A stretch of 64,000 bases of DNA. Origin: Sediminicoccus rosea (GTDB lineage Bacteria; Pseudomonadota; Alphaproteobacteria; Acetobacterales; Acetobacteraceae). The position numbers were made by a program, and so were the translations under genes. The notes beneath the pieces were generated by a model. The model had not been told where the DNA came from. It was given only the letters and a program-made list of their open reading frames with translations, and made no database searches. Position 1 is the stretch's first letter. Each line of letters starts with the position of its first letter. Location: NCBI RefSeq assembly GCF_033547095.1, contig NZ_CP137852.1:3403501-3467500 (forward strand). Reading direction: 5' to 3'. Shown here in pieces: positions 1 through 64,000 of the stretch.

Positions 1-2
1 CG

Positions 3-443
3 GCCAGCAGCGATCCGGCGCGCAAGACGGCGGCGATGGTGGCGCCGGTGCCGGCACCGCCTTCGCCTTCGCCTTCGCCACCCCCGACCCCGCCTCGGCC
101 AGCCTTCGTCGCGCCACCCCTGCCAGAGCCGCTGCCAACCCCCTCCGCCGGCGGCAGCAGCTTCCACAATGCGCGCACCGCCAACGAGATGCTCAAGGCG
201 CAGGAGCGTAAGCTCCGGCTCGATGAGCGTCGCGGCCAGCTGGTCGAAAAGGCTCGCGCGCTCATGCTCGTGCACCGGCTGGCCAAGGAGGAGCGCGATG
301 CCATCCTCGCCTGGCCGGCCCGGATCGCCGCTGAACTGGCGGCGGAACTCGGCGTCGATGCCCACCGGCTGCAGACACTGATGGATGCCAGGCTCCGGCA
401 ATACCTGGCCGAGCGCAACGACGTCCGCGTGGCGGTCGCATGA
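3..443 (+). CDS. Phage terminase small subunit-like (5' end outside window)
   Basis: The frame is open from the first bases of the window, so the true start lies upstream; an internal ATG at 36 is the first visible one. After a Pro-rich linker the C-terminal 100 residues are charged and helical (NEMLKAQERKLRLDERRGQL, then an Arg/Ala-rich helix). This is the pattern of Nu1-type small terminase subunits, which recognise phage DNA and load the large subunit. The stop overlaps the large terminase start (ATGATGA). The family call rests on this pattern and on position. Confidence 0.6.
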   Translation, partial: ASSDPARKTAAMVAPVPAPPSPSPSPPPTPPRPAFVAPPLPEPLPTPSAGGSSFHNARTANEMLKAQERKLRLDERRGQLVEKARALMLVHRLAKEERDAILAWPARIAAELAAELGVDAHRLQTLMDARLRQYLAERNDVRVAVA

Positions 444-2413
444 TGACCGGCGAACAGATCATCGGCGAGCTCGGCAACTTCGACGGTGCCGCCGAGATCC
501 TGCAGGCGTGGCGCGATGGTATGGCGCCCGAGCCTGCACTGCTGGTCTCGGACTGGGCCGACAAGCACCGCATGCTCGGCTCCCGCGGCAGCGCCGAACC
601 GGGACCATGGCGCACCAACCGCACGCCCTATCTGCGCGACGTCATGGACGCGCTTTCGCCGGCACATCCGGCACGACGCGTGGTCTTCATGAAAGGGGCG
701 CAGGTCGGCGGCACGGAATGCGGCAATAACTGGATCGGCTACGTCATCCACCACGCGCCGGGCCCCATGCTCGCGGTGCAGCCGACCACCGAACTGGCCA
801 AGCGCTTCTCCGATCAGCGCATTGACCCGCTGGTGGAGGAGACGCCGGCCATCCGGCAGCGCGTCGCGCCAGCGCGCTCCAGGGATAGCGGCAATCGCCA
901 GCTATCGAAGGAGTTCCCCGGTGGCCAGTTGGTGATGACCGGCGCCAACAGCGCGGTGGGCCTGCGCTCCATGTCGGCGCGCTTCCTATTCCTGGACGAG
1001 GTCGACGCCTACCCCGGCGACGTCGAGGGCGAGGGCGATCCCGTCGCCCTGGCCGAGGCACGGGCGCGGACCTTCGGCTGGCGCCGCAAGACGCTGCTGG
1101 TCTCGACGCCCACCATCTCGGGCCTGTCGCGCATCGAGCGCGAGTATCTGGCCAGCGACCAGCGGCGGTTCTTTCTCCCCTGCCCGCACTGCGCCGCGAT
1201 GCAATGGCTGCGCTTCGAGCGGCTGGTCTGGGACAAGGGTGAGCCCGACACCGCCCGCTATCTCTGTGAAGCCTGCGACGGCGCCATCGGCGAGCAGCAT
1301 AAGACGGTGATGCTGGCCGGCGGCGAGTGGCGCCCCACCGCCATCCCGCAGGATCCGCATGCGATCGGCTTCCACATCTCGGCGCTCTACTCCCCGGTCG
1401 GCTGGTTCTCCTGGTCGCAGGCGGTGCGGGATTGGGAGGCGGCGCAGGGCGACGACCGCGCCATCAAGACATTCCGGAACACAGTCCTCGGCGAAACCTG
1501 GCAGGAGAGCGGCGAGGCGCCGGATTGGCAGCGGCTCTATGACCGGCGGGAGGAATGGGACCCCGGCACGGTGGCAGCCGAGGGGCTGCTGCTGACGGCC
1601 GGCGTCGACGTGCAGCGCGATCGCCTCGAGGCCAGCATCTGGGCCTGGGCGCAGGATCGCCAGTCCTGGCTGATCGAGCACCGCATCCTGGTGGGCAATC
1701 CCTTTGAGGCCGCGGTTTGGGACGAGCTGCGCGGCCTGCTTGGCGAAACCTGGCGCCATGCGTCCGGCCATCGGCTCGGCCTCGCCATGACGGCGATCGA
1801 CAGCGGCGACGGCATGACCACCGCCGAGGTGTACAGCTTCGTGCGCCGCGCCGGCGCCGGCCGGGCCATTGCCGTGAAAGGCCAGGACGGGCTGCGGGCC
1901 GCGATCGGCCAGCCTTCGGCCACCGAGGTGCGGCGGAACGGGCGCAAGCTGGGTGGGCTGAAGGTCTGGCCGGTCGGCTCGTCCTTCTTAAAGGGCGAGA
2001 CCTATGGTTGGCTGAAGCTGGAACGGCCCACCGCGGAGAGCGGCGATCCGTTCCCGCCCGGCTTTGTCCACCTGCCGCTGCACGCGGCAGGGGAGGAATT
2101 CTGCCGGCAGCTCACCGCCGAGCAGTTCGTCGCCCGCGCCGGCCGCAACGGCTTTCGCCGGCTTGAATGGGTCAAGACCAGGGAACGCAACGAGGCGCTG
2201 GACTGCCGGGTCTACGCCCGTGCCGCGGCGGCCGCGCTTGGCATGGATGGCTGGGGTGACGGCCGCTGGGCACGGATGGCCGATGCGCTGTCGCTGCCAG
2301 CAGGCGAGATTCCCACCGGAGGGAATGTCGCTCATCCATCGCCGCCACAGGTCGCGACTGACACCCAACGCCCGCGTGGCTGGCTCGCGCCGCGTAGCGG
2401 CTGGCTTCGCTGA
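440..2413 (+). CDS. Phage terminase large subunit (GpA family)
   Basis: This is the ATPase and nuclease that packages phage DNA into proheads. A Walker A-like GAQVGGTE lies at residues 86-93 and a Walker B segment FLFLDE at 182-187. A CPHC...CEAC zinc-binding pair follows near residue 255, as is usual in lambda gpA-type proteins, and the C-terminal half carries the nuclease domain. Its 657 residues match the family. It overlaps the small subunit upstream and is followed at once by the gpW-like and portal genes, the standard head-gene order. Confidence 0.93.
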   Translation: MMTGEQIIGELGNFDGAAEILQAWRDGMAPEPALLVSDWADKHRMLGSRGSAEPGPWRTNRTPYLRDVMDALSPAHPARRVVFMKGAQVGGTECGNNWIGYVIHHAPGPMLAVQPTTELAKRFSDQRIDPLVEETPAIRQRVAPARSRDSGNRQLSKEFPGGQLVMTGANSAVGLRSMSARFLFLDEVDAYPGDVEGEGDPVALAEARARTFGWRRKTLLVSTPTISGLSRIEREYLASDQRRFFLPCPHCAAMQWLRFERLVWDKGEPDTARYLCEACDGAIGEQHKTVMLAGGEWRPTAIPQDPHAIGFHISALYSPVGWFSWSQAVRDWEAAQGDDRAIKTFRNTVLGETWQESGEAPDWQRLYDRREEWDPGTVAAEGLLLTAGVDVQRDRLEASIWAWAQDRQSWLIEHRILVGNPFEAAVWDELRGLLGETWRHASGHRLGLAMTAIDSGDGMTTAEVYSFVRRAGAGRAIAVKGQDGLRAAIGQPSATEVRRNGRKLGGLKVWPVGSSFLKGETYGWLKLERPTAESGDPFPPGFVHLPLHAAGEEFCRQLTAEQFVARAGRNGFRRLEWVKTRERNEALDCRVYARAAAAALGMDGWGDGRWARMADALSLPAGEIPTGGNVAHPSPPQVATDTQRPRGWLAPRSGWLR

Positions 2414-2425
2414 AGGAGGGACGTG

Positions 2426-2662
2426 ATGAACCCGACCGTCCTCGCCTGGGCGTTGGCGCAGCCCGCCGGCACGCGCGCCGCGGTCCTGGCGTCTGCCTTC
2501 ACCGGCGGCACCACGCGCGTGACCTTCGACGGCCGCACGGTGGAATACCGCTCGCCGGATGAGCTCGGCCGCGCGCTATCGGTGCTCCACGCCGCCGAGA
2601 ACACTGCGGCCCGCCGCCCCAGCGTGACCTTCGCCAGCTTCTCCCGCGAGGGAAGCAGGTGA
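2426..2662 (+). CDS. Phage head-tail connector, gpW-like
   Basis: A 78-residue protein with a small basic and hydrophobic core containing RVTFDGRTVEYRS, typical of lambda gpW-like head-completion proteins that sit at the portal. A strong AAGGAGGG ribosome site lies just upstream. GTG at 2423 is an alternative start. Its stop overlaps the start of the portal gene, so the two are translationally coupled. Confidence 0.7.
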   Translation: MNPTVLAWALAQPAGTRAAVLASAFTGGTTRVTFDGRTVEYRSPDELGRALSVLHAAENTAARRPSVTFASFSREGSR

Positions 2663-4167
2663 TGGGCCGCCTTCGCGATGCCTGGCACGCGCTGCGCGGC
2701 TATGCCGCGGCGCAGGACAGCCGCGCCTCGAGCTGGGCCGCGTCCGGCGGCAGTGCCACGGCCGAGGTTGGCGCCGCCGCGCCCACGGTGGCGCGGCGCG
2801 CCCGCGATGCTGTCCGCAACGACCCATACGCCGCCCGCATCGTCGATCTCTGGACCGGCAACGCGGTGGGCGCAGGCATCACTACCCGCTGGCCCGACAA
2901 GCCCCATGCCGAGGCTTGGCGCCGCTGGTCCGACAGCACTGCTTGCGACGCCGAGGGCCGGCTCGATCTCTATGGCCTGCAGGCGCTGGTCATGCGGGCG
3001 GTGGTGGAGAGCGGGGAATGCTTCGTCCGCCTCCTGCCGGCTGAGATCACGCCGGCGAACCCGATCGGCCTGCGCCTGCAGGTGCTGGAGAGCGACCACC
3101 TCGACGCGGCACGCCAGGGCGTCATCGAGGGCGTCCCCACGCTGCAGGGCATCGGCCTCGGCGAGGCCGGTGAGCCGGTTGGCTACTGGCTGCACCGCGT
3201 GCATCCCGGTGCCTCCTGGGTGCTGCCGGGCGGCGCCACCTGGTTGAGCAGCCAGCGCGTACCTGCCCGCGACGTGCTGCACATCTACCGCAAGCGCCGC
3301 CCCGGCCAGTTGCGCGACGTGTCCTGGCTGGCGCCGGTGCTGACGCGCCTGCGGGATCTCGGCGACTACGAGGCTGCGCTCCTTATGAAGGCCAAGATCG
3401 AGGCCTGCCTCGCCGCGGTGGTCTCGGAGGATGGCGACGATGCCATGACCGGCCCGGCATCCGGCCTGCTGCGCGACGCCCAGGGCCGCACGGTGGAGAG
3501 CTTCGAGCCGGGGATGATCCTGTATCGCCGCGGCATGGGATCCGTGGAGGTGGTGAACCCTTCGGGTGGCGGCAGCCATGCCGCCTTCGCGCGCCGGGCG
3601 CTCGAGGCGTCGGCGGTCGGCACCGGCCTCACCTATGACCAGGTGGCCGGCGACCTCACCCAGGCCAACTACTCGTCCCTCCGCGCCGGAAAGATCGAGT
3701 TCCGTCGCCTCTGCGAGCAGGTCCAGTACGGCATGCTGATCCCGATGCTGGTGCGGCCCATCGCCGACCGCTTCCATGCGCAGGGTGCACTGCTCGGGCT
3801 GTGGCGTGCGGAGGTGCCGGACGGCCTGTCCCACGTCCCGCCCGCCCACGAGATGATCGACCCGCTCAAGGACACCACGGCGCTGATCGCCCAGGTCCGC
3901 GCCGGCTTCGTGCCGCAGCCTGAGGCGGTCGGTGCCTTCGGCTACGACTTCCGCCAGGTGGTCGAGATGATCCGCGAGGCCAATGCCCTGCTCGACGAGG
4001 CCGGGCTCTCCCTCGACAGCGATCCTCGCCGCGTCGCCAAGTCCGGCGCGGCCCAGGACGCCGCCCAGCTGGCCGCCATCGAAATCGCCGCCACCGGTGC
4101 CGCCAGCCCGCGCGCTGATGCGCCGGCCGATGCGGGCGCCGCCCCCAATCCAGGAGCACCCTCATGA
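2662..4167 (+). CDS. Phage portal protein (lambda gpB family)
   Basis: The portal ring protein forms the DNA entry vertex of the capsid. The N-terminus has the family's ARDAVRNDPYAARIVDLWTG region, followed by the gpB-type core with VVESGECFVRLLP and the late YSSLRAGKIEFRR segment that is conserved in lambda-type portals. The length of about 500 residues fits. GTG at 2659 is an equally possible start. The C-terminal tail is Ala/Pro-rich and overlaps the next gene by four bases. Confidence 0.92.
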   Translation: MGRLRDAWHALRGYAAAQDSRASSWAASGGSATAEVGAAAPTVARRARDAVRNDPYAARIVDLWTGNAVGAGITTRWPDKPHAEAWRRWSDSTACDAEGRLDLYGLQALVMRAVVESGECFVRLLPAEITPANPIGLRLQVLESDHLDAARQGVIEGVPTLQGIGLGEAGEPVGYWLHRVHPGASWVLPGGATWLSSQRVPARDVLHIYRKRRPGQLRDVSWLAPVLTRLRDLGDYEAALLMKAKIEACLAAVVSEDGDDAMTGPASGLLRDAQGRTVESFEPGMILYRRGMGSVEVVNPSGGGSHAAFARRALEASAVGTGLTYDQVAGDLTQANYSSLRAGKIEFRRLCEQVQYGMLIPMLVRPIADRFHAQGALLGLWRAEVPDGLSHVPPAHEMIDPLKDTTALIAQVRAGFVPQPEAVGAFGYDFRQVVEMIREANALLDEAGLSLDSDPRRVAKSGAAQDAAQLAAIEIAATGAASPRADAPADAGAAPNPGAPS

Positions 4168-5651
4168 TCCCAGGCGGCTATGACTGGGCCGACGACATGC
4201 TCAAAGTCAAAAGCATGCGCCGGCGCTTCCGCGACAACTTTGGCGGCGACGTCCTCAACCCGACCCGCTGGGAGGTGCTGTCCACCGGCAGTGGCATGAC
4301 CCTCACGGTGGCGAACGGCACCGCACAGATCTCCACCGGCACCACGCTGGATGACGAGCTGATCCTGCTCAGCCGCCAGAGCTTCATGCTGCCGCTGCGC
4401 GCGATGGTCGCGCTGAACCTCAGCCAGCGCATCGCCGGCCAGACCGCCTGGCTGGAACTCGTCAGCGTCACGCCCGAGACGAGCGTGCCCGACGAGCGCA
4501 ACATCGTCGCTTGGCGCCTGGATGGCGTCAGCGCCACCCTTGCCAATTACGAGGTGGGCAGCGACGGGGCCCCTCGGCTTGGCACTGCCTCGGGCGTCAC
4601 CATCCCCACCACGGCCCCGGCCGGCTGGTCGGTGCTGGAGCTCGAGCCCAACAGCGATGAATGCTACTTCCACGGCCGCGCGCTCGATGGCACCGGCCTG
4701 CGGGCCAATTCCTACGCTCGCCAGCAGCAGCTGCCCGACCCCTCGGCACTGTATCGCTTTCGCGTGCGGGTGCGGAACCGGCAGGTCTTCCACGGCATCT
4801 CCGCGGTGGCCAACAACGGCAGCAGCGCGGTGCGCATCACCCGAGCCGCGCATGGCTACGCGACCTCAGATTCCGTGACGGTGGCCAACGTCGCCGGCGT
4901 GCCGGGGGCGAACGGCACCTTCACCATCACGGTGATCGACGCGAACAACTTTGATCTGGTCGGCTCCAGCTTCACCGGCGCCTACGTCAACACCGGCTGG
5001 GCGACGATCAGCCGCAACCTGGCGCCGGCCTCCAACACCGATCTCCGGCTGCAATTCGTCTCGATCTCCGACTATGCCGAGCTCACCACCGCGATCACCG
5101 CAGGCCGCGCCAATGCCGTCGCCGGCCAGGGGATCGGCGTGAACGTGCTGACCGCCGCGGCCCCCGCGCTCAGCGTCGTCGGCGGCCAGGCGCGCAACAC
5201 GGCCGGCGCCGTGCCGGTGCTGGCGGCAACCGGCTACTCCGCCAACCCGGTGGCGGTGACCACGGCGCGCGGTGTCGACCTGCTGGCCACGCTGATCGGC
5301 GCGATCGTCACCAAGCCCTATGCCATTCCGGAGGCAGACTGGACCTATGCGGGGCCGGTGGCCGGCATCGCGACCGGCAGCGACACCGCCGTGCAGGCCG
5401 CAGGTGGCGCCGGCATTCGCCGCTACGTGACGGGGATGCAGGTGCAGAACGCCAGCGCCACGGCCACGGAGTTCCAGATCCGCGACGGCACCACGCCGGT
5501 CTGGCGCGCGCTGCTGCCGGCCAATCTCAGCCCCACCAACATCGACTTTCCGACCCCACTGCGCACCACGGCCAATGCCGCGCTGAACATCCAGGCGGTT
5601 ACCGCCGGCGCGGTGGTGATCGCCAACCTCCAGGGCTTCACGGCGCCCTAA
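4164..5651 (+). CDS. Phage structural protein of unknown role, between portal and protease
   Basis: This 495-residue protein has no catalytic motif that I recognise. The N-terminal half looks beta-rich and lectin-like. Around residues 210-285 there is a segment (ITRAAHGYATSDSVTVANVA, then GTFTITVIDANNF) that recurs in many phage structural proteins and looks like an Ig-like beta domain. The C-terminal 110 residues resemble a small virion-surface domain. The start is coupled to the portal stop (ATGA) with a GGAGCACC site upstream. Most lambda-like phages have the protease directly after the portal, so this is an insertion. A head-decoration or fibre role is a guess. Confidence 0.55.
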   Translation: MIPGGYDWADDMLKVKSMRRRFRDNFGGDVLNPTRWEVLSTGSGMTLTVANGTAQISTGTTLDDELILLSRQSFMLPLRAMVALNLSQRIAGQTAWLELVSVTPETSVPDERNIVAWRLDGVSATLANYEVGSDGAPRLGTASGVTIPTTAPAGWSVLELEPNSDECYFHGRALDGTGLRANSYARQQQLPDPSALYRFRVRVRNRQVFHGISAVANNGSSAVRITRAAHGYATSDSVTVANVAGVPGANGTFTITVIDANNFDLVGSSFTGAYVNTGWATISRNLAPASNTDLRLQFVSISDYAELTTAITAGRANAVAGQGIGVNVLTAAAPALSVVGGQARNTAGAVPVLAATGYSANPVAVTTARGVDLLATLIGAIVTKPYAIPEADWTYAGPVAGIATGSDTAVQAAGGAGIRRYVTGMQVQNASATATEFQIRDGTTPVWRALLPANLSPTNIDFPTPLRTTANAALNIQAVTAGAVVIANLQGFTAP

Positions 5652-5667
5652 GCCCAGGACCTTTCGC

Positions 5668-7770
5668 ATGACAGAGCCGATCGAACCGGGCGGGGAGACC
5701 CCCGCGCCGGATCCCGACGCTACGCCCGATCGAGTTCCCATCGCTGGGCAGTCGATCGTGGCCTGCCGCGCGCTGGCCGCGCCGGTCACCGTCAATCGCG
5801 CGGCCCGCACCGTCGAGGTGGTGTGGAGCACCGGCGCCCGGGCCCGCAACTTCGTCCCGCCGCTCGGTCCCATCATCGAGGAGCTCGACATGCGCCCGGA
5901 GGCGGTACGCATGGACGCGCTGCGCTCGGGCCGCGCGCCTGTGCTGGACACCCATCGCCGCGCCGGCACACGTGATGTTCTGGGCCGTGTCACCGCCGCC
6001 CGCCTTGAGGCTGGCCGCGGCTACGCCACGCTGCAGTTCAGCGGCGCCGATGACGTCGAGCCAGTCTGGCAGCGTGTCGCCGATGGCACGCTGCAGTCTG
6101 TGAGCGTTGGCTATCGCGTGCACCGCTACGACCCGCGGCCCGACGCTGCCACCGGCCAGACCATCCACCGCGCCGTGGATTGGGAGCCCTACGAGATCTC
6201 GATCGTGCCCGTCCCGGTGGACGGCCTGGCCGTGATCCGTGGCGAGGAGCCGCAGGGCACTCCCGCCACTGCCATCGAACCCGCCCTGACAGAGGAACCC
6301 ACCATGACCGAGACGACGCCGGCTTCGCCGGATCCCGCGCCGGCGCCGCCTGCGCCGCCCATCGCACCCACGCCCCAGGAGAACCCCGTGACCACCACCG
6401 CCCCGCCCGAGCCGACCCGCGCAGCCCCGCCCGCGCCCGACCTCGACGCCATCCGCGCCGAGGCGGACCGCGCCGCCGTCGAGCGCATCGCCGCCTATGA
6501 GCCGGTGCTGGCCGGCGCCCGCGGCCTGGTGACCCCCGACATGCTCGACGCCATGCGCGAAGCCGCCATTCGCGACCGCATCTCCCCCGAGGTGCTGCGC
6601 GGCCGCCTGTGGGACGCCTTCGCCAGCCAGGGCCCGCGCCCCTCTCTGCCGGCGCGCCCCGAGACCGGCCCCGGCCAGGACGACCCGGCCAGCCTGCTCG
6701 ACGCCATGGCCGAGGCGCTCGCCGCCCGCTCCATGCCCGGCTACCAGGCGCCCAGCACGGGCCCCGGCGCCGGCCGCCACGTCGAATTCATGGGCTGGCG
6801 CCCCTCCGACATGATGGGCGAACTGCTCCGCGCCCGCGGCGAGCGCAACATCCCCCGCAACCCGACCATCCTGGCCGAGCGCGCCTTCCACACCACCAGC
6901 GACTTCCCCGCGCTGCTCTCGGCCGCGGCCAACAAGATGCTGCTCGCGGCCTATGCCCCGGCGCAGCCGACCTATCGCACGCTGTTCCTCCGCCGCGATT
7001 TTCGGGACTTCAAGCCGCACCGCCACCTGCGCGTGGGGGATTTCCCCAACCTCGTGGCGCTGTCGGAGAACGGCGAGATCCAGGCCGGCACTATGTCCGA
7101 GAGCCAGGAGCTTGTGTTCCTGCAGACCTTCGCGCGGCGCATCCGCGTCACGCGGCAGATGCTGGTCAACGACGACCTCGGCGCCTTCACCGACTTCGCC
7201 AGCATGATCGGCCGGCGCGTCGCCGATTTCGAGAACGCCACGGCCTATGCGCTGGTGAACAGCGCCACCGGTGACGGCCCGACCCTGGTCACCGGCGCGG
7301 CCCCGGTCTTTGCCACCGGTGCCGCCCGGCTGAACAAGGCCAGTGCCGGCACGCTGCTCGACCTGGGCAATCTCGCGCTCGGCCGTGCGGCGGTGATGCG
7401 CCAGCGGACGCTGGACGGCCTGCCCATCGCGGTGGGCTCGCAGATGCGGCTGCTGGTCGGGCCGAACCAGGAGCTTGCCGCGCGGCAGCTCACGGTGTCG
7501 GTGCAGGCGACGCAGACCAGCAACGCCAACGTCTATGCGGGCTTCGTGCAGCCGCTGGTCGAGCCACTGATCCCCGCCAACCGCTGGTACCTGTTCTCCG
7601 ATCCCTTCGCGGCGCCGGTCTACGTCTACGGCTACCTCAACGGAGCCGAGGGGCCGCAGGTCACCACGGGCAATGTCCAGGGCGTGGATGGCGTCGAGGT
7701 CTCGGTGATCTTCGACTTCGGCGTCGGCGCCATCGACTGGCGCGGCGCCTGGTTCAACCCGGGCACCTGA
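5668..7770 (+). CDS. Prohead protease / major capsid protein fusion
   Basis: The first 200 residues form an HK97-type prohead protease domain, with VLDTHRRAGTRDVLGRV and SVSVGYRV near residues 90-150. A Pro/Ala-rich linker of about 60 residues follows. A helical segment of about 100 residues then resembles a scaffolding delta domain, and from roughly residue 350 there is an HK97-fold major capsid domain. Such fused protease-capsid proteins are known in alphaproteobacterial prophages; the capsid part would be released by self-cleavage. No separate capsid gene exists in the window, which supports the fusion. A hairpin follows the stop. Confidence 0.88.
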   Translation: MTEPIEPGGETPAPDPDATPDRVPIAGQSIVACRALAAPVTVNRAARTVEVVWSTGARARNFVPPLGPIIEELDMRPEAVRMDALRSGRAPVLDTHRRAGTRDVLGRVTAARLEAGRGYATLQFSGADDVEPVWQRVADGTLQSVSVGYRVHRYDPRPDAATGQTIHRAVDWEPYEISIVPVPVDGLAVIRGEEPQGTPATAIEPALTEEPTMTETTPASPDPAPAPPAPPIAPTPQENPVTTTAPPEPTRAAPPAPDLDAIRAEADRAAVERIAAYEPVLAGARGLVTPDMLDAMREAAIRDRISPEVLRGRLWDAFASQGPRPSLPARPETGPGQDDPASLLDAMAEALAARSMPGYQAPSTGPGAGRHVEFMGWRPSDMMGELLRARGERNIPRNPTILAERAFHTTSDFPALLSAAANKMLLAAYAPAQPTYRTLFLRRDFRDFKPHRHLRVGDFPNLVALSENGEIQAGTMSESQELVFLQTFARRIRVTRQMLVNDDLGAFTDFASMIGRRVADFENATAYALVNSATGDGPTLVTGAAPVFATGAARLNKASAGTLLDLGNLALGRAAVMRQRTLDGLPIAVGSQMRLLVGPNQELAARQLTVSVQATQTSNANVYAGFVQPLVEPLIPANRWYLFSDPFAAPVYVYGYLNGAEGPQVTTGNVQGVDGVEVSVIFDFGVGAIDWRGAWFNPGT

Positions 7771-7810
7771 TCCCCGCCTTCACCCGTCAGCCCAACCATC
7801 ATCAATCCAT

Positions 7811-7840
7811 GCAGAGGGCGTCCTTCGGGACGCCTTCTGC
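7811..7840 (+). terminator. 13-bp hairpin with UUCG loop after the capsid gene
   Basis: The arms GCAGAGGGCGTCC (7811-7823) and GGACGCCTTCTGC (7828-7840) pair over 13 bp with one G-U wobble, closed by a TTCG tetraloop. Only a short GTTT follows, so this may be a weak or partial terminator, or an mRNA-stabilising structure that sets capsid expression above that of downstream genes. Confidence 0.6.
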
Positions 7841-7861
7841 GTTTCTGGAGACCTCATCCCC

Positions 7862-8209
7862 ATGCGCAACTACGTCCAGCCGGGCAACAGCCTGGCCATC
7901 GCCGTTCCCTATGCCGGCGGCATCCTCTCCGGCCAGGGCGTCCTGGTCGGCGCGCTCTTCGGCGTCGCCGCGGTCGATGGCGCGCAGAACGCCATCATCG
8001 AGGCTGCCACCCAGGGCGTGTTCGACATCACGAAGGAACCGGCGCTCGCCATCACCGCCGGCGCCCGCGTCTTCTGGGACAACACCAACCGGCGCATCAC
8101 CACCACTGCGGCGGGCAACTTCCAGGTCGGCATCGCCAGCCTGGCGGCGCTCGCCGCCGACACCACCGTCCGGGTGTGGCTCAACCGCGTGCCGGCGCTC
8201 GGCACGTGA
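7862..8209 (+). CDS. DUF2190 family capsid cement-like protein
   Basis: A 115-residue beta-rich protein beginning MRNYVQPGNSLAIAVPY, with the VGIASLAALAADTTVRVWLN end typical of DUF2190 proteins. These decorate or cement HK97-fold capsids. It lies directly after the capsid gene, where the family is usually found. Its stop overlaps the GTG start of the muramidase gene. Confidence 0.8.
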   Translation: MRNYVQPGNSLAIAVPYAGGILSGQGVLVGALFGVAAVDGAQNAIIEAATQGVFDITKEPALAITAGARVFWDNTNRRITTTAAGNFQVGIASLAALAADTTVRVWLNRVPALGT

Positions 8210-8859
8210 GCCCGGTCCGCAAGGCGATGGATCCCAAGGCCACGCGGGGCTATCGCAACCGCAATCCGGGCAACATCGAGCACGTCCCAGCCAACAAATG
8301 GCAGGGGCTGGCGGATCCGCCCTCCGACGGGCGCTTCTGCCGCTTCACCAGCCATGAACTCGGCATCCGTGCGCTCGCCGCGCTGCTGGTCACCTATCAG
8401 GACCGGCACAAGCTGCGGACGCCTCGCGCGATCATCGAGCGCTGGGCGCCCAAGGTGGAGAACGACACCGCGGCGTATGTCGCGGTGGTGGCGCGGCGCA
8501 TCGGCGTCGGGCCGGACGAGGCGATCGACCTGCATCGGCACGATCACCTGCGCCCGCTGGTCGAGGCCATCATCCACCACGAATGCGCCGGGCTGTCCTA
8601 TCCGACCGCGGTGATCGATCGGGCCCTGACCCTGGCCGGGGTCCCGCCTGCGCCGCCGGTAACGCTGCGCGAGGTGGCCGCCATCACCGGCACCGGGCGT
8701 GGTGCTGTGCTGGTGGGCGCGGCGGGTATCGCCACCGCCGTGGCGCAGGCGGCGCCGGCCATCCAGGCGCTCGGCACGCTGGCGCCCGCCGTCGCCATCG
8801 CGGTCATCGTCGCCGCCGTGATGGGCGTCCTCGCCTGGCGCCTGCGGCGGCCGGCATGA
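8206..8859 (+). CDS. P5-like muramidase with C-terminal membrane segments
   Basis: The N-terminus contains RGYRNRNPGNIE, the signature of the structural protein P5/lysozyme-like family, which cuts peptidoglycan during entry or release. The catalytic domain spans about residues 10-145. The last 60 residues hold two hydrophobic helices ending in a short basic tail. An enzyme with C-terminal anchors could act from the membrane. The GTG at 8206 overlaps the preceding stop (GTGA); ATG at 8227 is an alternative start. The next gene again overlaps by four bases. Confidence 0.7.
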   Translation: MSPVRKAMDPKATRGYRNRNPGNIEHVPANKWQGLADPPSDGRFCRFTSHELGIRALAALLVTYQDRHKLRTPRAIIERWAPKVENDTAAYVAVVARRIGVGPDEAIDLHRHDHLRPLVEAIIHHECAGLSYPTAVIDRALTLAGVPPAPPVTLREVAAITGTGRGAVLVGAAGIATAVAQAAPAIQALGTLAPAVAIAVIVAAVMGVLAWRLRRPA

Positions 8860-9164
8860 GCGCCTTTGCCGCGGCCATGGACGCCCTGGCCGCGGATCCG
8901 AACATCGGTGCGGATGCGAGCTATCGCGCGGGCGGGACCGGGGCGCCGGTCCTGCTCCGCGTGGTCCGCTCGGCGCCGGATCGGCTCGGCGACGCCTTCG
9001 GCACCAGCGTGATCCAGGCGACCGACGTGCTGACCGTCGCCATCGCCGTGCTGCCCGCTGTGGATGCGGACGACACCTTCACGCTCGGCGCCGACACCCT
9101 GACCGTCCAGCACGCCGAGCGCGACGCCGCCGGCATCGCCTGGCGCGTCTTCTGCCGCCGATAG
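8856..9164 (+). CDS. Phage head-tail joining/attachment protein
   Basis: A 102-residue protein with the pattern DPNIGADASYR, then LRVVRSAPDRLGD and an AIAVLPAVDADDTFTLG barrel. This is common in head-tail attachment proteins (gpFII-like stoppers) of alphaproteobacterial prophages. The ATGA overlap with the muramidase gene fixes the start. The position between head and tail genes agrees. Confidence 0.65.
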   Translation: MSAFAAAMDALAADPNIGADASYRAGGTGAPVLLRVVRSAPDRLGDAFGTSVIQATDVLTVAIAVLPAVDADDTFTLGADTLTVQHAERDAAGIAWRVFCRR

Positions 9165-9174
9165 GAGCACCGCC

Positions 9175-9474
9175 ATGATCGACCCCGAACGCATCGGCGG
9201 CATCGTCGGCGAGGCGCTGCTCGCCGGCGCCCTGGGTGCGCTCGGCGCCATGGCGCGCTTCTCCTCCACCGACCGGCCGCTCCTGACCCGCGCCTATCTG
9301 CTGCACGCCCTGGCCGGCGGTAGCCTCGGCACCGGCGCCTGGCTCATTGCCCATGCCTTCGAGCTCGACGGCTGGTGGCTCTTCGCGGTGGCGTGGCTGG
9401 CCGGCACGCTCGGCTACGCCGCTCTCCACGATCTGCTGCTGCGCATCCTCAGCCGCAAGTTCGGCGGGCGTTGA
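9175..9474 (+). CDS. Holin-like small membrane protein
   Basis: This 99-residue protein has three predicted membrane segments: residues 10-28, 42-60 with Gly-rich HALAGGSLGTGAWLIAH, and 67-88. It has a basic C-terminus ending LSRKFGGR. The size, topology and closeness to the muramidase fit a phage holin. There is no diagnostic motif, so a structural membrane role is not excluded. A GGAG site precedes the ATG. Confidence 0.55.
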   Translation: MIDPERIGGIVGEALLAGALGALGAMARFSSTDRPLLTRAYLLHALAGGSLGTGAWLIAHAFELDGWWLFAVAWLAGTLGYAALHDLLLRILSRKFGGR

Positions 9475-9477
9475 TCC

Positions 9478-10203
9478 ATGCGGCTTGGTGCCAGCATCGT
9501 CGGTGATCTTCGCAAGGTGCTGGCCGACGAGATCCGTGCCGGCGAGCGCGCGGCCATGACCGCCATCCGCGCCGAGACGGAGCAGGTGAAGGTCGAACTG
9601 CGGCGGCAGGTCACCACCGCCCTCAGCGGCAACGCGCGCGGCATCGCCAATGCCTGGCGGTCGATGATCTTCCCGCGGAGCGGGCAGTCGCTGCGGCCGG
9701 CGGGGTTGGTGTTCACCAAGGTGCCGAGCGTCATTGATGCCTTCGAGCGCGGGGCACTAATCCGGGCGAAAGGTGGCGGGAAGTTCCTCGCCATCCCGAC
9801 CGGCTTCAACGCGGCCCGGGGGCGCCGGGGCCGCGGCGAAAAGGGCATGCGCGTCACGCCCGCGCAGATGGTCGCCTCCGGCCAGGCCTTCCTGCGGCCC
9901 TTCAAGTCCGGCCGGGGCTTTGTGTGGTGCCTGCCGTTGCGCCAGGGCGAGCAGACCGGGCGGCGGCGGCGGACCCGCCTCGTGGCGGGCGGCGTGACGG
10001 AAGTTGGCACGGCCAATCGCAAGGGCCGCGAGGCCTGGGCGCGCGGGCTGCTGGAGCAGGGGATGGTGCCGATGTTCCTGCTCCTGCCCCAGGTGAAGCT
10101 GGCCAAGCGGCTCGATGTGCGCGGTGCGGCGGAGCGCGGGCTGCGTCGCCTGCCGGGGCGCTTTGTCGCGGCGTGGGAACGCGAGAGCGGGAGGGCAGCA
10201 TGA
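9478..10203 (+). CDS. DUF6441 family phage protein
   Basis: A 241-residue basic protein starting MRLGASIVGDLRKVLADEI, with a conserved LFIPRSG-like region (MIFPRSGQSLRPAGLVFTK), Arg-rich middle loops and a C-terminal LAKRLDVRG segment. This is the DUF6441 pattern found in tail-completion positions like that of lambda gpZ. It most likely takes part in head-tail or tail-tube completion, judged from position. Its stop overlaps the next start (ATGA). Confidence 0.6.
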   Translation: MRLGASIVGDLRKVLADEIRAGERAAMTAIRAETEQVKVELRRQVTTALSGNARGIANAWRSMIFPRSGQSLRPAGLVFTKVPSVIDAFERGALIRAKGGGKFLAIPTGFNAARGRRGRGEKGMRVTPAQMVASGQAFLRPFKSGRGFVWCLPLRQGEQTGRRRRTRLVAGGVTEVGTANRKGREAWARGLLEQGMVPMFLLLPQVKLAKRLDVRGAAERGLRRLPGRFVAAWERESGRAA

Positions 10204-10328
10204 CCATGCGCGCGCGCTTCCTCCTGCTGCTCGGGCTCGTCGTGCTGTCCTGGGCCGCCATTCCATTCGGTCTGGCGGTGACCTGGGTCGCCGGCCGCTT
10301 CTTCGCATCGATGCTGGGGTGGGCATGA
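10200..10328 (+). CDS. Very small membrane protein in the tail operon
   Basis: A 42-residue peptide, MTMRARFLLLLGLVVLSWAA..., dominated by one hydrophobic helix. It overlaps the previous gene (ATGA) and the next gene (ATGA), which argues that it is translated. The function is unknown; a lysis accessory such as a second holin or spanin-like peptide is possible. Confidence 0.5.
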   Translation: MTMRARFLLLLGLVVLSWAAIPFGLAVTWVAGRFFASMLGWA

Positions 10329-10771
10329 GCGTCCGCGAGGCCGCGATCGCGGCGTTGCACAGCCGGCTCGCCACGTCCCTGGCCGTTCGGAATCCGGCAC
10401 CGCTCGTGCTGCGCGGGGAAACCGTGCCGCAGCGCATCCCCGCCGGCGGGCTGGTGGTCGTTCGCGACGGCGAGGCGGTGGAGGAGACGCCCATCCTCTC
10501 CCCGCTCGCCTGGCAGATCGAGCATCGAGCCGAGGTCGAGGTCACTGTCGCCGGCGCCACGCCCGCCGCGCGCACCGCCCTGCTCGATGCGCTGCTGGTG
10601 GATGTTGCCGCGGCCGTTACCGCCAACCGCACTCTGAGTGGCGCCGTCGAATGGGCACAGCCCGGCAGTGCGTCCTTCGAGGATGTCGAGTTCGAGGGCG
10701 CTGCCGCGGCCCGCGCCGCCGCTATCCCCATCACGCTTTGGTTCACCGTCGCCGGCTCGCCGCTGGCCTGA
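10325..10771 (+). CDS. Phage tail terminator/minor tail protein
   Basis: A 148-residue protein with MSVREAAIAALHSRLATSL and a central RAEVEVTVAGA strand. It resembles gpU-like tail-terminator proteins, which cap the tail tube and join it to the head. It is coupled to the small membrane gene upstream and lies just before the tail tube gene, which is the expected slot. Confidence 0.6.
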   Translation: MSVREAAIAALHSRLATSLAVRNPAPLVLRGETVPQRIPAGGLVVVRDGEAVEETPILSPLAWQIEHRAEVEVTVAGATPAARTALLDALLVDVAAAVTANRTLSGAVEWAQPGSASFEDVEFEGAAAARAAAIPITLWFTVAGSPLA

Positions 10772-10792
10772 TCCCCTTCCAGGAGAAAGCCC

Positions 10793-11746
10793 ATGCCCCG
10801 TGCCATCGGCGCGAATTGCCGTCTGCTCATGCTGCCCGAGACCACCTACGGCACCGCGCCCGGCAGCAACTGGCGGCGCATGCCGTTCCTGTCCTGCGAC
10901 CTCGGCGCGGAGCAGCCACTGCTGGACGCCGATGTCATCGGCGTCGGCAGCAACCGCGATCCGGCCGCGCCTTTCCTGGACACGGTCACGGTCGCCGGCC
11001 AGGCGGTGGTGCCGGTGGACCTGATCAACATCGGCCACTGGCTGCGGCTGCTGCTGGGCCCGGCGACCACCACCGGCACCACCAACTTCATCCACACCTT
11101 TACCTCGGGCGCGGCGGCGCTGCCGAGCAACGCGATGGAGATCGGCTATCCCGACGTGCCGTCCTTCGACGTGTGCACCGGCATCCGTGCCGACACGCTG
11201 GAGATGGATTTTACGCCGACAGGCGCGGCGACGGCGACTTTCGGGCTGCTGGGTCAGGGGTCGGTGCGCACGGGCGCCACGTCAGGTGGCACGCCGACCA
11301 GCGCGACTTACACGGCCTTTAACAAGGCGCAAGGCAGCATCACCCGCAGCAGCGTGGCGCTGGCGCAGGTCACCGGCGCGCGGCTCACCTACGCCAACGG
11401 CATGGAGGCCGTGCGCACCATTCGCGCCGATCGCCGGGTCGAGGGCGTGGATCCCGGCATCGCCCGCTGCACGGGCCAGATCACAGTGCGCTTCGAGAAT
11501 ACGACGCTGCTCGCCCAGGCGCAGGCCGGCACGTCGGCGGAGTTCGCCCTGGCCTTCACCATCGATGCGAACCGCAGCCTGACGATCACGCTGCACGAGG
11601 TCTATCTCGCGCTGGCCAAGACGCCGATCGAGGGGCCGGCCGGGGTCGAGGCGAGCTTCGATTTCCGGGCCGCGTTCAACGCGACGGCCACGCGCATGAT
11701 GACGGCGGTGCTGCGGAACCAGCAGGCGGGGACGGAGTATGCGTGA
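10793..11746 (+). CDS. Phage tail tube protein
   Basis: This 317-residue protein starts with CRLLMLPETTYGTAPGSNW, a hallmark of siphophage tail tube proteins, followed by beta-rich repeats and a DNRS-type C-terminal region (TIDANRSLTITLHEVYLA). It would polymerise into the tail tube around the tape measure. An AGGAGAAA site precedes the ATG. The tail chaperone gene would be expected directly downstream but is displaced 2.4 kb by an amidohydrolase insert. Confidence 0.85.
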   Translation: MPRAIGANCRLLMLPETTYGTAPGSNWRRMPFLSCDLGAEQPLLDADVIGVGSNRDPAAPFLDTVTVAGQAVVPVDLINIGHWLRLLLGPATTTGTTNFIHTFTSGAAALPSNAMEIGYPDVPSFDVCTGIRADTLEMDFTPTGAATATFGLLGQGSVRTGATSGGTPTSATYTAFNKAQGSITRSSVALAQVTGARLTYANGMEAVRTIRADRRVEGVDPGIARCTGQITVRFENTTLLAQAQAGTSAEFALAFTIDANRSLTITLHEVYLALAKTPIEGPAGVEASFDFRAAFNATATRMMTAVLRNQQAGTEYA

Positions 11747-12051
11747 GCCAGGTAGACGGCGATGCAAGTCCACTCCGGACGAAATGCAGACGAAGGTTGG
11801 TTTTTCCTGGCCCGGACCTCTTGGGTCGTACCCGACACGGTCAACCATACGCGCGGGCACGCGTCCCGTTCCGCGTCTCGCCTCATCAGTCTGAACCGCC
11901 CGATCCGTCCTGCGCCCGGGCGCGCGATCGGCATGGCGTGCAACCTCGATCCATGCAGAATGGTCGCGTGGGTCCAACCTTCGGGTCACGCCCGGGAACC
12001 GACAGGCCGTGATCGACACGGATCTATGGCTTGCCAGGCGGAGGCAGTCAG
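11747..12051 (+). other. Non-coding junction between tail tube gene and amidohydrolase insert
   Basis: About 300 bases without a convincing gene, in contrast to the overlapping genes on the left. I see short dyads (for example GGGT-CGT-ACCC near 11828) but no transposase remnant or clear direct repeat shared with the right flank of the insert (13900-14182). It probably carries the promoter of the amidohydrolase gene. Confidence 0.4.
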
Positions 12052-13899
12052 ATGTGCGTTATTTGCAACCCGGCCTTTGCGGAAGCCTTCAAGAGCAGCA
12101 CGTTCCCCTCGCGCCGGCAGATCATGCGGTCGGCCGCCGCGGCAACGGCGGGCGCTTTCGTCTGCGAAGCGGCCACGCCCGGCACGGCGCAGGCCCAACA
12201 GTCGTCCTTCCAGGACTTGGCCGGCCGGTTCGAGTCCAGGAGCCTGCCGCAGGTCACGATCTTCCGCGCCAGGGAGATCATCACCCTCGATCCCGACAAG
12301 CCCTCCGCCACCGCCGTCGCGATTCTCGGCGATCGCATCGTCGCAGTCGGCTCGGTCGCGGAGTTGCAGGCGGCGGCAAACGGCCAGCCCTACCGGGTGG
12401 ACGAGACCTTCGCGGATAAGGTGATCGCGCCCGGCCTGATCGCGCAGCACGACCATCCGCTGCTAACCGGCCTGACGATGGTCTCGGAGATCATCGCTAT
12501 CGAGGACTGGGTGCTGCCCGCCGGCGTCGTGCCGGCCGCGAAGACCCCCGAGGCCTATCGCGCACGGCTGGCCGAGGCGAGCGCGAAGCTCCGTGATCCG
12601 GCCGCGTTGCTCGTAACCTGGGGCTATCACCCGCTGTTCCACGGAGCCCTGACCCGGGCCGATCTCGATCGGATCAGCACCGCGCGGCCGATCATCGTCT
12701 GGCACCGCTCCGCCCACGAATTCATCGTCAACGGCAAGGCGCTCGACACCTACGGCATTGATGCCGCCTTCGTCGCCGGCCTGTCGGAGGCTGCGCGGGC
12801 GCAATCCAACCTCGACGAGGGCCATTTCTGGGAAGGCGGCATGTTCGGCGTCATGCCGAAGCTGCTGCCCGCGATCGCGACGCCGGACCGGCTGCGGCGC
12901 GGCCTCGAATTCGTGGTGGGCTACTATCACGCCAATGGCGTGACGCTCGGCTGCGAGCCCGGCGGTCTCTTCTCGAAGCAGCTGCAGGACGCCCAGAACG
13001 CGGTGCTGTCGCGGCCCGACAGCCCCTTCCGCTTTTTCTTCATCCCGGACGGGAAGTCCATCATCGCGGCCTTCCCGGACACCGCGATCAGCGAGACGGA
13101 GAAAGTGCTGGGCTGGGGCGAGGGCATGACGGCCATGGTGCCGCGGGCGATCAAGCTGTTCGCTGACGGCGCCATCTATTCGCTCGCGATGCAGCTGCGC
13201 GACCCCTATATCGACGAGGGGCATGGCGAATGGATCATGCAGCCGGATGTCTTCGGGCGCGCTTTCAGGGTCTACTGGGACGCGGGCTACCAGATCCACG
13301 TCCACGTCAACGGCGACGCCGGCCTCGACATGGTGCTCGACACCGTCGAGACGAACATGCGCCGGCGCCCGCGCCACGACCACCGGACGCTCGCCATCCA
13401 TCTCGCGGTCTCGCGGAAGGACCAGGTCGAGCGCATGAAGCGGCTCGGCGTGATCGTCAGCGCCAACCCCTACTACGTGCGCGCGCTGGCAGATGCCTAT
13501 GCGCAGAAGGGCCTGGGGCCGGAGCGCGCCGACACCATGGTGCGGCTCGGCGACATCGAGCGCGCGGGCGTGTCCTATTCGCTCCACTCCGACATGCCGA
13601 TGGCGCCCGGCCAGCCGCTGTTCTTGATGCATTGCGCGGTGAACCGCACAACGGAATCCGGGCGCGTCGCGGCGCCAGACCAGCGGGCCAGCCGGCTCGC
13701 GGCACTCCAGGGGATCACGCTCAACGCCGCGCATTCGCTGCGGATGGACGCCGAGATCGGCAGCATCGTGCCCGGCAAGCTTGCCAATTTCAGCATCCTT
13801 GAGGAGAACCCGCTGACGGTGGACGCGGCGCGGATCAAGGACATCGCGGTCTGGGGCACCGTCCATGAGGGCCGAGTGCTGCCGGTGCGGCGCGGCTGA
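12052..13899 (+). CDS. Tat-exported amidohydrolase, YtcJ-like (cargo inside tail operon)
   Basis: A metal-dependent hydrolase of the amidohydrolase family 3 type, probably acting on an N-acyl or cyclic amide substrate. The protein starts MCVICNPAF and has a twin-Arg signal (PSRRQIMRSA) near residues 19-28, so export is likely. Metal ligands visible are QHDH at 132-135, then IKLFADGA, HVHVNGDAG, LAIHLAVS and HSDMPM. An ATG at 12052 with GGAGG eight bases upstream is better than the upstream TTG at 12031. It is flanked by about 300 non-coding bases on each side and interrupts the phage tail operon. The substrate cannot be read from the sequence. Confidence 0.82.
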   Translation: MCVICNPAFAEAFKSSTFPSRRQIMRSAAAATAGAFVCEAATPGTAQAQQSSFQDLAGRFESRSLPQVTIFRAREIITLDPDKPSATAVAILGDRIVAVGSVAELQAAANGQPYRVDETFADKVIAPGLIAQHDHPLLTGLTMVSEIIAIEDWVLPAGVVPAAKTPEAYRARLAEASAKLRDPAALLVTWGYHPLFHGALTRADLDRISTARPIIVWHRSAHEFIVNGKALDTYGIDAAFVAGLSEAARAQSNLDEGHFWEGGMFGVMPKLLPAIATPDRLRRGLEFVVGYYHANGVTLGCEPGGLFSKQLQDAQNAVLSRPDSPFRFFFIPDGKSIIAAFPDTAISETEKVLGWGEGMTAMVPRAIKLFADGAIYSLAMQLRDPYIDEGHGEWIMQPDVFGRAFRVYWDAGYQIHVHVNGDAGLDMVLDTVETNMRRRPRHDHRTLAIHLAVSRKDQVERMKRLGVIVSANPYYVRALADAYAQKGLGPERADTMVRLGDIERAGVSYSLHSDMPMAPGQPLFLMHCAVNRTTESGRVAAPDQRASRLAALQGITLNAAHSLRMDAEIGSIVPGKLANFSILEENPLTVDAARIKDIAVWGTVHEGRVLPVRRG

Positions 13900-14182
13900 G
13901 CCGCCCGCGCGGAATATCGGCCACGCCGGCCATGCCTCTGCCAGGCTAGCTCTGCATCGCATTGGCCTGCGGGCACCGGTTGCAAGGTGAGGGCAGGCCG
14001 CGCGTCGGCAAGCCAAGTCCCCTTCGGGTCGGATGCGGCCCTCTTCTCCCTCCTTGGCGACAGCTCCGATCTGCGCCGGAGGCGAGGATAATGATGGGGC
14101 CCGACAGGGCTATTCCATGCTCGCCACCAGGGCTTCGGGTTGGAGCGACTTACCCGCCAACTTCATGCAAATGGAGAACGTC

Positions 14183-14560
14183 ATGCTCACCCTCGACCTC
14201 CCGGTCGAGCCGTACTGGCTCGACCTGCCCCGTGGCGTCCGCGTGGAGATCCGCCCCGTCACCACCGCTGTCATGGCCGCGGCGCAGGCTGGCTCCGCCC
14301 GCCGCCTCGGCGCGCTGCGAGCCTCCGAGGCCGACCTCGACCCCGACATGGCCCGCGGCCTCGCCTTCGCCTTCCTCGTCAAGGCGCTGGCCCGCCACGC
14401 CGTCACCGCCTGGGAGGGCGTTGGCGACGCCGCCGGCAAGCCGCTGCCGCTCTCGCCTGAGGCCGTCGAGCGCCTGATGGACATGGACGAGATGGCCGCC
14501 GCCTTCTGGGATCGCGCCACCGGCCCGGTCGCCGCCGTGGCGCTGGAGGGAAACGGCTAA
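14183..14560 (+). CDS. Phage tail assembly chaperone (gpG-like)
   Basis: The 125-residue product begins MLTLDLPVEPYWLDLPRGV. It matches the small chaperones that coat the tape measure during tail assembly, and it lies directly before the tape measure gene. A GGAG site seven bases upstream selects ATG 14183 over ATGs at 14165 and 14171. The last codons contain the slippery heptamer GGGAAAC, so a fraction of ribosomes should shift -1 and read on to 14877, giving a fused product of about 231 residues. Confidence 0.75.
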   Translation: MLTLDLPVEPYWLDLPRGVRVEIRPVTTAVMAAAQAGSARRLGALRASEADLDPDMARGLAFAFLVKALARHAVTAWEGVGDAAGKPLPLSPEAVERLMDMDEMAAAFWDRATGPVAAVALEGNG

Positions 14561-14594
14561 GGGCCCGGGCCGAATGGCATTTCGGCCAGGGCCC
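14548..14594 (+). promoter_or_regulatory. Programmed -1 ribosomal frameshift signal
   Basis: The heptamer G GGA AAC (14548-14554) is in the correct phase of the chaperone frame. After a 6-base spacer that holds the UAA stop, a hairpin begins: GGGCCC (14561-14566) pairs with GGGCCC (14589-14594), then a 1x1 mismatch, then GGCCGAA (14568-14574) pairs with TTCGGCC (14581-14587) around a 6-base loop. Slippery site, spacing and structure all fit the lambda G/GT type. Confidence 0.8.
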
Positions 14595-14877
14595 TGACTA
14601 CTGCCGCGGCTGTGCCGCCCTGGACCGCGACTGCGGCATGGCCTGCCCCTACGCCGCCCACGCTCCCGCCAGCGTTGAGGGCGCCGCCGTCTGGACCGCG
14701 GGCACCACCTGCGCCACTGCGACGATGACCGGCCTCGACCTCGACATGCCGGCCGCGCTCTCCACCGCCCGCGAGATGGGTGCTTCCGGCTGGGCCGCAG
14801 CCGAACTGCTGCTGGCCCTGCGCACGGGCCTCGCCGCCGGCAGCGCCGCGCGCCGCACGGATCCCCCCGGACCCTGA
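14551..14877 (+). CDS. Frameshift extension of the tail chaperone (gpGT-like)
   Basis: Reading -1 from the slippery site gives about 107 further residues with no stop. The extension contains a Cys cluster (YCRGCAALDRDCGMAC) near its start and an Ala-rich helical end. It has no plausible start of its own before the ATG at 14638, deep in the frame, which favours expression as a fusion. In lambda the equivalent gpGT extension binds the tail tube protein while the G part holds the tape measure. Confidence 0.65.
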   Translation, partial: KRLRARAEWHFGQGPDYCRGCAALDRDCGMACPYAAHAPASVEGAAVWTAGTTCATATMTGLDLDMPAALSTAREMGASGWAAAELLLALRTGLAAGSAARRTDPPGP

Positions 14878-14906
14878 CCATCCCACCGACGCAGGAGGCG
14901 TGACGC

Positions 14907-17060
14907 ATGGCGGATAGCACGCGCCGCGTCTCGGTCCGGCTGTCGCTCGACGATGCCGCCCGGGTCAAGCAGGAACTGCGCGAGGTCGGCGAGACCGGCC
15001 AGCGGAGCCTGGAGCGCATCCAGGGCGGTGCCGATCGCGCCTCTCGCGCGCTGGACCTGCTCGACGTCGCCGTCCGCGGCGTGCAGATCGCCGGCCTTGC
15101 CGCCGGGCTGCGCGCCGTGGTGGTGGCCGGCGATGCACTCACTCAGTCCATGGGCCGGCTCAACACCGCGCTGGGCTCCGTCGAACGTGCCGGCGAGATC
15201 TACGACCGCCTGTATCGCGACAGCCTGCAGACTGGAGTGGCGGTGCGCGAGAGCGTGGACGCCTTCGCCCGCTTCTCGATCGCGGCCCGCGAGATCGGCG
15301 CCACCTCCGACCAGGTCGCCACCCTCGTCGGCGGCCTGCAGCGCATCGCCATCGCGTCGGGCGCCTCGCAGCAGGAAATCGCCTCCAGCACGCAGCAGCT
15401 CGCCCAGGCCCTGGCCTCGGGCACGCTGCAGGGTGATGAGCTGCGCTCGATCCTTGAAGGCCTGCCCACCCTGGCGCAGGCACTCGCCCGCGAGCTGGGC
15501 GTGTCCATCGGCGAGCTGCGCAAGCTCGGCTCCGAGGGCAAGCTCACCGCCGACACGGTGTTCCCCGCGCTGCTGCGCGCCGTCGAGCGGCTGAATGGCG
15601 AGTTCGAGCGCGCGCCGCTCTCCGTCGGACGTGCCTTTGGCCAGCTCACTGCCGCCGCCGACCAATTCCTCGCCCGACTGGACCAGGCGATCGGCCTGTC
15701 CAACGCGCTGGCCCGTGCGCTGTCCGGGGCCGCCCGCGTGCTGGACGGCGTGCGCCGCGGCTCCGGGCTGCTGCTGCCCTCCGAGCAGGAGGCGGACCGC
15801 CGCGCCCAGGCCGAGGCCCTGCGCGCGCAGATCGCCCGCCTCGAGGCCGAGAGCCAGGGCGACAGCCTGCGATCCCAGCCCCGGCGCGGCTCCATTCGCG
15901 GTGGGCTGGTCGGCACCGCCCAGCAGCAGGCCGGCGTCGATCGCGCCGCGCGCCTGGAGGAACTGCGACGGCAGTACACAGAACTCCAGGAGGAGATCAC
16001 CCGCGGCGAGCAGGCCGCCGGTGAGCGCCAGCGCACCGAGCAGGAGGCGGCAGCCGGCCAGGCCGCCGAGGCCCGCCGCCGCCGGACCGCCGCGGATGCC
16101 GAGGAACTGCGCAAGGCACTCGACGACCGCTTCCGCATCAACAGCGAGTACGAGGACCGCGTCCGCCGACTGCGCGAGGCCGAGGCCGCGGGCGGCATCA
16201 CCGCCGCCGATCGCACCCGCCTCGAAACCCTGGCGCTGCGCGAGCGCGACGAGGCACTGCGTCGCATCGAGGGTACCACCCGCCGCGTGGCCTCCATCCC
16301 GCGCCCCGACCGCGAGGCCGAGCGCGAGATCAACGACATCATCCGCGAGCGCGAGCGGCTGATCCAGAACAACGAGAACGCCCAGGAGCGCTACACGCGC
16401 CGCCTGGAAACCCTCGGCCGGCTGGTGGAGCGATCGGAGCGCATCGGCCAGCCCATCCCCGACGAGACGGTCTCGCGCGAGGCCAATGCCGCGCTGGAGG
16501 AGCTGGAGCGCAGCCAGCAGCGCGTCCAGCAGGCCACGGAGCGCACCAGCAACACGGCGCGGGAACTCGGCCTGACATTCTCCTCGGCCTTTGAGGACGC
16601 GATCATCAAGGGCGAGAGTTTTTCCAAGGTGCTGCAGGGCATCCTGCAGGACATCGCCCGCATCGTGGTCCGTCGCACGATCACCGAGCCGCTCGGCACG
16701 GCGGTGACCTCCAGCCTGGGCGGCTTTGACTTCGGCTCCATCTTTTCTGGCATCGGCTCTGCGCTGGGCGGGCTGTTCCGCGCCGAGGGCGGGCCGGTCG
16801 CGGGCGGCCAGCCCTATATCGTCGGCGAGCGCGGCCCCGAATGGTTCGTGCCGAGCTCCGCAGGCACCGTGCTGCCCAACGGCATGGCGCCAGGCGGGCC
16901 GGTGATCAACCAGAGCATCACCATTGACGCCCGCGGCGCCGATGCGGGCGTCGAGGCGCGGCTGCGCGTGCTCTCGGCGCAGATCGTCCGTCAGGCCAGT
17001 GCCGCCACGCTGGACGCCATCCGCCGCGGCGGCAGCGCCACCTCCATCGTGCGGGGCTAG
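14907..17060 (+). CDS. Phage tape measure protein
   Basis: This 717-residue protein sets tail length. The tape-measure N-terminal domain is visible around residues 60-240 (GDALTQSMGRLNTALGSV, later GTLQGDELRSILEGLPTLAQ). Long charged coiled-coil stretches (about 285-460 and 465-560) and a C-terminal Gly-rich segment with EGGPVAGGQPYIVGERGPEW follow. That last motif is common at tape-measure C-termini. An AGGAGGCGTGACGC leader precedes the ATG. Confidence 0.9.
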   Translation: MADSTRRVSVRLSLDDAARVKQELREVGETGQRSLERIQGGADRASRALDLLDVAVRGVQIAGLAAGLRAVVVAGDALTQSMGRLNTALGSVERAGEIYDRLYRDSLQTGVAVRESVDAFARFSIAAREIGATSDQVATLVGGLQRIAIASGASQQEIASSTQQLAQALASGTLQGDELRSILEGLPTLAQALARELGVSIGELRKLGSEGKLTADTVFPALLRAVERLNGEFERAPLSVGRAFGQLTAAADQFLARLDQAIGLSNALARALSGAARVLDGVRRGSGLLLPSEQEADRRAQAEALRAQIARLEAESQGDSLRSQPRRGSIRGGLVGTAQQQAGVDRAARLEELRRQYTELQEEITRGEQAAGERQRTEQEAAAGQAAEARRRRTAADAEELRKALDDRFRINSEYEDRVRRLREAEAAGGITAADRTRLETLALRERDEALRRIEGTTRRVASIPRPDREAEREINDIIRERERLIQNNENAQERYTRRLETLGRLVERSERIGQPIPDETVSREANAALEELERSQQRVQQATERTSNTARELGLTFSSAFEDAIIKGESFSKVLQGILQDIARIVVRRTITEPLGTAVTSSLGGFDFGSIFSGIGSALGGLFRAEGGPVAGGQPYIVGERGPEWFVPSSAGTVLPNGMAPGGPVINQSITIDARGADAGVEARLRVLSAQIVRQASAATLDAIRRGGSATSIVRG

Positions 17061-17076
17061 GGCCCAGGAGGGCATC

Positions 17077-17763
17077 ATGACGGAATACGCCTGGCCCAGC
17101 GTGCTGCGCCCGTCGCGGCTGAGCTTCTACCTCCAGCACAACACCTTGCGCTTTGTCTCGCCCGTGACCCGCGCCACGCAGGTGCTGCGGCGCGAGGGTG
17201 CGCGCTGGGTGGCGGAGGCGAGCTTTGAGCCGCTGGGGCGCGTGCAGTCCGGCGTAATGGACGGGCTGCTGGCCGCACTGGCGGGATCCGCCAACACGGT
17301 GCGCATCTGGGACTGGCGGCGGGAATACCGCACCGGCGATCCGCGCAGCCAGGGCGATGTTCCGACCGGGCCCTACAGCTTCTCGGACGCGACCATCTTC
17401 ACCGACGGGACCGGGCTGGTGGTGGGCTCGGGCAATCCGTCGCTGGCGGCCGGCGCGCCACGCGGGGCGCTGTCCATCGTCACGCAGGGCTGGTGGCCCA
17501 GCACCGTGGCGGTCGGTGCCGGCGACTACATCGGCCTCGGCGGGCGGCTCTACATCGCCACTGCCGCGGTCGCCGCCTCCGGCGCCGGCACCGCCACCAT
17601 TGCCATCGCGCCACCGCTGCGCGCCGCGGTGGTGGTGGGCGAGCCGCTGATCCTCTCACTGCCGAGCGTGCCGATGCGGCTGGTCTCGGATGACGAGGCG
17701 GCGAACCCGACGCGGCCGGGCCCCTTCGCCGCGGTCACCATTCGCATGGAGGAGGCGCTGTAG
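17077..17763 (+). CDS. Phage tail protein (distal tail-like)
   Basis: A 228-residue beta-rich protein starting MTEYAWPSVLRPSRLSFYLQ, located directly after the tape measure, where distal tail or tail-tip proteins lie. CAGGAGGG is present upstream of the ATG. No catalytic motif is seen. The call is by position and general composition. Confidence 0.6.
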   Translation: MTEYAWPSVLRPSRLSFYLQHNTLRFVSPVTRATQVLRREGARWVAEASFEPLGRVQSGVMDGLLAALAGSANTVRIWDWRREYRTGDPRSQGDVPTGPYSFSDATIFTDGTGLVVGSGNPSLAAGAPRGALSIVTQGWWPSTVAVGAGDYIGLGGRLYIATAAVAASGAGTATIAIAPPLRAAVVVGEPLILSLPSVPMRLVSDDEAANPTRPGPFAAVTIRMEEAL

Positions 17764-17765
17764 TC

Positions 17766-18332
17766 ATGTCCGGCACCCCGCGCCTCAGCAACCAGGCCGC
17801 GGCCGCCGCCACCGCGCCGATCGCCACGCCGGTGGTGCTGGTCGAGCTCGACTTCGCCACCGGCCCCTTTCGCGTCTGGACCGGGCTCGGCCCGCTCGAC
17901 TGGGCGGGGAAGGTGTTCGAGGGCGCCGGCAGCATCGGCGCCATCTCGGATGTCGAGGAGACGGTGGAGCTGCGCGCGGTGCGGCTGACGCTGGCCCTGT
18001 CGCCCGTGCCGCAGGAGGTGGTGGATATCGCCCTGGCTGAGCGCAGCTACCGCCTGCGGCCGGTCACGCTGTGGGGCGCGCTGCTCAATGCGCAGGGCGC
18101 CTTTGTGGCGGACCCGTTTCCGCTCTGGGCGGGGCAGATGGACACGATGGAGGTGACGGACGGCGCGGAGCCTTCCGTGGCGCTGGCCTGCGAGAGCCGG
18201 CTGGTCGACCTCGAGCGGGCGGAGGTGCGGCGCTACACCGATGCCGACCAGCAGGCCGAATACCCCGGCGATCGATTCTTCGAGTTCGTGCCGGCGCTCC
18301 AGGAGGCGGAGATCCGGCTGCCGATCCAGTGA
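17766..18332 (+). CDS. Phage tail hub/baseplate-like protein
   Basis: A 188-residue protein with VVLVELDFATGPFRVWTGLG and a later ESRLVDLERAEVRRYTDADQ segment, which ends in QAEYPGDRFFEFVP. This resembles the N-terminal hub proteins of gene-transfer-agent-like tails. Its stop overlaps the GTG of the peptidase gene, so the two are made together at the tail tip. Confidence 0.6.
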   Translation: MSGTPRLSNQAAAAATAPIATPVVLVELDFATGPFRVWTGLGPLDWAGKVFEGAGSIGAISDVEETVELRAVRLTLALSPVPQEVVDIALAERSYRLRPVTLWGALLNAQGAFVADPFPLWAGQMDTMEVTDGAEPSVALACESRLVDLERAEVRRYTDADQQAEYPGDRFFEFVPALQEAEIRLPIQ

Positions 18333-18685
18333 CGCGGCTGCCCGATTGGCCGGAACGGTTGGCGGCCCTGATCACCGCGGTCGAGCATCGGCCCTTCGAT
18401 GCGGCGCGCTGGAACTGCGGGCGCTTCGCTCTGGCGGCGGTCGTGGCCTGCACCGGCCAGCGGCCCTCCTGGCAGCATCGCCCCTCCTTGGCGGCGATGG
18501 CGGACACCGCCGGCTTCCCCCGTGTGCCAGTGCCCTTCGCCCGCGCTGGCGACGTGGTGCTCGCCGCCCACCCGGAGCGCCTCGGCGTCGTGCTCGACGC
18601 CGGCCGCGTGGCCTTCGTCGGTCCCGCGGGATTGCTACGCGCGCCGATCACGACCTGCGTCGTGGCGTGGCGCATCGGCTGGTGA
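18329..18685 (+). CDS. NlpC/P60-like tail-tip peptidase (DUF6950-like)
   Basis: A 118-residue protein with WNCGRFALAAV near residues 27-38, the Cys site of NlpC/P60-like cell-wall peptidases, and a later GDVVLAAHPERLGVVLDAGR segment that supplies the His. In gene-transfer-agent-like phages this enzyme sits beside the hub and locally opens the cell wall. The GTG start overlaps the hub stop (GTGA). Confidence 0.65.
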   Translation: MTRLPDWPERLAALITAVEHRPFDAARWNCGRFALAAVVACTGQRPSWQHRPSLAAMADTAGFPRVPVPFARAGDVVLAAHPERLGVVLDAGRVAFVGPAGLLRAPITTCVVAWRIGW

Positions 18686-18699
18686 GGGACTGACAGACC

Positions 18700-20721
18700 A
18701 TGCCCGTCGCCATCCCCTTCATCGCCGCCGCCGCGGGGGCCGCCGCCTCCGCCGTCATTGGCGGCGGCGTCCTGGGCGCCGTGGCGGCCGCCGGTGCCGC
18801 CCTGGTGGTGTCCGCCGTCGGTGCCGCCGTCTTCCGCCCCAAGTCGCCCTCCGCCGCCCGCAGCGCCAATGTCACGCCAGGCACCGACACCGGCCCGGGC
18901 TCCGGCTTCGACCCGCGCACGCCGGGCGCCGGCCGTACCCAGTCCTTCCGCCAGCCCATCACCGAGCACCAGATCGTCTTCGGGCGCTGCCGCACCTCGG
19001 GCCCCGTGGTGTTCCTGCACTCCGCCACCGACGATGAGGGCCGCGCCGACGGCTTCCTGCATGTCGTCGTGGTGCTGGCCGCGCATCGCGTGCGCGCCAT
19101 CGGCGAGGTGTTCCTCAACGGCACCGCCTCCACGGACGCGAAGTTCGCCGGCCTGCTGCGGATTGACCGCGCACTGGGCGATCCCGGCCAGGCCGCCAAC
19201 GCCAACCTTGTGGCGGACACGGGCGGCCAATGGACCGCGGCACATCGTGGCCAGGGCCGAGCCTATCTCGCCGTGCGGCTCAAGTTGCGGCCCGAGGCCT
19301 TCCCCTCCGGCGCGCCCAGCCTGTCGGCCATCGTCGAGGGAGCCGACACCATCCTCGACCCGCGCAGCGGCGCCACCGGCTGGTCCGACAATCCCGCACT
19401 CTGCCTGGCCTGGTACCTGACTTCTCCTTTCGGGTGGCGCGCGGACTGGGCGGACATCGACATGCCGGCGCTCATGGCGGCCGCCAACATCTGCGACGAG
19501 ATCATGGGCCGCCGCGATGGCACCGCCGAGCGGCGCTACACCGTCAACGGCGCCGTCACGCTCGGCGAGGGCAAGATCGCCATCACCCGCAAGCTGGTCG
19601 CCGCCATGGCCGGTGCGCTGGTGGTGAGCGGAGGGCGCTTCTACATCCATGCCGGGGCGCCGGCGCTGCCGGCCGCGACGCTGACCTCCGACGATCTGCG
19701 TGGCGACGTCACCATCGTCGGCTCGCGTCCGCGGCGCGATCTCTTCAACGGGGTGCGTGCGGTCTATGTCGAGCCGGCCGCCGCCTGGCAGCCGACCGAT
19801 GCGCCGCCGCTGCTCGCCAGCAACTACGTCGCCGAGGATGGCGGCGAGGCGATCTACCGGGACATGGAGTTCCCGCTCACCACCTCGGCGGCGACGGTCC
19901 AGCGCCTGATGAAAATCGAGCTGGAGCGCAATCGCCGCCAGCGCGAGGTGGCGATGCAGGCCAACCTCTCGGCGCTGCGCCTGCGGCCCTGGGATGGGGT
20001 GACGGTGGCGCTGGAACGGCTGACGCCATTCCCGGCGCGGGTGACGGGCTGGGCGCTGGCGCCGGATGGCGGGGTGAACCTGCAGCTGGCCGAGGAGGAT
20101 CCCGCCGTCTGGGCGTGGAACCCGGCGACGGACGAGCGCGCGACGGGGCAGAACCCGTCCGTGGTGCTGCCGAACCCGGGCGTCATCGCAGCACCCGCTG
20201 CCATCGTGGTGGAGACACCGCTCGGCACTACCTTCACGGCGATCGCGGTCTCCTGGTCCGCGGTGGGCTCCGCATATCTCGCCGGCTACGAGATAGAGTT
20301 CCGCCCGGCCTCTGTCGCCGTCTGGCAGGGCTACGCGGGCGGCTTCGGTGCCACCGCCGTTGCCATCCCGACCGCAGAGCCCACCGCCTTTCGTGTGCGA
20401 GCCCAGGCGCGCAGCGGGGCGGTGTCGGGCTGGCGCGAGGCGCTGGTGCCGGCCGCCGCCTCCGGCCTGGCGGCAACGGGCATGGCCGGCGGCGTGCGCC
20501 TGTCGGGTGGCTTTCCCGCGGACGGGGTGCGGCTGCAGGTGTTCGAGGCCAGCAGCGCCAGCCTCGCCGCCGCCACCAAGCTGGCCGCCGAGCCGACCGC
20601 GCTGCCCTGGGATCGCACCGGCCTCACCACCGGCCAGACCCGCTGGTACTGGCTGCGCAGCGTCTCGGCCGAGGGCAACGTCTCCGCCTTCGCCGGCCCG
20701 GTCACCGCCACCGCCCTCTGA
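18700..20721 (+). CDS. Phage tail tip protein (gpJ-like)
   Basis: A 673-residue tail-tip protein. The first 45 residues are Ala/Gly-rich and hydrophobic, as in many tip proteins. They are followed by an RTQSFRQPITEHQIVFGRCR region and a large central part with NPALCLAWYLTSPFGWRADW, characteristic of J-like and gene-transfer-agent host-contact proteins. The C-terminal 170 residues look like fibronectin-type domains. It is placed between the peptidase and the spike, so it probably connects them. Confidence 0.8.
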   Translation: MPVAIPFIAAAAGAAASAVIGGGVLGAVAAAGAALVVSAVGAAVFRPKSPSAARSANVTPGTDTGPGSGFDPRTPGAGRTQSFRQPITEHQIVFGRCRTSGPVVFLHSATDDEGRADGFLHVVVVLAAHRVRAIGEVFLNGTASTDAKFAGLLRIDRALGDPGQAANANLVADTGGQWTAAHRGQGRAYLAVRLKLRPEAFPSGAPSLSAIVEGADTILDPRSGATGWSDNPALCLAWYLTSPFGWRADWADIDMPALMAAANICDEIMGRRDGTAERRYTVNGAVTLGEGKIAITRKLVAAMAGALVVSGGRFYIHAGAPALPAATLTSDDLRGDVTIVGSRPRRDLFNGVRAVYVEPAAAWQPTDAPPLLASNYVAEDGGEAIYRDMEFPLTTSAATVQRLMKIELERNRRQREVAMQANLSALRLRPWDGVTVALERLTPFPARVTGWALAPDGGVNLQLAEEDPAVWAWNPATDERATGQNPSVVLPNPGVIAAPAAIVVETPLGTTFTAIAVSWSAVGSAYLAGYEIEFRPASVAVWQGYAGGFGATAVAIPTAEPTAFRVRAQARSGAVSGWREALVPAAASGLAATGMAGGVRLSGGFPADGVRLQVFEASSASLAAATKLAAEPTALPWDRTGLTTGQTRWYWLRSVSAEGNVSAFAGPVTATAL

Positions 20722-20733
20722 TCGGAGAATGCC

Positions 20734-22575
20734 ATGCCGGCGCGCATCGACGACCTGCTGGTCCTCAACGCCAACCTCAACAAGACCGACTTCGCGAAGT
20801 ATCTGCGCGATCGCGAGGCGGTGCTGCCGAATGATTTCGGCGGGCTGGGCGATGGCGTGGCCGATGATCGCACCGCCATCCAGGCTGCTTTCGATCGCGC
20901 GGGCGCGGACCAGAAATTCGCGATGATCCCGCCCGGCACCTGGAACGTCTCCGGCACCGTCACGCTGCCTGGCGGCGCCCGCGGCCTGATCATGCAGGGG
21001 ACCATCCGCTACACCGGCACCGCCCCCACCTCCGTGCTGGTGCTGGGCGATGGCGGCACCATCCGCAACGCCGAGAAGCTCTACACTGGCCTGAACGTCA
21101 TTCGGCAGACGCTGTCGGACTGGTCGTCCGAGGCCGATATCGGCATCACCGTGCGCAACGTGGATGCCAGCCAGATCGAGCTGCGCCGCGTCGAGGGTTT
21201 CACCATCGGCATGCGCACGCTGGGCGATGGCCGCGGCGTGGAGGACAGCACCTTCACGCTGGGGCGCATCGTCAACAACCGCATCGGCCTCGACATCTGG
21301 TGCGCGACGGCCACCGCCTGGAACACCTCGATCCGCTACTACGGCGGGCACTTCGCCCAGGCGACCGGGGTGAACCCCGCGATGGACCGGTTCGGGGTGC
21401 GGTTTGGGAATGAGGCCGGCGCCTATTCCAACCACAACCGCCACGTCTTTGACGCGCCGAACTTCGAGCTGCGCCAGGCCGGCAGCAACATCGCCATCCC
21501 CTTCCTGAACCAGACCTCGGGCTCTGCCATCATTGCGCGCAACATGCGCATGGAGGCCTGCTCGCCGATGGCGGCGCGGCACACGGCCGGGGCGCAGGAT
21601 TGCGAGTACGACATCGCCTGGACCAACACCTACCTGGTCGGCATCGACTACACCGCGACGGCCAACCGCTGCGGCAATGCGGTGCTCAACCGGCACAGGG
21701 CGCCAGCGTCGCGCTTCCAGCGCTTCCTCGCTGGGGTGCCGAACACCCGGGCGGCGGCCTTCCGTCAGTCGGCGACGGAGGTCGGCGTGGAAGGACTGAT
21801 CACCATCGCAACCTCGACCACCACCGCGACCTTCATGGCGGATTTCTGTTTCAACGGGCTGGCGGATGTGACGCCGACCGATCGGGCGGTGACCCTGGCG
21901 GCAAACCGTGGGCTGGGCTGGATGCTGGATACCTCCCAGGCGAAGGAATTCGCGCTGGCGCATTGGCTGACGAGCGGCGCCTCGGGCGGCCGGCTCTTCG
22001 TGCGGGTGTTCGACGGCGCAGGGAACGTCCGCGAGGACATCGCGGGCGATGTGCTGGCTTCGATCACCACCATGCAGTGGAACGGGCCGGCGAAGGGGTG
22101 GAACGCCGGCGCGCCGATGGATGACGCCAACTTCAATCGGCGGCAGACCATTCGCGTCGGCGCTGCCGTCGCCTACGCCCAGGTGGGGGTGATCGGGTTT
22201 GACGGGCCGATCGACCTGCAGTCGCTCCGGCTCTACGGGCTGCCGGAGGCCGCGCCCGCGGTGCTGAATGGCACGCCGCTGCTGACGGGGGCGCTGTTCG
22301 GCTCGGGGCGGCGGGAGTTTGCCGCGGAGGTGTCCTGGGATCTGCCGAGCCTGGCGCCGGGGGCGACGGCGCTGATCGATGTCACGGTGAACGGGGCACG
22401 GGCCGGCGATCTCGCGCAGGCGTCATTGGTGTCGTCGACCCGCTTCATCGAGATGGATGCCGCGGTGTGGTCAAACAACACGGTACGCGTGATGGCGCGG
22501 AACATCTCCGCGGCGACGTTCGATCTGGCCGTCGCGACGCTGTCGGTGGCGGTGGAGAAGCGGCGCGTTCCGTGA
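20734..22575 (+). CDS. Tail spike/fibre with pectate-lyase-like beta-helix
   Basis: A 613-residue receptor-binding protein. At residues 30-55 it has NDFGGLGDGVADDRTAIQAA, the entry motif of pectate-lyase/glycoside-hydrolase 28-like right-handed beta-helices, so it may cut surface polysaccharide. The C-terminal 95 residues form a separate small beta domain starting FAAEVSWDLPSLAPGA. A decayed copy of that domain lies at 58230-58484. CGGAGAA precedes the ATG. It is the last late gene. Confidence 0.82.
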   Translation: MPARIDDLLVLNANLNKTDFAKYLRDREAVLPNDFGGLGDGVADDRTAIQAAFDRAGADQKFAMIPPGTWNVSGTVTLPGGARGLIMQGTIRYTGTAPTSVLVLGDGGTIRNAEKLYTGLNVIRQTLSDWSSEADIGITVRNVDASQIELRRVEGFTIGMRTLGDGRGVEDSTFTLGRIVNNRIGLDIWCATATAWNTSIRYYGGHFAQATGVNPAMDRFGVRFGNEAGAYSNHNRHVFDAPNFELRQAGSNIAIPFLNQTSGSAIIARNMRMEACSPMAARHTAGAQDCEYDIAWTNTYLVGIDYTATANRCGNAVLNRHRAPASRFQRFLAGVPNTRAAAFRQSATEVGVEGLITIATSTTTATFMADFCFNGLADVTPTDRAVTLAANRGLGWMLDTSQAKEFALAHWLTSGASGGRLFVRVFDGAGNVREDIAGDVLASITTMQWNGPAKGWNAGAPMDDANFNRRQTIRVGAAVAYAQVGVIGFDGPIDLQSLRLYGLPEAAPAVLNGTPLLTGALFGSGRREFAAEVSWDLPSLAPGATALIDVTVNGARAGDLAQASLVSSTRFIEMDAAVWSNNTVRVMARNISAATFDLAVATLSVAVEKRRVP

Positions 22576-22596
22576 TCGCTTCAGAAGACGCGATCA
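22573..22596. terminator. Inverted repeat at the convergent gene end
   Basis: TGATCGC (22573-22579) and GCGATCA (22590-22596) are perfect arms around a 10-base loop. They sit exactly where the phage late operon (+) meets the metal operon (-). There is no T-run on either side, so termination is only suggested. Confidence 0.35.
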
Positions 22597-22793
22597 GTTA
22601 TCACCAGCGGGGTGTCGGCCGGCACCAGCCCCTGCTCACGCGCCAATTGGCGCGCAAAGAACAGCATCATCTTGCGGCCGTCGTCATCGACATGACCCCA
22701 GATCCGGAGCAACTCCTCGCGGTGCTCCGGCTTCAGCTTGCGCCCCGGTAGGCGTCTCACAGCGCCTTCCTGGCTGTCCACAGCGGTCTTCAT
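22581..22793 (-). CDS. Small hypothetical protein at end of metal operon
   Basis: A 70-residue charged protein (MKTAVDSQEG..., then RKLKPEHREELLRIWGHVDD), probably all-helical. Upstream in-frame ATGs exist (22832, 22937), but they lie close to or within the 3' end of the SCO gene. I do not recognise a function. The downstream position suggests it is cotranscribed. Confidence 0.5.
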   Translation of the reverse strand: MKTAVDSQEGAVRRLPGRKLKPEHREELLRIWGHVDDDGRKMMLFFARQLAREQGLVPADTPLVITDRVF

Positions 22794-22857
22794 CGTTCCG
22801 AACCTCCGACGCCGTATCTCCAACCTTCCCATGATACCGACCCGCGATTCCAACCTT

Positions 22858-23487
22858 TCATTGTCGCGTCGTGACCAACATCCGCAGCTTCTCCAAGGCA
22901 ACCCGATCGCTCTCCTTGTTGTCGACCGTCCCGGCAAAACGCCCCTGGGCGTCCAGCAGGAAGATGCTCGCCGAGTGGTCCATGGTGTAGCCGCCGCCCT
23001 CCAGTGGCACGCGCTGGTAATAGACGCGGAAAGCCCGCGTGACCTCCGCCACCTGCGCCTCGGTGCCCGACAGGCCCGTGATGCGACGGTCGAAGGCTTC
23101 GAGGTAGCCGGCCATTGCCTGCGGCGTGTCGCGCTCGCTGTCCACGCTCACGAATAACCACTGGATCCGCTCCGCGTCCGTGCCCAACGCCTCGATGAAG
23201 CCTGTCATCTCGTTGAGTGTGGTCGGGCAGACATCAGGGCAGTGAGTGAAGCCAAAGAAGATCGCCATCGGCTGGCCGCGGAAGTCTTGTTCTGTCACCG
23301 CACGGCCGCGGTGATCGGTCAGTCGGAATGGCCCGCCGATCGCAAGGCTCGTCGGGCCGATTGCGACACGTTGGGGAGCCAAGGGCCCATCGGTTACCAG
23401 CCAGCCGCCGGTGGTCGCCAGGAGAGCGAACCCCACAACAGCGACGGCACCCCAGGCGAGCCAGCGCGTCAGTCGCAGGATCTTCAT
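22858..23487 (-). CDS. SCO1/SenC family copper protein
   Basis: A membrane-anchored thioredoxin-fold copper chaperone that helps assemble the CuA site of cytochrome oxidase or buffers periplasmic copper. An N-terminal helix lies at residues 9-30. The CPDVCP copper/redox site is C83 and C87, and the third ligand is H171 in MDHSA. All three ligands are intact. It lies nine bases after the PCuAC gene, the usual partner. Confidence 0.92.
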   Translation of the reverse strand: MKILRLTRWLAWGAVAVVGFALLATTGGWLVTDGPLAPQRVAIGPTSLAIGGPFRLTDHRGRAVTEQDFRGQPMAIFFGFTHCPDVCPTTLNEMTGFIEALGTDAERIQWLFVSVDSERDTPQAMAGYLEAFDRRITGLSGTEAQVAEVTRAFRVYYQRVPLEGGGYTMDHSASIFLLDAQGRFAGTVDNKESDRVALEKLRMLVTTRQ

Positions 23488-23496
23488 GGCGTGCCC

Positions 23497-23991
23497 TCAA
23501 TGTCCGTCATGGCCGGAGCCGCGCGCGCCGGCCGCTTCGACCGCGAGTTCAACGTCGACGCGCCCGGCCCGCTCGAACACCAGCGTGAGTGGAATGCGCG
23601 CGCCCTGGGTAAAGCCGCCCTGCGGGCCGATCAGCATCAGATGCAGGCCGCCAGGTGCGAGGCGGACCTCCTGCCCTGGTGGAATGGCGATGCCGCCGGG
23701 GATTGGGCGCATACGCATGATGCCGTCGGTCATGGACATCTCGTGCATCTCGGCCCGGTTCACCCGCGACGCCTCGGCTCCAACAAGCCGATCGGCGACG
23801 CTACCGGTGTTGCGGATGGTCATGTAACCCGCCGCGGTCGGGGCGCTGGCCGCGACCGCGCGCGTCCAGGGATGGCCGATCTGCAGGTCGCCGGCGCGGA
23901 AATCATGCGCGGTGGCAGACCCGGATAGCATGGCAGAGGCAGTGAGGCTCGCGCCGGCCATGAGGGCCGCGCGCAGGAAAGTGCGACGCAT
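23497..23991 (-). CDS. PCuAC-type periplasmic copper chaperone
   Basis: A 164-residue protein with an N-terminal signal peptide (cleavage near SATAHD). The ligand set of the family is visible: H83, M94 ten residues later, then H117 and M119 in LHLM. A His-containing tail (GSGHDGH) follows. It works with the SCO protein downstream to deliver Cu(I). Two more copper operons in the window carry related proteins. Confidence 0.9.
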   Translation of the reverse strand: MRRTFLRAALMAGASLTASAMLSGSATAHDFRAGDLQIGHPWTRAVAASAPTAAGYMTIRNTGSVADRLVGAEASRVNRAEMHEMSMTDGIMRMRPIPGGIAIPPGQEVRLAPGGLHLMLIGPQGGFTQGARIPLTLVFERAGRVDVELAVEAAGARGSGHDGH

Positions 23992-24049
23992 GAATGAGAA
24001 CTCCGAATCGGAATGGAAAGCAGCCGGCGCACGACGCCGGCGATGACGA

Positions 24050-24442
24050 TCAGCCGATATTCGGAGGTGTGGGTGGTGCGCGCGCCGGCGGCGGACCACG
24101 CGGTGGCGGCGAGAGAACGAGCCGACGGCCAGGTAAACGATGCTGTTCGAGGCTCACCCAAGTGGGCTGATTCAGAACGACGTCGGCCGGCGGCAGCGCC
24201 CAGGCGCCATCCGGCAGACGGCACAATGGGCAATGCCCGACCGGCGCCGCATGCGGAGCCTGTTCTCCCTCCGCGGGTCCGGGCTGTCCGGAGGGCAGGC
24301 AGAGCGATGAGCGCAGCAGCGCGTCGAAGGCCGAACGCTCCACCGCCGCGAAGCCCGGCAGCGGCAGCAACAGCCGTGCGATGATCCCGAGCAGCACCAG
24401 CGCCGAGACCGGCGCGCGCAGTTCTGCCCAGACGCGCCTCAT
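24050..24442 (-). CDS. DUF2946 family protein
   Basis: A 130-residue protein with one hydrophobic N-terminal segment (SALVLLGIIARLLLPLPGFA) and an HCPLCRLPDGA motif near residue 72, typical of the DUF2946 family encoded beside copper genes. The tail is Pro-rich. Its start overlaps the YnfA stop (ATGA). The role is not established; metal binding by the Cys pair is likely. Confidence 0.7.
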   Translation of the reverse strand: MRRVWAELRAPVSALVLLGIIARLLLPLPGFAAVERSAFDALLRSSLCLPSGQPGPAEGEQAPHAAPVGHCPLCRLPDGAWALPPADVVLNQPTWVSLEQHRLPGRRLVLSPPPRGPPPARAPPTPPNIG

Positions 24443-24765
24443 GCCTGGCGCGGTCCGTAGAGGATGATCAGCGCGCCGGTGACGCTGACGGCGCCGCCGA
24501 TCAGGTCCCAGCGATCGGGCGCCACACCCTCCACCACCCGCAACCATATCAGAGACGCAGCGATGTAGATGCCGCCATAGACCGCGAAGGCTCGGCCGGC
24601 ACTCTCCACATCGGTCAGCGAGAGCAGCAAGCCGAACAGGCCGAGCGAGAGGACACCGGCGGCGGCCCAGCCGGTCGCCCCCCCGAGCCGCCACCAGGTC
24701 CAGATCGCGTAGCAGCCGGCGATCTCGGCCGCGGCAGCCGCGACGTAGATCGCCAGGGATCTCAT
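24439..24765 (-). CDS. YnfA/UPF0060 family inner-membrane protein
   Basis: A 108-residue protein with four membrane helices. It shows the family's EIAGCYAIW and GRAFAVYGGIYIAASLIWL segments. YnfA belongs to the small multidrug-resistance-like membrane proteins. It overlaps both neighbours by four bases, so it belongs to the metal operon. Confidence 0.88.
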   Translation of the reverse strand: MRSLAIYVAAAAAEIAGCYAIWTWWRLGGATGWAAAGVLSLGLFGLLLSLTDVESAGRAFAVYGGIYIAASLIWLRVVEGVAPDRWDLIGGAVSVTGALIILYGPRQA

Positions 24766-25259
24766 CGCGCCGGCCTGGCCTCCGCGACCTCGGTCCAGGG
24801 CACGCAGGCACTCCTCGTCAGCCAGGGCCAGGGGTTCTCAGGCCTGCCATCCCGACGAAGCTCGACATGTAGGTTCGCCCCTGTGGTGCGCCCGGTGCGC
24901 CCGACGACGCCAATTTCCTGTGCCGCCCGCACGGTCGCTCCACTGCCGATGCCCGGCGCGAAGCGGGCGAGATGGGCGTAGCGCGCGCGGGAGCCGTCCG
25001 GATGCTCGATCTCGACCATCAGGCCGTAGTCGAAGTACCGCCCGGCGAACACCACCACCCCGGGTCCGGCCGCAGTCACCGGCGTGCCGACCGGCGCGCG
25101 GATGTCGACGCCGGGATGCGGCCGACCATGCCGCGGTCCGTAGCCGGAGGAGAACTCGCCAGCGACCGGCATCGCGACCGGACAGGGGGCCGACAGGGCA
25201 GCGGAACCGGTGCCGAGCGTGAGCGCGAGGCCGAGGGCCAGAGGGTGCCGATAGATCAT
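24762..25259 (-). CDS. M23 family (LytM-like) metallopeptidase
   Basis: A secreted peptidoglycan endopeptidase-like protein of 165 residues. A signal peptide precedes the mature part. The zinc site motifs are visible: GRPHPGVDI near the start of the domain and the HLARFAPG and LHVELR segments further on, giving the H, D, H, H set of active M23 enzymes. ATG 25259 is chosen over the upstream ATG 25295, which would give a poor signal peptide. Confidence 0.8.
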   Translation of the reverse strand: MIYRHPLALGLALTLGTGSAALSAPCPVAMPVAGEFSSGYGPRHGRPHPGVDIRAPVGTPVTAAGPGVVVFAGRYFDYGLMVEIEHPDGSRARYAHLARFAPGIGSGATVRAAQEIGVVGRTGRTTGANLHVELRRDGRPENPWPWLTRSACVPWTEVAEARPAR

Positions 25260-25305
25260 GCCCCGGTCCGTGCCCTGGGCCGAGGCGGAAGGCAACCCCG
25301 CATCG

Positions 25306-25974
25306 TCAGCCGCGCGGGGCCGTGCCCGGCGGCAGCAGCGGGCGGACCAGCGCCGAAAAGCGCTCGAAGCTCTGCACGCCGCGATGCACCTGGCCGTTGA
25401 TCACGAAGGACGGCGTGGCACTGACGCCGAACTCGCGCTCGCCCTGCAGCCGCATGACCGCGATCAGGTCGGTGAAGCCGCGATCGGTCATGCAGGCGTC
25501 GATCCGTTCGGCCGGCATGCCGGCCAGCGTGCCGGCGCGGCGCAGCCAGGCGCGCGCGTCCGGGCTGTGCGCCCAGCTCTCCTTGTTGGCGTAGAGCATG
25601 GAGATCAACGCCTCGTAGCGCTCCGGCCCGCCGCAATGGACCATGGCAGCGGCTTCGAGCGCGACACGATCGAGCGGGAAGTCGCGCATCACGAAGCGGA
25701 CCAGCCCCGGCTCGATGAAGGTCGTGCGGATGCGCGGGAAGATCGTGGTGTGGAAGTTCGCGCAATTGCCGCAGGTCAGGGAGTGGTACTCGATCACCGC
25801 CACCGGCGCGTCGGCGCGACCAATGATGCGTTCGCCCGGCAGGGGGCGCGGCGTGTTGGGGCCTGGCGCTGTCGGCTCAAAGGCCTGGGGCCCGGGCGCC
25901 TGCGCGAATGCGGCCGCCGCGGGAATGGAGAGCGCGACGGAGAGCGCCGCCCGGCGGGTAGTGACGTGGGACAT
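25306..25974 (-). CDS. DsbA-like thiol oxidoreductase
   Basis: A 222-residue periplasmic thioredoxin-fold protein. The N-terminus (TTRRAALSVALS) looks like a Tat or Sec signal. The redox site CGNC is at residues 68-71, followed by the helical insert and VSATPSFVINGQ, the cis-Pro loop. A GGAGG site nine bases upstream selects ATG 25974. The CcdA gene two genes upstream could keep it reduced, so it may act as a reductase or isomerase. Confidence 0.85.
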   Translation of the reverse strand: MSHVTTRRAALSVALSIPAAAAFAQAPGPQAFEPTAPGPNTPRPLPGERIIGRADAPVAVIEYHSLTCGNCANFHTTIFPRIRTTFIEPGLVRFVMRDFPLDRVALEAAAMVHCGGPERYEALISMLYANKESWAHSPDARAWLRRAGTLAGMPAERIDACMTDRGFTDLIAVMRLQGEREFGVSATPSFVINGQVHRGVQSFERFSALVRPLLPPGTAPRG

Positions 25975-26003
25975 CGGTGGTTCCTCCAGTTCAGGGATCG
26001 TGG

Positions 26004-26507
26004 TCATTGCGGCTGCGCCTGCGGCGCAGGCGCGCGGAAGCTGGTCAGCACCAGCAGCGTGACACCGCTGACGATGGCAACATCGGCCATGTTGAAGGTC
26101 GGCCAGTGCCAACCACCATAGTGCGCGTCGATAAAATCCGTGACCGCGCCAATGCGCAGGCGGTCGACGATGTTGCCAAGCGCGCCACCGATGATGAGGC
26201 CAATCGCCGTCGCCTCGGTCCGGCTGGCCGCGCGCCGCAGCCACAGCAGCAGCCAGGCGACAACGGTGAGCTTGATGCCGACGAGCAGCCACACTGCCCC
26301 GGCCGCGCTTTCGGCGAACATCCCGAAGGTGACGCCAGTGTTGAAGCCGAGCCGCAGGTTCAGCACTGGCAGCAGCGTGATGCCCTCGCTGTAGGGTGGC
26401 CAGAGCGCGTCGAGCGCCCAGGCCTTGCTGCCCTGGTCGATGACCGCGGCGATCGGTGCCGCGATCAGGCCGAAGCGCCGCAGCGCGCGTGGGGCGGGCG
26501 TGGTCAT
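26004..26507 (-). CDS. lspA: Lipoprotein signal peptidase (signal peptidase II)
   Basis: This aspartyl protease of the inner membrane removes signal peptides from prolipoproteins. Four membrane helices are present. The catalytic aspartates are D115 in GNIVDRL and D142 in FNMADVAI. The start overlaps the CcdA stop (ATGA); an ATG at 26525 is an alternative. LspA-like peptidases are known next to lead/cadmium ATPases (PbrC in pbr operons), which agrees with this setting. Confidence 0.92.
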   Translation of the reverse strand: MTTPAPRALRRFGLIAAPIAAVIDQGSKAWALDALWPPYSEGITLLPVLNLRLGFNTGVTFGMFAESAAGAVWLLVGIKLTVVAWLLLWLRRAASRTEATAIGLIIGGALGNIVDRLRIGAVTDFIDAHYGGWHWPTFNMADVAIVSGVTLLVLTSFRAPAPQAQPQ

Positions 26508-27226
26508 CCCAGCCGTGCCAGCCATGGAAATGCCTCCAGGATCCAAATGGCGAGCCGAGTCATCTCGCCGGTTGCGATGGCGAGGCCAGCGGCGACCATG
26601 ACGGCGCCGCTCGCGACCTGCAGAATGCGCCCTAGCCGCCCGAGCCGCCGCGCGCGGGCCATCACCGCCGGCAGGTAGAAGGCCGCCAGCAGGAAGGGCA
26701 CGCCCAGGCCGAGCGCATAGGCGGCGAGCAGCCCGACCCCGGCGCCGGGCGTCAGCGCCGCCGCCGTCAGCACGCCAGCCAGCACCGGCCCGATGCAGGG
26801 CGTCCAGCCGAAGCCGAAGGCGATGCCGATCAGCGTGGCGGAGACCGGCCCGCCGCCTTCAGACGGTGGGCGGAAGCGCAGGTCGCGCATCAGCGGCGCG
26901 GCGCGCAGCACGCCCATCTGCACCAGGCCCATCAGCGCGATCAGGCCGCCCGCGACCATGGTGAGTTCGTAGGACCAGCTGCGCAGCAGCCCGCCGATCG
27001 CCGTCGCCCCCAGGCCGAGCAGCACGAAGACCAGCCCGAAGCCGAACACGAAGAAGATGGAAAGCCGCAGCGCGCGCCATCGCTCGGCGCGTGCTGTGGC
27101 GAGGTCGGTGCCGGCGACCCAGGCGACGTAGCCCGGCACCAGCGGCAGGACACAGGGTGAAAGAAAGGACACCAGCCCGCCACCGAAGGCCAGGAACAGG
27201 CCGAGCAGGCTCAGCTCAAGCGTCAC
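26504..27226 (-). CDS. CcdA/DsbD-like transmembrane electron carrier
   Basis: A 240-residue protein with six membrane helices that moves reducing power from cytoplasmic thioredoxin to periplasmic thiol proteins. The two essential cysteines are C25 in FLSPCVLP and C144 in GWTPCIGP. The GTG start overlaps the Lnt stop (GTGA). Likely periplasmic partners are the DsbA-like and SCO proteins of the same operon. Confidence 0.9.
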   Translation of the reverse strand: MTLELSLLGLFLAFGGGLVSFLSPCVLPLVPGYVAWVAGTDLATARAERWRALRLSIFFVFGFGLVFVLLGLGATAIGGLLRSWSYELTMVAGGLIALMGLVQMGVLRAAPLMRDLRFRPPSEGGGPVSATLIGIAFGFGWTPCIGPVLAGVLTAAALTPGAGVGLLAAYALGLGVPFLLAAFYLPAVMARARRLGRLGRILQVASGAVMVAAGLAIATGEMTRLAIWILEAFPWLARLG

Positions 27227-28785
27227 GGCCGCCTCCGCAGGGTCACGGCGGTGACCGCCAGCAGCATCACGGCGAGCGCGAACGGAAGGTCGCCCCAGCG
27301 CGCGTATGGCGTGGCCTCCGCGATCGCGCCAGGCAGCGCCACATCCAGGACCCCTGCCGTGGCAAGCGGCAATCGCGCCATCTCGCGGCCGTAGGCATCG
27401 GTGACGAAGGAGATGCCGCTGTTTGCGGCGCGCACCACCGGCAGGCCAAGCTCGATGCCGCGCACTCGGGCGGCCAGCGCGTGCTGGTACGGACCCCAGG
27501 AGGTCCCGAACCACGCATCGTTCGTCACTGTCAGGATCCAGCCTGGCGCGGCCTCCCCGGCCGGTGGTCGCGTCGGGAAGATCGCCTCGTAGCAGATCAG
27601 CGGCCAGGCCGGCGGCAGGCCAACGGCGGACAGCGCGCGGCGCGGTGCGCCGGGGATGAAGTCCACCTCGCCCACTGTCAGCTTCGGCAGGGCCGCGAGG
27701 ATGCGGCGCAGCGGCTGGTACTCGCCGAACGGGACAAGGCGGATCTTGTCGTAGGCGGCGGTGATTTCGCCGCGGGCGTCGAGTGCAACGATGCTGTTGA
27801 GCAGTGCCGGCCGTCCCTCCTGTGTGACGCTGCGGCGCACCGCGCCGGTCAGCAGAGCGCCATCCGGTGGAACCACGGCGGCGAGCCGTGCGCGGATGGC
27901 GGGCGCCTCCGCGATCAGGTAGGGCACCGCTGATTCCGGCCAGACGACATGCGTCGGCGGCGCCGTGCCCTCCGCCGCCTGAGCGCTGAGCGACAGCAGG
28001 CGCGCCAGGATCGCTTCGCGCTCGCCCTCCGCCCATTTCAGGTCCTGCGCGATGTTCGGCTGGACGATCCGCAGGTGCACGCCCGTCACCGGCTCGGGCG
28101 TGACCTCGGCAAGGCGCAACGCGCCGTGGCCCCAGGCGCCTGCCAGCAGCATGACAGCCAGCGCGGCTGGCCAGATCCGCCGTTGGCGGACGGCAAGTGC
28201 GGGAAGTATGCCGGCCGCGACGGCAAGCAGCCCGGCGCCGTGGATGCCGATGAGAGCGCTGGCCTGGAGCAGTGCGTCCGAGGCTCCCAATGAATAGCCG
28301 GCGATGTTCCAGGGAAAGCCGGTCAGGACCGTGCCGCGCAGCCATTCGCCCGCAGCCCATGCGGCCATAAGCGCGGCCGCGAGCGGTGCGCCCCGGCGAT
28401 CGCCAGCAAGCAGCCTCGCAGCGGCGAGCGAGAGCGCCGGAAACAGCCCTAGCCCGGCTGCGAGCGCGACCAGAGCCGGCAAGGCAAGGGCGCCGAAGCG
28501 CGCCGCGTCGACGGCGAACGCCTCGGTGATCCAGGACAAGCCGACCAGAAACGATCCAACGCCGAACAACCAGCCGAGCACGAAGGCGCCGCGCAGCGAC
28601 CGGGTCCGCTCCAGCAGCAGGAACAGGCCGCCGAAGGCGATCGGCAGCGCCACCGCCACATGCAGCGGGGCAAAGGCCAGCGCCTGGACCGCGCCGAGGA
28701 CCGGGGCCAACAGCCACACGGCAGCGCTCACCTGTGCTGGCTGCGCGGCGCCGACCGGCACGGCAGTCAGTGCGGCTGTGGTCAT
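27223..28785 (-). CDS. lnt: Apolipoprotein N-acyltransferase
   Basis: A 520-residue inner-membrane enzyme that adds the third acyl chain to lipoproteins. The N-terminal half is hydrophobic with about six helices. The nitrilase domain has the catalytic triad E284 (WPES), K347 (YDKIRL) and C398 (LICYEA). It overlaps the small membrane gene upstream by four bases. As essential genes, lnt and lspA usually stand alone in the core chromosome, so these are probably extra copies. Confidence 0.93.
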   Translation of the reverse strand: MTTAALTAVPVGAAQPAQVSAAVWLLAPVLGAVQALAFAPLHVAVALPIAFGGLFLLLERTRSLRGAFVLGWLFGVGSFLVGLSWITEAFAVDAARFGALALPALVALAAGLGLFPALSLAAARLLAGDRRGAPLAAALMAAWAAGEWLRGTVLTGFPWNIAGYSLGASDALLQASALIGIHGAGLLAVAAGILPALAVRQRRIWPAALAVMLLAGAWGHGALRLAEVTPEPVTGVHLRIVQPNIAQDLKWAEGEREAILARLLSLSAQAAEGTAPPTHVVWPESAVPYLIAEAPAIRARLAAVVPPDGALLTGAVRRSVTQEGRPALLNSIVALDARGEITAAYDKIRLVPFGEYQPLRRILAALPKLTVGEVDFIPGAPRRALSAVGLPPAWPLICYEAIFPTRPPAGEAAPGWILTVTNDAWFGTSWGPYQHALAARVRGIELGLPVVRAANSGISFVTDAYGREMARLPLATAGVLDVALPGAIAEATPYARWGDLPFALAVMLLAVTAVTLRRRP

Positions 28786-28964
28786 CGCACCGCACCTGAC
28801 CGGGCTGGGGGCGTCTGGACCTGTTGACCCACCTTCGCGAGAGAGATCGCGTAGAAAAGTCCCGATAGCGCGAACAGGATTACCAGGAGCGCGATGGACC
28901 GCCCGCGTCGACGCGATAGCATGCGGCGATGCTCCTCCTCCTCGGTCGGGCCAGGTGCTGCCAT
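28782..28964 (-). CDS. Small membrane protein, CoxF-like
   Basis: A 60-residue protein with an acidic start, an Arg-rich stretch (MLSRRRGRS) and one hydrophobic helix. The layout is like the small CoxF-type proteins encoded near alphaproteobacterial oxidase assembly genes. It overlaps lnt by four bases. The family link is by pattern only. Confidence 0.5.
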   Translation of the reverse strand: MAAPGPTEEEEHRRMLSRRRGRSIALLVILFALSGLFYAISLAKVGQQVQTPPARSGAVR

Positions 28965-28971
28965 GCGACGC

Positions 28972-29430
28972 TCAGTGGTAGTGGGCGCGGAGTTGCAGCG
29001 TCACCGGACCGGCACGCTCAAAGCGCAGCACGATGCGAATGGCGTCGCCAACGCCAAGCGGTTGTTGGATGCCGCGCAGGAACAGGTGCGGTCCGTTCGG
29101 TTCCAGCGCGACAACCCCAGCGGCTGGAATGGTCAACCCCTCGGTCATGGTCCGCGCACCATCGGCGACGGCAGGATCGGGCACGCGGATCTCGACTGCC
29201 GCGGCCACGGGTGAGAAGGCAGCGAGGAGCCGGTCAGGTTCCTGGCCACGGTTGCGGACCGTGACGAAGGCGTAGGAGAGGTCCCGATCCTGCTCGGCCG
29301 CCTTGGTCCAGGCGCCCGTGAGCAGCAGACCGCCGGCCTCGACGTCCTGTGCGGCTGCCGGAACGCCGACGATCGCGCGCCAGGCGAGAAAGATCGCGGC
29401 CATCAACAAGCTCGGTCTCAGGGCTTTCAT
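28972..29430 (-). CDS. PCuAC-like protein with altered copper ligands
   Basis: A 152-residue secreted protein with the PCuAC fold pattern (AFVTVRNRGQEPDRLL). At the place of the first His the sequence reads VEIRVPDP, and the last ligand pair is HLFL rather than HxM, so at least two canonical ligands are missing. It may bind another metal or be a scaffold. The complete paralogue lies 5 kb downstream in the same operon. Confidence 0.75.
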   Translation of the reverse strand: MKALRPSLLMAAIFLAWRAIVGVPAAAQDVEAGGLLLTGAWTKAAEQDRDLSYAFVTVRNRGQEPDRLLAAFSPVAAAVEIRVPDPAVADGARTMTEGLTIPAAGVVALEPNGPHLFLRGIQQPLGVGDAIRIVLRFERAGPVTLQLRAHYH

Positions 29431-29537
29431 TCGAAGGTCTTCCTCAGCCGAATCCCCCCTGACGGTGTGCGCCGAGATGATCGGTCGCACGTGCACGGCC
29501 AGGATGGCTGCGCCGCGTGGGCGGTCGAACGGCGTGG

Positions 29538-31832
29538 TCATGACGACGCTGTCGTGCGTGCCGTCGGCGCCCAGCGCAGCAGCCGCAGCGCGTTCAGCGT
29601 GACCAGCACCGTGGCACCGGTATCGGCGAGGATCGCCGGCCACAGCCCGGTGATGCCCATCAGCGTCGTCACCAGGAACACCCCCTTGAGGCCCACGGCG
29701 ACCGCGACGTTCTGCTTGACGTTCGCCATCGTCGCACGCGACAGGCCGATCAGTTCCGCCACGCCCATCACGCGGTCTTTCAGCACCGCGGCATCCGCGG
29801 TCTCCAACGCCACATCGGTGCCGCCACCCATGGCCACGCCGACATTAGCCGCCGCGAGGGCCGGCGCGTCGTTGATCCCGTCACCGACCATGACGACGCT
29901 GCCGCGTTCCCGCAGCTTGCCGATCTCGCGCAGCTTGTCGTCTGGCAGCAGCTCCGCCTTGGCGTCGAGGCCGAGCGAGATGGCAATCGCCTCGCCGGTA
30001 CGGCGGTTGTCTCCGGTGAGCATGACGGGGCGTACGCCGAGCGCCGTGATCGCCGCGATGCCGGCCACCGCGTCCGCCCTCGGCTCGTCGCGCAGGGCAA
30101 TCAGGCCGGCGACGGCGCCATCGGCCAGCACCACCGCGACCGTCTTGCCCTCGCCTTCCAGGCGATCGAGTGCCGCCTCGAGCACGCCGAGCGTGGCATT
30201 CGCCTCACGCGCATGGCGCGGGCTGCCGACGGACACGGCGACGCCATCCACCGTCCCCGTCACGGCGCGGCCAGGGATCGCCGCTTGCGCGCTCGCCGGC
30301 GGCACGGCGATGCCCCGCGCCGCCGCCTCAGCCAGGATTGCCTTGGCGAGGGGATGGGCGGAGCCCTGCTCCACCGCAGATGCGATGGCGAGTGCTTGTT
30401 CCGGGCTGCGGCCGTCGGCAGCGAGGATGTCGGTGACCTTGGGCCGGCCTTCGGTCAGCGTGCCGGTCTTGTCGAAGGCCACGGTGCGGGCGGCGCCGAT
30501 CGCCTCCAGCGCCGCGCCGCCCTTGACCAGCAGACCACGTCGAGCACCCGCCGACAGCCCCGAGGCCATCGCGGCCGGCACCGAGATGACCAGCGCGCAG
30601 GGGCAGGCGATCAGCAGGATCGCGAGGCCCCGATAGAGGCTCGTGCTCCAGTCCCATCCAAAGGCGAAGGGCGTGATGACGATGACCAGCAACGAGACGA
30701 TCATCGCCCCTGGCGTCCACCATTCGGAGAACCGCTCGATGAAACGCTGCGTCGGGGCGCGCGAGGCGGTCGCCTCCTCCACCATGCGGATGATGCGGGC
30801 GATGGTGTTGTCGCTGGCGGCGCGCGTCACGCGGACACGCAGCGCGCCATCGGCGTTGATCGAGCCGGCGACCACCGCCTCCCCGGGTCCGCGGGCAACG
30901 GGAATGCTTTCACCGGTCACCGGGCTTTCGTCGAGCGCCGACGTGCCTTCCTCGATGATACCGTCGCAGGGCACGCGGTCGCCTGGGCGGATCAGCACCA
31001 GGTCGCCGACGGCAAGGCGGTCGGCGGGGATTTCCTCTGTGCTGCCGTCGGCGCGGATGCGCTGCGCAACCCGCGGCATCAGGCTCGCCAGCGCACGGAT
31101 ACCGGCGCGGGCACGGCCGGCGGCGACGTTCTCGAGTAATTCGCCGACCGCGAAGAGCAGCACGACGATCGCGGCCTCCTCGGCGGCCCCGATCACCGTC
31201 GCGCCGACGGCCGCGGTCACCATCAGGGTCTCGATACTGAACGGACTGCCGGCACGGGCCAGCGCCCAGGCGCGCCGGCCGAACGGCACCAGCGCGACGG
31301 CGGTAGCGGCGAGGAACAGGGGATACGTCAGCCGTTCAGGCAGGACGAGGGAGAGCGCATAGGCGCCGACGACCAGCGCGCCGAGCAGCCAGACGAGCTT
31401 CGCCTTGCCCGTCGCCCACCAGGGCTTCGTGGCGTCGGCGGGGTCGTCATGGTCAGCGTGGCTGTGGCCATGGCCGGCGGGCTCCGGGGCCGCGGCCTTG
31501 GCCGCGGCGGGCGCGTGGTCGTGACCCTGGTCGTGCTTGTGGCCGTGACTGTGATCGTGGTCATGGCCACACGCGGCCAGCGCCGCGCCCACGGGCGGGG
31601 CCGCCACCGTACCACCGAGCCGCTTTGCCACGTAGCCGAGTGCCGTGACCTGCTCCTCGACCGCCTCCGGCCTGCCGGCAGGGTCGAGATCCAGCGTCAG
31701 CCGCTCGGCCATCAGGTTGACCTCGACGGCGGAGACGCCGGGCAGCCGCTCCACGGCCTTGGTCACCTTGGCGACGCAGGAGGCGCAATCCATGCCCTCC
31801 ACCCGCCAGGTCAGTTTCGTCGCTGCGCCCAT
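29538..31832 (-). CDS. Heavy-metal P1B-type ATPase (ZntA/CadA/PbrA-like)
   Basis: A 764-residue metal exporter. The N-terminal HMA domain has GMDCASC at residues 13-19. A His-rich segment (about 90-128) follows, then eight membrane helices. The CPC transport site is C410-P-C412 and the phosphorylated Asp is D454 in DKTGT. The His-rich tail and the neighbours suggest Zn, Cd or Pb rather than Cu. A MerR-type promoter lies 28 bases upstream of the ATG, and the gene leads the long metal operon. Confidence 0.9.
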   Translation of the reverse strand: MGAATKLTWRVEGMDCASCVAKVTKAVERLPGVSAVEVNLMAERLTLDLDPAGRPEAVEEQVTALGYVAKRLGGTVAAPPVGAALAACGHDHDHSHGHKHDQGHDHAPAAAKAAAPEPAGHGHSHADHDDPADATKPWWATGKAKLVWLLGALVVGAYALSLVLPERLTYPLFLAATAVALVPFGRRAWALARAGSPFSIETLMVTAAVGATVIGAAEEAAIVVLLFAVGELLENVAAGRARAGIRALASLMPRVAQRIRADGSTEEIPADRLAVGDLVLIRPGDRVPCDGIIEEGTSALDESPVTGESIPVARGPGEAVVAGSINADGALRVRVTRAASDNTIARIIRMVEEATASRAPTQRFIERFSEWWTPGAMIVSLLVIVITPFAFGWDWSTSLYRGLAILLIACPCALVISVPAAMASGLSAGARRGLLVKGGAALEAIGAARTVAFDKTGTLTEGRPKVTDILAADGRSPEQALAIASAVEQGSAHPLAKAILAEAAARGIAVPPASAQAAIPGRAVTGTVDGVAVSVGSPRHAREANATLGVLEAALDRLEGEGKTVAVVLADGAVAGLIALRDEPRADAVAGIAAITALGVRPVMLTGDNRRTGEAIAISLGLDAKAELLPDDKLREIGKLRERGSVVMVGDGINDAPALAAANVGVAMGGGTDVALETADAAVLKDRVMGVAELIGLSRATMANVKQNVAVAVGLKGVFLVTTLMGITGLWPAILADTGATVLVTLNALRLLRWAPTARTTASS

Positions 31833-31859
31833 GATATACGTCCAATGGTCCCGACAGAC

Positions 31860-31890
31860 GTTATGGGACTTCCAGCGACTAGAGGTTCAA
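31860..31890 (-). promoter_or_regulatory. MerR-family operator-promoter for the metal ATPase
   Basis: On the minus strand there is a -35 box TTGAAC and a -10 box CATAAC separated by exactly 19 bp. In the spacer lies the dyad ACCTCTAG-TCG-CTGGAAGT (31868-31886; six of eight arm positions match). An overlong spacer with a central dyad is the hallmark of MerR-activated promoters such as those of zntA and pbrA. The likely regulator is the MerR gene at 36141. Confidence 0.75.
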
Positions 31891-32031
31891 GGGGTGATTT
31901 GCTTCCTGATGCGATTTCCCCGGGAACCGGACAGCGTGTGCCCCGCGGGATCCTGGCCGCGCGCTTTTCTGCTTGCGCCCCGGCGGTGATGTTCGGAAAC
32001 ACTGCCTCCCCCCAGCGCCAGGACATCGGCC

Positions 32032-33051
32032 GTGCGACAGTTCGATCCCCAGGAAACCCGTCTCGGCCGCCGACTTCTGGTGGGTGCCGCCTTGGCAGCG
32101 CCGCTGATTGCCGGGACGAGCACGGCGAAGAGCCAGCCGCTGGCGCGGGCCATCGCGCCGAGGCCCTCCGGCTCTCTGTTCGTGCTGAACTCACTGGATG
32201 CGAATGTGCAGGTGCTGGACCCGGCGAGCAGCGGAGACCAGCGTCGCGTCCCGGTCCTGCGGGAACCGCACCACCTGGTCCTGACGCCTGCGCGCGACCT
32301 CATCCTGGTCGGCGATTCGGGTGCCAACGAGATGTTCCTCCTCGACCCGCGCACCGGCGAGGTGCGGCGGCGGGAGCCGATCAGCAACCCCTACAACCTC
32401 GGCTTTACGCCGGATGGGCGTCGGCTGGTCGTCACCAGCCTGCGGCGCAACCAGGTGGACATCTACGGCTGGGACGGTGCCGAGCTGCGCTTCGAAGGCC
32501 GGCTTCAGGCCGGCCGGAAGCCAAGCCATGTCACCTTCTCCCCGGATTCCCGGTACGCCTTCGTCACGCTCCAGGGCGATGACGCCGCGATCGCGATCGA
32601 TCTCGACACCAGGACCGAAGCGTGGCGTGCCGATGTGGGCCGGGAACCCGCCGGCATCCTCTGGCATCGCGGACGCATCCTGGTCGGCGTGATGGGCGGG
32701 GACTTCGTCGCGGTCATCGATCCGGTGACCCGTCAGGCAGACCGGCGCATCACCGTCGGCCGCGGCGCCCACGCTGTGTTCGAAGCGCCGCAGAATGGGT
32801 TGGTGTACGTGACATCGCGTGTCGACAGCCGCATTACCGCGCTCGACCCGGAGACGCTTGAGGTCAAGCGCGTTCACGAAATCGGCGGCGGGCCGGACTG
32901 CCTGACCTTTGACGCGGATGGCTTGATCTGGGCAACGCTGCGGTGGTCCGGGCGCATCGCAACGCTTGACCCGCGCAGCGGCGCCGTCAGGACGATACGC
33001 GTCGGACGCTCCCCGCACGGCATCCTGTTCGCGCCGACCGCGCTCGCCTGA
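32032..33051 (+). CDS. Secreted YVTN-type beta-propeller protein
   Basis: A 339-residue protein with an RRLLVGAALAAPL Tat-like signal near residues 13-25, then six to seven propeller blades (for example SLFVLNSLDANVQVLDP, RYAFVTLQGDDAAIAIDLD, GRIATLDPRSGAVRTIRVG). Such YncE-like proteins occur beside copper and other metal systems, but the exact role is not known. The start is GTG. It is divergent from the ATPase operon and followed by a GC-rich hairpin. Confidence 0.75.
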   Translation: MRQFDPQETRLGRRLLVGAALAAPLIAGTSTAKSQPLARAIAPRPSGSLFVLNSLDANVQVLDPASSGDQRRVPVLREPHHLVLTPARDLILVGDSGANEMFLLDPRTGEVRRREPISNPYNLGFTPDGRRLVVTSLRRNQVDIYGWDGAELRFEGRLQAGRKPSHVTFSPDSRYAFVTLQGDDAAIAIDLDTRTEAWRADVGREPAGILWHRGRILVGVMGGDFVAVIDPVTRQADRRITVGRGAHAVFEAPQNGLVYVTSRVDSRITALDPETLEVKRVHEIGGGPDCLTFDADGLIWATLRWSGRIATLDPRSGAVRTIRVGRSPHGILFAPTALA

Positions 33052-33065
33052 GGACTGCTGCCAGA

Positions 33066-33085
33066 CCCCCTGAACCTGCAGGGGG
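33066..33085 (+). terminator. GC-rich hairpin after the propeller gene
   Basis: Perfect 7-bp arms CCCCCTG and CAGGGGG with a 6-base loop start 15 bases after the stop codon. No T-run follows, so this is a weak terminator candidate. Confidence 0.4.
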
Positions 33086-33178
33086 CGAGCGGTACTGCTT
33101 ACCATCCGTCACCAAGGACGGGCCAATGCCCGCCGGATGCGCGTTCGGCGGGGAGCGCGGTTTGTCTCCTCGCCTGCC

Positions 33179-33643
33179 TCAGGCCGGGTTCGGCCCGTTG
33201 AAGCGCATGAAGGGCCTGTGCGGGCCGCTGCCGAACGCGATCACGTCGTAGCTGTCCACAGGCGCGCCGGGCACTTCCATGCCAGGGGAGCCGACCGGCA
33301 TCTCCGGTACAGCCAGACCACGAACGCCTTCGGGGCGCTCGACCAGCAGGCGGCGGATGGCGGCGGCGGGCACATGGCCTTCGAGCACGAAGCCCTCGAT
33401 CTCGCCCGCGTGGCACGACAGCAGATCGGCGGGCGTCCCGAGACGGCGCCGTACCGGGGCGACTGAGGGCACCACCTGGTCCGACACGGTGAAGCCCTCG
33501 GCGCGCAGATGCGCGACCCAGCCCGTGCAGCATCCGCAATTCGGGTCGCGCCAGACGCTGATGCGCATGACGCGCTGGGCAAGGACGGGGATCGGCAGCG
33601 CCGTGAGCAGGGCGGTGGTGAGCAGCGAGCGCCGTGATGTCAT
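33179..33643 (-). CDS. DUF411 metal-binding protein
   Basis: A 154-residue secreted protein with a signal peptide (RRSLLTTALLTALPIPVLA) and the DUF411 cysteine site PNCGCC at 35-39, then SCHAG at 76-80. Several Met residues (VPEMPVGSPGMEVPG) follow. The family binds copper in the periplasm. A second family member is at 62245. The gene is preceded by a CueR-like operator. Confidence 0.85.
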   Translation of the reverse strand: MTSRRSLLTTALLTALPIPVLAQRVMRISVWRDPNCGCCTGWVAHLRAEGFTVSDQVVPSVAPVRRRLGTPADLLSCHAGEIEGFVLEGHVPAAAIRRLLVERPEGVRGLAVPEMPVGSPGMEVPGAPVDSYDVIAFGSGPHRPFMRFNGPNPA

Positions 33644-33663
33644 GGGTGTTCTCCGTTCTGCTG

Positions 33664-33694
33664 AACCTGCACCTTGCCTCAAGGGGAAGGTCAA
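33664..33694 (-). promoter_or_regulatory. CueR-like operator-promoter upstream of DUF411 gene
   Basis: On the minus strand TTGACC (-35; 33689-33694) is followed by a 19-bp spacer and a weak -10 (CAGGTT; 33664-33669). The spacer region carries ACCTTCCCC-TTGAG-GCAAGGT (33671-33691), very close to the classical copA operator bound by CueR. This implies copper-activated expression. Confidence 0.75.
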
Positions 33695-33754
33695 TCGGCT
33701 TATCAGAGATGATCCCATGTCGCGGGTTCGCAACCTGAAGGTGGCTGCGAGCCG

Positions 33755-34243
33755 CTACTCGATGAGGATTTCGCCGACCATGCCGTGCTCGGCATGGGTG
33801 CGACGATCGGCAGCGACGATGCCGCAGCGGAGGTCCGTGATGCGCCCTGTCGCGACCGGGACGAACCACCATTCGGCAGCATGGCCGGGATAGACCTCGA
33901 TCTCGCGGATCGAGCCCTTGAACTCGGCGAGCGTCACCTCCCGCCCATCGGGTTGCCGCTGGGTGACCTGGACCTTCCGCGTAAAGATCCGCGCCGCGAA
34001 CTCGTCTGAGGTGAAGTAGTGAGGATCGCTGCTCACGTTCCGCAGTACGAGCCGGTACAGCTTCCCGGTCTCGAAGCGCAGCCGGTTGGGCTCGAATGCA
34101 TGGCGGCCGTCGGGGCGTCCGAGTTCCACGACGACGGTGATGGGGTCCTGACGCGAGAGATCTCCCGCTGCGGATGCCCGTCGCGCCGGCTCCATCAGCG
34201 GGAAGGCGAGCATTACCGCAAGAACGCTTCTTCGCCGCACCAT
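33755..34243 (-). CDS. Cupredoxin-like secreted copper protein
   Basis: A 162-residue protein with a signal peptide and a plastocyanin-like fold. Candidate type 1 copper ligands are H75 (DPHYF), C140 (LRCG), H150 or H153, and M155 (HGMVGE). It lies 28 bases after mntH on the same strand and could be cotranscribed. A role in copper storage or electron transfer fits the neighbourhood. Confidence 0.8.
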   Translation of the reverse strand: MVRRRSVLAVMLAFPLMEPARRASAAGDLSRQDPITVVVELGRPDGRHAFEPNRLRFETGKLYRLVLRNVSSDPHYFTSDEFAARIFTRKVQVTQRQPDGREVTLAEFKGSIREIEVYPGHAAEWWFVPVATGRITDLRCGIVAADRRTHAEHGMVGEILIE

Positions 34244-34271
34244 GGGTCATCTCCGTTGCAACGCGTTGACG

Positions 34272-35609
34272 TCAGTCTCCGAAAGCAGCGTCGAACAACA
34301 GCTTCATGTTCAGCCCGACGATCACCGCCGCCGTCGCCCAGCCAAGCGCGAGCTGCCAAGCCGGTGCCGTGAAGACACCCATGCGGTTTCGGTCCTGCGC
34401 GAACAGCATCAGCGGGATCACCGCGAAGGGCAGCTGGATCGACAGGATCACCTGGCTGAGGATCAGCAGCTGCGCGGTGCCGGACGCCCCATACATCCAG
34501 GTGACGATCACCGCGGGGATGATGGCGATCAGCCGGGTTACCAACCTCCGCAGCACAGGCGGCAGGCGGAACCGCAGGAAGCCCTCCATCACCACCTGCC
34601 CTGCCAGGGTGGCTGTGACGGTGGCGTTCAGCCCGCACAGCAGCAGCGCCACGCCGAAGGCGGTGGCCGCGATGCCGGCGCCCAACAGCGGCGTCAGCAG
34701 CTGATAGGCCTCACCAATCTCCGCCACCTCGGTATTGCCGCTGGCGTGGAACGTGGCGGCCGCGGTGATCAGGATCGCCGAGTTGATCAATAGCGCCAGG
34801 GTCAGCGCCAGCGTGCTGTCGATGGTGGCGAACTTGATCGCCTCCCGCTTGCCGGCCTCGTCGAGGTTCCATGACCGCGACTGCACGACGGCGGTATGCA
34901 GGTACAGATTGTGCGGCATCACCGTGGCGCCGAGGATGCCCATGGCGATGTAGAGCTGCGTCTGGTTCGTCACGATCGAGACGGCGGGAATGTAGCCGTT
35001 CAGCACCGCCGCCCAGTCCGGGTCGGAGAGCACGATCTGGATGCCGAAGCAGCCGACGATCAGCACGATGAAGCCGAAGATCAGCGCCTCCAGCCAGCGC
35101 ACGCCCTTGTTCTGAAGCCACAGGATCAGGAAGGCGTCGAAAGCGGTCAGGAACACGCCGTAGAGCAGCGGGATCCCGAACAGCAGTTCGAGCGCGATGG
35201 CAGTTCCTATGAGTTCGGCCAGGTCGGTGGCGCAGATCGCGATCTCGGCGAAGAGCCACAGCGGATAGGCGACCACCTTCGGGAACCGCTCACGGCAGAG
35301 CTGCGCCAGATCACGGCCGGTCGAGACGCCGATGCGAACGCACAGCGCCTGCAGCAGGATCGCCATCAGCGAGGAGGTCAGTGCGACCGCCAGCAGCGTG
35401 TAGCCAAAGGCCGAGCCGCCGGCGAGCGAGGTCGCCCAGTTGCCCGGGTCCATGTAGCCGACGGCAACCAGATAGCCCGGACCCATGAAGGCAAAGAGCT
35501 TGCGGAGGAAACCGCCTGCGTTGGGCACCGTAACCGAGCGGTGGACCTCCGGCAGGCTCGGCAGGCCGGCCGGTGCGGGTGGCGCGGCAACCTCGGATGG
35601 CGGGTTCAC
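34272..35609 (-). CDS. mntH: Nramp-family Mn(II) transporter
   Basis: A 445-residue proton-coupled metal importer with eleven predicted helices. The metal-binding DPGNWA motif is near residue 56 (GYMDPGNWA) and the second motif MPHNLYLH is in helix 6. The GTG start is supported by GGAGG seven bases upstream. It is divergent from mntR, with a shared operator region. Confidence 0.94.
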   Translation of the reverse strand: MNPPSEVAAPPAPAGLPSLPEVHRSVTVPNAGGFLRKLFAFMGPGYLVAVGYMDPGNWATSLAGGSAFGYTLLAVALTSSLMAILLQALCVRIGVSTGRDLAQLCRERFPKVVAYPLWLFAEIAICATDLAELIGTAIALELLFGIPLLYGVFLTAFDAFLILWLQNKGVRWLEALIFGFIVLIVGCFGIQIVLSDPDWAAVLNGYIPAVSIVTNQTQLYIAMGILGATVMPHNLYLHTAVVQSRSWNLDEAGKREAIKFATIDSTLALTLALLINSAILITAAATFHASGNTEVAEIGEAYQLLTPLLGAGIAATAFGVALLLCGLNATVTATLAGQVVMEGFLRFRLPPVLRRLVTRLIAIIPAVIVTWMYGASGTAQLLILSQVILSIQLPFAVIPLMLFAQDRNRMGVFTAPAWQLALGWATAAVIVGLNMKLLFDAAFGD

Positions 35610-35625
35610 GCTCGTCCTCCAAAAC

Positions 35626-35672
35626 TTAGTGTCTGCTAAATCATAGTGATCGGGCTATGGCTGATGTCAAGC
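35626..35672 (-). promoter_or_regulatory. mntH promoter with DtxR/MntR-like operator
   Basis: For mntH a consensus -35 TTGACA (35665-35670) and -10 TATGAT (35640-35645) are present with a 19-bp gap. Directly after the -10 is TTAG-TGTCTG-CTAA (35626-35639), an inverted repeat like DtxR-family boxes. Mn-loaded MntR bound here would block mntH and possibly its own gene. Confidence 0.6.
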
Positions 35673-35682
35673 GGAGGCGCTA

Positions 35683-36144
35683 ATGTCAGGCATGCCTCGC
35701 GCCTCGCCACGTTCCCTCCCGCCCCCGGAAGATCACGCAGCGCGCTTCACGCAGCAGCGCGAAGCCGACCGCTCGGCCATTGCCGAAGACTACGTTGAGC
35801 TGATCGCCGACCTCCTTCAGGAGGAAGGCGAGGCGCGTGCCGTGGATATTGCCCGACGCATGGGTGTTGCCCAGGCGACGGTCGCCGCGACGGTAGCGCG
35901 GCTACAGCGCGACGGCCTGGTGGAGACCAAACCCTACCGCGGGCTTTTCCTGACGCCCGCCGGCCAGGCGGTGGCATCCGCGGCCCGGGCGCGACACGAA
36001 TTGGTCGTCCGCTTCCTGCTGGCGGTGGGACTCGACCCGGAGACGGCGGAAGCCGATGCCGAGGGGCTTGAGCACCATGCCAGCGAGAAGGCCCTGGCCG
36101 CCTTCGCACGCTTTCTTGCCAAGCATGAGGCCGACCGGAAGTGA
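35683..36144 (+). CDS. mntR: Manganese-responsive repressor, DtxR family
   Basis: A 153-residue regulator. The winged helix (residues 38-85, ARRMGVAQATVAATVARLQR) is followed by the metal-binding and dimer domain with HELVVRFL and AEGLEHHASEKALAAF, which hold the Glu/His ligands. It lacks the SH3-like third domain, as bacterial MntR proteins do. It is divergent from mntH and overlaps the MerR gene (GTGA). Confidence 0.9.
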   Translation: MSGMPRASPRSLPPPEDHAARFTQQREADRSAIAEDYVELIADLLQEEGEARAVDIARRMGVAQATVAATVARLQRDGLVETKPYRGLFLTPAGQAVASAARARHELVVRFLLAVGLDPETAEADAEGLEHHASEKALAAFARFLAKHEADRK

Positions 36145-36581
36145 GCGCGACATTCTCGATCGGAGACCTCGCGCGCGCCACCGGCGTCAAGCCAACCACG
36201 ATCCGGTGGTATGAGCAGGAGGGGTGGCTCCCGCCGCCAAGCCGAACCGAGGGTGGACACCGAGCCTACGGCGCTGCGCATCTGCGCCGCCTTGGGTTCA
36301 TTCGCCACGCCCGAGAACTGGGGTTCGAGAGCGAGGCCATCCGCGCACTGCTCGACCTCGCGGACAGGCCAGACGCCGACTGCGGTCAGGCGCATGCGCT
36401 TGCGACCGCGCAGATTGGCGAGATCGACGCGCGGCTACGGCGGCTCTCGGCGCTGCGCGCGGAGCTTCAGCGCATGGCGACGAGCTGCGAAGGCGGAGTC
36501 GTAGGCGAGTGTCGCATCATCGAGACGTTGGCCGACTTCGGGCACGGGCACTGCGAGGATCCAACACACGGGACGCGGTGA
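36141..36581 (+). CDS. MerR-family metal-responsive activator (ZntR/CadR-like)
   Basis: A 146-residue regulator with an N-terminal MerR helix-turn-helix (FSIGDLARATGVKPTTIRWY). The metal loop has C116-x7-C124 followed by RIIE. C81 lies in the dimer helix, where divalent-metal sensors have Cys and CueR has Ser. This points to Zn, Cd or Pb. It probably activates the dyad promoter of the ATPase 4 kb away. It is translationally coupled to mntR. Confidence 0.85.
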   Translation: MSATFSIGDLARATGVKPTTIRWYEQEGWLPPPSRTEGGHRAYGAAHLRRLGFIRHARELGFESEAIRALLDLADRPDADCGQAHALATAQIGEIDARLRRLSALRAELQRMATSCEGGVVGECRIIETLADFGHGHCEDPTHGTR

Positions 36582-37082
36582 CTCAGTGGGCGAGACGCGT
36601 CTCACGAACGCCAGCGAAGGTTGGATTCCGGTTCCCACCGCTGCTCCAGTCGGTTTTCCAACCTCACATTTTCCCTTCCCTGGTAGCGCCGTGAACCGCA
36701 GGTCTCCTGGGGTTTTGCCGCGTTGGCTTGACGGTTGGAGAACGCAACAACTTCGGAAATCTCTCTCCGGAGGCCCGAAAATCTCCGAAACTCGGGACTT
36801 GGGCGATTTAGTCTACAAGCCTTAAGTTACTGAAATATAGATAATTCTTTGTCGAGATACGCGGGACGGTTGCGCATTGCGACCGGCAACCGGTCGAATT
36901 CTGGGACCGCAAAACAGCGCACTCCACCCAAGGTATTGCGCCGATGCTTCGCGTTGGGGACCTCGCCGTGAGGCGCAGAAATCGGGCCGCCGTAGCGAAC
37001 TTCAATTGAGGCGAATCCGTACTCGCAGACTAAGTGTGACGACCGTCGTCAGCGCGCCGCCTTCCCTCGGAACACAACCTAC
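36582..37082. other. Non-coding, locally AT-rich stretch with palindromes
   Basis: Five hundred bases without a convincing gene. It holds the perfect palindrome GAGACGCGTCTC (36592-36603), an AT-rich patch near 36825-36860, and the 7-bp arms CGACCGG/CCGGTCG around CAA (36880-36896). This is the least coding-like part of the window and may be an insertion junction or hold the promoter of the next gene. Confidence 0.45.
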
Positions 37083-37616
37083 ATGAACGAAGAAGATCGC
37101 GTCTTCGCCCGCTTCAAAGGCAACAAGCCGGAGGCTTCAGGCCGGCGCGAACAACTGACGATACCAGGTCGCGCCGGGACTTCGGGCAGCAGGGTCGTGG
37201 AGGTTGTGCACGTTCGGTCCAACGCAACGATGAAGGACCGGCCACGCCACGTCGACACGCGTGTTCGCGCTGCGCCCTGGGACGGCAGCTTCCTCGCAAA
37301 GCAGACCGCCGCGGGTGCTGTGCCGGTCCAGCCGATGGCTGCTGAATCGGCAAAGCCGGTCCGACACATCGTTGCCAAGGAGGAGTTGCCATCGGTGGAG
37401 ACCGGAGGGGCGCCATTGCCGAGCGTAGGGGAGCCAGTCGTTGCAACGCTCCAGGGACGCGGGAGGCCTCACCAAGAGACGCCCTATACGCCGACGAGGC
37501 GCATTGCTGACCCGTTCGACGCAGGCGACGACGGTGCCAACTGCCTGCGCTGCGGCTACTCGATCGAAACAAAGCGGCAGAAACGCGGGCTAATGACCTG
37601 CTCCGAATGCGGATAA
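37083..37616 (+). CDS. Orphan protein with C-terminal zinc ribbon
   Basis: A 177-residue protein of unknown function. Residues 1-145 are charged and low in hydrophobic residues, probably disordered. The last 25 residues contain CLRCGYS and CSECG about 20 residues apart, a treble-clef or ribbon zinc site. There is no strong ribosome site. It precedes the 2064-residue gene by 426 bases on the same strand. Confidence 0.5.
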   Translation: MNEEDRVFARFKGNKPEASGRREQLTIPGRAGTSGSRVVEVVHVRSNATMKDRPRHVDTRVRAAPWDGSFLAKQTAAGAVPVQPMAAESAKPVRHIVAKEELPSVETGGAPLPSVGEPVVATLQGRGRPHQETPYTPTRRIADPFDAGDDGANCLRCGYSIETKRQKRGLMTCSECG

Positions 37617-38042
37617 GTCAGGCCGCCTTCCCGACATTGTCCAAAGTTGGCCAAGAGTCGAAAGCCTTCTACGTTATTCTGCCATCGTAGAAGCTGCCGT
37701 AAGGCTGACGGCAACCGCTCAATACTGGGGACATCGGCGCAAGCGGTAAACGGGCCGGCCAGGGTCGAAGCTGAACCGCAACGTCGAAGGCCATGGCGTC
37801 AAGTCGCCGGGGACGTTCGGATCATGGTCGTGCTCTCGCGGAATGCCGAGCCGACATTAGCGCCGATCTCCCTCGATGTGGGCGCTCGTCGAATGGTCGC
37901 CCCAACTAAGGGCACAAAAAGCTGATCTAGTCATCGGTCAGCTGCAGATTAAGGCTTCCGCTTCGACACAGGTCTGCGCGCGAGCACTAACCACCTATCC
38001 GCATGTTCCGCATGCGTCCCCGGGGCGGTATGGTTCGTCTAG
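37617..38042. other. Intergenic region before the giant gene
   Basis: No convincing gene. A short repeat (CCGCATG twice near 38000) forms a dyad just upstream of the giant gene. I see no strong Shine-Dalgarno sequence before its ATG. Confidence 0.35.
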
Positions 38043-41000
38043 ATGCCCTCGATTCGCGTAAACCGGCACCTTCCCGTGCCCTTTCACGAGATGCCCTCCG
38101 ACGGGTTCGAGGCAATGACGGTCTCTCTCTTGGACAAGGAGCCGGGGGTCGTCAGCGCTACCCTTTATCGCACAGCTCGCCAGCTTCAATACGGCATCGA
38201 TGTCCTCGCACGTCGCCAGGACGGCACTATCGAGGTCGCCTCGTGCAAGTGTTACGCGGCCGTGGACAAGGGCGAGCTGAAGGAGTGGTCGGACGACTTC
38301 CTGAAGCACTGGGACGGGCACTGGAAGGACCAGAAGGTTCGCCGCTTCACTCTCGTCGTGGCGGCGAACGTCCACTCGGCACAACGTGACGCGGAAGTCC
38401 AGCAGGAACGAGAGCGGTTCCTGCAAATCGGGGTGGAGTACGAGGTGTGGGCCCCTCATCAGATTCAAGAGAAGCTCAGACCACATTCCGGTATCGTCGC
38501 CCAGCACCTCGGCATGGAGCACCTGGAGCGGGTCTGCGGCGTCGTCTCCGCACCGTTTAACATGCTCTCGGCGGCTAGCGCGGTCCCGAACGGCCCGTCG
38601 GCGGCGGCCCTCGACGACCTGCGGAGGTTGATCTCGCAGTCGGTGGGGCACCGGCTCGATCATCTGCTGGCTCGCTTCCGGACCGGGGAGGTTTCGGCGA
38701 CGGCCGCTGCACTCCAGGAAATCCGCGGTGGGACGGAGTGGGATGCGCTAGAGGCGGGGACGAAGGCTCGCGTGCTTCGGCTCCAGGCGTCCATTTTTCT
38801 CCACGCTGGTCATGACGCGGCCGCCTCGACGCTTGCCGATGAGGCGGACGCCCTCGAGCCACAGACGGAGCCCCGTCTCCGGGCGGTGCTTACCTATCGC
38901 CGCGCCGGTGCGTCCGCCGCCCTTGAGGTGCTCGGCGATCCCACGTCCCAGGACGGCGCGCACCTCCGCGCCGCGCTCCTACTCGACCAGGGGAAAGTAG
39001 CGGCAGCGGGGGCGGTCCTGGCCGACCATCAGGCGGTCGAGGCGGACCACGCGGAAACGCTGCGGTTACGGGCGCTCGTATCGCTCATGGAGGGTAGCCG
39101 AGAGACAGCGCTGCGCTTCGCGGACGCCGCCCACGCGGCAGCGCCGGGGTCGCCCGCGACGATGCGGGTTGCCGCCATCGCCCACTACGCCGTGGCGCTC
39201 TCCCCTGCCTTCGGTCCGGAGCACACAATCCAGCCCAACCCCGTTCCCCTCGATCTCGTGCGCGAGGACGCGACTTCACGGGGCCACATCCTTCGCGCCC
39301 TCGAGATCCTCGATGCGATGGGCCGCAAGGAGCTAGACGCCTCGGAGCGCCGGGAAACCGAGGTGTTCGCCCTCGCCTGCCTATGCAACTTGCGGGACCG
39401 GTCCGCCGACGCTGCCGCACATCTCAAAAGGATGCTCTCCGCAGATCCGGCGTGGGTGGCCGCGGCTCATTGGGGACTGGCGCGGGGCCTGCCCCTGGAC
39501 CGGGGCGCCCTTCGGGATGCGATCCAGGATCGGATCGTGCGCGGGGATGCCGACGCCGATGGGGTCATTCTCCTCGCGTTGCTAGAGGCGTCCGACGGCA
39601 GGGTCGGGGAGGCGATCGCCATCCTGGAGGCCTCGACCGCCTTCCCCACGCCCGAGGCGCTCGCCATTCGGGATGGCTGGCTGTGGAAGTTGCGTCGCAC
39701 GCAACCCGGAGCGGATGAGGGGGCCGACGAGCCTGACGCGATCTATCTCGAGAGGACGGTGGAGGCGGCGAGCAGCTCGGGCGACTGGTCTGCAGCCGAG
39801 GCGCTGTTGGGGCGGCTCGCGGCGCAAACGGGGCGTCCGGACCCGCTTATGCTGCCCCTGGCGCAAGCGCTCGCCGCCTCGGCGCGTTGGACTGCGATCC
39901 TCCGCCATAGGGATGCCCTGCTGGCGCTGGGGACGTCGGAGCCGGTCCGGGTCATCGTCTATGCAGCTGTGCACGGGGGCGAGCCCAGGACCGCGCTCGA
40001 CATCCTCCGCCTTCACCGGGAAGTCTTCCCGGGAGGGCGGCTCCCGTCCGACCTTGCTCGCCTTGAGGTAGATGCCCTCGCGGGGGTGGGCAATCAGGCG
40101 GGAGCGATTCGCAACGCGGTGCTGCTGGCGAGCGCCGAGTCCTCGACGGTGGAGGACCAACTCATGGCGGTGGCGGCGCACGTGCGGGCGGGAGATGTCC
40201 GAGCCGCCGTGCCCTTTGCCGAGGCGGCCAGGCGTTCCGGCAGGCTCGCACCATTGCATGCCATCCAACTGGCCCAGGCGATCGCACCCGCAGACCAAGC
40301 TGTAGCGACTTCCCTGCTCCAGCATGCCCTCACGGGCCCCATCGAGCCCGAACTCGCGCCGGGGGCGATCTCGCTCGCATTCCGCCTCGGGCTCGAGCGC
40401 CAGGCCGCGCCCCTGCTGGCCGGGGTGATGCCGCTGGGCGACCAGCCAGGATCGGGCGTGTGGACCGTCGATATGGAGAGCCTTGAAGACTTCCTGCGGC
40501 ATCAGCACGAGGTAGCCGAACGCCTCTCCCGCATGCACAGGTCGGGCGACGTTCCCGTCCACCTCGCCGCCGACCGAGGCGGAAGCAACCTAGCGCGGCT
40601 CTACCTGCTCGAGGACGAGGGACAAGAAGGGCGGGGCGGCTACCCAATGCTTACGCTTCACGGGAGCCGATCGGCGAGGAACGTTGAGTCTCCCGAACTT
40701 GGGGATGGGCCAGTACATGTGGACGTCACTGCCCTACTGATCGCCGATCAGCTCGGCCTGATAGACCTGCTGGAGCGGATGGCGGGTCGAGTCCTCCTTC
40801 CGCCCTCGTTGCCCCACGCCCTCCTTCAAATGGAGGAGAAATTGCGACCACACCAACCCGCAAACCTCGCGGCGATGCGCGAGGTGGCGCATCTCGCTGG
40901 GACGACGACGGTGGGGATCTTAAGCAGGGAAACTACTCCGACGGGCCAGGAGCTCGGAGGGCTGCGGGGCGACGGAGGACTGGGGCAATGGTTCCTAGAC

Positions 41001-44000
41001 TTTGATCGCGATCATGATGATCCACCGCGCTCTATTCCCCACGCCGGGATGGGGACGCTGAACCTTCGGGGCATGGCAGACGCACTGTTGGCAGAAGGAG
41101 CGATCGACCCGGATGTTCACCGTGCGGCACTTGATCGCCTCGGCCGCGCAGGGGACAGGCCCGCGATCGGCACGCCCGCCCGGCACGACCAGGTCGTCTT
41201 GGCGGATTTCGTAGCCGTCGAGCTCTCGGCGGCAGGAATCCTGGCGAGCGCGGCACGGATATTCCGTCTTCTTCTCGGCGACGACGCCCTTCAGGCGATA
41301 CGTGCGGAAATCGGCCGTGCGGAGGAACGAGAGGTCCACGCCAACAGGTTGGCCATTCTGCGGGCGCGAATTGCGCGGAACCTCGTGGCCGGTACGTTCA
41401 GCACTCTTCCATCGGCCGAGCGGGAAGATGCCGACAACGCCGGCCCCACGACCCGCTGCCTTGTCGAACTCCTCCGCGCGCCGGGGACCGAGGGCGGCAT
41501 CACCTGGATCGATGATCGGTACATCACAGCCCATGGTCTGTGTGGCGCGAACCGCGTGTTCGACACCACGGCGATGCTGGAGGCGCTTGCGCAAGCCGAA
41601 TGGATAACACCGGGCCAGCGCTGGACGGCCCAACTCCTTCTACGGGAAGCGAATGTACTGTTCGTCCCGATCACGGCCGATGAGGTCATGCATCACCTTC
41701 GCGCCGCCCCGGTCCGGGACGACGCGGTCGTCGAGACTGCTGCCCTCGCCACCCTGCGTCGATATGTCGCGAAGGCGCTGGCGGCGGCGACGGACCTGGA
41801 TATCCGACCCGTGCTGGCCGGAACTGGTCCCGGGGAGATGCCATTCCTCCTTGCCCTCCGGAGGCTGGTCGAGGACACGTTGCTGGCGATCTGGACTGCC
41901 GACGAGGGCACCATCGAGGAGCGTGAGATCCGATCGTCGTGGGTGTGGTCCTCGCTCCGGGTGGACCAATTGCCCGATCTCGGCCTGCCCGGCACTGCGC
42001 CGGGCTCCTGGCGATCGCTTCTCACCCTCGGCTATGCGGCACTACTCGCGAATGGGGTGCATATCCTCCTGCAGGTGAAGGGAGCGGACCAGAGGGGCAG
42101 GTTGCAAGCTTATATGGCGTGGGTAGGCGGTGCCGCAGTCCCACCGTGGATCACGGCCGACGACGTGTTTGCAAAAGACGTCGCTGACATACTGGCCGGA
42201 ATGCTTACTGGCCTTGGCGACGAGAGCGAAGGCGGTCGCAAGCTAGGGCGGGAAGGTCGTAAGACCGTACAGGCGCTGCTTGGGGAAGTTGTGATGAACG
42301 TGCCGGAGCCGTTCCATGACCACTTACTCGCACTTCCCGTACTATGCCGCGCCGCAGGGATTAGCCGGAGCGAGGTCATCATGGTCGGGGGGCTTCGGTT
42401 TATCCCATCCTCCCTTTGGAAGGCCGTCGAGGCGGCGCTCGCTGGAGGAAGGGCCTCGGTCAAAACGAGCGACGGCCGGGGCACGCTACGCCTGAAGACC
42501 CGGCAGGGACGAGCCACCGGTTTGGCGTTGTCGGGGGCTCTGGAGGGGGTTCTCGATGACCCCGCGCTTGGGCTCCTCTCGCGGGACCGAGCCGTCAGGC
42601 TCAGGACGGCGCGGACTATCCTGGACGGTCTGGGGATGGCACCCGCCGACGCCGCGGCTGCGGTGGAGAAACTCGCCGCGGCTGAGAGGTTAGCGGATAG
42701 GATGGATGCGGCCACCCGTCTGAGACAGGCGAGCATCCACGCTCGGCGGAGAGACCTGCAGGAGCGGCTTCGGTCGCGTGCGACTATTCCTTGGAGCGAT
42801 TTCGGCCCTCCTGATCCGGGATCGCTCCTCCGCTACGTTGGGCTGCTGCCTAACTCCGGCACGCCTGAAGGCGACAGGTTCGCCGATGCCGCCCGCAGGC
42901 TGGTTAGAGATTTTGGCACAGCTGAGGCCGTTCGACGGCTCGCCTCCCTTCCGATCCCCCTTTCCGACGAGTTGCTCGCCTCCATTCGGGCTTTGCCGAT
43001 GCATGATCGCGCGGACCTCCTGGTGGATCTCGGCGGCGCGGCGTCCACGCCGGTGCAACGCCTGCACTGCCTCAGGATCCATCGAGATCTGCGGGGCGCC
43101 GGTATCGGCGATCGCGACGCCTTCGCCGAGGCGTTGCGCGCGCTGCCCGCGTTGTGGGACGCGCACGCCCGACTGTTTCTTGTCCTACTCAAGCAGTTCG
43201 GTGAGGAGCTGCAACCAGACGGCCCTACGTCACGTGGCTTGAGTGCCGAAGAGGCGATCGTGGCTTCCTGGATGCATGCGGATCACGTGACACGCTCGAT
43301 CCTGGCGGCCGGATCGGAGCCGGTGGAAGCGGCGCGACGTCTCTCAGGCCGTCGCGTCCGGCGCGAGGCGGCACGCGCAGTTCTCTTCCGCCAGGGTTAC
43401 GACAATGCGGCCGCGGCACCCGCGTCCATGACCTCAGAGGGGTTGCTGTTCCACGGATTGGGTTACGCGCTCGGAACCGAGCAGCCCCGAGAGGACGCAT
43501 TGCCGGATGTGCATCTTCTTGACGGGCTCCTAGACATCCTCTCGGCCGGAACCGGGGATCGTCGGATGCCCGCCCCCTGGATATATGCGGACAGAGAAGG
43601 CGCGCGTGACGTCCTCGGCACGTGGTTCCGAGAACGGCCATCCTGGCTCTTCCCTGAAGAGGTCGGCGTGACGACCGAGGCCGCCCGTATCACTGTTGGC
43701 TCGGCGCTCGGAGAGCTGAACGTTGTCCAGGCAGGCCAAGCACGGCTCTGGCTGGTTCTCAGCATCGTGGCAAGGCCGCACCTGGACGAGGAGCGCCGGG
43801 GCATCGCTGCGAAGGCTGTCTCCGCCTTGGACCTTCGGAAACTGGGTGAGAACGACTCGGAGATCGGGATGGTCGCCTTGAGGTGTGCGGCGGAACTCGC
43901 CCAGGCTTCCGGCAACGATGCCGCGCGATCGGCCTTCGAAGAGAAGCTCGCCTGCTATGCGGAATGGTTGGCGGAGCGGCGCGGCGGACGATTGCTCCCG

Positions 44001-44237
44001 GGAGACAAGGAGGATGTTGTGCTGAATATGGTTGAGGCAGCAGCGGCCTGCTCACGGTCCGACAGCACGGCCGATGGCTTCGACCGCTTCGGACGTCTGA
44101 TGATCGCGTTGGCGACCGCATGGCCAAGCATCGCACCGCATGTCCGCGACGTTATCGGTTCGCTTGCCTCGGACGCTCATCCCACAACGTCGGCTCCGAT
44201 CCAGGATGCTTGGCTGAAGCTCCGCGCCATGAACTGA
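38043..44237 (+). CDS. 2064-residue protein: Mrr-like nuclease domain, TPR-like repeats, PIN-like segment
   Basis: The function is unknown. Residues 15-170 resemble Mrr-type PD-(D/E)XK nucleases: E23 in the first helix, D53 in QYGIDVLARR, then IEVASCKCY with K69. The usual Q/E before xK is Ser67 here, so activity is uncertain. Residues 190-880 are Ala-rich helical pairs like TPRs. D894 in VHVDVTALLIADQLGLIDLL starts a PIN-like segment, and WIDDRYI (D1157, D1158) may be its acidic end after an insert. The rest is helical. No Walker A motif was found, which separates it from STAND/Avs proteins. Recombinase cassettes and metal genes flank it. An antiphage or antiplasmid role is inference. Confidence 0.6.
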   Translation: MPSIRVNRHLPVPFHEMPSDGFEAMTVSLLDKEPGVVSATLYRTARQLQYGIDVLARRQDGTIEVASCKCYAAVDKGELKEWSDDFLKHWDGHWKDQKVRRFTLVVAANVHSAQRDAEVQQERERFLQIGVEYEVWAPHQIQEKLRPHSGIVAQHLGMEHLERVCGVVSAPFNMLSAASAVPNGPSAAALDDLRRLISQSVGHRLDHLLARFRTGEVSATAAALQEIRGGTEWDALEAGTKARVLRLQASIFLHAGHDAAASTLADEADALEPQTEPRLRAVLTYRRAGASAALEVLGDPTSQDGAHLRAALLLDQGKVAAAGAVLADHQAVEADHAETLRLRALVSLMEGSRETALRFADAAHAAAPGSPATMRVAAIAHYAVALSPAFGPEHTIQPNPVPLDLVREDATSRGHILRALEILDAMGRKELDASERRETEVFALACLCNLRDRSADAAAHLKRMLSADPAWVAAAHWGLARGLPLDRGALRDAIQDRIVRGDADADGVILLALLEASDGRVGEAIAILEASTAFPTPEALAIRDGWLWKLRRTQPGADEGADEPDAIYLERTVEAASSSGDWSAAEALLGRLAAQTGRPDPLMLPLAQALAASARWTAILRHRDALLALGTSEPVRVIVYAAVHGGEPRTALDILRLHREVFPGGRLPSDLARLEVDALAGVGNQAGAIRNAVLLASAESSTVEDQLMAVAAHVRAGDVRAAVPFAEAARRSGRLAPLHAIQLAQAIAPADQAVATSLLQHALTGPIEPELAPGAISLAFRLGLERQAAPLLAGVMPLGDQPGSGVWTVDMESLEDFLRHQHEVAERLSRMHRSGDVPVHLAADRGGSNLARLYLLEDEGQEGRGGYPMLTLHGSRSARNVESPELGDGPVHVDVTALLIADQLGLIDLLERMAGRVLLPPSLPHALLQMEEKLRPHQPANLAAMREVAHLAGTTTVGILSRETTPTGQELGGLRGDGGLGQWFLDFDRDHDDPPRSIPHAGMGTLNLRGMADALLAEGAIDPDVHRAALDRLGRAGDRPAIGTPARHDQVVLADFVAVELSAAGILASAARIFRLLLGDDALQAIRAEIGRAEEREVHANRLAILRARIARNLVAGTFSTLPSAEREDADNAGPTTRCLVELLRAPGTEGGITWIDDRYITAHGLCGANRVFDTTAMLEALAQAEWITPGQRWTAQLLLREANVLFVPITADEVMHHLRAAPVRDDAVVETAALATLRRYVAKALAAATDLDIRPVLAGTGPGEMPFLLALRRLVEDTLLAIWTADEGTIEEREIRSSWVWSSLRVDQLPDLGLPGTAPGSWRSLLTLGYAALLANGVHILLQVKGADQRGRLQAYMAWVGGAAVPPWITADDVFAKDVADILAGMLTGLGDESEGGRKLGREGRKTVQALLGEVVMNVPEPFHDHLLALPVLCRAAGISRSEVIMVGGLRFIPSSLWKAVEAALAGGRASVKTSDGRGTLRLKTRQGRATGLALSGALEGVLDDPALGLLSRDRAVRLRTARTILDGLGMAPADAAAAVEKLAAAERLADRMDAATRLRQASIHARRRDLQERLRSRATIPWSDFGPPDPGSLLRYVGLLPNSGTPEGDRFADAARRLVRDFGTAEAVRRLASLPIPLSDELLASIRALPMHDRADLLVDLGGAASTPVQRLHCLRIHRDLRGAGIGDRDAFAEALRALPALWDAHARLFLVLLKQFGEELQPDGPTSRGLSAEEAIVASWMHADHVTRSILAAGSEPVEAARRLSGRRVRREAARAVLFRQGYDNAAAAPASMTSEGLLFHGLGYALGTEQPREDALPDVHLLDGLLDILSAGTGDRRMPAPWIYADREGARDVLGTWFRERPSWLFPEEVGVTTEAARITVGSALGELNVVQAGQARLWLVLSIVARPHLDEERRGIAAKAVSALDLRKLGENDSEIGMVALRCAAELAQASGNDAARSAFEEKLACYAEWLAERRGGRLLPGDKEDVVLNMVEAAAACSRSDSTADGFDRFGRLMIALATAWPSIAPHVRDVIGSLASDAHPTTSAPIQDAWLKLRAMN

Positions 44238-44370
44238 GAATAGTCGCTTCTGTTTCGCTACCCCCTGAAGCGGAGTTGCCAAGTCGCAGCGACGTCCGCT
44301 TCCGAGGCCCCACGATCGCGCGTTTCATGACCGTTTTGAACTCGAAACAGACACCGCAGACGAGGACCAA

Positions 44371-44763
44371 CTATCCTGCCGCCACGCGCTTGCGCTGCTC
44401 TGCCCAATTCTCGGCAACGGACGCGAGCAACCTCAGCAACCCATGATTAGGAAAAGGCCGGTCGTCCAAGATCTCCTCGACGAGGTCCGGGGATAGTAAG
44501 GTGAGTCGGAGCAGGCGCCCGAGGTAGCCGCGGTCGATCTTCTCAGCCGACGCGAATTCGGTCACCGATCCGTACCGCCCTTCGTCCAGCAGGCGCTGGT
44601 ACCGGAACGCCCTAGCCAGCGCCTTCACGACAGCCGGGTCCGCGCGGCTGGCAAGCGCGGCTGGCGTGATCTGCTCACCAGCCGGCATCACTACCACTTT
44701 CCGCCCCGGCCTCCGCCGGATAGCCAGCGGCACCCGGACTGTGATGCTGGTCGTCACCGTCAT
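44371..44763 (-). CDS. ParB/KorB-like HTH partner of the recombinase (left copy)
   Basis: A 130-residue protein beginning MTVTTSITVRVPLAIRRRPG. A helix-turn-helix-like region (SVTEFASAEKIDRGYLGRLL) lies in the second half. A close paralogue at 45977 follows the intact recombinase in the same way. Its start overlaps the truncated recombinase stop by four bases. It may help the recombinase choose its sites. Confidence 0.65.
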   Translation of the reverse strand: MTVTTSITVRVPLAIRRRPGRKVVVMPAGEQITPAALASRADPAVVKALARAFRYQRLLDEGRYGSVTEFASAEKIDRGYLGRLLRLTLLSPDLVEEILDDRPFPNHGLLRLLASVAENWAEQRKRVAAG

Positions 44764-45188
44764 GCCGCCGCCCTCAGAGCATCGGGCCGAATGGCAGTGA
44801 GATCGCGGACGAGGCCGCCGAGCCCGTCCAGCCGCAGCCGAATGTCCGCGCCCCCCGGGCCAACCACCACCCGCTCCACCAGCAACCGCACAATGCGCGC
44901 CTGCTCCGCCGGGAACAGTTGCTCCCACAGCGGGTCGAGCCGATGCAGCGCGTCGTGGGTCTCGCCCTCGGTTAGGTCCGGCGCCTCCCGGCGCCCCGCC
45001 CGCCAGGTGCCGACCACGATCTCCGGCTGGCGCAGCAGCGCCCGCACCTGGTCCACGACCGCGGTCTCGATCTCCGCCGCCGATACCCGGCGGACGATGC
45101 TGACTTCGCCCTTCAGCAAGCTGCGGGCCATACGAGAGGTAAAGTCGGCCATTCTCTCAGGCGTTGGCCAGCGACAGCGCCCGGCCAT
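44760..45188 (-). pseudogene. Truncated serine recombinase (C-terminal remnant)
   Basis: The frame carries about 115 residues nearly identical in pattern to the C-terminus of the recombinase at 46393 (SIVRRVSAAE, RQPEIVVGTW, DALHRLDPLW, RALRAAA end). The catalytic N-terminal domain and DNA-binding core, about 330 residues, are absent. Only the end survives, still linked to its downstream HTH gene. Confidence 0.8.
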
Positions 45189-45273
45189 CTGTGCAAAGGC
45201 TACCTCCTAGGGCAACACTGCCATCATACTCAGTGCAGCGTGACTGCCGCCGTTTGCTTGGCAATACTCGGGC

Positions 45274-45843
45274 ATGATCGATCCAGCTCTCATCGCCCGA
45301 CGTCGGGCTTTTAGCCGAAAGCCATACGCCACGCTGTCCGACGTCGGACTGGACGGCGAATACGTTTCCCCACTCCAGATCTTGGCCGCCTCACCAAGTG
45401 GCCCGGTTCTGATAGCGTACCACTGGCTTGATGCTGCCACAGCGCGCAAGAAGGCGGCGTGCCTTCGTAATCTCGGCTACCTGCCCACCTTGAACTTCAA
45501 CAAGGTGGTCGACGCGGCGTTGAGGATCGGCGGACTGACGAGGGCAGACGTTTACATGACACAAGCCTTCCACCTTCTCCCCGCCAAGCGTTCGGCTGCC
45601 ATTCCGGCAGGCGATGTGGATGCCAGCTTCGCGGCCATAACCCGGTATGAGCTTCAGGGGCGCCGGGTGATAGCCCTAGGCACAGCCGCAGCAAGGGCGT
45701 GCAAACGAGGAGGCGTGACACCGGAACAGATTGTGATGCACCCCAGTGCCCGTGGGCTCTCGTTCGATGCAAAAGCGAATGTTTTGGCCAGCGCGATCCT
45801 GAAACTCACCGTGCCAGCTAAAGCGCTCGAGAAAGGTATTTGA
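45274..45843 (+). CDS. Uracil-DNA-glycosylase-like fold protein
   Basis: A 189-residue protein. The segment GRRVIALGTAAARACKRGG and the later MHPSARGLSF resemble the late strand and the HPS(A)R loop of the uracil-DNA glycosylase superfamily, and PTLNFNKVVD could hold the earlier Asn. The usual GxDPY motif is not seen, so an inactive or divergent member is possible. It sits between the two recombinase cassettes, like cargo. Confidence 0.45.
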   Translation: MIDPALIARRRAFSRKPYATLSDVGLDGEYVSPLQILAASPSGPVLIAYHWLDAATARKKAACLRNLGYLPTLNFNKVVDAALRIGGLTRADVYMTQAFHLLPAKRSAAIPAGDVDASFAAITRYELQGRRVIALGTAAARACKRGGVTPEQIVMHPSARGLSFDAKANVLASAILKLTVPAKALEKGI

Positions 45844-45976
45844 AGACAATCATCCAATCGATTTCTTCGATTGGGACATATGCCTCCACTTCTTTTACAT
45901 TCCGCAAAAAGACGGGATTTACTTCCGTTTTACATAGATCGTGAGTAAATCGGAGACCGATGTTGCCCGGATAGCG

Positions 45977-46396
45977 TCAGGCCGTGCCCACGTGGCGATC
46001 GATGCTTCCTCCGCGCAGCAGCAGCCGGTTCCGCTGACACGCCCAGGCCTCGGGGATCGGCTCTATCAGTTTAGGCAATGCGATGCTTGGAGGAGCCTTT
46101 CCATCGAGCACCAACTCGACAATGTCTGGCGCCAGCAAGGTCAGCCGAAGCAAGCTGCCTAGGTAGCCCCGCTCGACCTTCTCCGCCGCAGCCATTTCCG
46201 TGATCGACGCATAGCGCCCCTCGTCCAGCATCCGCTGATACCTGAACGCTCGTGCCAGCGCCTTCACCAGCGTGGGATCGGCACGCGTTGTAACCGGCGC
46301 CACGCCATCCGGCATCGGCGTCACGACCATCTTCCGGCCGGGCCGGCGTCGGATGGCCAGCGGCACCCGGACCGTGATGCTGGTCGCGGTCGTCAT
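45977..46396 (-). CDS. ParB/KorB-like HTH partner of the recombinase (right copy)
   Basis: A 139-residue paralogue of the 44371 gene (TSITVRVPLAIRRRPGRK shared; SITEMAAAEKVERGYLGSLL helix-turn-helix-like). The start overlaps the recombinase stop (ATGA). It has a longer and different C-terminal tail than the left copy, so the two have diverged at their ends. Confidence 0.7.
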   Translation of the reverse strand: MTTATSITVRVPLAIRRRPGRKMVVTPMPDGVAPVTTRADPTLVKALARAFRYQRMLDEGRYASITEMAAAEKVERGYLGSLLRLTLLAPDIVELVLDGKAPPSIALPKLIEPIPEAWACQRNRLLLRGGSIDRHVGTA

Positions 46397-47745
46397 GCGG
46401 CAGCCCTCAGAGCGCCCGGGGACATGGCGCCTAGGTCGCGGACAAGCCCGTGCAGCCCCTCCACGCGCAACCGGATATCGGCGCCATTCGGACTCACCAC
46501 CACCCGCTCCACCAGAGATCGCACAATGCGCGCTTGTTCCGCCGGGAACAGGTGCACCCACAGTGGATCAAGCCGATGGAGCGCGTCGTGGGTCTCGCCC
46601 TCGGTAAGGTCCGGCGCCTCCACGCGCGCCGCCCGCCATGTGCCGACCACGATCTCGGGCTGCCGCAGCAGCGCGCGGACCTGGGCGATCACGGCCGCCT
46701 CGACCTCGGCTGCCGACACGCGCCGCACAATGCTGGCGTCGCCGGCGGCGTCGCCCTTCAGGACCCGCTGGGCCACGTAGTAGCGGTAGAGCCGGCCGTT
46801 CTTCCTGGCGTGGGTCGGCGACAGTGCCCGCCCGTCCACCCCAAAGATCAGCCCCTTCAGCAGCGCAGGCGTCTGCGCCCGGTTCTGGTTGGCGCGGACT
46901 CGCGGGCTGATCTGCAGGACGGCGTGTGCCCGATCCCAGAGTTCCCGCGGCACGATGCCGTGGTGCTCGCCGGGATAGACCTGCCCCTTGTGCGAGGCCT
47001 CCCCGACGTAGGTCCGATTGTTCAGCAGCTTGTAGACATCACCCTTGTCGAGCGGTCGCCCGGACTTGCTGGTGGCGCCCTCGGCCCGCAGGCGGGCCAC
47101 CGTCGCGATGCCCGACCCGGTCTCGGCAAAGATCTCGAACACGCGGCGCACGCGTGGGGCTTCCTCCTCGTTCACCACCAGCTTCCTGGCTACCACGTCG
47201 TAGCCGAGCGGCACCTTGCCCCCCATCCACATGCCACGGGCGCGGGAAGCCGCGAATTTGTCGCGAATGCGCTCGCCGATTACCTCGCGCTCGAACTGCG
47301 CGAAGCTGAGCAGGATGTTGAGCGTCAGCCGACCCATGCTGGTGGTCGTGTTGAAGCTCTGCGTCACGGACACGAACGTCACGCCGTGCGCATCCATAAC
47401 CTCCACCAGCTTGGCGAAATCCATCAGCGAGCGGCTGAGCCGATCGATTTTGTAGCAGACGATCACGTCCACCAGGTCGGCCTTGATGTCTCGCAGCAGG
47501 CGCTGCAGTGCTGGCCGCTCCAGGGTGCCACCGGAGAAGCCGCCATCGTCGTAGCGGTCGCGCAGCAGAACCCAGCCCTCGGCCCGCTGGCTGGCCACAT
47601 ACGCCTCGCAGGCGTCGCGCTGCGCGTGCAGAGAGTTGTAGGCTTGGTCCAGCCGCTCATCGGTTGAGACCCGGCTGTAGACCGCGCAGCGAAGCTTCTT
47701 AACGGTTGCCGGCATGGCCGGCTCGATGCGGGTTCGGCGGCTCAT
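46393..47745 (-). CDS. Large serine recombinase
   Basis: A site-specific recombinase of 450 residues. The resolvase domain has YSRVSTDE with catalytic S27, then CYKIDRLSRS and the QFEREVIGERIRDKF helix. A recombinase domain (GYDVVARKLVVNEEEAPRVR) and a zinc-ribbon-like segment follow. It is coupled to DUF2924 upstream and the HTH gene downstream (ATGA on both sides). It may excise or integrate this island. Confidence 0.93.
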   Translation of the reverse strand: MSRRTRIEPAMPATVKKLRCAVYSRVSTDERLDQAYNSLHAQRDACEAYVASQRAEGWVLLRDRYDDGGFSGGTLERPALQRLLRDIKADLVDVIVCYKIDRLSRSLMDFAKLVEVMDAHGVTFVSVTQSFNTTTSMGRLTLNILLSFAQFEREVIGERIRDKFAASRARGMWMGGKVPLGYDVVARKLVVNEEEAPRVRRVFEIFAETGSGIATVARLRAEGATSKSGRPLDKGDVYKLLNNRTYVGEASHKGQVYPGEHHGIVPRELWDRAHAVLQISPRVRANQNRAQTPALLKGLIFGVDGRALSPTHARKNGRLYRYYVAQRVLKGDAAGDASIVRRVSAAEVEAAVIAQVRALLRQPEIVVGTWRAARVEAPDLTEGETHDALHRLDPLWVHLFPAEQARIVRSLVERVVVSPNGADIRLRVEGLHGLVRDLGAMSPGALRAAA

Positions 47746-48242
47746 GCCCCTGCCCTCCACTTCAGCCCAAAGAACGTCCAGCCGTTCCAGCGCGTGCCGG
47801 TGATGTGGCGCGCGATGGATGAGAGCGACTGATAGGGTCGCCCTTCGAATTCAAAGTCGTGCTGCCGCACCGTGACCACGTGCTGCACACCTTGCCATTC
47901 GCGGATCAGCCGCGTCCCTGGCAGCGGCCGGCTATCGGCCCGGATGCGACGCAGGACGACATTGCCGCCGTCCAATTGCTCACCCAGCGCCACAAGCCGC
48001 TCCACCGTCTCGGGCTTTAGCCCGCCGTAGGCCAGCTCTTGAATCCGGTACGCGAGGCGGCTTGTGATATAGCTCCTGCTGAACGGCGGCGGCTCCTTGC
48101 CATAGAGCTCGCGCCATTGCTGCTTCAGATCGGCGATGGGCGCGGTGTGCAGGGCGGCTAGCCGGCCCAGCACATCGGCCTTGGGGATCGCCGGAAACAC
48201 TGGCTGCTCCAGGGCAGCCGCAGGAGAGGTTCTTCGGGTCAT
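47742..48242 (-). CDS. DUF2924 family protein
   Basis: A 166-residue protein with the DUF2924 signature ITSRLAYRIQELAYGGL and the C-terminal RPYQSLSSIARHITGTRWNG segment, followed by FFGLK. This family is found almost only beside serine recombinases in alphaproteobacteria and is thought to act with them. It overlaps both neighbours by four bases. Confidence 0.9.
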   Translation of the reverse strand: MTRRTSPAAALEQPVFPAIPKADVLGRLAALHTAPIADLKQQWRELYGKEPPPFSRSYITSRLAYRIQELAYGGLKPETVERLVALGEQLDGGNVVLRRIRADSRPLPGTRLIREWQGVQHVVTVRQHDFEFEGRPYQSLSSIARHITGTRWNGWTFFGLKWRAGA

Positions 48243-48439
48243 TTGCGTCCCTTCGTGGTTGGGCTCGCATGACCGCTCTGGTCGGTGCGGAAGTGTAGCG
48301 AACTTTCTCCGTGAACCCCCTGCTCCCGCTCGATATCCTCGATGGTGCGGCTGCGGAGTCGCACCAAGCCCAATGCAAGGTTGGTGCAGACCTCGCGCAG
48401 GTGTGGCGGGAGATGGAGCAGGGCGTTGCCTGAGCTCAT
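48239..48439 (-). CDS. Small conserved protein leading the DUF2924-recombinase operon
   Basis: A 66-residue protein (LLHLPPHLREVCTNLALGLV, then GESSLHFRTDQSGH). I recognise this layout as a short conserved gene regularly placed before DUF2924. No function is known. It overlaps the DUF2924 start, and the promoter must lie in the 35 bases shared with the divergent gene at 48475. Confidence 0.6.
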   Translation of the reverse strand: MSSGNALLHLPPHLREVCTNLALGLVRLRSRTIEDIEREQGVHGESSLHFRTDQSGHASPTTKGRK

Positions 48440-48474
48440 CGTCCATCTCCCCCGCTGCGAATGAGGGATTGCTT

Positions 48475-49392
48475 ATGAAGAGACCTTCTCAAGTGAGCGG
48501 AGCTTCGGCTGTGGAGGTGGCCCCCGCACTTCCGTTGCGCGATGCGGTTCTGAAGTGGTGCAGCCAGCCGCTGGTCTCTGACGTCCAGGTTGCCGAGTGT
48601 CGGCTGACCTACGCTGAACATAACCACCTGGGGTTGATCTTGCTGAGCGAGCGCGAGGCGCTGAGGCAGCCAGATCGCTTCGACCACGCGTCGAGCGGCG
48701 ACTACAACGCCCTCCGCACTGCGTGGGATTGCGTTTTGCAGGATTTGCGCAGGCGGATTGAGAGCAACGCGCTCTTCGTTGATGGCGTCCGACTGGCGCC
48801 CGAGCGTGGGACGCTGCCTGAGGAAATCAGCAACCACTGGGCTGCAGACATGAGCTTTGACGTCATGCGGAACACGATATCGCTCGGTCGCGACAGGTTT
48901 GGTGCAATTCGTGTCTCGACGACACGAATACCGCTGCGATCTGACAGAGCCGGTATGGAGATTTCGGCCGGCGCGCATCCTGATAGTGAGCCGTCCACCG
49001 AGGCCGCGGCTAGCAGTGCTTACCCGGGCCGGCCCTTCAAGCTCACAAAGGCCGGTCTTTACGACTTGGCGCCGGAGGATGTCGTGCGCCTGAGCGACGA
49101 CACGCTGCTGGCACTCTTGGAGGAACATGCACGACGAGTGATTGGAACACCGGACGCAAAGTTGATCAGCCCAGGCAAGGTCTCCTTCCTGCCAATCATC
49201 CTCCGCAAGATGATCCATCGAGCGGAGCGCGGCGAACTGCTGCCCCGCCTTGCTGATGAGGGCGAGTACCTCGCCCAATGGATTGCATCGAAAGTTGAAC
49301 ATCATCACCTGCCGGCTGCTGGCACCATCACCAGGACGCTCGGCAGGAATTATGCAGTGCTGAAAGCGCGATCCACGGCCGCGACTCAATGA
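48475..49392 (+). CDS. Hypothetical protein, first gene of early module
   Basis: A 305-residue protein that I do not recognise. It is mixed alpha/beta with no signal peptide or membrane helix. The C-terminal third (FLPIILRKMIHRAERGELLP) is helical and charged. It is divergent from the recombinase operon and followed by the primase-helicase, so it may be a phage regulator or replication accessory. Confidence 0.55.
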   Translation: MKRPSQVSGASAVEVAPALPLRDAVLKWCSQPLVSDVQVAECRLTYAEHNHLGLILLSEREALRQPDRFDHASSGDYNALRTAWDCVLQDLRRRIESNALFVDGVRLAPERGTLPEEISNHWAADMSFDVMRNTISLGRDRFGAIRVSTTRIPLRSDRAGMEISAGAHPDSEPSTEAAASSAYPGRPFKLTKAGLYDLAPEDVVRLSDDTLLALLEEHARRVIGTPDAKLISPGKVSFLPIILRKMIHRAERGELLPRLADEGEYLAQWIASKVEHHHLPAAGTITRTLGRNYAVLKARSTAATQ

Positions 49393-49471
49393 TTTGATTC
49401 CCTGAATCGCGGCTCTGGATCGCGTGGATTCACAGGGCCTTATCTCCGTCCAGTGAAGGCGGAGTGGCGCT

Positions 49472-52327
49472 GTGCGAGATCACCCTGTTGAAGTCGCTGA
49501 TGATCGGAAGGGCCTCGAAAGAGGCCCGACGGAGATGCGAACTCGTCGTGAGTTTCGCCTGACCTTCGGAACAGCTGATGACCAAACCGCGCCGTGGACC
49601 GACATCCGAAGCCTCACCTGGTCAGATATCTGCGGCCTACTGACGCGCCACCAGATCGGCCCCAAGAAAGGCACCTGCATCGTGCCCGCGTGCTTTCGCG
49701 GTAAGCGACGCAAGAAGGTTGACGCAGACCGCATTGAGATTGCGATGCTCGACAGCGATGCGGGCGCAACCCTGGACGAGATTGCAGCTGCCCTACGAGC
49801 GCTCGGCTGGGCCGCGATCATCAGCTCGACCCATTCGCACCTGAGCATCCACACAACGGCCAAGAGACTGAACTGGGACAGGTTCAAGCAGGCGCATGGC
49901 GACACACCTGACCTCGCCCAGGCATTCCTCCAAGCGGAGCGCAGCTACCTCCCCGGCATCGCGGTCGGCGCCAGGCTGATTACTGAGACCGAGAATGAGG
50001 TCGTGCTCGAGCATCAGCCCTGCCCCAAGTTTCGCGTCACCATCCCCCTGCTACATCCGTGGGTCGCCGGGTCCTATCCCGACCAGAACACCGCAAATGC
50101 TGCCTGGGCCAATGCTATCGCAGCCCTCGCTCATGCGCTGGGGCTGCGATATGACGAAGCCTGCAAAGACACATCGCGGCTCTTCTACCTCCCGCGGCGA
50201 CCTGCCGATGCCCCCCCACCCGAAACGATGGTCCTGGATGGCGCCGCGTGCGACATCTTCAGTCTGCCGGCATCTCTTGCTGCGGTCGGCTCCCCGCGCA
50301 ACAGAACGCACACCGCTCGCGCCGCGGACCAGAAGGCGCAGCACAGGACCTGCACCGGACCGCTCGGCTTTGGTTTCGACTTCGGTCATTTAGAGGTCAG
50401 TGACCCAGAGACGGGCGAACTGTTCAACCTCACGACCTGGGCTTCCAGCAGCGCCGCGCACTTCCAGATCGTAGACGCCCTTAAGGAGCGTCGGCCTGAC
50501 ATCCTGCTGGGCAAAGTCGCCGACGGCACCAAGCATCACATCCGCTGCCCCAATGAGGAGGCCCATACCCAGGCAGGGGCAGATCACGCCACCTTCCTCG
50601 TCAACGCCAGCGAGAGTACCAGCAGCGGCTTCGTGATCCACTGCCGCCACGCGCACTGCACGGATCGGGACAGGCTGCTCTTCCTCAAGCAGATGATCGA
50701 GCAGCGATGGCTCACCATCGAGGATCTGCAGAACCCTGTCTTTCTGCCAGGGCAGCCGGATCCGCTCCCCCTCATCCGTATCAAGGGCGGCGCGCTGCCT
50801 GAAGTCATCCAGCAGGTCGAGGACGCGCTGCTGGCCGAGCCATTCCGCATCTATCAACGTGGTGGTGAACTTGTGCGGCCTGGCCGAGCCAGCACCCCGC
50901 TAAAGAATGCGGCCAGCCATTCAACACCACGCATCGTACCGGTCGAGGCGCACGCGCTCGTCGAGGTCATGTCGCAGGCCGCCCGCTGGGAACGCTTCGA
51001 CGGCCGGACCAAGGAGTGGACGCGGATTGATGCTCCACTGACCGTCGCCAGAACCTATCTCGAGCGACGCGGCCTCTGGCGCCTGCCTGCGCTCGCCGGC
51101 GTCATCACGGTGCCAACCCTCAGAGCCGATGGCAGCATCCTGCAGGAGCCAGGCTACGACAAAGCCACGGGGTTGATCCTTGAACGCGATCAGGGGGCCT
51201 GCGCCAGCATCCCGGACCAGCCGTCCCGCGCCGATGCTTCAGCGGCCCTGGCCCTGCTGAGCCAACTCGTCGAGACCTTCCCCTTCGTCGATGGTGCCAG
51301 TCGCTCCGTGGCCCTCTCCGCCATCCTCACATCCCTCATCCGCCGAGGCCTGCCCACCGCGCCGCTCCACGCCTTCTCAGCACCAGTCCCAGGCTCCGGG
51401 AAATCCATGCTGGTCGATCTCACCAGCGTGATCACCACGGGGCGCAGCGCCGCTGTCATCGCCCAGGGTCAGGGTGAGGAGGAACTTCAAAAGCGCTTGG
51501 GCGCACTCCTCCTGGCGGGCGACCAAGTGATCGCCATCGACAATTGCGAGGCGCCACTGGGCGGGGAGTTCCTCTGCGCTCTCCTGACCCAGCCCGTCGT
51601 GCGTGCCCGCATCCTTGGGCGATCTGAGGCACCCGAACTGCCCACGAGCGCCTTCATCACAGCGACGGGCAACAACCTGGTCCTACTCGGCGACATGACC
51701 CGGCGCGCGCTGTTCTGCCAGCTCGATCCCCAGGTCGAGCGCCCTGAGCTACGGGAGTTTACGAGCAACCCACTCCGGCAGGCGGAGCAGGATCGCGCCG
51801 CGCTAGTGTCCGCAGGTCTCACGATCCTCCGCGCCTACCACGTCGCAGGATATCCCGATGCGCCGACGCCGCTCGGCTCGTTCGAGGCCTGGAGCCGGTG
51901 GGTCCGCGGCAGTCTGATCTGGCTGGGCGAGGCAGATCCCGTGCAGACCATGGAGACCGCACGGGAGACAGACCCGAGGCTCGATGCCCTCTCCAGCATC
52001 CTTGCTCAGTGGCACGCCATCATCGGTGGCACGGCTGTCAGCGTCCGGGACCTCATCGAGAAAGCTACCCAGATGAACACGCCGCCCGAGCAGGCCTTCC
52101 CGCGCACGCCCCGATACGAGTTCCGCCATCCCGACTTTCGCGAGGCGCTCCTCGTCGTGGCCGGAGACAGCGGCGTGATCAGCAGCCGACGCCTCGGGAA
52201 GTGGCTCGCTGCCCAAGCCGGCCGTTGGCTGAACGGCCTCTGCATCCAGCGCGGCACCGTCGTCAGCGGCAATCAGCGCTGGACCCTTACGCAACAGAAT
52301 GGAGGTGAGCATGCGCGCGCAGCGTGA
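49472..52327 (+). CDS. Phage/plasmid-type primase-helicase
   Basis: A 951-residue fusion. The N-terminal 300 residues resemble a RepB/primase-polymerase domain (IEIAMLDSDAG with its acidic pair, IISSTHSHLS, RLFYLPRRP). A Cys/His-containing linker (around residue 360-400) follows. A helicase ATPase domain starts near residue 635 with Walker A VPGSGKSML and IDNCEAP as a Walker B-like site. GTG 49472 is used here; ATG 49535 is an alternative. It should initiate replication of the element at the iteron-like region downstream. Confidence 0.8.
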   Translation: MRDHPVEVADDRKGLERGPTEMRTRREFRLTFGTADDQTAPWTDIRSLTWSDICGLLTRHQIGPKKGTCIVPACFRGKRRKKVDADRIEIAMLDSDAGATLDEIAAALRALGWAAIISSTHSHLSIHTTAKRLNWDRFKQAHGDTPDLAQAFLQAERSYLPGIAVGARLITETENEVVLEHQPCPKFRVTIPLLHPWVAGSYPDQNTANAAWANAIAALAHALGLRYDEACKDTSRLFYLPRRPADAPPPETMVLDGAACDIFSLPASLAAVGSPRNRTHTARAADQKAQHRTCTGPLGFGFDFGHLEVSDPETGELFNLTTWASSSAAHFQIVDALKERRPDILLGKVADGTKHHIRCPNEEAHTQAGADHATFLVNASESTSSGFVIHCRHAHCTDRDRLLFLKQMIEQRWLTIEDLQNPVFLPGQPDPLPLIRIKGGALPEVIQQVEDALLAEPFRIYQRGGELVRPGRASTPLKNAASHSTPRIVPVEAHALVEVMSQAARWERFDGRTKEWTRIDAPLTVARTYLERRGLWRLPALAGVITVPTLRADGSILQEPGYDKATGLILERDQGACASIPDQPSRADASAALALLSQLVETFPFVDGASRSVALSAILTSLIRRGLPTAPLHAFSAPVPGSGKSMLVDLTSVITTGRSAAVIAQGQGEEELQKRLGALLLAGDQVIAIDNCEAPLGGEFLCALLTQPVVRARILGRSEAPELPTSAFITATGNNLVLLGDMTRRALFCQLDPQVERPELREFTSNPLRQAEQDRAALVSAGLTILRAYHVAGYPDAPTPLGSFEAWSRWVRGSLIWLGEADPVQTMETARETDPRLDALSSILAQWHAIIGGTAVSVRDLIEKATQMNTPPEQAFPRTPRYEFRHPDFREALLVVAGDSGVISSRRLGKWLAAQAGRWLNGLCIQRGTVVSGNQRWTLTQQNGGEHARAA

Positions 52328-52332
52328 TGCCC

Positions 52333-52472
52333 GTGGTGGGTTTGGTGGATTTAGTGGGTTTCTTTTGACCCTTACGCGAGAAGTGTCAGATGCATTGATT
52401 ACTATATATCCGTGTCTGACAGTTTTATGGGGGAGGCGGGAACCAACCCACCAAATCCACCAAACCCACCAC
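52333..52472. repeat. Nested inverted repeat of 9-bp repeats around an AT-rich core (origin candidate)
   Basis: The left arm (52333-52360) and right arm (52445-52472) are 28-bp inverted repeats with 27 matches. The left arm has three tandem 9-bp units, GTGG(G/A)TTTN, at 52336, 52345 and 52354; the right arm has three in inverse orientation. Between them TGTCAGA (52384-52390) and TCTGACA (52415-52421) enclose the AT-rich core with ACTATATAT. Repeated sites, an AT-rich core and a primase gene next door resemble an iteron origin. Confidence 0.7.
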
Positions 52473-52507
52473 CTCGCCCCGCGCGCCCTCTGCGCCGGAG
52501 GTGCCGC

Positions 52508-53803
52508 ATGAGCGCCGCACCCTTTGCGCAGGCCAGCGCCTTCCCGCGCTACAAACCCGCCCGGGTGGATGAGCTCATCCCCTACGCCCGTAACGCCCGA
52601 ACCCACTCAGACACCCAGGTCGCGCAGATCGCCGCCTCCATACGGGAGTTTGGCTTTACCAACCCCATCCTGGTCGATGGCGAGCGGGGCATCATTGCCG
52701 GGCACGGGCGCCTCATGGCCGCGCGCCTGCTGGGCCTTACAGAAGTGCCAACGCTTGAATTGGCCCATCTCACGCCAATCCAGCGCCGCGCCTACATCCT
52801 CGCCGACAACCGCCTGGCCCTCTCCGCCGGCTGGGATGCCGACATGCTCCGCCTCGAGTTGGGCGAGCTCCAGTTCGAGGGCTTCGACCTCGGTCTCACT
52901 GGCTTCGATAGCGACGAGATCGCAAGCTTCCTCGCCGAGCCCACCACAGGCCTGACCGACCCCGACGAGGTCCCTCCCCTCCCCAAGACACCCGTGTCCC
53001 GATTGGGCGACGTCTGGGTCCTCGGGCGCCATCGCCTGGTCTGCGGCGACAGCACCGACGCCGACACCGTTGCTGCGGTGCTTAGCGGAGTGCGGCCCCA
53101 CCTCATGGTGACCGATCCGCCCTATGGCGTGAACTACGACCCCGCCTGGCGCAACGCCGCCCTCACCGGCAGCCAAACCCAGCGAACCGGCAAGGTGCTG
53201 AACGACCACAGGGCGGATTGGCGCGAGGCCTGGGCGCTCTTCCCAGGGGACGTCGCCTATGTCTGGCACGGCGCGCTCCACGCCACGACAGTGGCCGAGA
53301 GTCTCACCGCCTGCGGCTTTGACATCCGAGCCCAGATCATCTGGGCCAAGGAGCGCCTGGTGATGGGGCGCGGCCACTACCACTGGCAGCACGAGCCCTG
53401 TTGGTACGCCGTGCGGGATGGCGCCACAGGACACTGGGCCGGCGATCGCAAGCAGACCACGCTTTGGTCCATCAGCTCCCGCGCCCAGGATGCGGACACG
53501 GTTCACGGCACCCAGAAACCCGTCGAGTGCATGCGCCGGCCGATCGAGAACAACTCCTCCCCCGGCCAGGCCGTCTACGAGCCCTTCTCCGGTGCGGGCA
53601 CAACCATCATCGCCGCGGAGACCTCGGGCCGCGCCTGCCACGCCGTTGAGCTCTCCCCCGACTATGTCGATGTCGCTGTGCTCCGCTGGCAGGCCTTCAC
53701 AGGCCAGCAGGCGCGGCTGCACGGCGATGGCGCCAGCTTTGCGGAGATCGCACAGGCCCGCGGGACTGCGGCGCCTGGTGAGGCCTTGGAGGGCACAGCA
53801 TGA
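52508..53803 (+). CDS. ParB-like domain fused to DNA methyltransferase
   Basis: A 431-residue protein. Residues 15-100 form a ParB/Srx-like domain (ELIPYARNARTHSDTQVAQI, GERGIIAGHGRL). The methylase part has the catalytic DPPYG at 203-207 before the SAM-binding EPFSGAGTT near residue 360, the order of beta-class N4/N6 enzymes. No restriction enzyme is adjacent, so it may protect phage DNA. GGAGG upstream supports ATG 52508. Confidence 0.88.
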   Translation: MSAAPFAQASAFPRYKPARVDELIPYARNARTHSDTQVAQIAASIREFGFTNPILVDGERGIIAGHGRLMAARLLGLTEVPTLELAHLTPIQRRAYILADNRLALSAGWDADMLRLELGELQFEGFDLGLTGFDSDEIASFLAEPTTGLTDPDEVPPLPKTPVSRLGDVWVLGRHRLVCGDSTDADTVAAVLSGVRPHLMVTDPPYGVNYDPAWRNAALTGSQTQRTGKVLNDHRADWREAWALFPGDVAYVWHGALHATTVAESLTACGFDIRAQIIWAKERLVMGRGHYHWQHEPCWYAVRDGATGHWAGDRKQTTLWSISSRAQDADTVHGTQKPVECMRRPIENNSSPGQAVYEPFSGAGTTIIAAETSGRACHAVELSPDYVDVAVLRWQAFTGQQARLHGDGASFAEIAQARGTAAPGEALEGTA

Positions 53804-54228
53804 CCCAGGGAGTCCGCTTCGAGCCCACCGACGAGCAGCGCCGCACCGTCCGCGGCATGGCTGGCTACGGTATGCCCCACGTCGACATCGCAACCTTCCT
53901 CGACATCGACGCCAAGACACTCCGCAAGCACTTCACGCGGGAACTGGACCTCGGCTCGATCGAGGCCACCACGAAGGTCGCGCAGAGCCTGTTCCGCATG
54001 GCGACCGAGGGCAAGAACGTCGCCGCGGCGATCTTCTGGATGAAGGCCCGCGCAGGCTGGCGCGAAAAGCAGCCTGAGGCGCTCATGGAGGACGACAAGC
54101 CCATCACAGCGACCGTGAGCATCGTCCGCACCATCATCGATCCCATGGATCCCCAAGCACCGCCTCAGGTCATCGAGGAGGAGCGTCTGCCATTCGAAAT
54201 CCCCCGCCGATCCGTCAAAAATCCCTGA
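53800..54228 (+). CDS. HTH protein of phage type, after the methylase
   Basis: A 142-residue protein with a helix-turn-helix-like N-terminus (GYGMPHVDIATFLDIDAKTL, then RKHFTREL). Proteins of this kind regularly follow ParB-methylase genes in alphaproteobacterial prophages and are sometimes annotated as small terminase subunits or sigma-like. It overlaps the methylase (ATGA). The exact role is uncertain. Confidence 0.6.
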   Translation: MTQGVRFEPTDEQRRTVRGMAGYGMPHVDIATFLDIDAKTLRKHFTRELDLGSIEATTKVAQSLFRMATEGKNVAAAIFWMKARAGWREKQPEALMEDDKPITATVSIVRTIIDPMDPQAPPQVIEEERLPFEIPRRSVKNP

Positions 54229-54410
54229 GGTGCAGTCGGTCGGATCTCGTTGGATTGCATCTGTTCAACACCGACCAACGACCGTTGCTCGGTGGTGAAC
54301 AGGCTGGGCGCGGTTGCAACGGCGTGGCCTCCATCGCCATGCGCTTGGAAATAGCGATGCAAGCGCCCATCTCATCCAAGAGACGAACGGAAGTCAGCAA
54401 GGTAGCGTCC

Positions 54411-54674
54411 ATGGCAAGCGGCTGGGCTCCGGATGGAGCTGTCCAGGATCAGATCGACGACACCGTCGCAGATGGCGTGCTGCGCGCTCGCGCTCGTATG
54501 CCGGCTGGCACAGGCGAAACGCACTGCGTCGAATGCGGCGACGAGATCCCGGAGGGGCGGCGCCGTGCGGTTCCCGGTGTCCTCACCTGCGTCAGCTGCC
54601 AGACCGCGCGGGATCGCCAACCCGTAAGCTTTGGCATCAACCGCAGGGGCAGCAAGGACAGCCAGCTGAAGTAG
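54411..54674 (+). CDS. DksA/TraR-type C4 zinc finger protein
   Basis: An 87-residue protein with the TraR/DksA zinc site: CVECGDEIPEGRR and CVSC about 17 residues later. An acidic helix (DQIDDTVADGVL) precedes it. TraR-like proteins bind the secondary channel of RNA polymerase and are common in phages. ATG 54411 gives the usual family length. Confidence 0.8.
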   Translation: MASGWAPDGAVQDQIDDTVADGVLRARARMPAGTGETHCVECGDEIPEGRRRAVPGVLTCVSCQTARDRQPVSFGINRRGSKDSQLK

Positions 54675-54890
54675 ATTGAGGCTGGCGTGATAAGCACGGC
54701 CGGTCAGCTCCTTCGATCCGTCATGCCTTCGGCACGACCGTCCCGTATGGAAGAGGCGGCAGCTGTCCGCCTGCCGCCGCATCCACAAGGTCCCGACGCC
54801 CCCGCGGATCATCACGTGAAGGTGTATCCCGCGACGCCTCGACATGCCCGGCTGGCAGCCAGCCCGCGGCCCCCACCCTCGCCGGCGGCG

Positions 54891-55592
54891 CTACGCACCT
54901 CTGGTCCGCGCCAGCACCCGCGCCACCGTCGTATGGGTCCAGGCCCCTCGACCCTGCGGCGTCGGCACCCCGCGCTTGTTCAGCGCGCGCGCCATGGCAG
55001 CCTGGCCCTCGACGCCTTCGGCGTAGAGCCGCTCCACCTCCAACACCAGGCGGTGTGCCGCCCGTTCCGCCGTCTCCCGCCGCACCAGCGCCGCCGCAGC
55101 GGCGTCCGGCCCCGCGGCAGGCCGGTAGCCCCGATCCCCGCCCAGCACAGCCCCACGGACCTTGGCGGCCGCCAGCGCGGCCTTGGTCCGTGCGCTGATC
55201 AACTCCCGCTCCTTCTGCGCCATAGCCGCGTAGATCCGCATCATAAGGTCATCGGCCCCTGGCATATCCGCAGCACGGATCGAGACCCCGTCCTCCAGCA
55301 GTTGCGACAACGTGTGGGCGCGGCGGGTGATGCGGTCGAGACGCCCCGCCACCAGCACAGCGCCAAGCTGGCGGCACTTGAGCAGCGCCGCCTGGAACCC
55401 CGGCCGGCGGTCGTCCTTGCCGCTGGCCACGTCGCTGAACTCCGCGACCAGGGTCCAACCCTGGGCTGCTACGAAGGCCCTCACGCTGGCCTGCTGGGCC
55501 TCCAGCCCCAGCCCGCTCTGCCCCTGCTCCGCAGTCGAGACCCGATAAAGCCCGACCGCGTAACGCTCGCTCGTCTGACGATGGTGGAACAT
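54891..55592 (-). CDS. Small serine recombinase (resolvase/invertase type)
   Basis: A 233-residue recombinase with catalytic S19 in YRVSTAEQ, RLDRITRRA as the Arg site, and a C-terminal helix-turn-helix (AMARALNKRGVPTPQGRG). The gene begins on the last base of the DUF3489 stop, so the two are cotranslated. It is distinct from the DUF2924-associated enzyme at 46393. Confidence 0.9.
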   Translation of the reverse strand: MFHHRQTSERYAVGLYRVSTAEQGQSGLGLEAQQASVRAFVAAQGWTLVAEFSDVASGKDDRRPGFQAALLKCRQLGAVLVAGRLDRITRRAHTLSQLLEDGVSIRAADMPGADDLMMRIYAAMAQKERELISARTKAALAAAKVRGAVLGGDRGYRPAAGPDAAAAALVRRETAERAAHRLVLEVERLYAEGVEGQAAMARALNKRGVPTPQGRGAWTHTTVARVLARTRGA

Positions 55593-56389
55593 CAGCCTGC
55601 CTCTGCCGCGACCTCGCCTTCCGCGAGGCGGTAGATGGTGTAGCTCCCCTTGGCGCCCTGCTGACCCGGGCCGACCTGCCGCACTCGCTCCAGCACCTCC
55701 ACCTGATGCCCCTTGCGCTTGAGGCCCGCCAGGAACCCTCGGACCGTATGCGGCGCCCAGCCGGTCGCTTCCATCACCTGAGCGATGGTTGCGCCCTCCT
55801 CACGGCCGAGCAGCCCCAGCACCGCCGCCTGCTTGGTGCCCTGCCGTGCCCCCTGGAGGCCGCCAGAGCCAACGGGAGAGTGCTGGCGGGGCAGCGAGGC
55901 CTTGAGCACCTCCAGGGCCTCCTCGAGGCCGTCCTGCGCCTCCCAGGCGGCCAGCGTTGCCACGGCCGCGTCGCGCAGGCTGGGGCGGGGTGTGGTGGCG
56001 CGCTCGAACCTCGACACCTCATTCGTCGCACCTGCGCACTTGGGCGCCTCGATGGCAGGCGTGGGGTTCCCATCCTCCGGCGCGGTCGACGCCGCCTCGG
56101 GGGCTGTGTCGACCACCATGTCGTCTGCATTCGGGTCGATGCCGATGGCGCCCAGCCCCTCGTCCGTGATGCGCGCCACGACCCAGGTGCCGTCCTCATC
56201 CTGGCGCCAGCCGAGCCCGACGTGCTCGCGCGGCGCGCTGATCTCGGTGAGCAGGTTGCTCTTGATCAGGCTGCGAAATACCGCGTTGCGCGCCGCAGCA
56301 GGCAGAGTCTTCGGAGCGCGGGCCAGGCCCATCTCGTGCTGTGCGGCGGCGCTGAGGATCACGCGCTGGGTGTCGGAAAGCTTGATCAT
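55592..56389 (-). CDS. DUF3489 domain protein
   Basis: A 265-residue protein. The C-terminal 80 residues carry the DUF3489 pattern (GTKQAAVLGLLGREEGATIA, then ATGWAPHTVRGFLAGLKRKG), a winged-helix-like domain common in alphaproteobacterial mobile elements. The N-terminal part (KLSDTQRVILSAAAQHE) is a second helical domain typical of the family. The Pro/Ala-rich middle is a linker. A DNA-binding role is likely. Confidence 0.85.
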   Translation of the reverse strand: MIKLSDTQRVILSAAAQHEMGLARAPKTLPAAARNAVFRSLIKSNLLTEISAPREHVGLGWRQDEDGTWVVARITDEGLGAIGIDPNADDMVVDTAPEAASTAPEDGNPTPAIEAPKCAGATNEVSRFERATTPRPSLRDAAVATLAAWEAQDGLEEALEVLKASLPRQHSPVGSGGLQGARQGTKQAAVLGLLGREEGATIAQVMEATGWAPHTVRGFLAGLKRKGHQVEVLERVRQVGPGQQGAKGSYTIYRLAEGEVAAEAG

Positions 56390-56484
56390 CGTGGTGGTCT
56401 CCGGTTCGGGGAGCCAATCATCGGCCCCTACTGCCGGGAGCCCCGCCGGCGTCGCCGGTCGGGGCGGTGCGGGAGTGGGCCGCT

Positions 56485-56721
56485 TCAGCAGGCGTATTCG
56501 CCGCGGCGGAAATGCTGATCCGCAATGTCCTTCAGCTTCGCGGTCGCATCCGAGAGCCAGGCCGCTTCACCCCAAAGCACCTTCTCGGGATCCGCGCCGA
56601 AATGGTCCTCGCTCGCCTGGGTGAGTTCCGTGAGGAGGGCGTGGAACTCGGCCTTCTTCGCCAGGAAGGTGGTCAGGCTGTTTTCCTGGTTGCGGGCAGC
56701 GCGGGCTTCGCGGTCGGTCAT
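56485..56721 (-). CDS. Small helical hypothetical protein
   Basis: A 78-residue charged protein (MTDREARAARNQENSLTTFL...) predicted as two or three helices. A purine-rich leader lies upstream of ATG 56721. It is upstream of DUF3489 on the same strand. No function is recognised. Confidence 0.55.
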   Translation of the reverse strand: MTDREARAARNQENSLTTFLAKKAEFHALLTELTQASEDHFGADPEKVLWGEAAWLSDATAKLKDIADQHFRRGEYAC

Positions 56722-56832
56722 GCTCGTCTCCGTCGTGGTGCAGGGCAGCCCTGCCGGTGACGGACCATTCGCTCCAACTCGGAACCGAGCCAAGCGATTA
56801 ACGGATCAGCTTATTGCTCTTCGCCTGGGTGA

Positions 56833-57069
56833 ACGTCGCCCTGCCGACGCAGGGGCAAGTGGCCCTCTCCTATCCTCATCAGCGAAGTCGACCTCGGCCC
56901 GCTGCTTGGTATCATCGCGGCATCCGCCGTCACCTACATCGACCCCTCACTGCGAGACGCAGGATGGGGGCTGCTCATTGTGGGCGGCGCCGCAGGCCTG
57001 TCAGGGGGGCTCGGAACCCGGCTGCTGGATCTGGTCGTCGCAGGGCTGCAGCGGCGCCTGGGATCGTGA
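56833..57069 (+). pseudogene. Holin-like membrane protein remnant without start codon
   Basis: The frame reads ISEVDLGPLLGIIAASAVTY, a second hydrophobic stretch (GWGLLIVGGAAGLSGGLG) and a basic end, ending at TGA 57067. It looks like a small phage membrane protein. No ATG, GTG or TTG occurs in frame between the preceding stop at 56830 and the conserved part, so the start seems lost. Confidence 0.4.
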
Positions 57070-57221
57070 AGGCCATGCGGTCAGTGTCCGGAAGCCTCGT
57101 GACAGCGCCGTCGGTTCAGATCGCGAAACGGAACGCCACATGACCTCATCCTTACGTTGACAGCCGGGATCACGCCGAGTTGCCTATCATCGCCCCGCGA
57201 GAGGGCGAGGAGGAAACGACC

Positions 57222-58196
57222 ATGAAGAAGCGCCAGATCCTGCGCGCTGCGGCCGGCCTTGGACTTCTGGCCACCCCCGCCTATGCACAAGCGCCTTTCC
57301 CCAGCTCCGGCATCCGCATGGTGGTGCCGTTCCCGCCAGGTGGAAACACCGACATTTTTGGGCGCATGTTCGCCGAGCCCTTCGGGCGAGCGCTCGGCCA
57401 ACCCGTGATCGTGGACAATCGCGGCGGGGCGGGCGGTCTCATCGGCTCGGCCGAGGTGCATCGTGCCCGACCGGACGGGTACACCTTGATCTTCCAAAGC
57501 CCGACGGCCGGGATCACCGGTCCACTCACACGTCGCGTGCCGCCCTTCGATCCCGTGACGGGGTTCTCGCATATCGCCATCCTCGGCATCACGCCGCTCG
57601 CCCTGGCGGTCAACCCGCGGCTCGGCGTGAACAACCTGGCCGAGTTGATCGCGCTCATCCGCGCGCAACCGGGCCGGCTCAGCTATGGCAGCTCGGGCAT
57701 CGGCGGCGCCCCGCATCTCTCGACGGAGCTGCTGCGGACACGGGTCGGCAACCTCGATGTGGTGCATGTGCCCTACCGAGGCTCGGGGCCGCTCACCCAG
57801 GATCTTCTCTCCGGCACGATCTCCTTCGCCGTGGACGCCTTCACGACGCTGCTGCCGCAGCACAACGAAGGGAAGCTCCGGATCATCTCCGTCTTCGGCG
57901 AGCAGCGCGCCGCGGTGGTGCCCAACGTGCCGACCGCGCGCGAGAGTGGCTTCGACGTCGTGACCCGCATCGCCAATTACCTGGCCGCGCCCCCCGGCAC
58001 GCCGCCGGACCGGCTGGAGCGCCTGGCCGCTGCCGCTCGCGCGGCGATGTCCACGCCCGAGATTGGCCGCGCACTGGAGGCCATAGCCTTTGTGCCCGTG
58101 ACGGATTCCACACCCGAGAGCGCGACGCGCTTCATCGCGGAGGAGGCGGCGCTCTGGGGCCCCGTCATCCGCGCCGCTAACATCGAGATCGAGTGA
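57222..58196 (+). CDS. Bug-family (tripartite tricarboxylate type) solute-binding protein
   Basis: A 324-residue periplasmic receptor. A signal peptide ends near AYAQA. The family signature VVPFPPGGNTDIFGR lies near residues 35-50, followed by VIVDNRGGAGGLIGSAEV and the VPYRGSGPL loop. These proteins bind carboxylates or other small molecules. GGAGG precedes the ATG. No TctA/TctB genes are nearby, so it is an orphan receptor as is usual in this group. Confidence 0.92.
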   Translation: MKKRQILRAAAGLGLLATPAYAQAPFPSSGIRMVVPFPPGGNTDIFGRMFAEPFGRALGQPVIVDNRGGAGGLIGSAEVHRARPDGYTLIFQSPTAGITGPLTRRVPPFDPVTGFSHIAILGITPLALAVNPRLGVNNLAELIALIRAQPGRLSYGSSGIGGAPHLSTELLRTRVGNLDVVHVPYRGSGPLTQDLLSGTISFAVDAFTTLLPQHNEGKLRIISVFGEQRAAVVPNVPTARESGFDVVTRIANYLAAPPGTPPDRLERLAAAARAAMSTPEIGRALEAIAFVPVTDSTPESATRFIAEEAALWGPVIRAANIEIE

Positions 58197-58229
58197 GTGG
58201 TCCTGTCTCGCTTTTGTGGACACTGGTTC

Positions 58230-58484
58230 GCGGCGGAGGTGTCCTGGGATTTGCCCAGCCTGGCGGCGGGGGCAACGGCGCTGCTCGATGTCACGGTGAA
58301 CGGGGCACGGGCCGGCGACCTCGCGCAGGCGTCGCTGGTGTCATCGACGCGGTTCATCGAACTCGACGCGGCGGTGTGGTCGAACAACACGGTGCGCGTC
58401 ATGGCGCGGAATATCTCCGCGGCGACGTTCGATCTGGCGGCGGCGACGCTGTCTGTCGGGGTTGCCAAGCGACGGGTGCCGTGA
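58230..58484 (+). pseudogene. Partial copy of the tail-spike C-terminal domain
   Basis: About 255 bases match the end of the tail-spike gene (22318-22575) at DNA and protein level, with FAAEVSWDLPSLAAGATALL and VWSNNTVRVMARNISAATFD present in both, ending with the same stop context. Everything upstream of the homology is unrelated. It is a remnant of a second related phage or a recombination scar. Confidence 0.85.
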
Positions 58485-58520
58485 GGCGCATCGCAGAACC
58501 GTCAATGCGCTCCGACTGGG

Positions 58521-60890
58521 TCAATCCAACCGCGTTGTTCGCAGCCGAAGTGCATTCCCGACCACGCTCACCGACGACAGCGCCATGGCCGCCGCCGCGA
58601 TGATGGGCGACAAAAGGATACCAAACATCGGATACAGCACCCCCGCTGCGATCGGCACACCAGCCGCATTGTAGGCAAAGGCGAAGAACAGGTTCTGCCG
58701 GATATTGCCCATCACGGCCTCCGACAGCCGCCGCGCCCGAACGATCCCCATCAGATCGCCGCCCAGCAGCGTGATTCCCGCGCTCTCGATCGCCACGGCC
58801 GTGCCGGTACCCATGGCGATGCCAACCTCGGCCGCCGCCAGTGCCGGCGCGTCGTTCACGCCATCGCCCGCCATCGCCACACGGCGCCCCTCGGCCTTCA
58901 GCTTTTCGATGATGCGCTGCTTGTCCTCAGGCAGGACCTCCGCCTCAACCTCGGTGATGCCGAGCCGCCGCGCCACCGCCTCAGCGGTCGTGCGGTTGTC
59001 GCCGGTCAACATCACCACCCGCACGCCCTCCTTGGCGAGGCCCGCGAGGGCTGCCGCCGTCGTCTCTTTCACCGGGTCGGCCACCGCGACGATGCCGAAG
59101 GCATGGCCATCCACCGCCACGAAGAAGACCGTGGCGCCATCACCGCGAAGACGCTCGGCCTCCGCCGATAGGGCGCCGACATCCACCTTGGTCTCATCCA
59201 TCAGCCGGGCGTTGCCTACCGCGACCTGGCGTCCTTCGACCGTGCCGGTCACGCCGCGACCCATAGGGGCATCGAAACCCTCGACTGACGGCACGACGAT
59301 CCCGCGCTTTTCCGCCGCCCGCACGACGGCTTCGGCGAGCGGATGCTGGCTCGGCCGTTCCAACCCCGCAGCGAGGCGTAACACCTCCTCCTCGGCCACG
59401 CCTGCTGCCGGGATCACAGCCACGACGTCCGGCCGCCCCTGGGTGAGCGTGCCGGTCTTGTCGACGACGAGCGTGTCAACCCGCTCCATGCGCTCAAGCG
59501 CCTCAGCGTTCTTGATTAGCACCCCCGCCTGCGCGCCCCGTCCCACGCCGACCATGATGGACATCGGCGTCGCCAGCCCCAGCGCACACGGGCAGGCAAT
59601 GATCAGCACCGTCACCGCGGCGACCAGCGCGAAGGCGAGACGCGGCTCCGGTCCCCACACCGCCCAGACTGCGAAGGCGGCCAGCGCGATGCCCACGACT
59701 ACGGGTACGAACCAGCCGCTGACCTGATCAGCCAGGCGCTGGATCGGCGCGCGGGAACGCTGCGCGCCCGCGACCATGCGCACGATCTGCGCCAGCACCG
59801 TGTCCTGGCCAACGCGATCGGCCCGCATGACGAAGCTGCCCTGGCCGTTCAGCGTGCCGCCGACGACCTGATCACCCACTGTCTTGGTGACCGGCACTGC
59901 CTCACCCGTCACCAAGCTCTCATCGACGTTGGAGGCACCCTCCAGCACGGCGCCGTCGAGCGGCACCTTGTCACCAGGACGAACGCGCAGCCGATCGCCG
60001 ACCATAATGACGGCCAGCGGCACCTCCTCATCCGAACCATCGTCGCGCAACCGACGCGCCTGCGCCGGCGCCAGATCGAGCAGGGCGCGGATGGCACCGC
60101 CTGTCTGCTCGCGCGCCCGCAGTTCGAGCACCTGGCCGAGCAGCACCAACACGACGATCACCGCAGCGGCCTCGAAATACACCGCCACCGAGCCATCAGC
60201 CGCGCGGAAGGCAGCCGGGAAAATGCCCGGGGCGAGGGTGGCCACGACGCTGAACACCCAGGCGACGCCGGTGCCGAGTGCGATCAAGGTGAACATGTTG
60301 AGGCTGCGGTTCACCAGGCTCTGCCAGCCGCGGACGAAGAAAGGCCAGCCCGCCCAGAGCACCACGGGCGTCGCCAGCGCCAGTTGGATCCAGTTGCCCA
60401 CGCGCGGCCCGCCAACAAGGTGCATCATCCCCGTCAGGTGACCGCCCATCTCCAACAGAAAGACCGGGATGGTCAGCACAAGCCCGATCCAGAAGCGCCG
60501 GGTGAAGTCCACTAGCTCCGGGTTGGGTCCCGTCTCGGCCGAGGGGGTCTCAGGTTCGAGTGCCATGCCGCAGATCGGGCAACTGCCCGGCCCTGGCTGC
60601 CGGATTTGCGGGTGCATCGGGCAGGTGTAGATGGTGCCCGGCGCCACCGCCTCTGCGCGCAAAGGCGCACGCGCCTGCAGATACTTTCCCGGTTCGGCGA
60701 TGAACTTGGTGCGGCAACCGGCTGAGCAGAAATGGTAGGCATGCCCCGCATGATCGGCGTGGTGCGCGGTCTTTGCCGGGTCCACCGTCATGCCGCAGAC
60801 CGGATCCTTCACGGTGCCCGATGCCGCCGCAGTCCCTTCAAGCTCAGGATCGTGCTGGCCGTGGGCGGTGTGGGGGCCGTGATGTTCCAT
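58521..60890 (-). CDS. copA: Copper-exporting P1B-type ATPase (CopA type)
   Basis: A 789-residue Cu(I) pump. It has an N-terminal YHS domain (DPVCGM, residues 29-34, to about 70) and a CPMHP...CPICGM metal-binding segment (90-109) instead of HMA domains. The CPC site is C433-P-C435 and the phosphorylated Asp is D477 in DKTGT. This architecture is common in bacterial copper islands. It is the last gene of the minus-strand copper cluster. Confidence 0.92.
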
Positions 60891-60904
60891 GTCCGTTTAA
60901 CTCC

Positions 60905-61375
60905 TCAGCGCGCGAAAGGTCGCGCAGGCGGCCGCGCTGCCAGCATCGCCAGTGGCGGCAACAGCAGCCATTGGAGGAAAGGGGCGAGCCCGGTTCCCCA
61001 CGGCGGAAGGCGCGGCATGGCGGCCGTGTAGGTCCAGGATTGGCGCAGATCGACATTCAGCCACTCGCTGAACACCGTGTAGCCAAGGCCAATCAGGGTC
61101 GCGATCAGCGCGACGCTCCCCCATCCCTGGCTCGGCCAATGCCAGGATCGGGTCAGCAGGATCGCCGCCGCCAACGCGACGGCAGCGATCATCGCGTCCC
61201 CGCCAGTGCAATGAAGGACGGCGAAGGCGATCTCGCCCGGCATTCCCTCCAGCCACAGCGTGTAGAGGGGGAGCTGCGCGACTTCCCAGGCGAGGTTCAA
61301 GGCGAGCATGGCCGCGAGGTAGCGGGCCGCGGGAGCAGCCCATCCAGCCCAACCCCGCGGTAGATAGTGGATCAC
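60905..61375 (-). CDS. Polytopic membrane protein of copper cluster
   Basis: A 156-residue protein with four predicted membrane helices. LALNLAWEVAQLPLYTLW and VLHCTGGDAMIAAVALA are distinctive. The GTG start overlaps the DUF2933 stop (GTGA). The family is frequent in metal clusters, but the role is unknown. Confidence 0.7.
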   Translation of the reverse strand: MIHYLPRGWAGWAAPAARYLAAMLALNLAWEVAQLPLYTLWLEGMPGEIAFAVLHCTGGDAMIAAVALAAAILLTRSWHWPSQGWGSVALIATLIGLGYTVFSEWLNVDLRQSWTYTAAMPRLPPWGTGLAPFLQWLLLPPLAMLAARPPARPFAR

Positions 61376-61626
61376 CTGGCGCCGTTGCCACGATCTGAGG
61401 CGGCGTCTTGCCCGCCGCCGCCATGGCCATGCCCGTGATGCATGAAAAGGTGCATCAGCGGGCAGGCGAGGAGGATGAGATAGGGAAGCGCGCCGAACGC
61501 GTGGCCCCAATGCTCCCGCAGGATGTAGAAGGCCCCGATCAGCGCGAAGCCGATCACAGCTATTCCAGTGCGAGTACGCCACCAGGAAGGCGTTCCCTGC
61601 GTGTGGACTCCGTCCATTTGATCCAT
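61372..61626 (-). CDS. DUF2933 family small membrane protein
   Basis: An 84-residue protein with one long hydrophobic hairpin (GIAVIGFALIGAFYILREHW) and a Met/His-rich end (CPLMHLFMHHGHGHGG), typical of DUF2933 proteins. The Met and His could bind copper at the membrane surface. It overlaps the downstream membrane gene. Confidence 0.85.
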   Translation of the reverse strand: MDQMDGVHTQGTPSWWRTRTGIAVIGFALIGAFYILREHWGHAFGALPYLILLACPLMHLFMHHGHGHGGGGQDAASDRGNGAR

Positions 61627-61627
61627 G

Positions 61628-62224
61628 TCACGGCATCCTCATGCTGCGCAGATGTTCGGCCATAAGCTCGTCGGCGGTGCGGCGCTGATCCTCGGACAAC
61701 GCCGCATAGAGCGGTGTCGCTGCCGAGTTGACCGCGCGCATCGCTTCATGATGGGCGGAGAGCAGGGCGATCCGACGCTCCATCTGTTGTGGCGCCGTCC
61801 CGGGGCCGGTGGTGCCGCCCATCGCCTGCTGCGTGACCTGACGAAGCCTGTCGCCCTGGGCGCGGACGGCGTCGGCGAAGGCGGCCCATTGCGGGAGCTG
61901 GTCGTCGGTAATGCGCAGCTCGGCCCGGAAGAAGGCGAGCTGCCCCTCAATGCGGCGGAACGGCTGCATCGCGGCCGCGGCCATCCGGCCCTGCATCATC
62001 TGCTGCATCATGCGACCCATGTCGCCGCCCATCATGCCGCTCGGGCCGGCCAAGCCGGCTGCCGGCGCCCCAAGCGGCAATACGGGCGGCTGGGCGGCAG
62101 GCGGCGCGTCAGGGTGATGGCCCTCGTGTTCCGCACCGGCCGGGAGCGTCGTTTGTGCGAGCGCCGTGCCGGCGAGCCCAACCGCCAGGACTGCCGCTGC
62201 GGTGTAGGTGCTGAGCTTCCTCAT
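61628..62224 (-). CDS. Spy/CpxP-like periplasmic protein
   Basis: A 198-residue secreted, helical, Met/His/Gln-rich protein. After the signal peptide there is a His-containing stretch (EHEGHHPD), a Met-rich repeat (GMMGGDMGRMMQQMMQGRM) and LTXXQ-like ends (RITDDQLPQW, ALSEDQRRTADEL). Such proteins act as metal-linked envelope chaperones. Confidence 0.75.
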   Translation of the reverse strand: MRKLSTYTAAAVLAVGLAGTALAQTTLPAGAEHEGHHPDAPPAAQPPVLPLGAPAAGLAGPSGMMGGDMGRMMQQMMQGRMAAAAMQPFRRIEGQLAFFRAELRITDDQLPQWAAFADAVRAQGDRLRQVTQQAMGGTTGPGTAPQQMERRIALLSAHHEAMRAVNSAATPLYAALSEDQRRTADELMAEHLRSMRMP

Positions 62225-62244
62225 GGTATTTTCCTTGTTCGTTG

Positions 62245-62724
62245 TCAGACGGCGCGGGCGCCGGTGAAACGCATGAAGGGCCGCTGCCTGCCGTCAGTGG
62301 TCCAGGCAATCACGTCGTAGGTCTCGGGCTCACGCCCGGGCATTTCCATGCCGGGCGAGCCGATTGGCATGGCAGGCACCGCAAGGCCGATCACGCCGGC
62401 GGGGCGCTCGGAGAGCGCGCGACGGATCGAAAAGGCCGGCACGTGGCCCTCCAGCGCCAGGCCAGCGACACGGCCGGCATGGCACGAGAGCAGATCGGCC
62501 GGCGTCCCCAGCATCCGGCGGAATGGCGCGACGGAGGGAACGACGCGATCTGTAACCCCGAACCCTTCGGTACGCAGATGCTCGACCCAGGCGGCGCAAC
62601 AGCCGCAGTGGGGGTCACGCCAAACCTCAACATGCTCTTGCCGCTGGGCCACCGCTGGCGCCGCCAGAAGCGCCGCAGTGGCGGAAAACATGCAGCGGCG
62701 CTTCATGGCGGCGTAGTCGCTCAT
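62245..62724 (-). CDS. DUF411 metal-binding protein (second copy)
   Basis: A 159-residue paralogue of the 33179 gene. It has PHCGCC near residue 40, SCHAG near 81, and a Met-rich loop ([14 protein letters not shown]). The signal peptide may start at the inner ATG (MKRRCMFS). It overlaps the DUF305 stop (ATGA), so copper proteins are produced together. Confidence 0.85.
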
Positions 62725-63134
62725 CGCACAGGCAGCCGGGCCACGATCGCACGCATTTGCGCGATCTCACGCTCCTGATCCCGAATGATGCTTTCGGCCA
62801 GCGCCCGTACTTCCGGGTCGCGTCCAAACTCCAGCGCGACGCGAGCCATGTCGATGGCACCTTGATGGTGCGGGATCATGCTGGCGGCGAAGTCGCGGTC
62901 GGCGTTGCCGGTAAAGGTGATCGCCATGTCACGGTGCATCTTGTCGTTCACCGCCATGAACGCCCGCGTTGACGCCGACGCATTAGCGGGCGCGGCGGCG
63001 CCATGATTGTGGCCGGCCTGCGGCTGCGCGGCACCATGGCCTGGCCCGTGATGCGGCATTTGGGCCACGGCAAAGCCGGCACCCCCAGCGAGCGCGAGAC
63101 CAAGGGCGGCAACAATCAGGGTGGAACGGCGCAT
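62721..63134 (-). CDS. DUF305 family copper-binding protein
   Basis: A 137-residue secreted protein. A signal peptide and a His-rich linker ([20 protein letters not shown]) precede the DUF305 domain with [20 protein letters not shown] and the [12 protein letters not shown] motif. This ferritin-like helical family binds copper in the periplasm. It is the first gene after the cop-box-like inverted repeat. Confidence 0.88.
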
Positions 63135-63206
63135 GGTGGGACCTTTCAATGGATAAAAGTAGTAAGAACGGTACGACCGCAATTGTGACGTTGCTTCTCA
63201 CGCAGA

Positions 63207-63221
63207 TGACAAATGATGTCA
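63207..63221. promoter_or_regulatory. Cop-box-like inverted repeat
   Basis: TGACA-AATGA-TGTCA is a perfect 5-bp dyad upstream of the DUF305 gene. CusR/CopR boxes have the same half-sites but a 4-base gap, so this differs by one base. It could be bound by the response regulator paired with the histidine kinase at the window end. Confidence 0.4.
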
Positions 63222-63440
63222 GGACGGTTCCGTCATCTCCTGGTCGGCAACCGGCACGGCTTGCCATCCGTCGCGGCGCAGCTTTGCCAGCACGGGCGCC
63301 GCGTCTGGGACGTCCAGGCTGGTTTCCCGGCGCTCCAGGCTGATTTCCACGGTGACACCGGGTGCGACCTCGCTCAAACTGGCGCGAACGCCCTTGGCAC
63401 AGCCGCCGCAGTGCATGTTGGCAATCGTCATGTGAAGCAT
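63219..63440 (-). CDS. HMA-domain copper chaperone (CopZ-like)
   Basis: A 73-residue single heavy-metal-associated domain with the motif MHCGGC (C11 and C14). It carries Cu(I) to the CopA pump in the cytoplasm. This matches the CopA in the same cluster, which has no HMA domain of its own. AAGGAGGG is present upstream of the ATG. Confidence 0.88.
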   Translation of the reverse strand: MLHMTIANMHCGGCAKGVRASLSEVAPGVTVEISLERRETSLDVPDAAPVLAKLRRDGWQAVPVADQEMTEPS

Positions 63441-63507
63441 GATGCCAGCCCTCCTTGGCTGCAGGACTGGAGGTGGTGTTTGCTATTATGGGAAGGTCAA
63501 GGCCTGC

Positions 63508-64000
63508 CTATCGCCCGACGCCTTGTTGGCGCGGCAGGGCAATGCGCACCGCCAATCCACCCTGGTCTGCATGGCCCAGTTCGATCGTGCCGCCGCTCGC
63601 CTCGGCAAAGCGTTGCGCGATGGACAGCCCTAATCCGCTCCCGCCGGCACCGCGCGCCATGTCGAGTTGCTGGAACGGCGCAAGGGCGCGGGCTCGGTCA
63701 TCAGGCGCGATCCCTGGCCCGCCATCGCTCACATCCACCACCAGGGCGTCGCGCTCGATCTGAACGGTCAGGCGCACCGGCGGCGCGCCGTGCCGCACGG
63801 CATTGTCCACGAGGTTGGAAAAGGCGCGCTTCGCCGCCACGCGCCGCAGCGGCAACACGGCGCGGGCCGGTCCGTCATAAATCACGTCATGCCCGGCATC
63901 GGATGCGTCCGAGGCTAGCGTCAGCAGGATGGCAGCGAGGTCCGTCGGCACGACCGGCTCGCCGTCGCGCCCCTCGCGGATGTAGTCCAGGGTGCGTGCA
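63508..64000 (-). CDS. Sensor histidine kinase, C-terminal part (cut by window end)
   Basis: The frame is open to the last base of the window, so the N-terminus lies outside. The ATPase domain has the N box (NLVDNAVRHG), G1 (DGGPGI) and G2 (GSGLGLSIAQRF). By position it is probably a CusS/CopS-like copper sensor that controls this cluster. The partner response regulator is expected beyond the window. Confidence 0.85.
   Translation of the reverse strand, partial: ARTLDYIREGRDGEPVVPTDLAAILLTLASDASDAGHDVIYDGPARAVLPLRRVAAKRAFSNLVDNAVRHGAPPVRLTVQIERDALVVDVSDGGPGIAPDDRARALAPFQQLDMARGAGGSGLGLSIAQRFAEASGGTIELGHADQGGLAVRIALPRQQGVGR

Follow-up and report, generated by a model that had tools for sequence, protein, structure and literature searches.

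The window, a stretch of 64,000 nucleotides from Sediminicoccus rosea, carries a single very large gene on its forward strand. The reading frame is exact, beginning with ATG and running for 2,064 codons with no internal stop, with a codon-position GC of 0.744/0.506/0.756. A Neoroseomonas eburnea homologue (L019) has the same 2,064 residues, is 85% identical to the window protein, and aligns with it gap-free. Between the two, dN/dS was 0.23 over the whole gene and 0.13–0.43 across eight segments. This indicates a real gene rather than a chance frame, and one that is under purifying selection. Genes for MntH, an Fe-dependent repressor, and a MerR protein lie upstream and a serine recombinase and DUF2924 gene downstream, in agreement with an earlier reading made from the letters alone (hereafter the sequence-only reading), which had placed the gene between a metal island and recombinase cassettes. 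The residues named there (E23, D53, S67, K69, D894, D1157, and D1158) were all found at the positions given. Features are collected in Table 1.

Table 1. Features of the gene and its product, with positions counted within the window
Feature	Position	Strand	Basis
Whole gene: long-form REase-TPR-PIN protein, 2,064 aa	38043..44237	+	Intact ORF; L019 homologue, dN/dS 0.23
Stretch common to the window and Neoroseomonas eburnea, 86% nt	37714..44329	+	blastn; gene plus ~330 bp upstream and 92 bp downstream
Mrr-like PD-(D/E)XK effector segment, residues 1-166 (D53, S67, K69)	38043..38540	+	hhalign 97.3% against Mrr_cat profile
TPR repeats, residues 187-790 (187-386 modelled, remainder inferred)	38601..40412	+	Model; TPR-type Pfam matches in homologues
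HTH_upst_double_PIN (PF24407), residues 814-885	40482..40697	+	End placed from homologues' full-length matches
PIN first half with invariant D894, residues 888-935	40704..40847	+	Conservation 17/17; profile match 885-1045
Internal segment with second, degenerate PIN-like first half, residues ~936-1092	40848..41318	+	Skipped in L160, L161, L162
PIN second half, residues 1093-1200 (E1094, D1157, D1158, R1159)	41319..41642	+	Conservation; PF20698 matches in relatives
Conserved block, residues 1201-1310	41643..41972	+	E1214, E1231, E1265, W1284, W1300 each 17/17
Candidate permuted GreA/B-C domain, residues 1446-1505	42378..42557	+	PF24388 sub-threshold; model strand order
Conserved C-terminal extension, residues 1521-2064	42603..44234	+	Segment-profile matches in relatives

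By profile comparison, the N-terminus is Mrr-like and related to Mrr_cat. Residues 1–200 matched a 27-sequence Mrr_cat profile (from 27 of 30 Mrr loci) with a score of 70 and a probability of 97.3% in hhalign, while windows beginning at residue 161 or beyond scored ≤14.5. (Loci near contig ends, L079, L080, L098, L107, L122, L129, and L134, were left out of this profile and of the GreA profile used below.) The profile-profile check that the sequence-only reading had suggested for this segment thus returned a nuclease family, as that reading had proposed. Like Mrr-type restriction endonucleases (PF04471), the window protein has a PD-(D/E)XK core with D53 and K69, but it differs from them in carrying Ser67 where Gln is usual and in being fused to a 1,900-residue core. 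Among 17 aligned homologous sequences, K69 was present in the 14 Mrr-type members, of which 9 have Q at position 67 and the other 5, among them the window protein, have S. The motif residues proposed earlier were borne out for D53, K69, and the placement of Ser67, but not for E23, which is there but was not conserved in the 17-sequence alignment. With Ser67 in place of Gln, the REase may have little or no activity. In a structural model, residues 19–136 take an alpha-beta-beta-beta-alpha-beta-alpha-beta order, which is REase-like, at low pLDDT; the 50 matches listed for the N-terminal model in a fold comparison were TPR or other helical-repeat proteins, with no REase among them.

The long helical repeats noted earlier can be identified by model as TPR for residues 187–386. 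Per-ten-residue pLDDT was 67–93 over residues 201–380, and the best structural match was 2pl2_A (Z 15.1, rmsd 3.0, 176 residues within residues 200–383). These repeats lie between effector and PIN, as in TPR-GreA/B-C-PIN systems. Neither Walker A pattern, [AG]x4GK[ST] or GxxGxGK, occurs in the window protein, and no NTPase family was among its Pfam matches. A STAND/Avs NTPase was accordingly rejected, as it had been in the sequence-only reading, whose single-gene architecture of two TPR-linked, nuclease-type parts without an ATPase holds. No PADLOC model matched the window protein at E 1, and its only NCBIfam match, to a T3SS chaperone, reached 17.1 bits where the cut-off is 70.

The central part of the protein was assigned mainly through its relatives. 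In an alignment of 17 sequences (A4, excluding P0007, the fragmented L016, and H6/H11-H15), Pfam matches at E ≤0.1 were HTH_upst_double_PIN in 14 (best 7.4e-22), PIN-TPR-GreABC (PF20698) in 7 (best 6.3e-12 among homologues), Permuted_GreAB-C in 4, Mrr_cat in 2, and caspase in 1. The window protein itself matched PF24407 under cut-off (E 0.002 at 814–855) and did not by itself reach PF20698. Single-PIN long forms matched PF20698 under cut-off, and the sub-threshold matches in L147, L148, and L150 begin at the D894-type strand and end at the CDDR motif.

Direct comparison with the archetypal PIN-TPR-GreABC domain pointed the same way. Residues 885–1045 scored 34.6, aligned over the first 45 columns, and a hybrid profile joining both PIN halves scored 39.9 (probability 85.6%), compared with a maximum of 19.3 for 45 clean controls. 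The second half alone (1095–1200) scored 13.3, inside the range of the same 45 controls. D894 and R1159 occur in 17/17 sequences; at position 1157, 14 sequences have D and the other 3 have E, and at position 1158, 16/17 have D and 1/17 has E. The placing of D894 and D1157/D1158 in a PIN-type core is supported through homologues. To that extent, the PIN-like part of the sequence-only reading stands, although a PIN fold is absent from the AlphaFold2 model of the region, which is poor (pLDDT 59 overall, and <50 across much of 795–1005 and 1142–1173). The 50 matches listed for this core model were helical, and by title no matched chain was PIN or GreA; given the pLDDT of 59, this is no evidence against either fold. 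An ordinary VapC-type PIN was rejected by direct comparison, in which the best score of the long-form family against PF01850 (all 30 PIN loci) was 17.7, with a probability of 1.5%. The PF20698 domains themselves (12 of 13 matches; L149 was left out as a fragment) aligned with PF01850 over 50 columns at a score of 28.2 and a probability of 45%.

Because the PIN residues are separated by ~155 residues that are absent from three relatives, the active site may be built from halves contributed by two PIN copies. In the long form, it is probably made of D894 with E1094 and D1157/D1158, joined across the internal segment. The two copies of the PIN first half matched each other weakly, in register (score 19.2, probability 16%).

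Beyond the PIN, the candidate GreA/B-C segment matched PF24388 (Permuted_GreAB-C) under cut-off (E 0.0024 at 1448–1480) and is modelled as beta-beta-alpha-beta-beta-beta-beta. Profile comparison of the family with GreA/GreB C-terminal domains, using a GreA profile from 26 of 30 GreA loci, was negative in both normal and permuted order. In the C-terminal extension, a profile of residues 1500–1800 matched L160, L161, L162, and L165, and one of residues 1800–2064 matched the same relatives except L161.

The sequence-only reading had called this a candidate undescribed defence gene. Its kind, however, is already described: section 7 of eLife 2021;10:e70394 (PMC8195603) predicted TPR-GreA/B-C-PIN conflict systems, and the paper describes them as widespread in bacteria, with 13 interchangeable N-terminal effectors that include REase. 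PMC9503650 likewise names “TPR-GreA/B-PIN systems” among anti-phage systems. The three Pfam models HTH_upst_double_PIN, PIN-TPR-GreABC, and Permuted_GreAB-C also exist and match the window protein or its homologues, with the window protein itself under cut-off or unmatched. DefensePredictor DS-3 (PMC13092281) is counted among the closest systems on its published description. Our literature search, which covered main texts outside most subscription journals, found no experimental test of any TPR-GreA/B-C-PIN member.

Judged by its domains, the window gene is a long-form relative of these systems, and the long form itself looks new. Both it and the archetype (~1,300 residues) combine an exchangeable effector, TPR, and a PIN-TPR-GreABC-type PIN in a standalone gene. 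By contrast, the window form is ~750 residues longer, has HTH_upst_double_PIN where three of five scanned archetypes have GreA_GreB, and has its PIN doubled or split by ~155 residues. If its candidate GreA/B-C-like segment is real, that domain follows the PIN in permuted form, unlike the archetypal arrangement of TPR, GreA_GreB, and PIN (GreA_GreB was sub-threshold in three of the five archetypes scanned whole, from nine found). Of the nine archetypal PF20698 proteins, eight did not match the long-form core profile, with only L152 doing so (E 1.3e-6), and at E 0.01 none matched any of six profiles made from long-form segments. The link to the archetype is therefore distant and runs through PF20698. 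Two shorter relatives, L029 (1,411 aa, with a D/Q/K motif in its Mrr-type N-terminus) and L164 (1,265 aa), have PF24407 and PF20698 above cut-off and the same double-PIN layout as the window protein. They differ in that the C-terminal extension is unmatched and, by eye, an Asp is kept in the second copy of the PIN half.

Comparison among relatives shows, at the level of sequence, that one long core (residues ~190–2064) carries differing effectors. P0001, with an REase effector, and P0005, with a caspase, have 54% in common over the core and 26% over the N-terminus. Besides these two types, the core was found behind a Death-like bDLD3 domain in L160 (2.2e-26) and L161 (5.9e-22), a PNP_UDP_1 phosphorylase in L162 (5.2e-16), and further N-termini that have no assignment. 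The window gene and its relatives thereby form a compact test set of related long cores with differing effectors, some having the internal PIN segment and others lacking it.

Distribution of the gene is sporadic, with some members borne on plasmids. Outside the genome of S. rosea, which also holds a truncated second copy, it was found in 1/288 of the class sample (a shorter form) and 1/194 relatives. Fifteen plasmid records matched (8 conjugative, 2 mobilizable, and 5 non-mobilizable; three matched the N-terminal segment only), and no match was found among 50,697 phage records. This distribution disfavours a housekeeping gene, which is what the sequence-only reading had said would count against it. 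By inspection of nine plasmid loci and others, neighbours vary from locus to locus, indicating a standalone gene, and no accompanying antitoxin gene was seen. In a gene-neighbourhood survey of the kind that reading had suggested, large neighbours of homologues matched PADLOC defence models in 9/10 cases vs. 2/10 controls. This was a small test (10 neighbour ORFs at six loci, picked by size and closeness) with broad helicase and methylase models, and one of the two control matches, L175, shares a contig with the L021 gene. Among five other window proteins, the only PADLOC match was a methylase 8 kb away. Together with the sporadic distribution and the plasmid records, these neighbours make the window gene probably a defence gene, as first suspected.

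We consider it likely that the product is a long-form member of the TPR-GreA/B-C-PIN systems, acting against invaders as a self-contained protein, with an Mrr-like, DNase-type effector on a constant core of TPR, HTH, PIN, and a long stretch beyond. Because neither an antitoxin gene nor an ATPase was seen, the protein may be held inactive by its own scaffold. An invader-derived signal would then free it, possibly phage-engaged RNA polymerase or its transcript. This idea is based on the GreA/B-C domain, here only a candidate, and follows the proposal in that section of PMC8195603 that such systems would act on RNA polymerase-bound transcripts. Once freed, the PIN part would cut RNA and the REase part DNA, and phage growth would be stopped either directly or through killing or halting of the cell. 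If so, the protein would show how a single large ATPase-free polypeptide detects infection and links the cutting of RNA to that of DNA.

A more specific version of this proposal is possible but tentative. Here the PIN would be nested, with the D894 half of one copy working with the E1094 and D1157/D1158 half of another. The degenerate ~155 residues in between, missing from single-PIN relatives, would act as an internal lock or sensor. Joined to the Mrr-like effector, such a PIN would make a one-gene, ATPase-free defence cutting both RNA and DNA.

In an unlikely but plausible alternative, the PIN core would serve as main effector, with a catalytically weak REase at the N-terminus that only senses or tethers DNA. 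The constancy of the core beside variable N-termini, some of them adaptor-like (bDLD3), is consistent with this, as is Ser67 in the window protein. Yet D53 and K69 are kept, the first 180 residues show a dN/dS of 0.20 relative to the N. eburnea homologue, and other relatives carry enzymatic N-termini. The converse, a type IV-like, modification-dependent restriction enzyme, is improbable. Only the Mrr-like domain would work, and the catalytically dead TPR-PIN-C-terminal body would recognise modified DNA. In its favour, Mrr is known as a restriction enzyme, no other domain was called as strongly as the Mrr-like segment, and the family did not match ordinary PIN; in Neoroseomonas, a ResIII helicase gene and an HNH gene with a match to a type IV restriction model stand directly upstream. 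Still, all 17 sequences keep D894, an acid at 1157, and R1159 even though 3/17 lack the Mrr-like N-terminus, and retention of the core behind caspase, phosphorylase, and Death-like N-termini indicates an independent function for it. Least probable is a chromosomal RNA-processing or regulatory protein with no link to defence: PIN and TPR domains also occur in cellular RNA metabolism, and the literature yielded no defence assay, but the gene is rare, scattered, and found on plasmids, with differing N-termini and defence-type neighbours, and the truncated second copy in its own genome fits gain and loss.

The window gene is an intact open reading frame whose product carries every residue cited in the sequence-only reading at its stated position, and P-loop patterns were absent from the protein sequence, in line with the reported lack of a Walker A motif. 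The Neoroseomonas eburnea homologue is full-length, equal in length and 85% identical, and a codon comparison of the two genes gave 0 gaps and a dN/dS of 0.23 (0.13 to 0.43 across eight segments, peaking at residues 1001-1100). The suggestion of an undescribed defence gene held in that the gene is real, but not as a new class: the protein is a lengthened form within a class already predicted. What is new and testable is a doubled or split PIN, and a long core common to several effectors.

TPR-GreA/B-C-PIN conflict systems were predicted in eLife 2021 (PMC8195603), reportedly by Aravind and co-workers. There (section 7) they are mostly standalone genes; TPR, GreA/B-C and PIN form the core, which is constant in make-up and evolves fast, the N-terminus bears EAD10 or any of 13 effectors (REase among them), and RNA polymerase is the proposed site of action. 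Our search, which left most subscription journals and all supplements outside, found no experiment on them. We tied the family to these systems through the name of PF20698, PIN-TPR-GreABC, which matched 7 of 17 sequences in our alignment (window protein included; E 0.1 or better; best 6.3e-12). HTH_upst_double_PIN (PF24407) matched 14/17 (best 7.4e-22), Permuted_GreAB-C (PF24388) 4/17, Mrr_cat (PF04471) 2/17 and Peptidase_C14 1/17.

The Mrr-like N-terminus proposed from sequence was supported by profile comparison. A residues 1-200 profile from 14 Mrr-type members matched an Mrr_cat profile from 27 sequences (score 70, probability 97.3%); across 49 windows of at most 200 residues along the protein, the median score was 10.5, and windows from residue 161 onward reached 14.5 or less. 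K69 occurs in 14/17 aligned sequences, the other three carrying different N-termini, and position 67 among the 14 is Gln (9) or Ser (5). In an AlphaFold2 model from six sequences, the strand and helix order of 19-136 fits PD-(D/E)XK at low confidence, and no solved REase was among the fold-comparison matches listed. A TPR array at ~200 to 380 was modelled better (Z up to 15.1 against solved TPR structures).

The proposed PIN-like segment around D894 and 1157-1158 was supported through homologues, but not by direct comparison of the family profile with ordinary PIN (PF01850), which was negative, nor by the model of 795-1530, which was poor (pLDDT 59); the call therefore rests on homologues. D894 is invariant (17/17), position 1094 is Glu in 14 sequences and Asp in one, 1157 is Asp (14) or Glu (3), and 1158 is Asp (16) or Glu (1); R1159, E1214, E1231, E1265, W1284, W1300 and W1360 are all invariant. 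Against an archetypal profile of nine PF20698 domains, residues 885-940 joined to 1095-1200 scored 39.9 (probability 85.6%), compared with a maximum of 19.3 among 45 clean controls of the same geometry; 885-1045 alone scored 34.6, 1045-1200 23.2 and 1095-1200 13.3. By these profile scores the first half is firmly related to archetypal PF20698. What links the second half is colinearity with the PF20698 matches (below cut-off) of three long-form relatives, L160, L161 and L162 (loci L147, L148 and L150), which begin at the D894-type strand and continue to the CDDR motif. These relatives lack a counterpart of residues ~936-1092 of the window protein, a stretch that holds a second, degenerate PIN-like first half (in-register match weak, probability 16%).

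Archetypal proteins differ from the window form. In the five of nine scanned whole (L151, L153, L155, L156 and L157; 1,288-1,356 aa), PF20698 always lay within 993-1141, and in three GreA_GreB matched below threshold within 811-888, the place between TPR and PIN that HTH_upst_double_PIN takes in the window form; the window form also continues past the PIN with a conserved extension. The family core profile matched one of the nine (L152, E 1.3e-6), and six segment profiles matched none at E 0.01, indicating a distant relation. By Pfam name and modelled strand order, 1446-1505 is a possible permuted GreA/B-C; profile comparison with 26 GreA/GreB C-terminal domains, also in permuted form, was negative. 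Another genome of the class has a GreA_GreB match (L163) within a 1,754-aa open frame that did not match the family core profile.

The long core was found with different N-termini. An Mrr-like one stands on 14/17 members by profile and motif. The Leptolyngbya homologue P0005 joins a caspase to the long core (1.9e-9), and L165 (G970), possibly from the same strain, starts with the same residues. L160 and L161 begin with bDLD3 and L162 with a PNP_UDP_1 phosphorylase; these three have a single PIN without the internal segment, and L161 failed to match the final segment profile (1800-2064). Azospirillum P0009 and L024 carry unassigned N-termini. Homologue P0001 shares 54% of its core but 26% of its aligned N-terminus with P0005, and 69% and 80% with P0003, indicating that N-terminus and core vary independently.

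Homologues are rare: 2/289 genomes in the class sample (the other a shorter, 1,411-aa relative) and 2/195 among relatives, own genome included in both. A cyanobacterial-class sample gave 15/291 (three nearly whole-length, two of these already known; three partial; nine short TPR-type), and six loci came from scanning genome contigs by pattern. PF20698 occurred in 13/349 genomes of a phylum sample (nine above cut-off) and 3/281 of a cyanobacterial-class sample (none above). Fifteen plasmid records matched (eight conjugative, two mobilizable, five non-mobilizable), three of them only over the first 230 residues or less; no phage record matched the window protein. A truncated second copy in the own genome comprises 1.36 kb upstream and about the first 361 codons, with frame-changing differences, and ends in unrelated sequence, which fits an accessory gene gained and then decayed. 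Transposase-like sequence, seen by eye, lies beyond it.

Domain relations, conservation, different effectors and distribution were observed; nuclease activities, trigger and outcome are inferred. On the best reading, the protein is probably a defence in one polypeptide that holds itself inactive, with a PIN core of RNase type and an exchangeable effector that is here of DNase type. The RNA-polymerase link, taken from PMC8195603, is the weakest step because GreA/B-C is unconfirmed in the long form.

Metal genes (manganese and others) and a serine recombinase cassette of CcrA/B-like type, with DUF2924, flank the gene, in keeping with the metal island and recombinase cassettes of the sequence-only reading. 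The neighbourhood survey it proposed favoured a defence setting: among ten large ORFs near homologues at six loci, chosen by size and closeness, nine matched PADLOC models at 1e-10 or better, some partially. These included, for L019 (N. eburnea), a ResIII helicase and an HNH protein; for L021, an HmaB-type methylase and a PLD-type helicase; for L023, PprDinG and PprPIWI; and for L008, a type IIG enzyme. As controls, 11 fixed stretches were taken from three of these genomes, and the largest ORF of each of 10 was used; they matched in 2/10, one on the L021 gene's contig (Fisher's one-sided p ~0.003, hand-worked, from a small sample with neighbours picked by size and closeness).

Coordinates of features in the window, the window protein and other loci
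Feature	Position	Strand	Remarks
177-aa ORF	37083-37616	+	C-terminal CxxC...CxxC pattern
DNA match to N. eburnea	37714-44329		86%
Window gene	38043-44237	+	2,064 residues
HTH_upst_double_PIN	residues 814-855		E 0.002, sub-threshold
Permuted_GreAB-C	residues 1448-1480		E 0.0024, sub-threshold
Direct copy	44476-44982
Uracil-DNA-glycosylase superfamily	45274-45843	+	weak, E 0.00067, below cut-off
Direct copy	46115-46615		end of serine recombinase gene
951-aa ORF	49472-52327	+
ParB_N and N6/N4 DNA methylase fusion	52412-53803	+	PADLOC MTase_II 2.7e-113
Truncated second copy	C1:2363108-2365549 (L018:10109-12550)		95% DNA identity
L163 GreA_GreB	G035:C82:26629-26817		27.8 bits

The 177-aa ORF, open in both own-genome copies, lies outside the stretch common to the window and Neoroseomonas, and neither Pfam nor NCBIfam gave a match for it at E 0.01. 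Comparison of the 951-aa ORF with Pfam, PADLOC and NCBIfam, at the limits used, gave no match; the methylase fusion adjoins it. The direct copies are diverged (73-80% identity, spacing ~1.64 kb), and the first seems to be what is left of a cassette. The glycosylase-like match sits between the two recombinase cassette copies.
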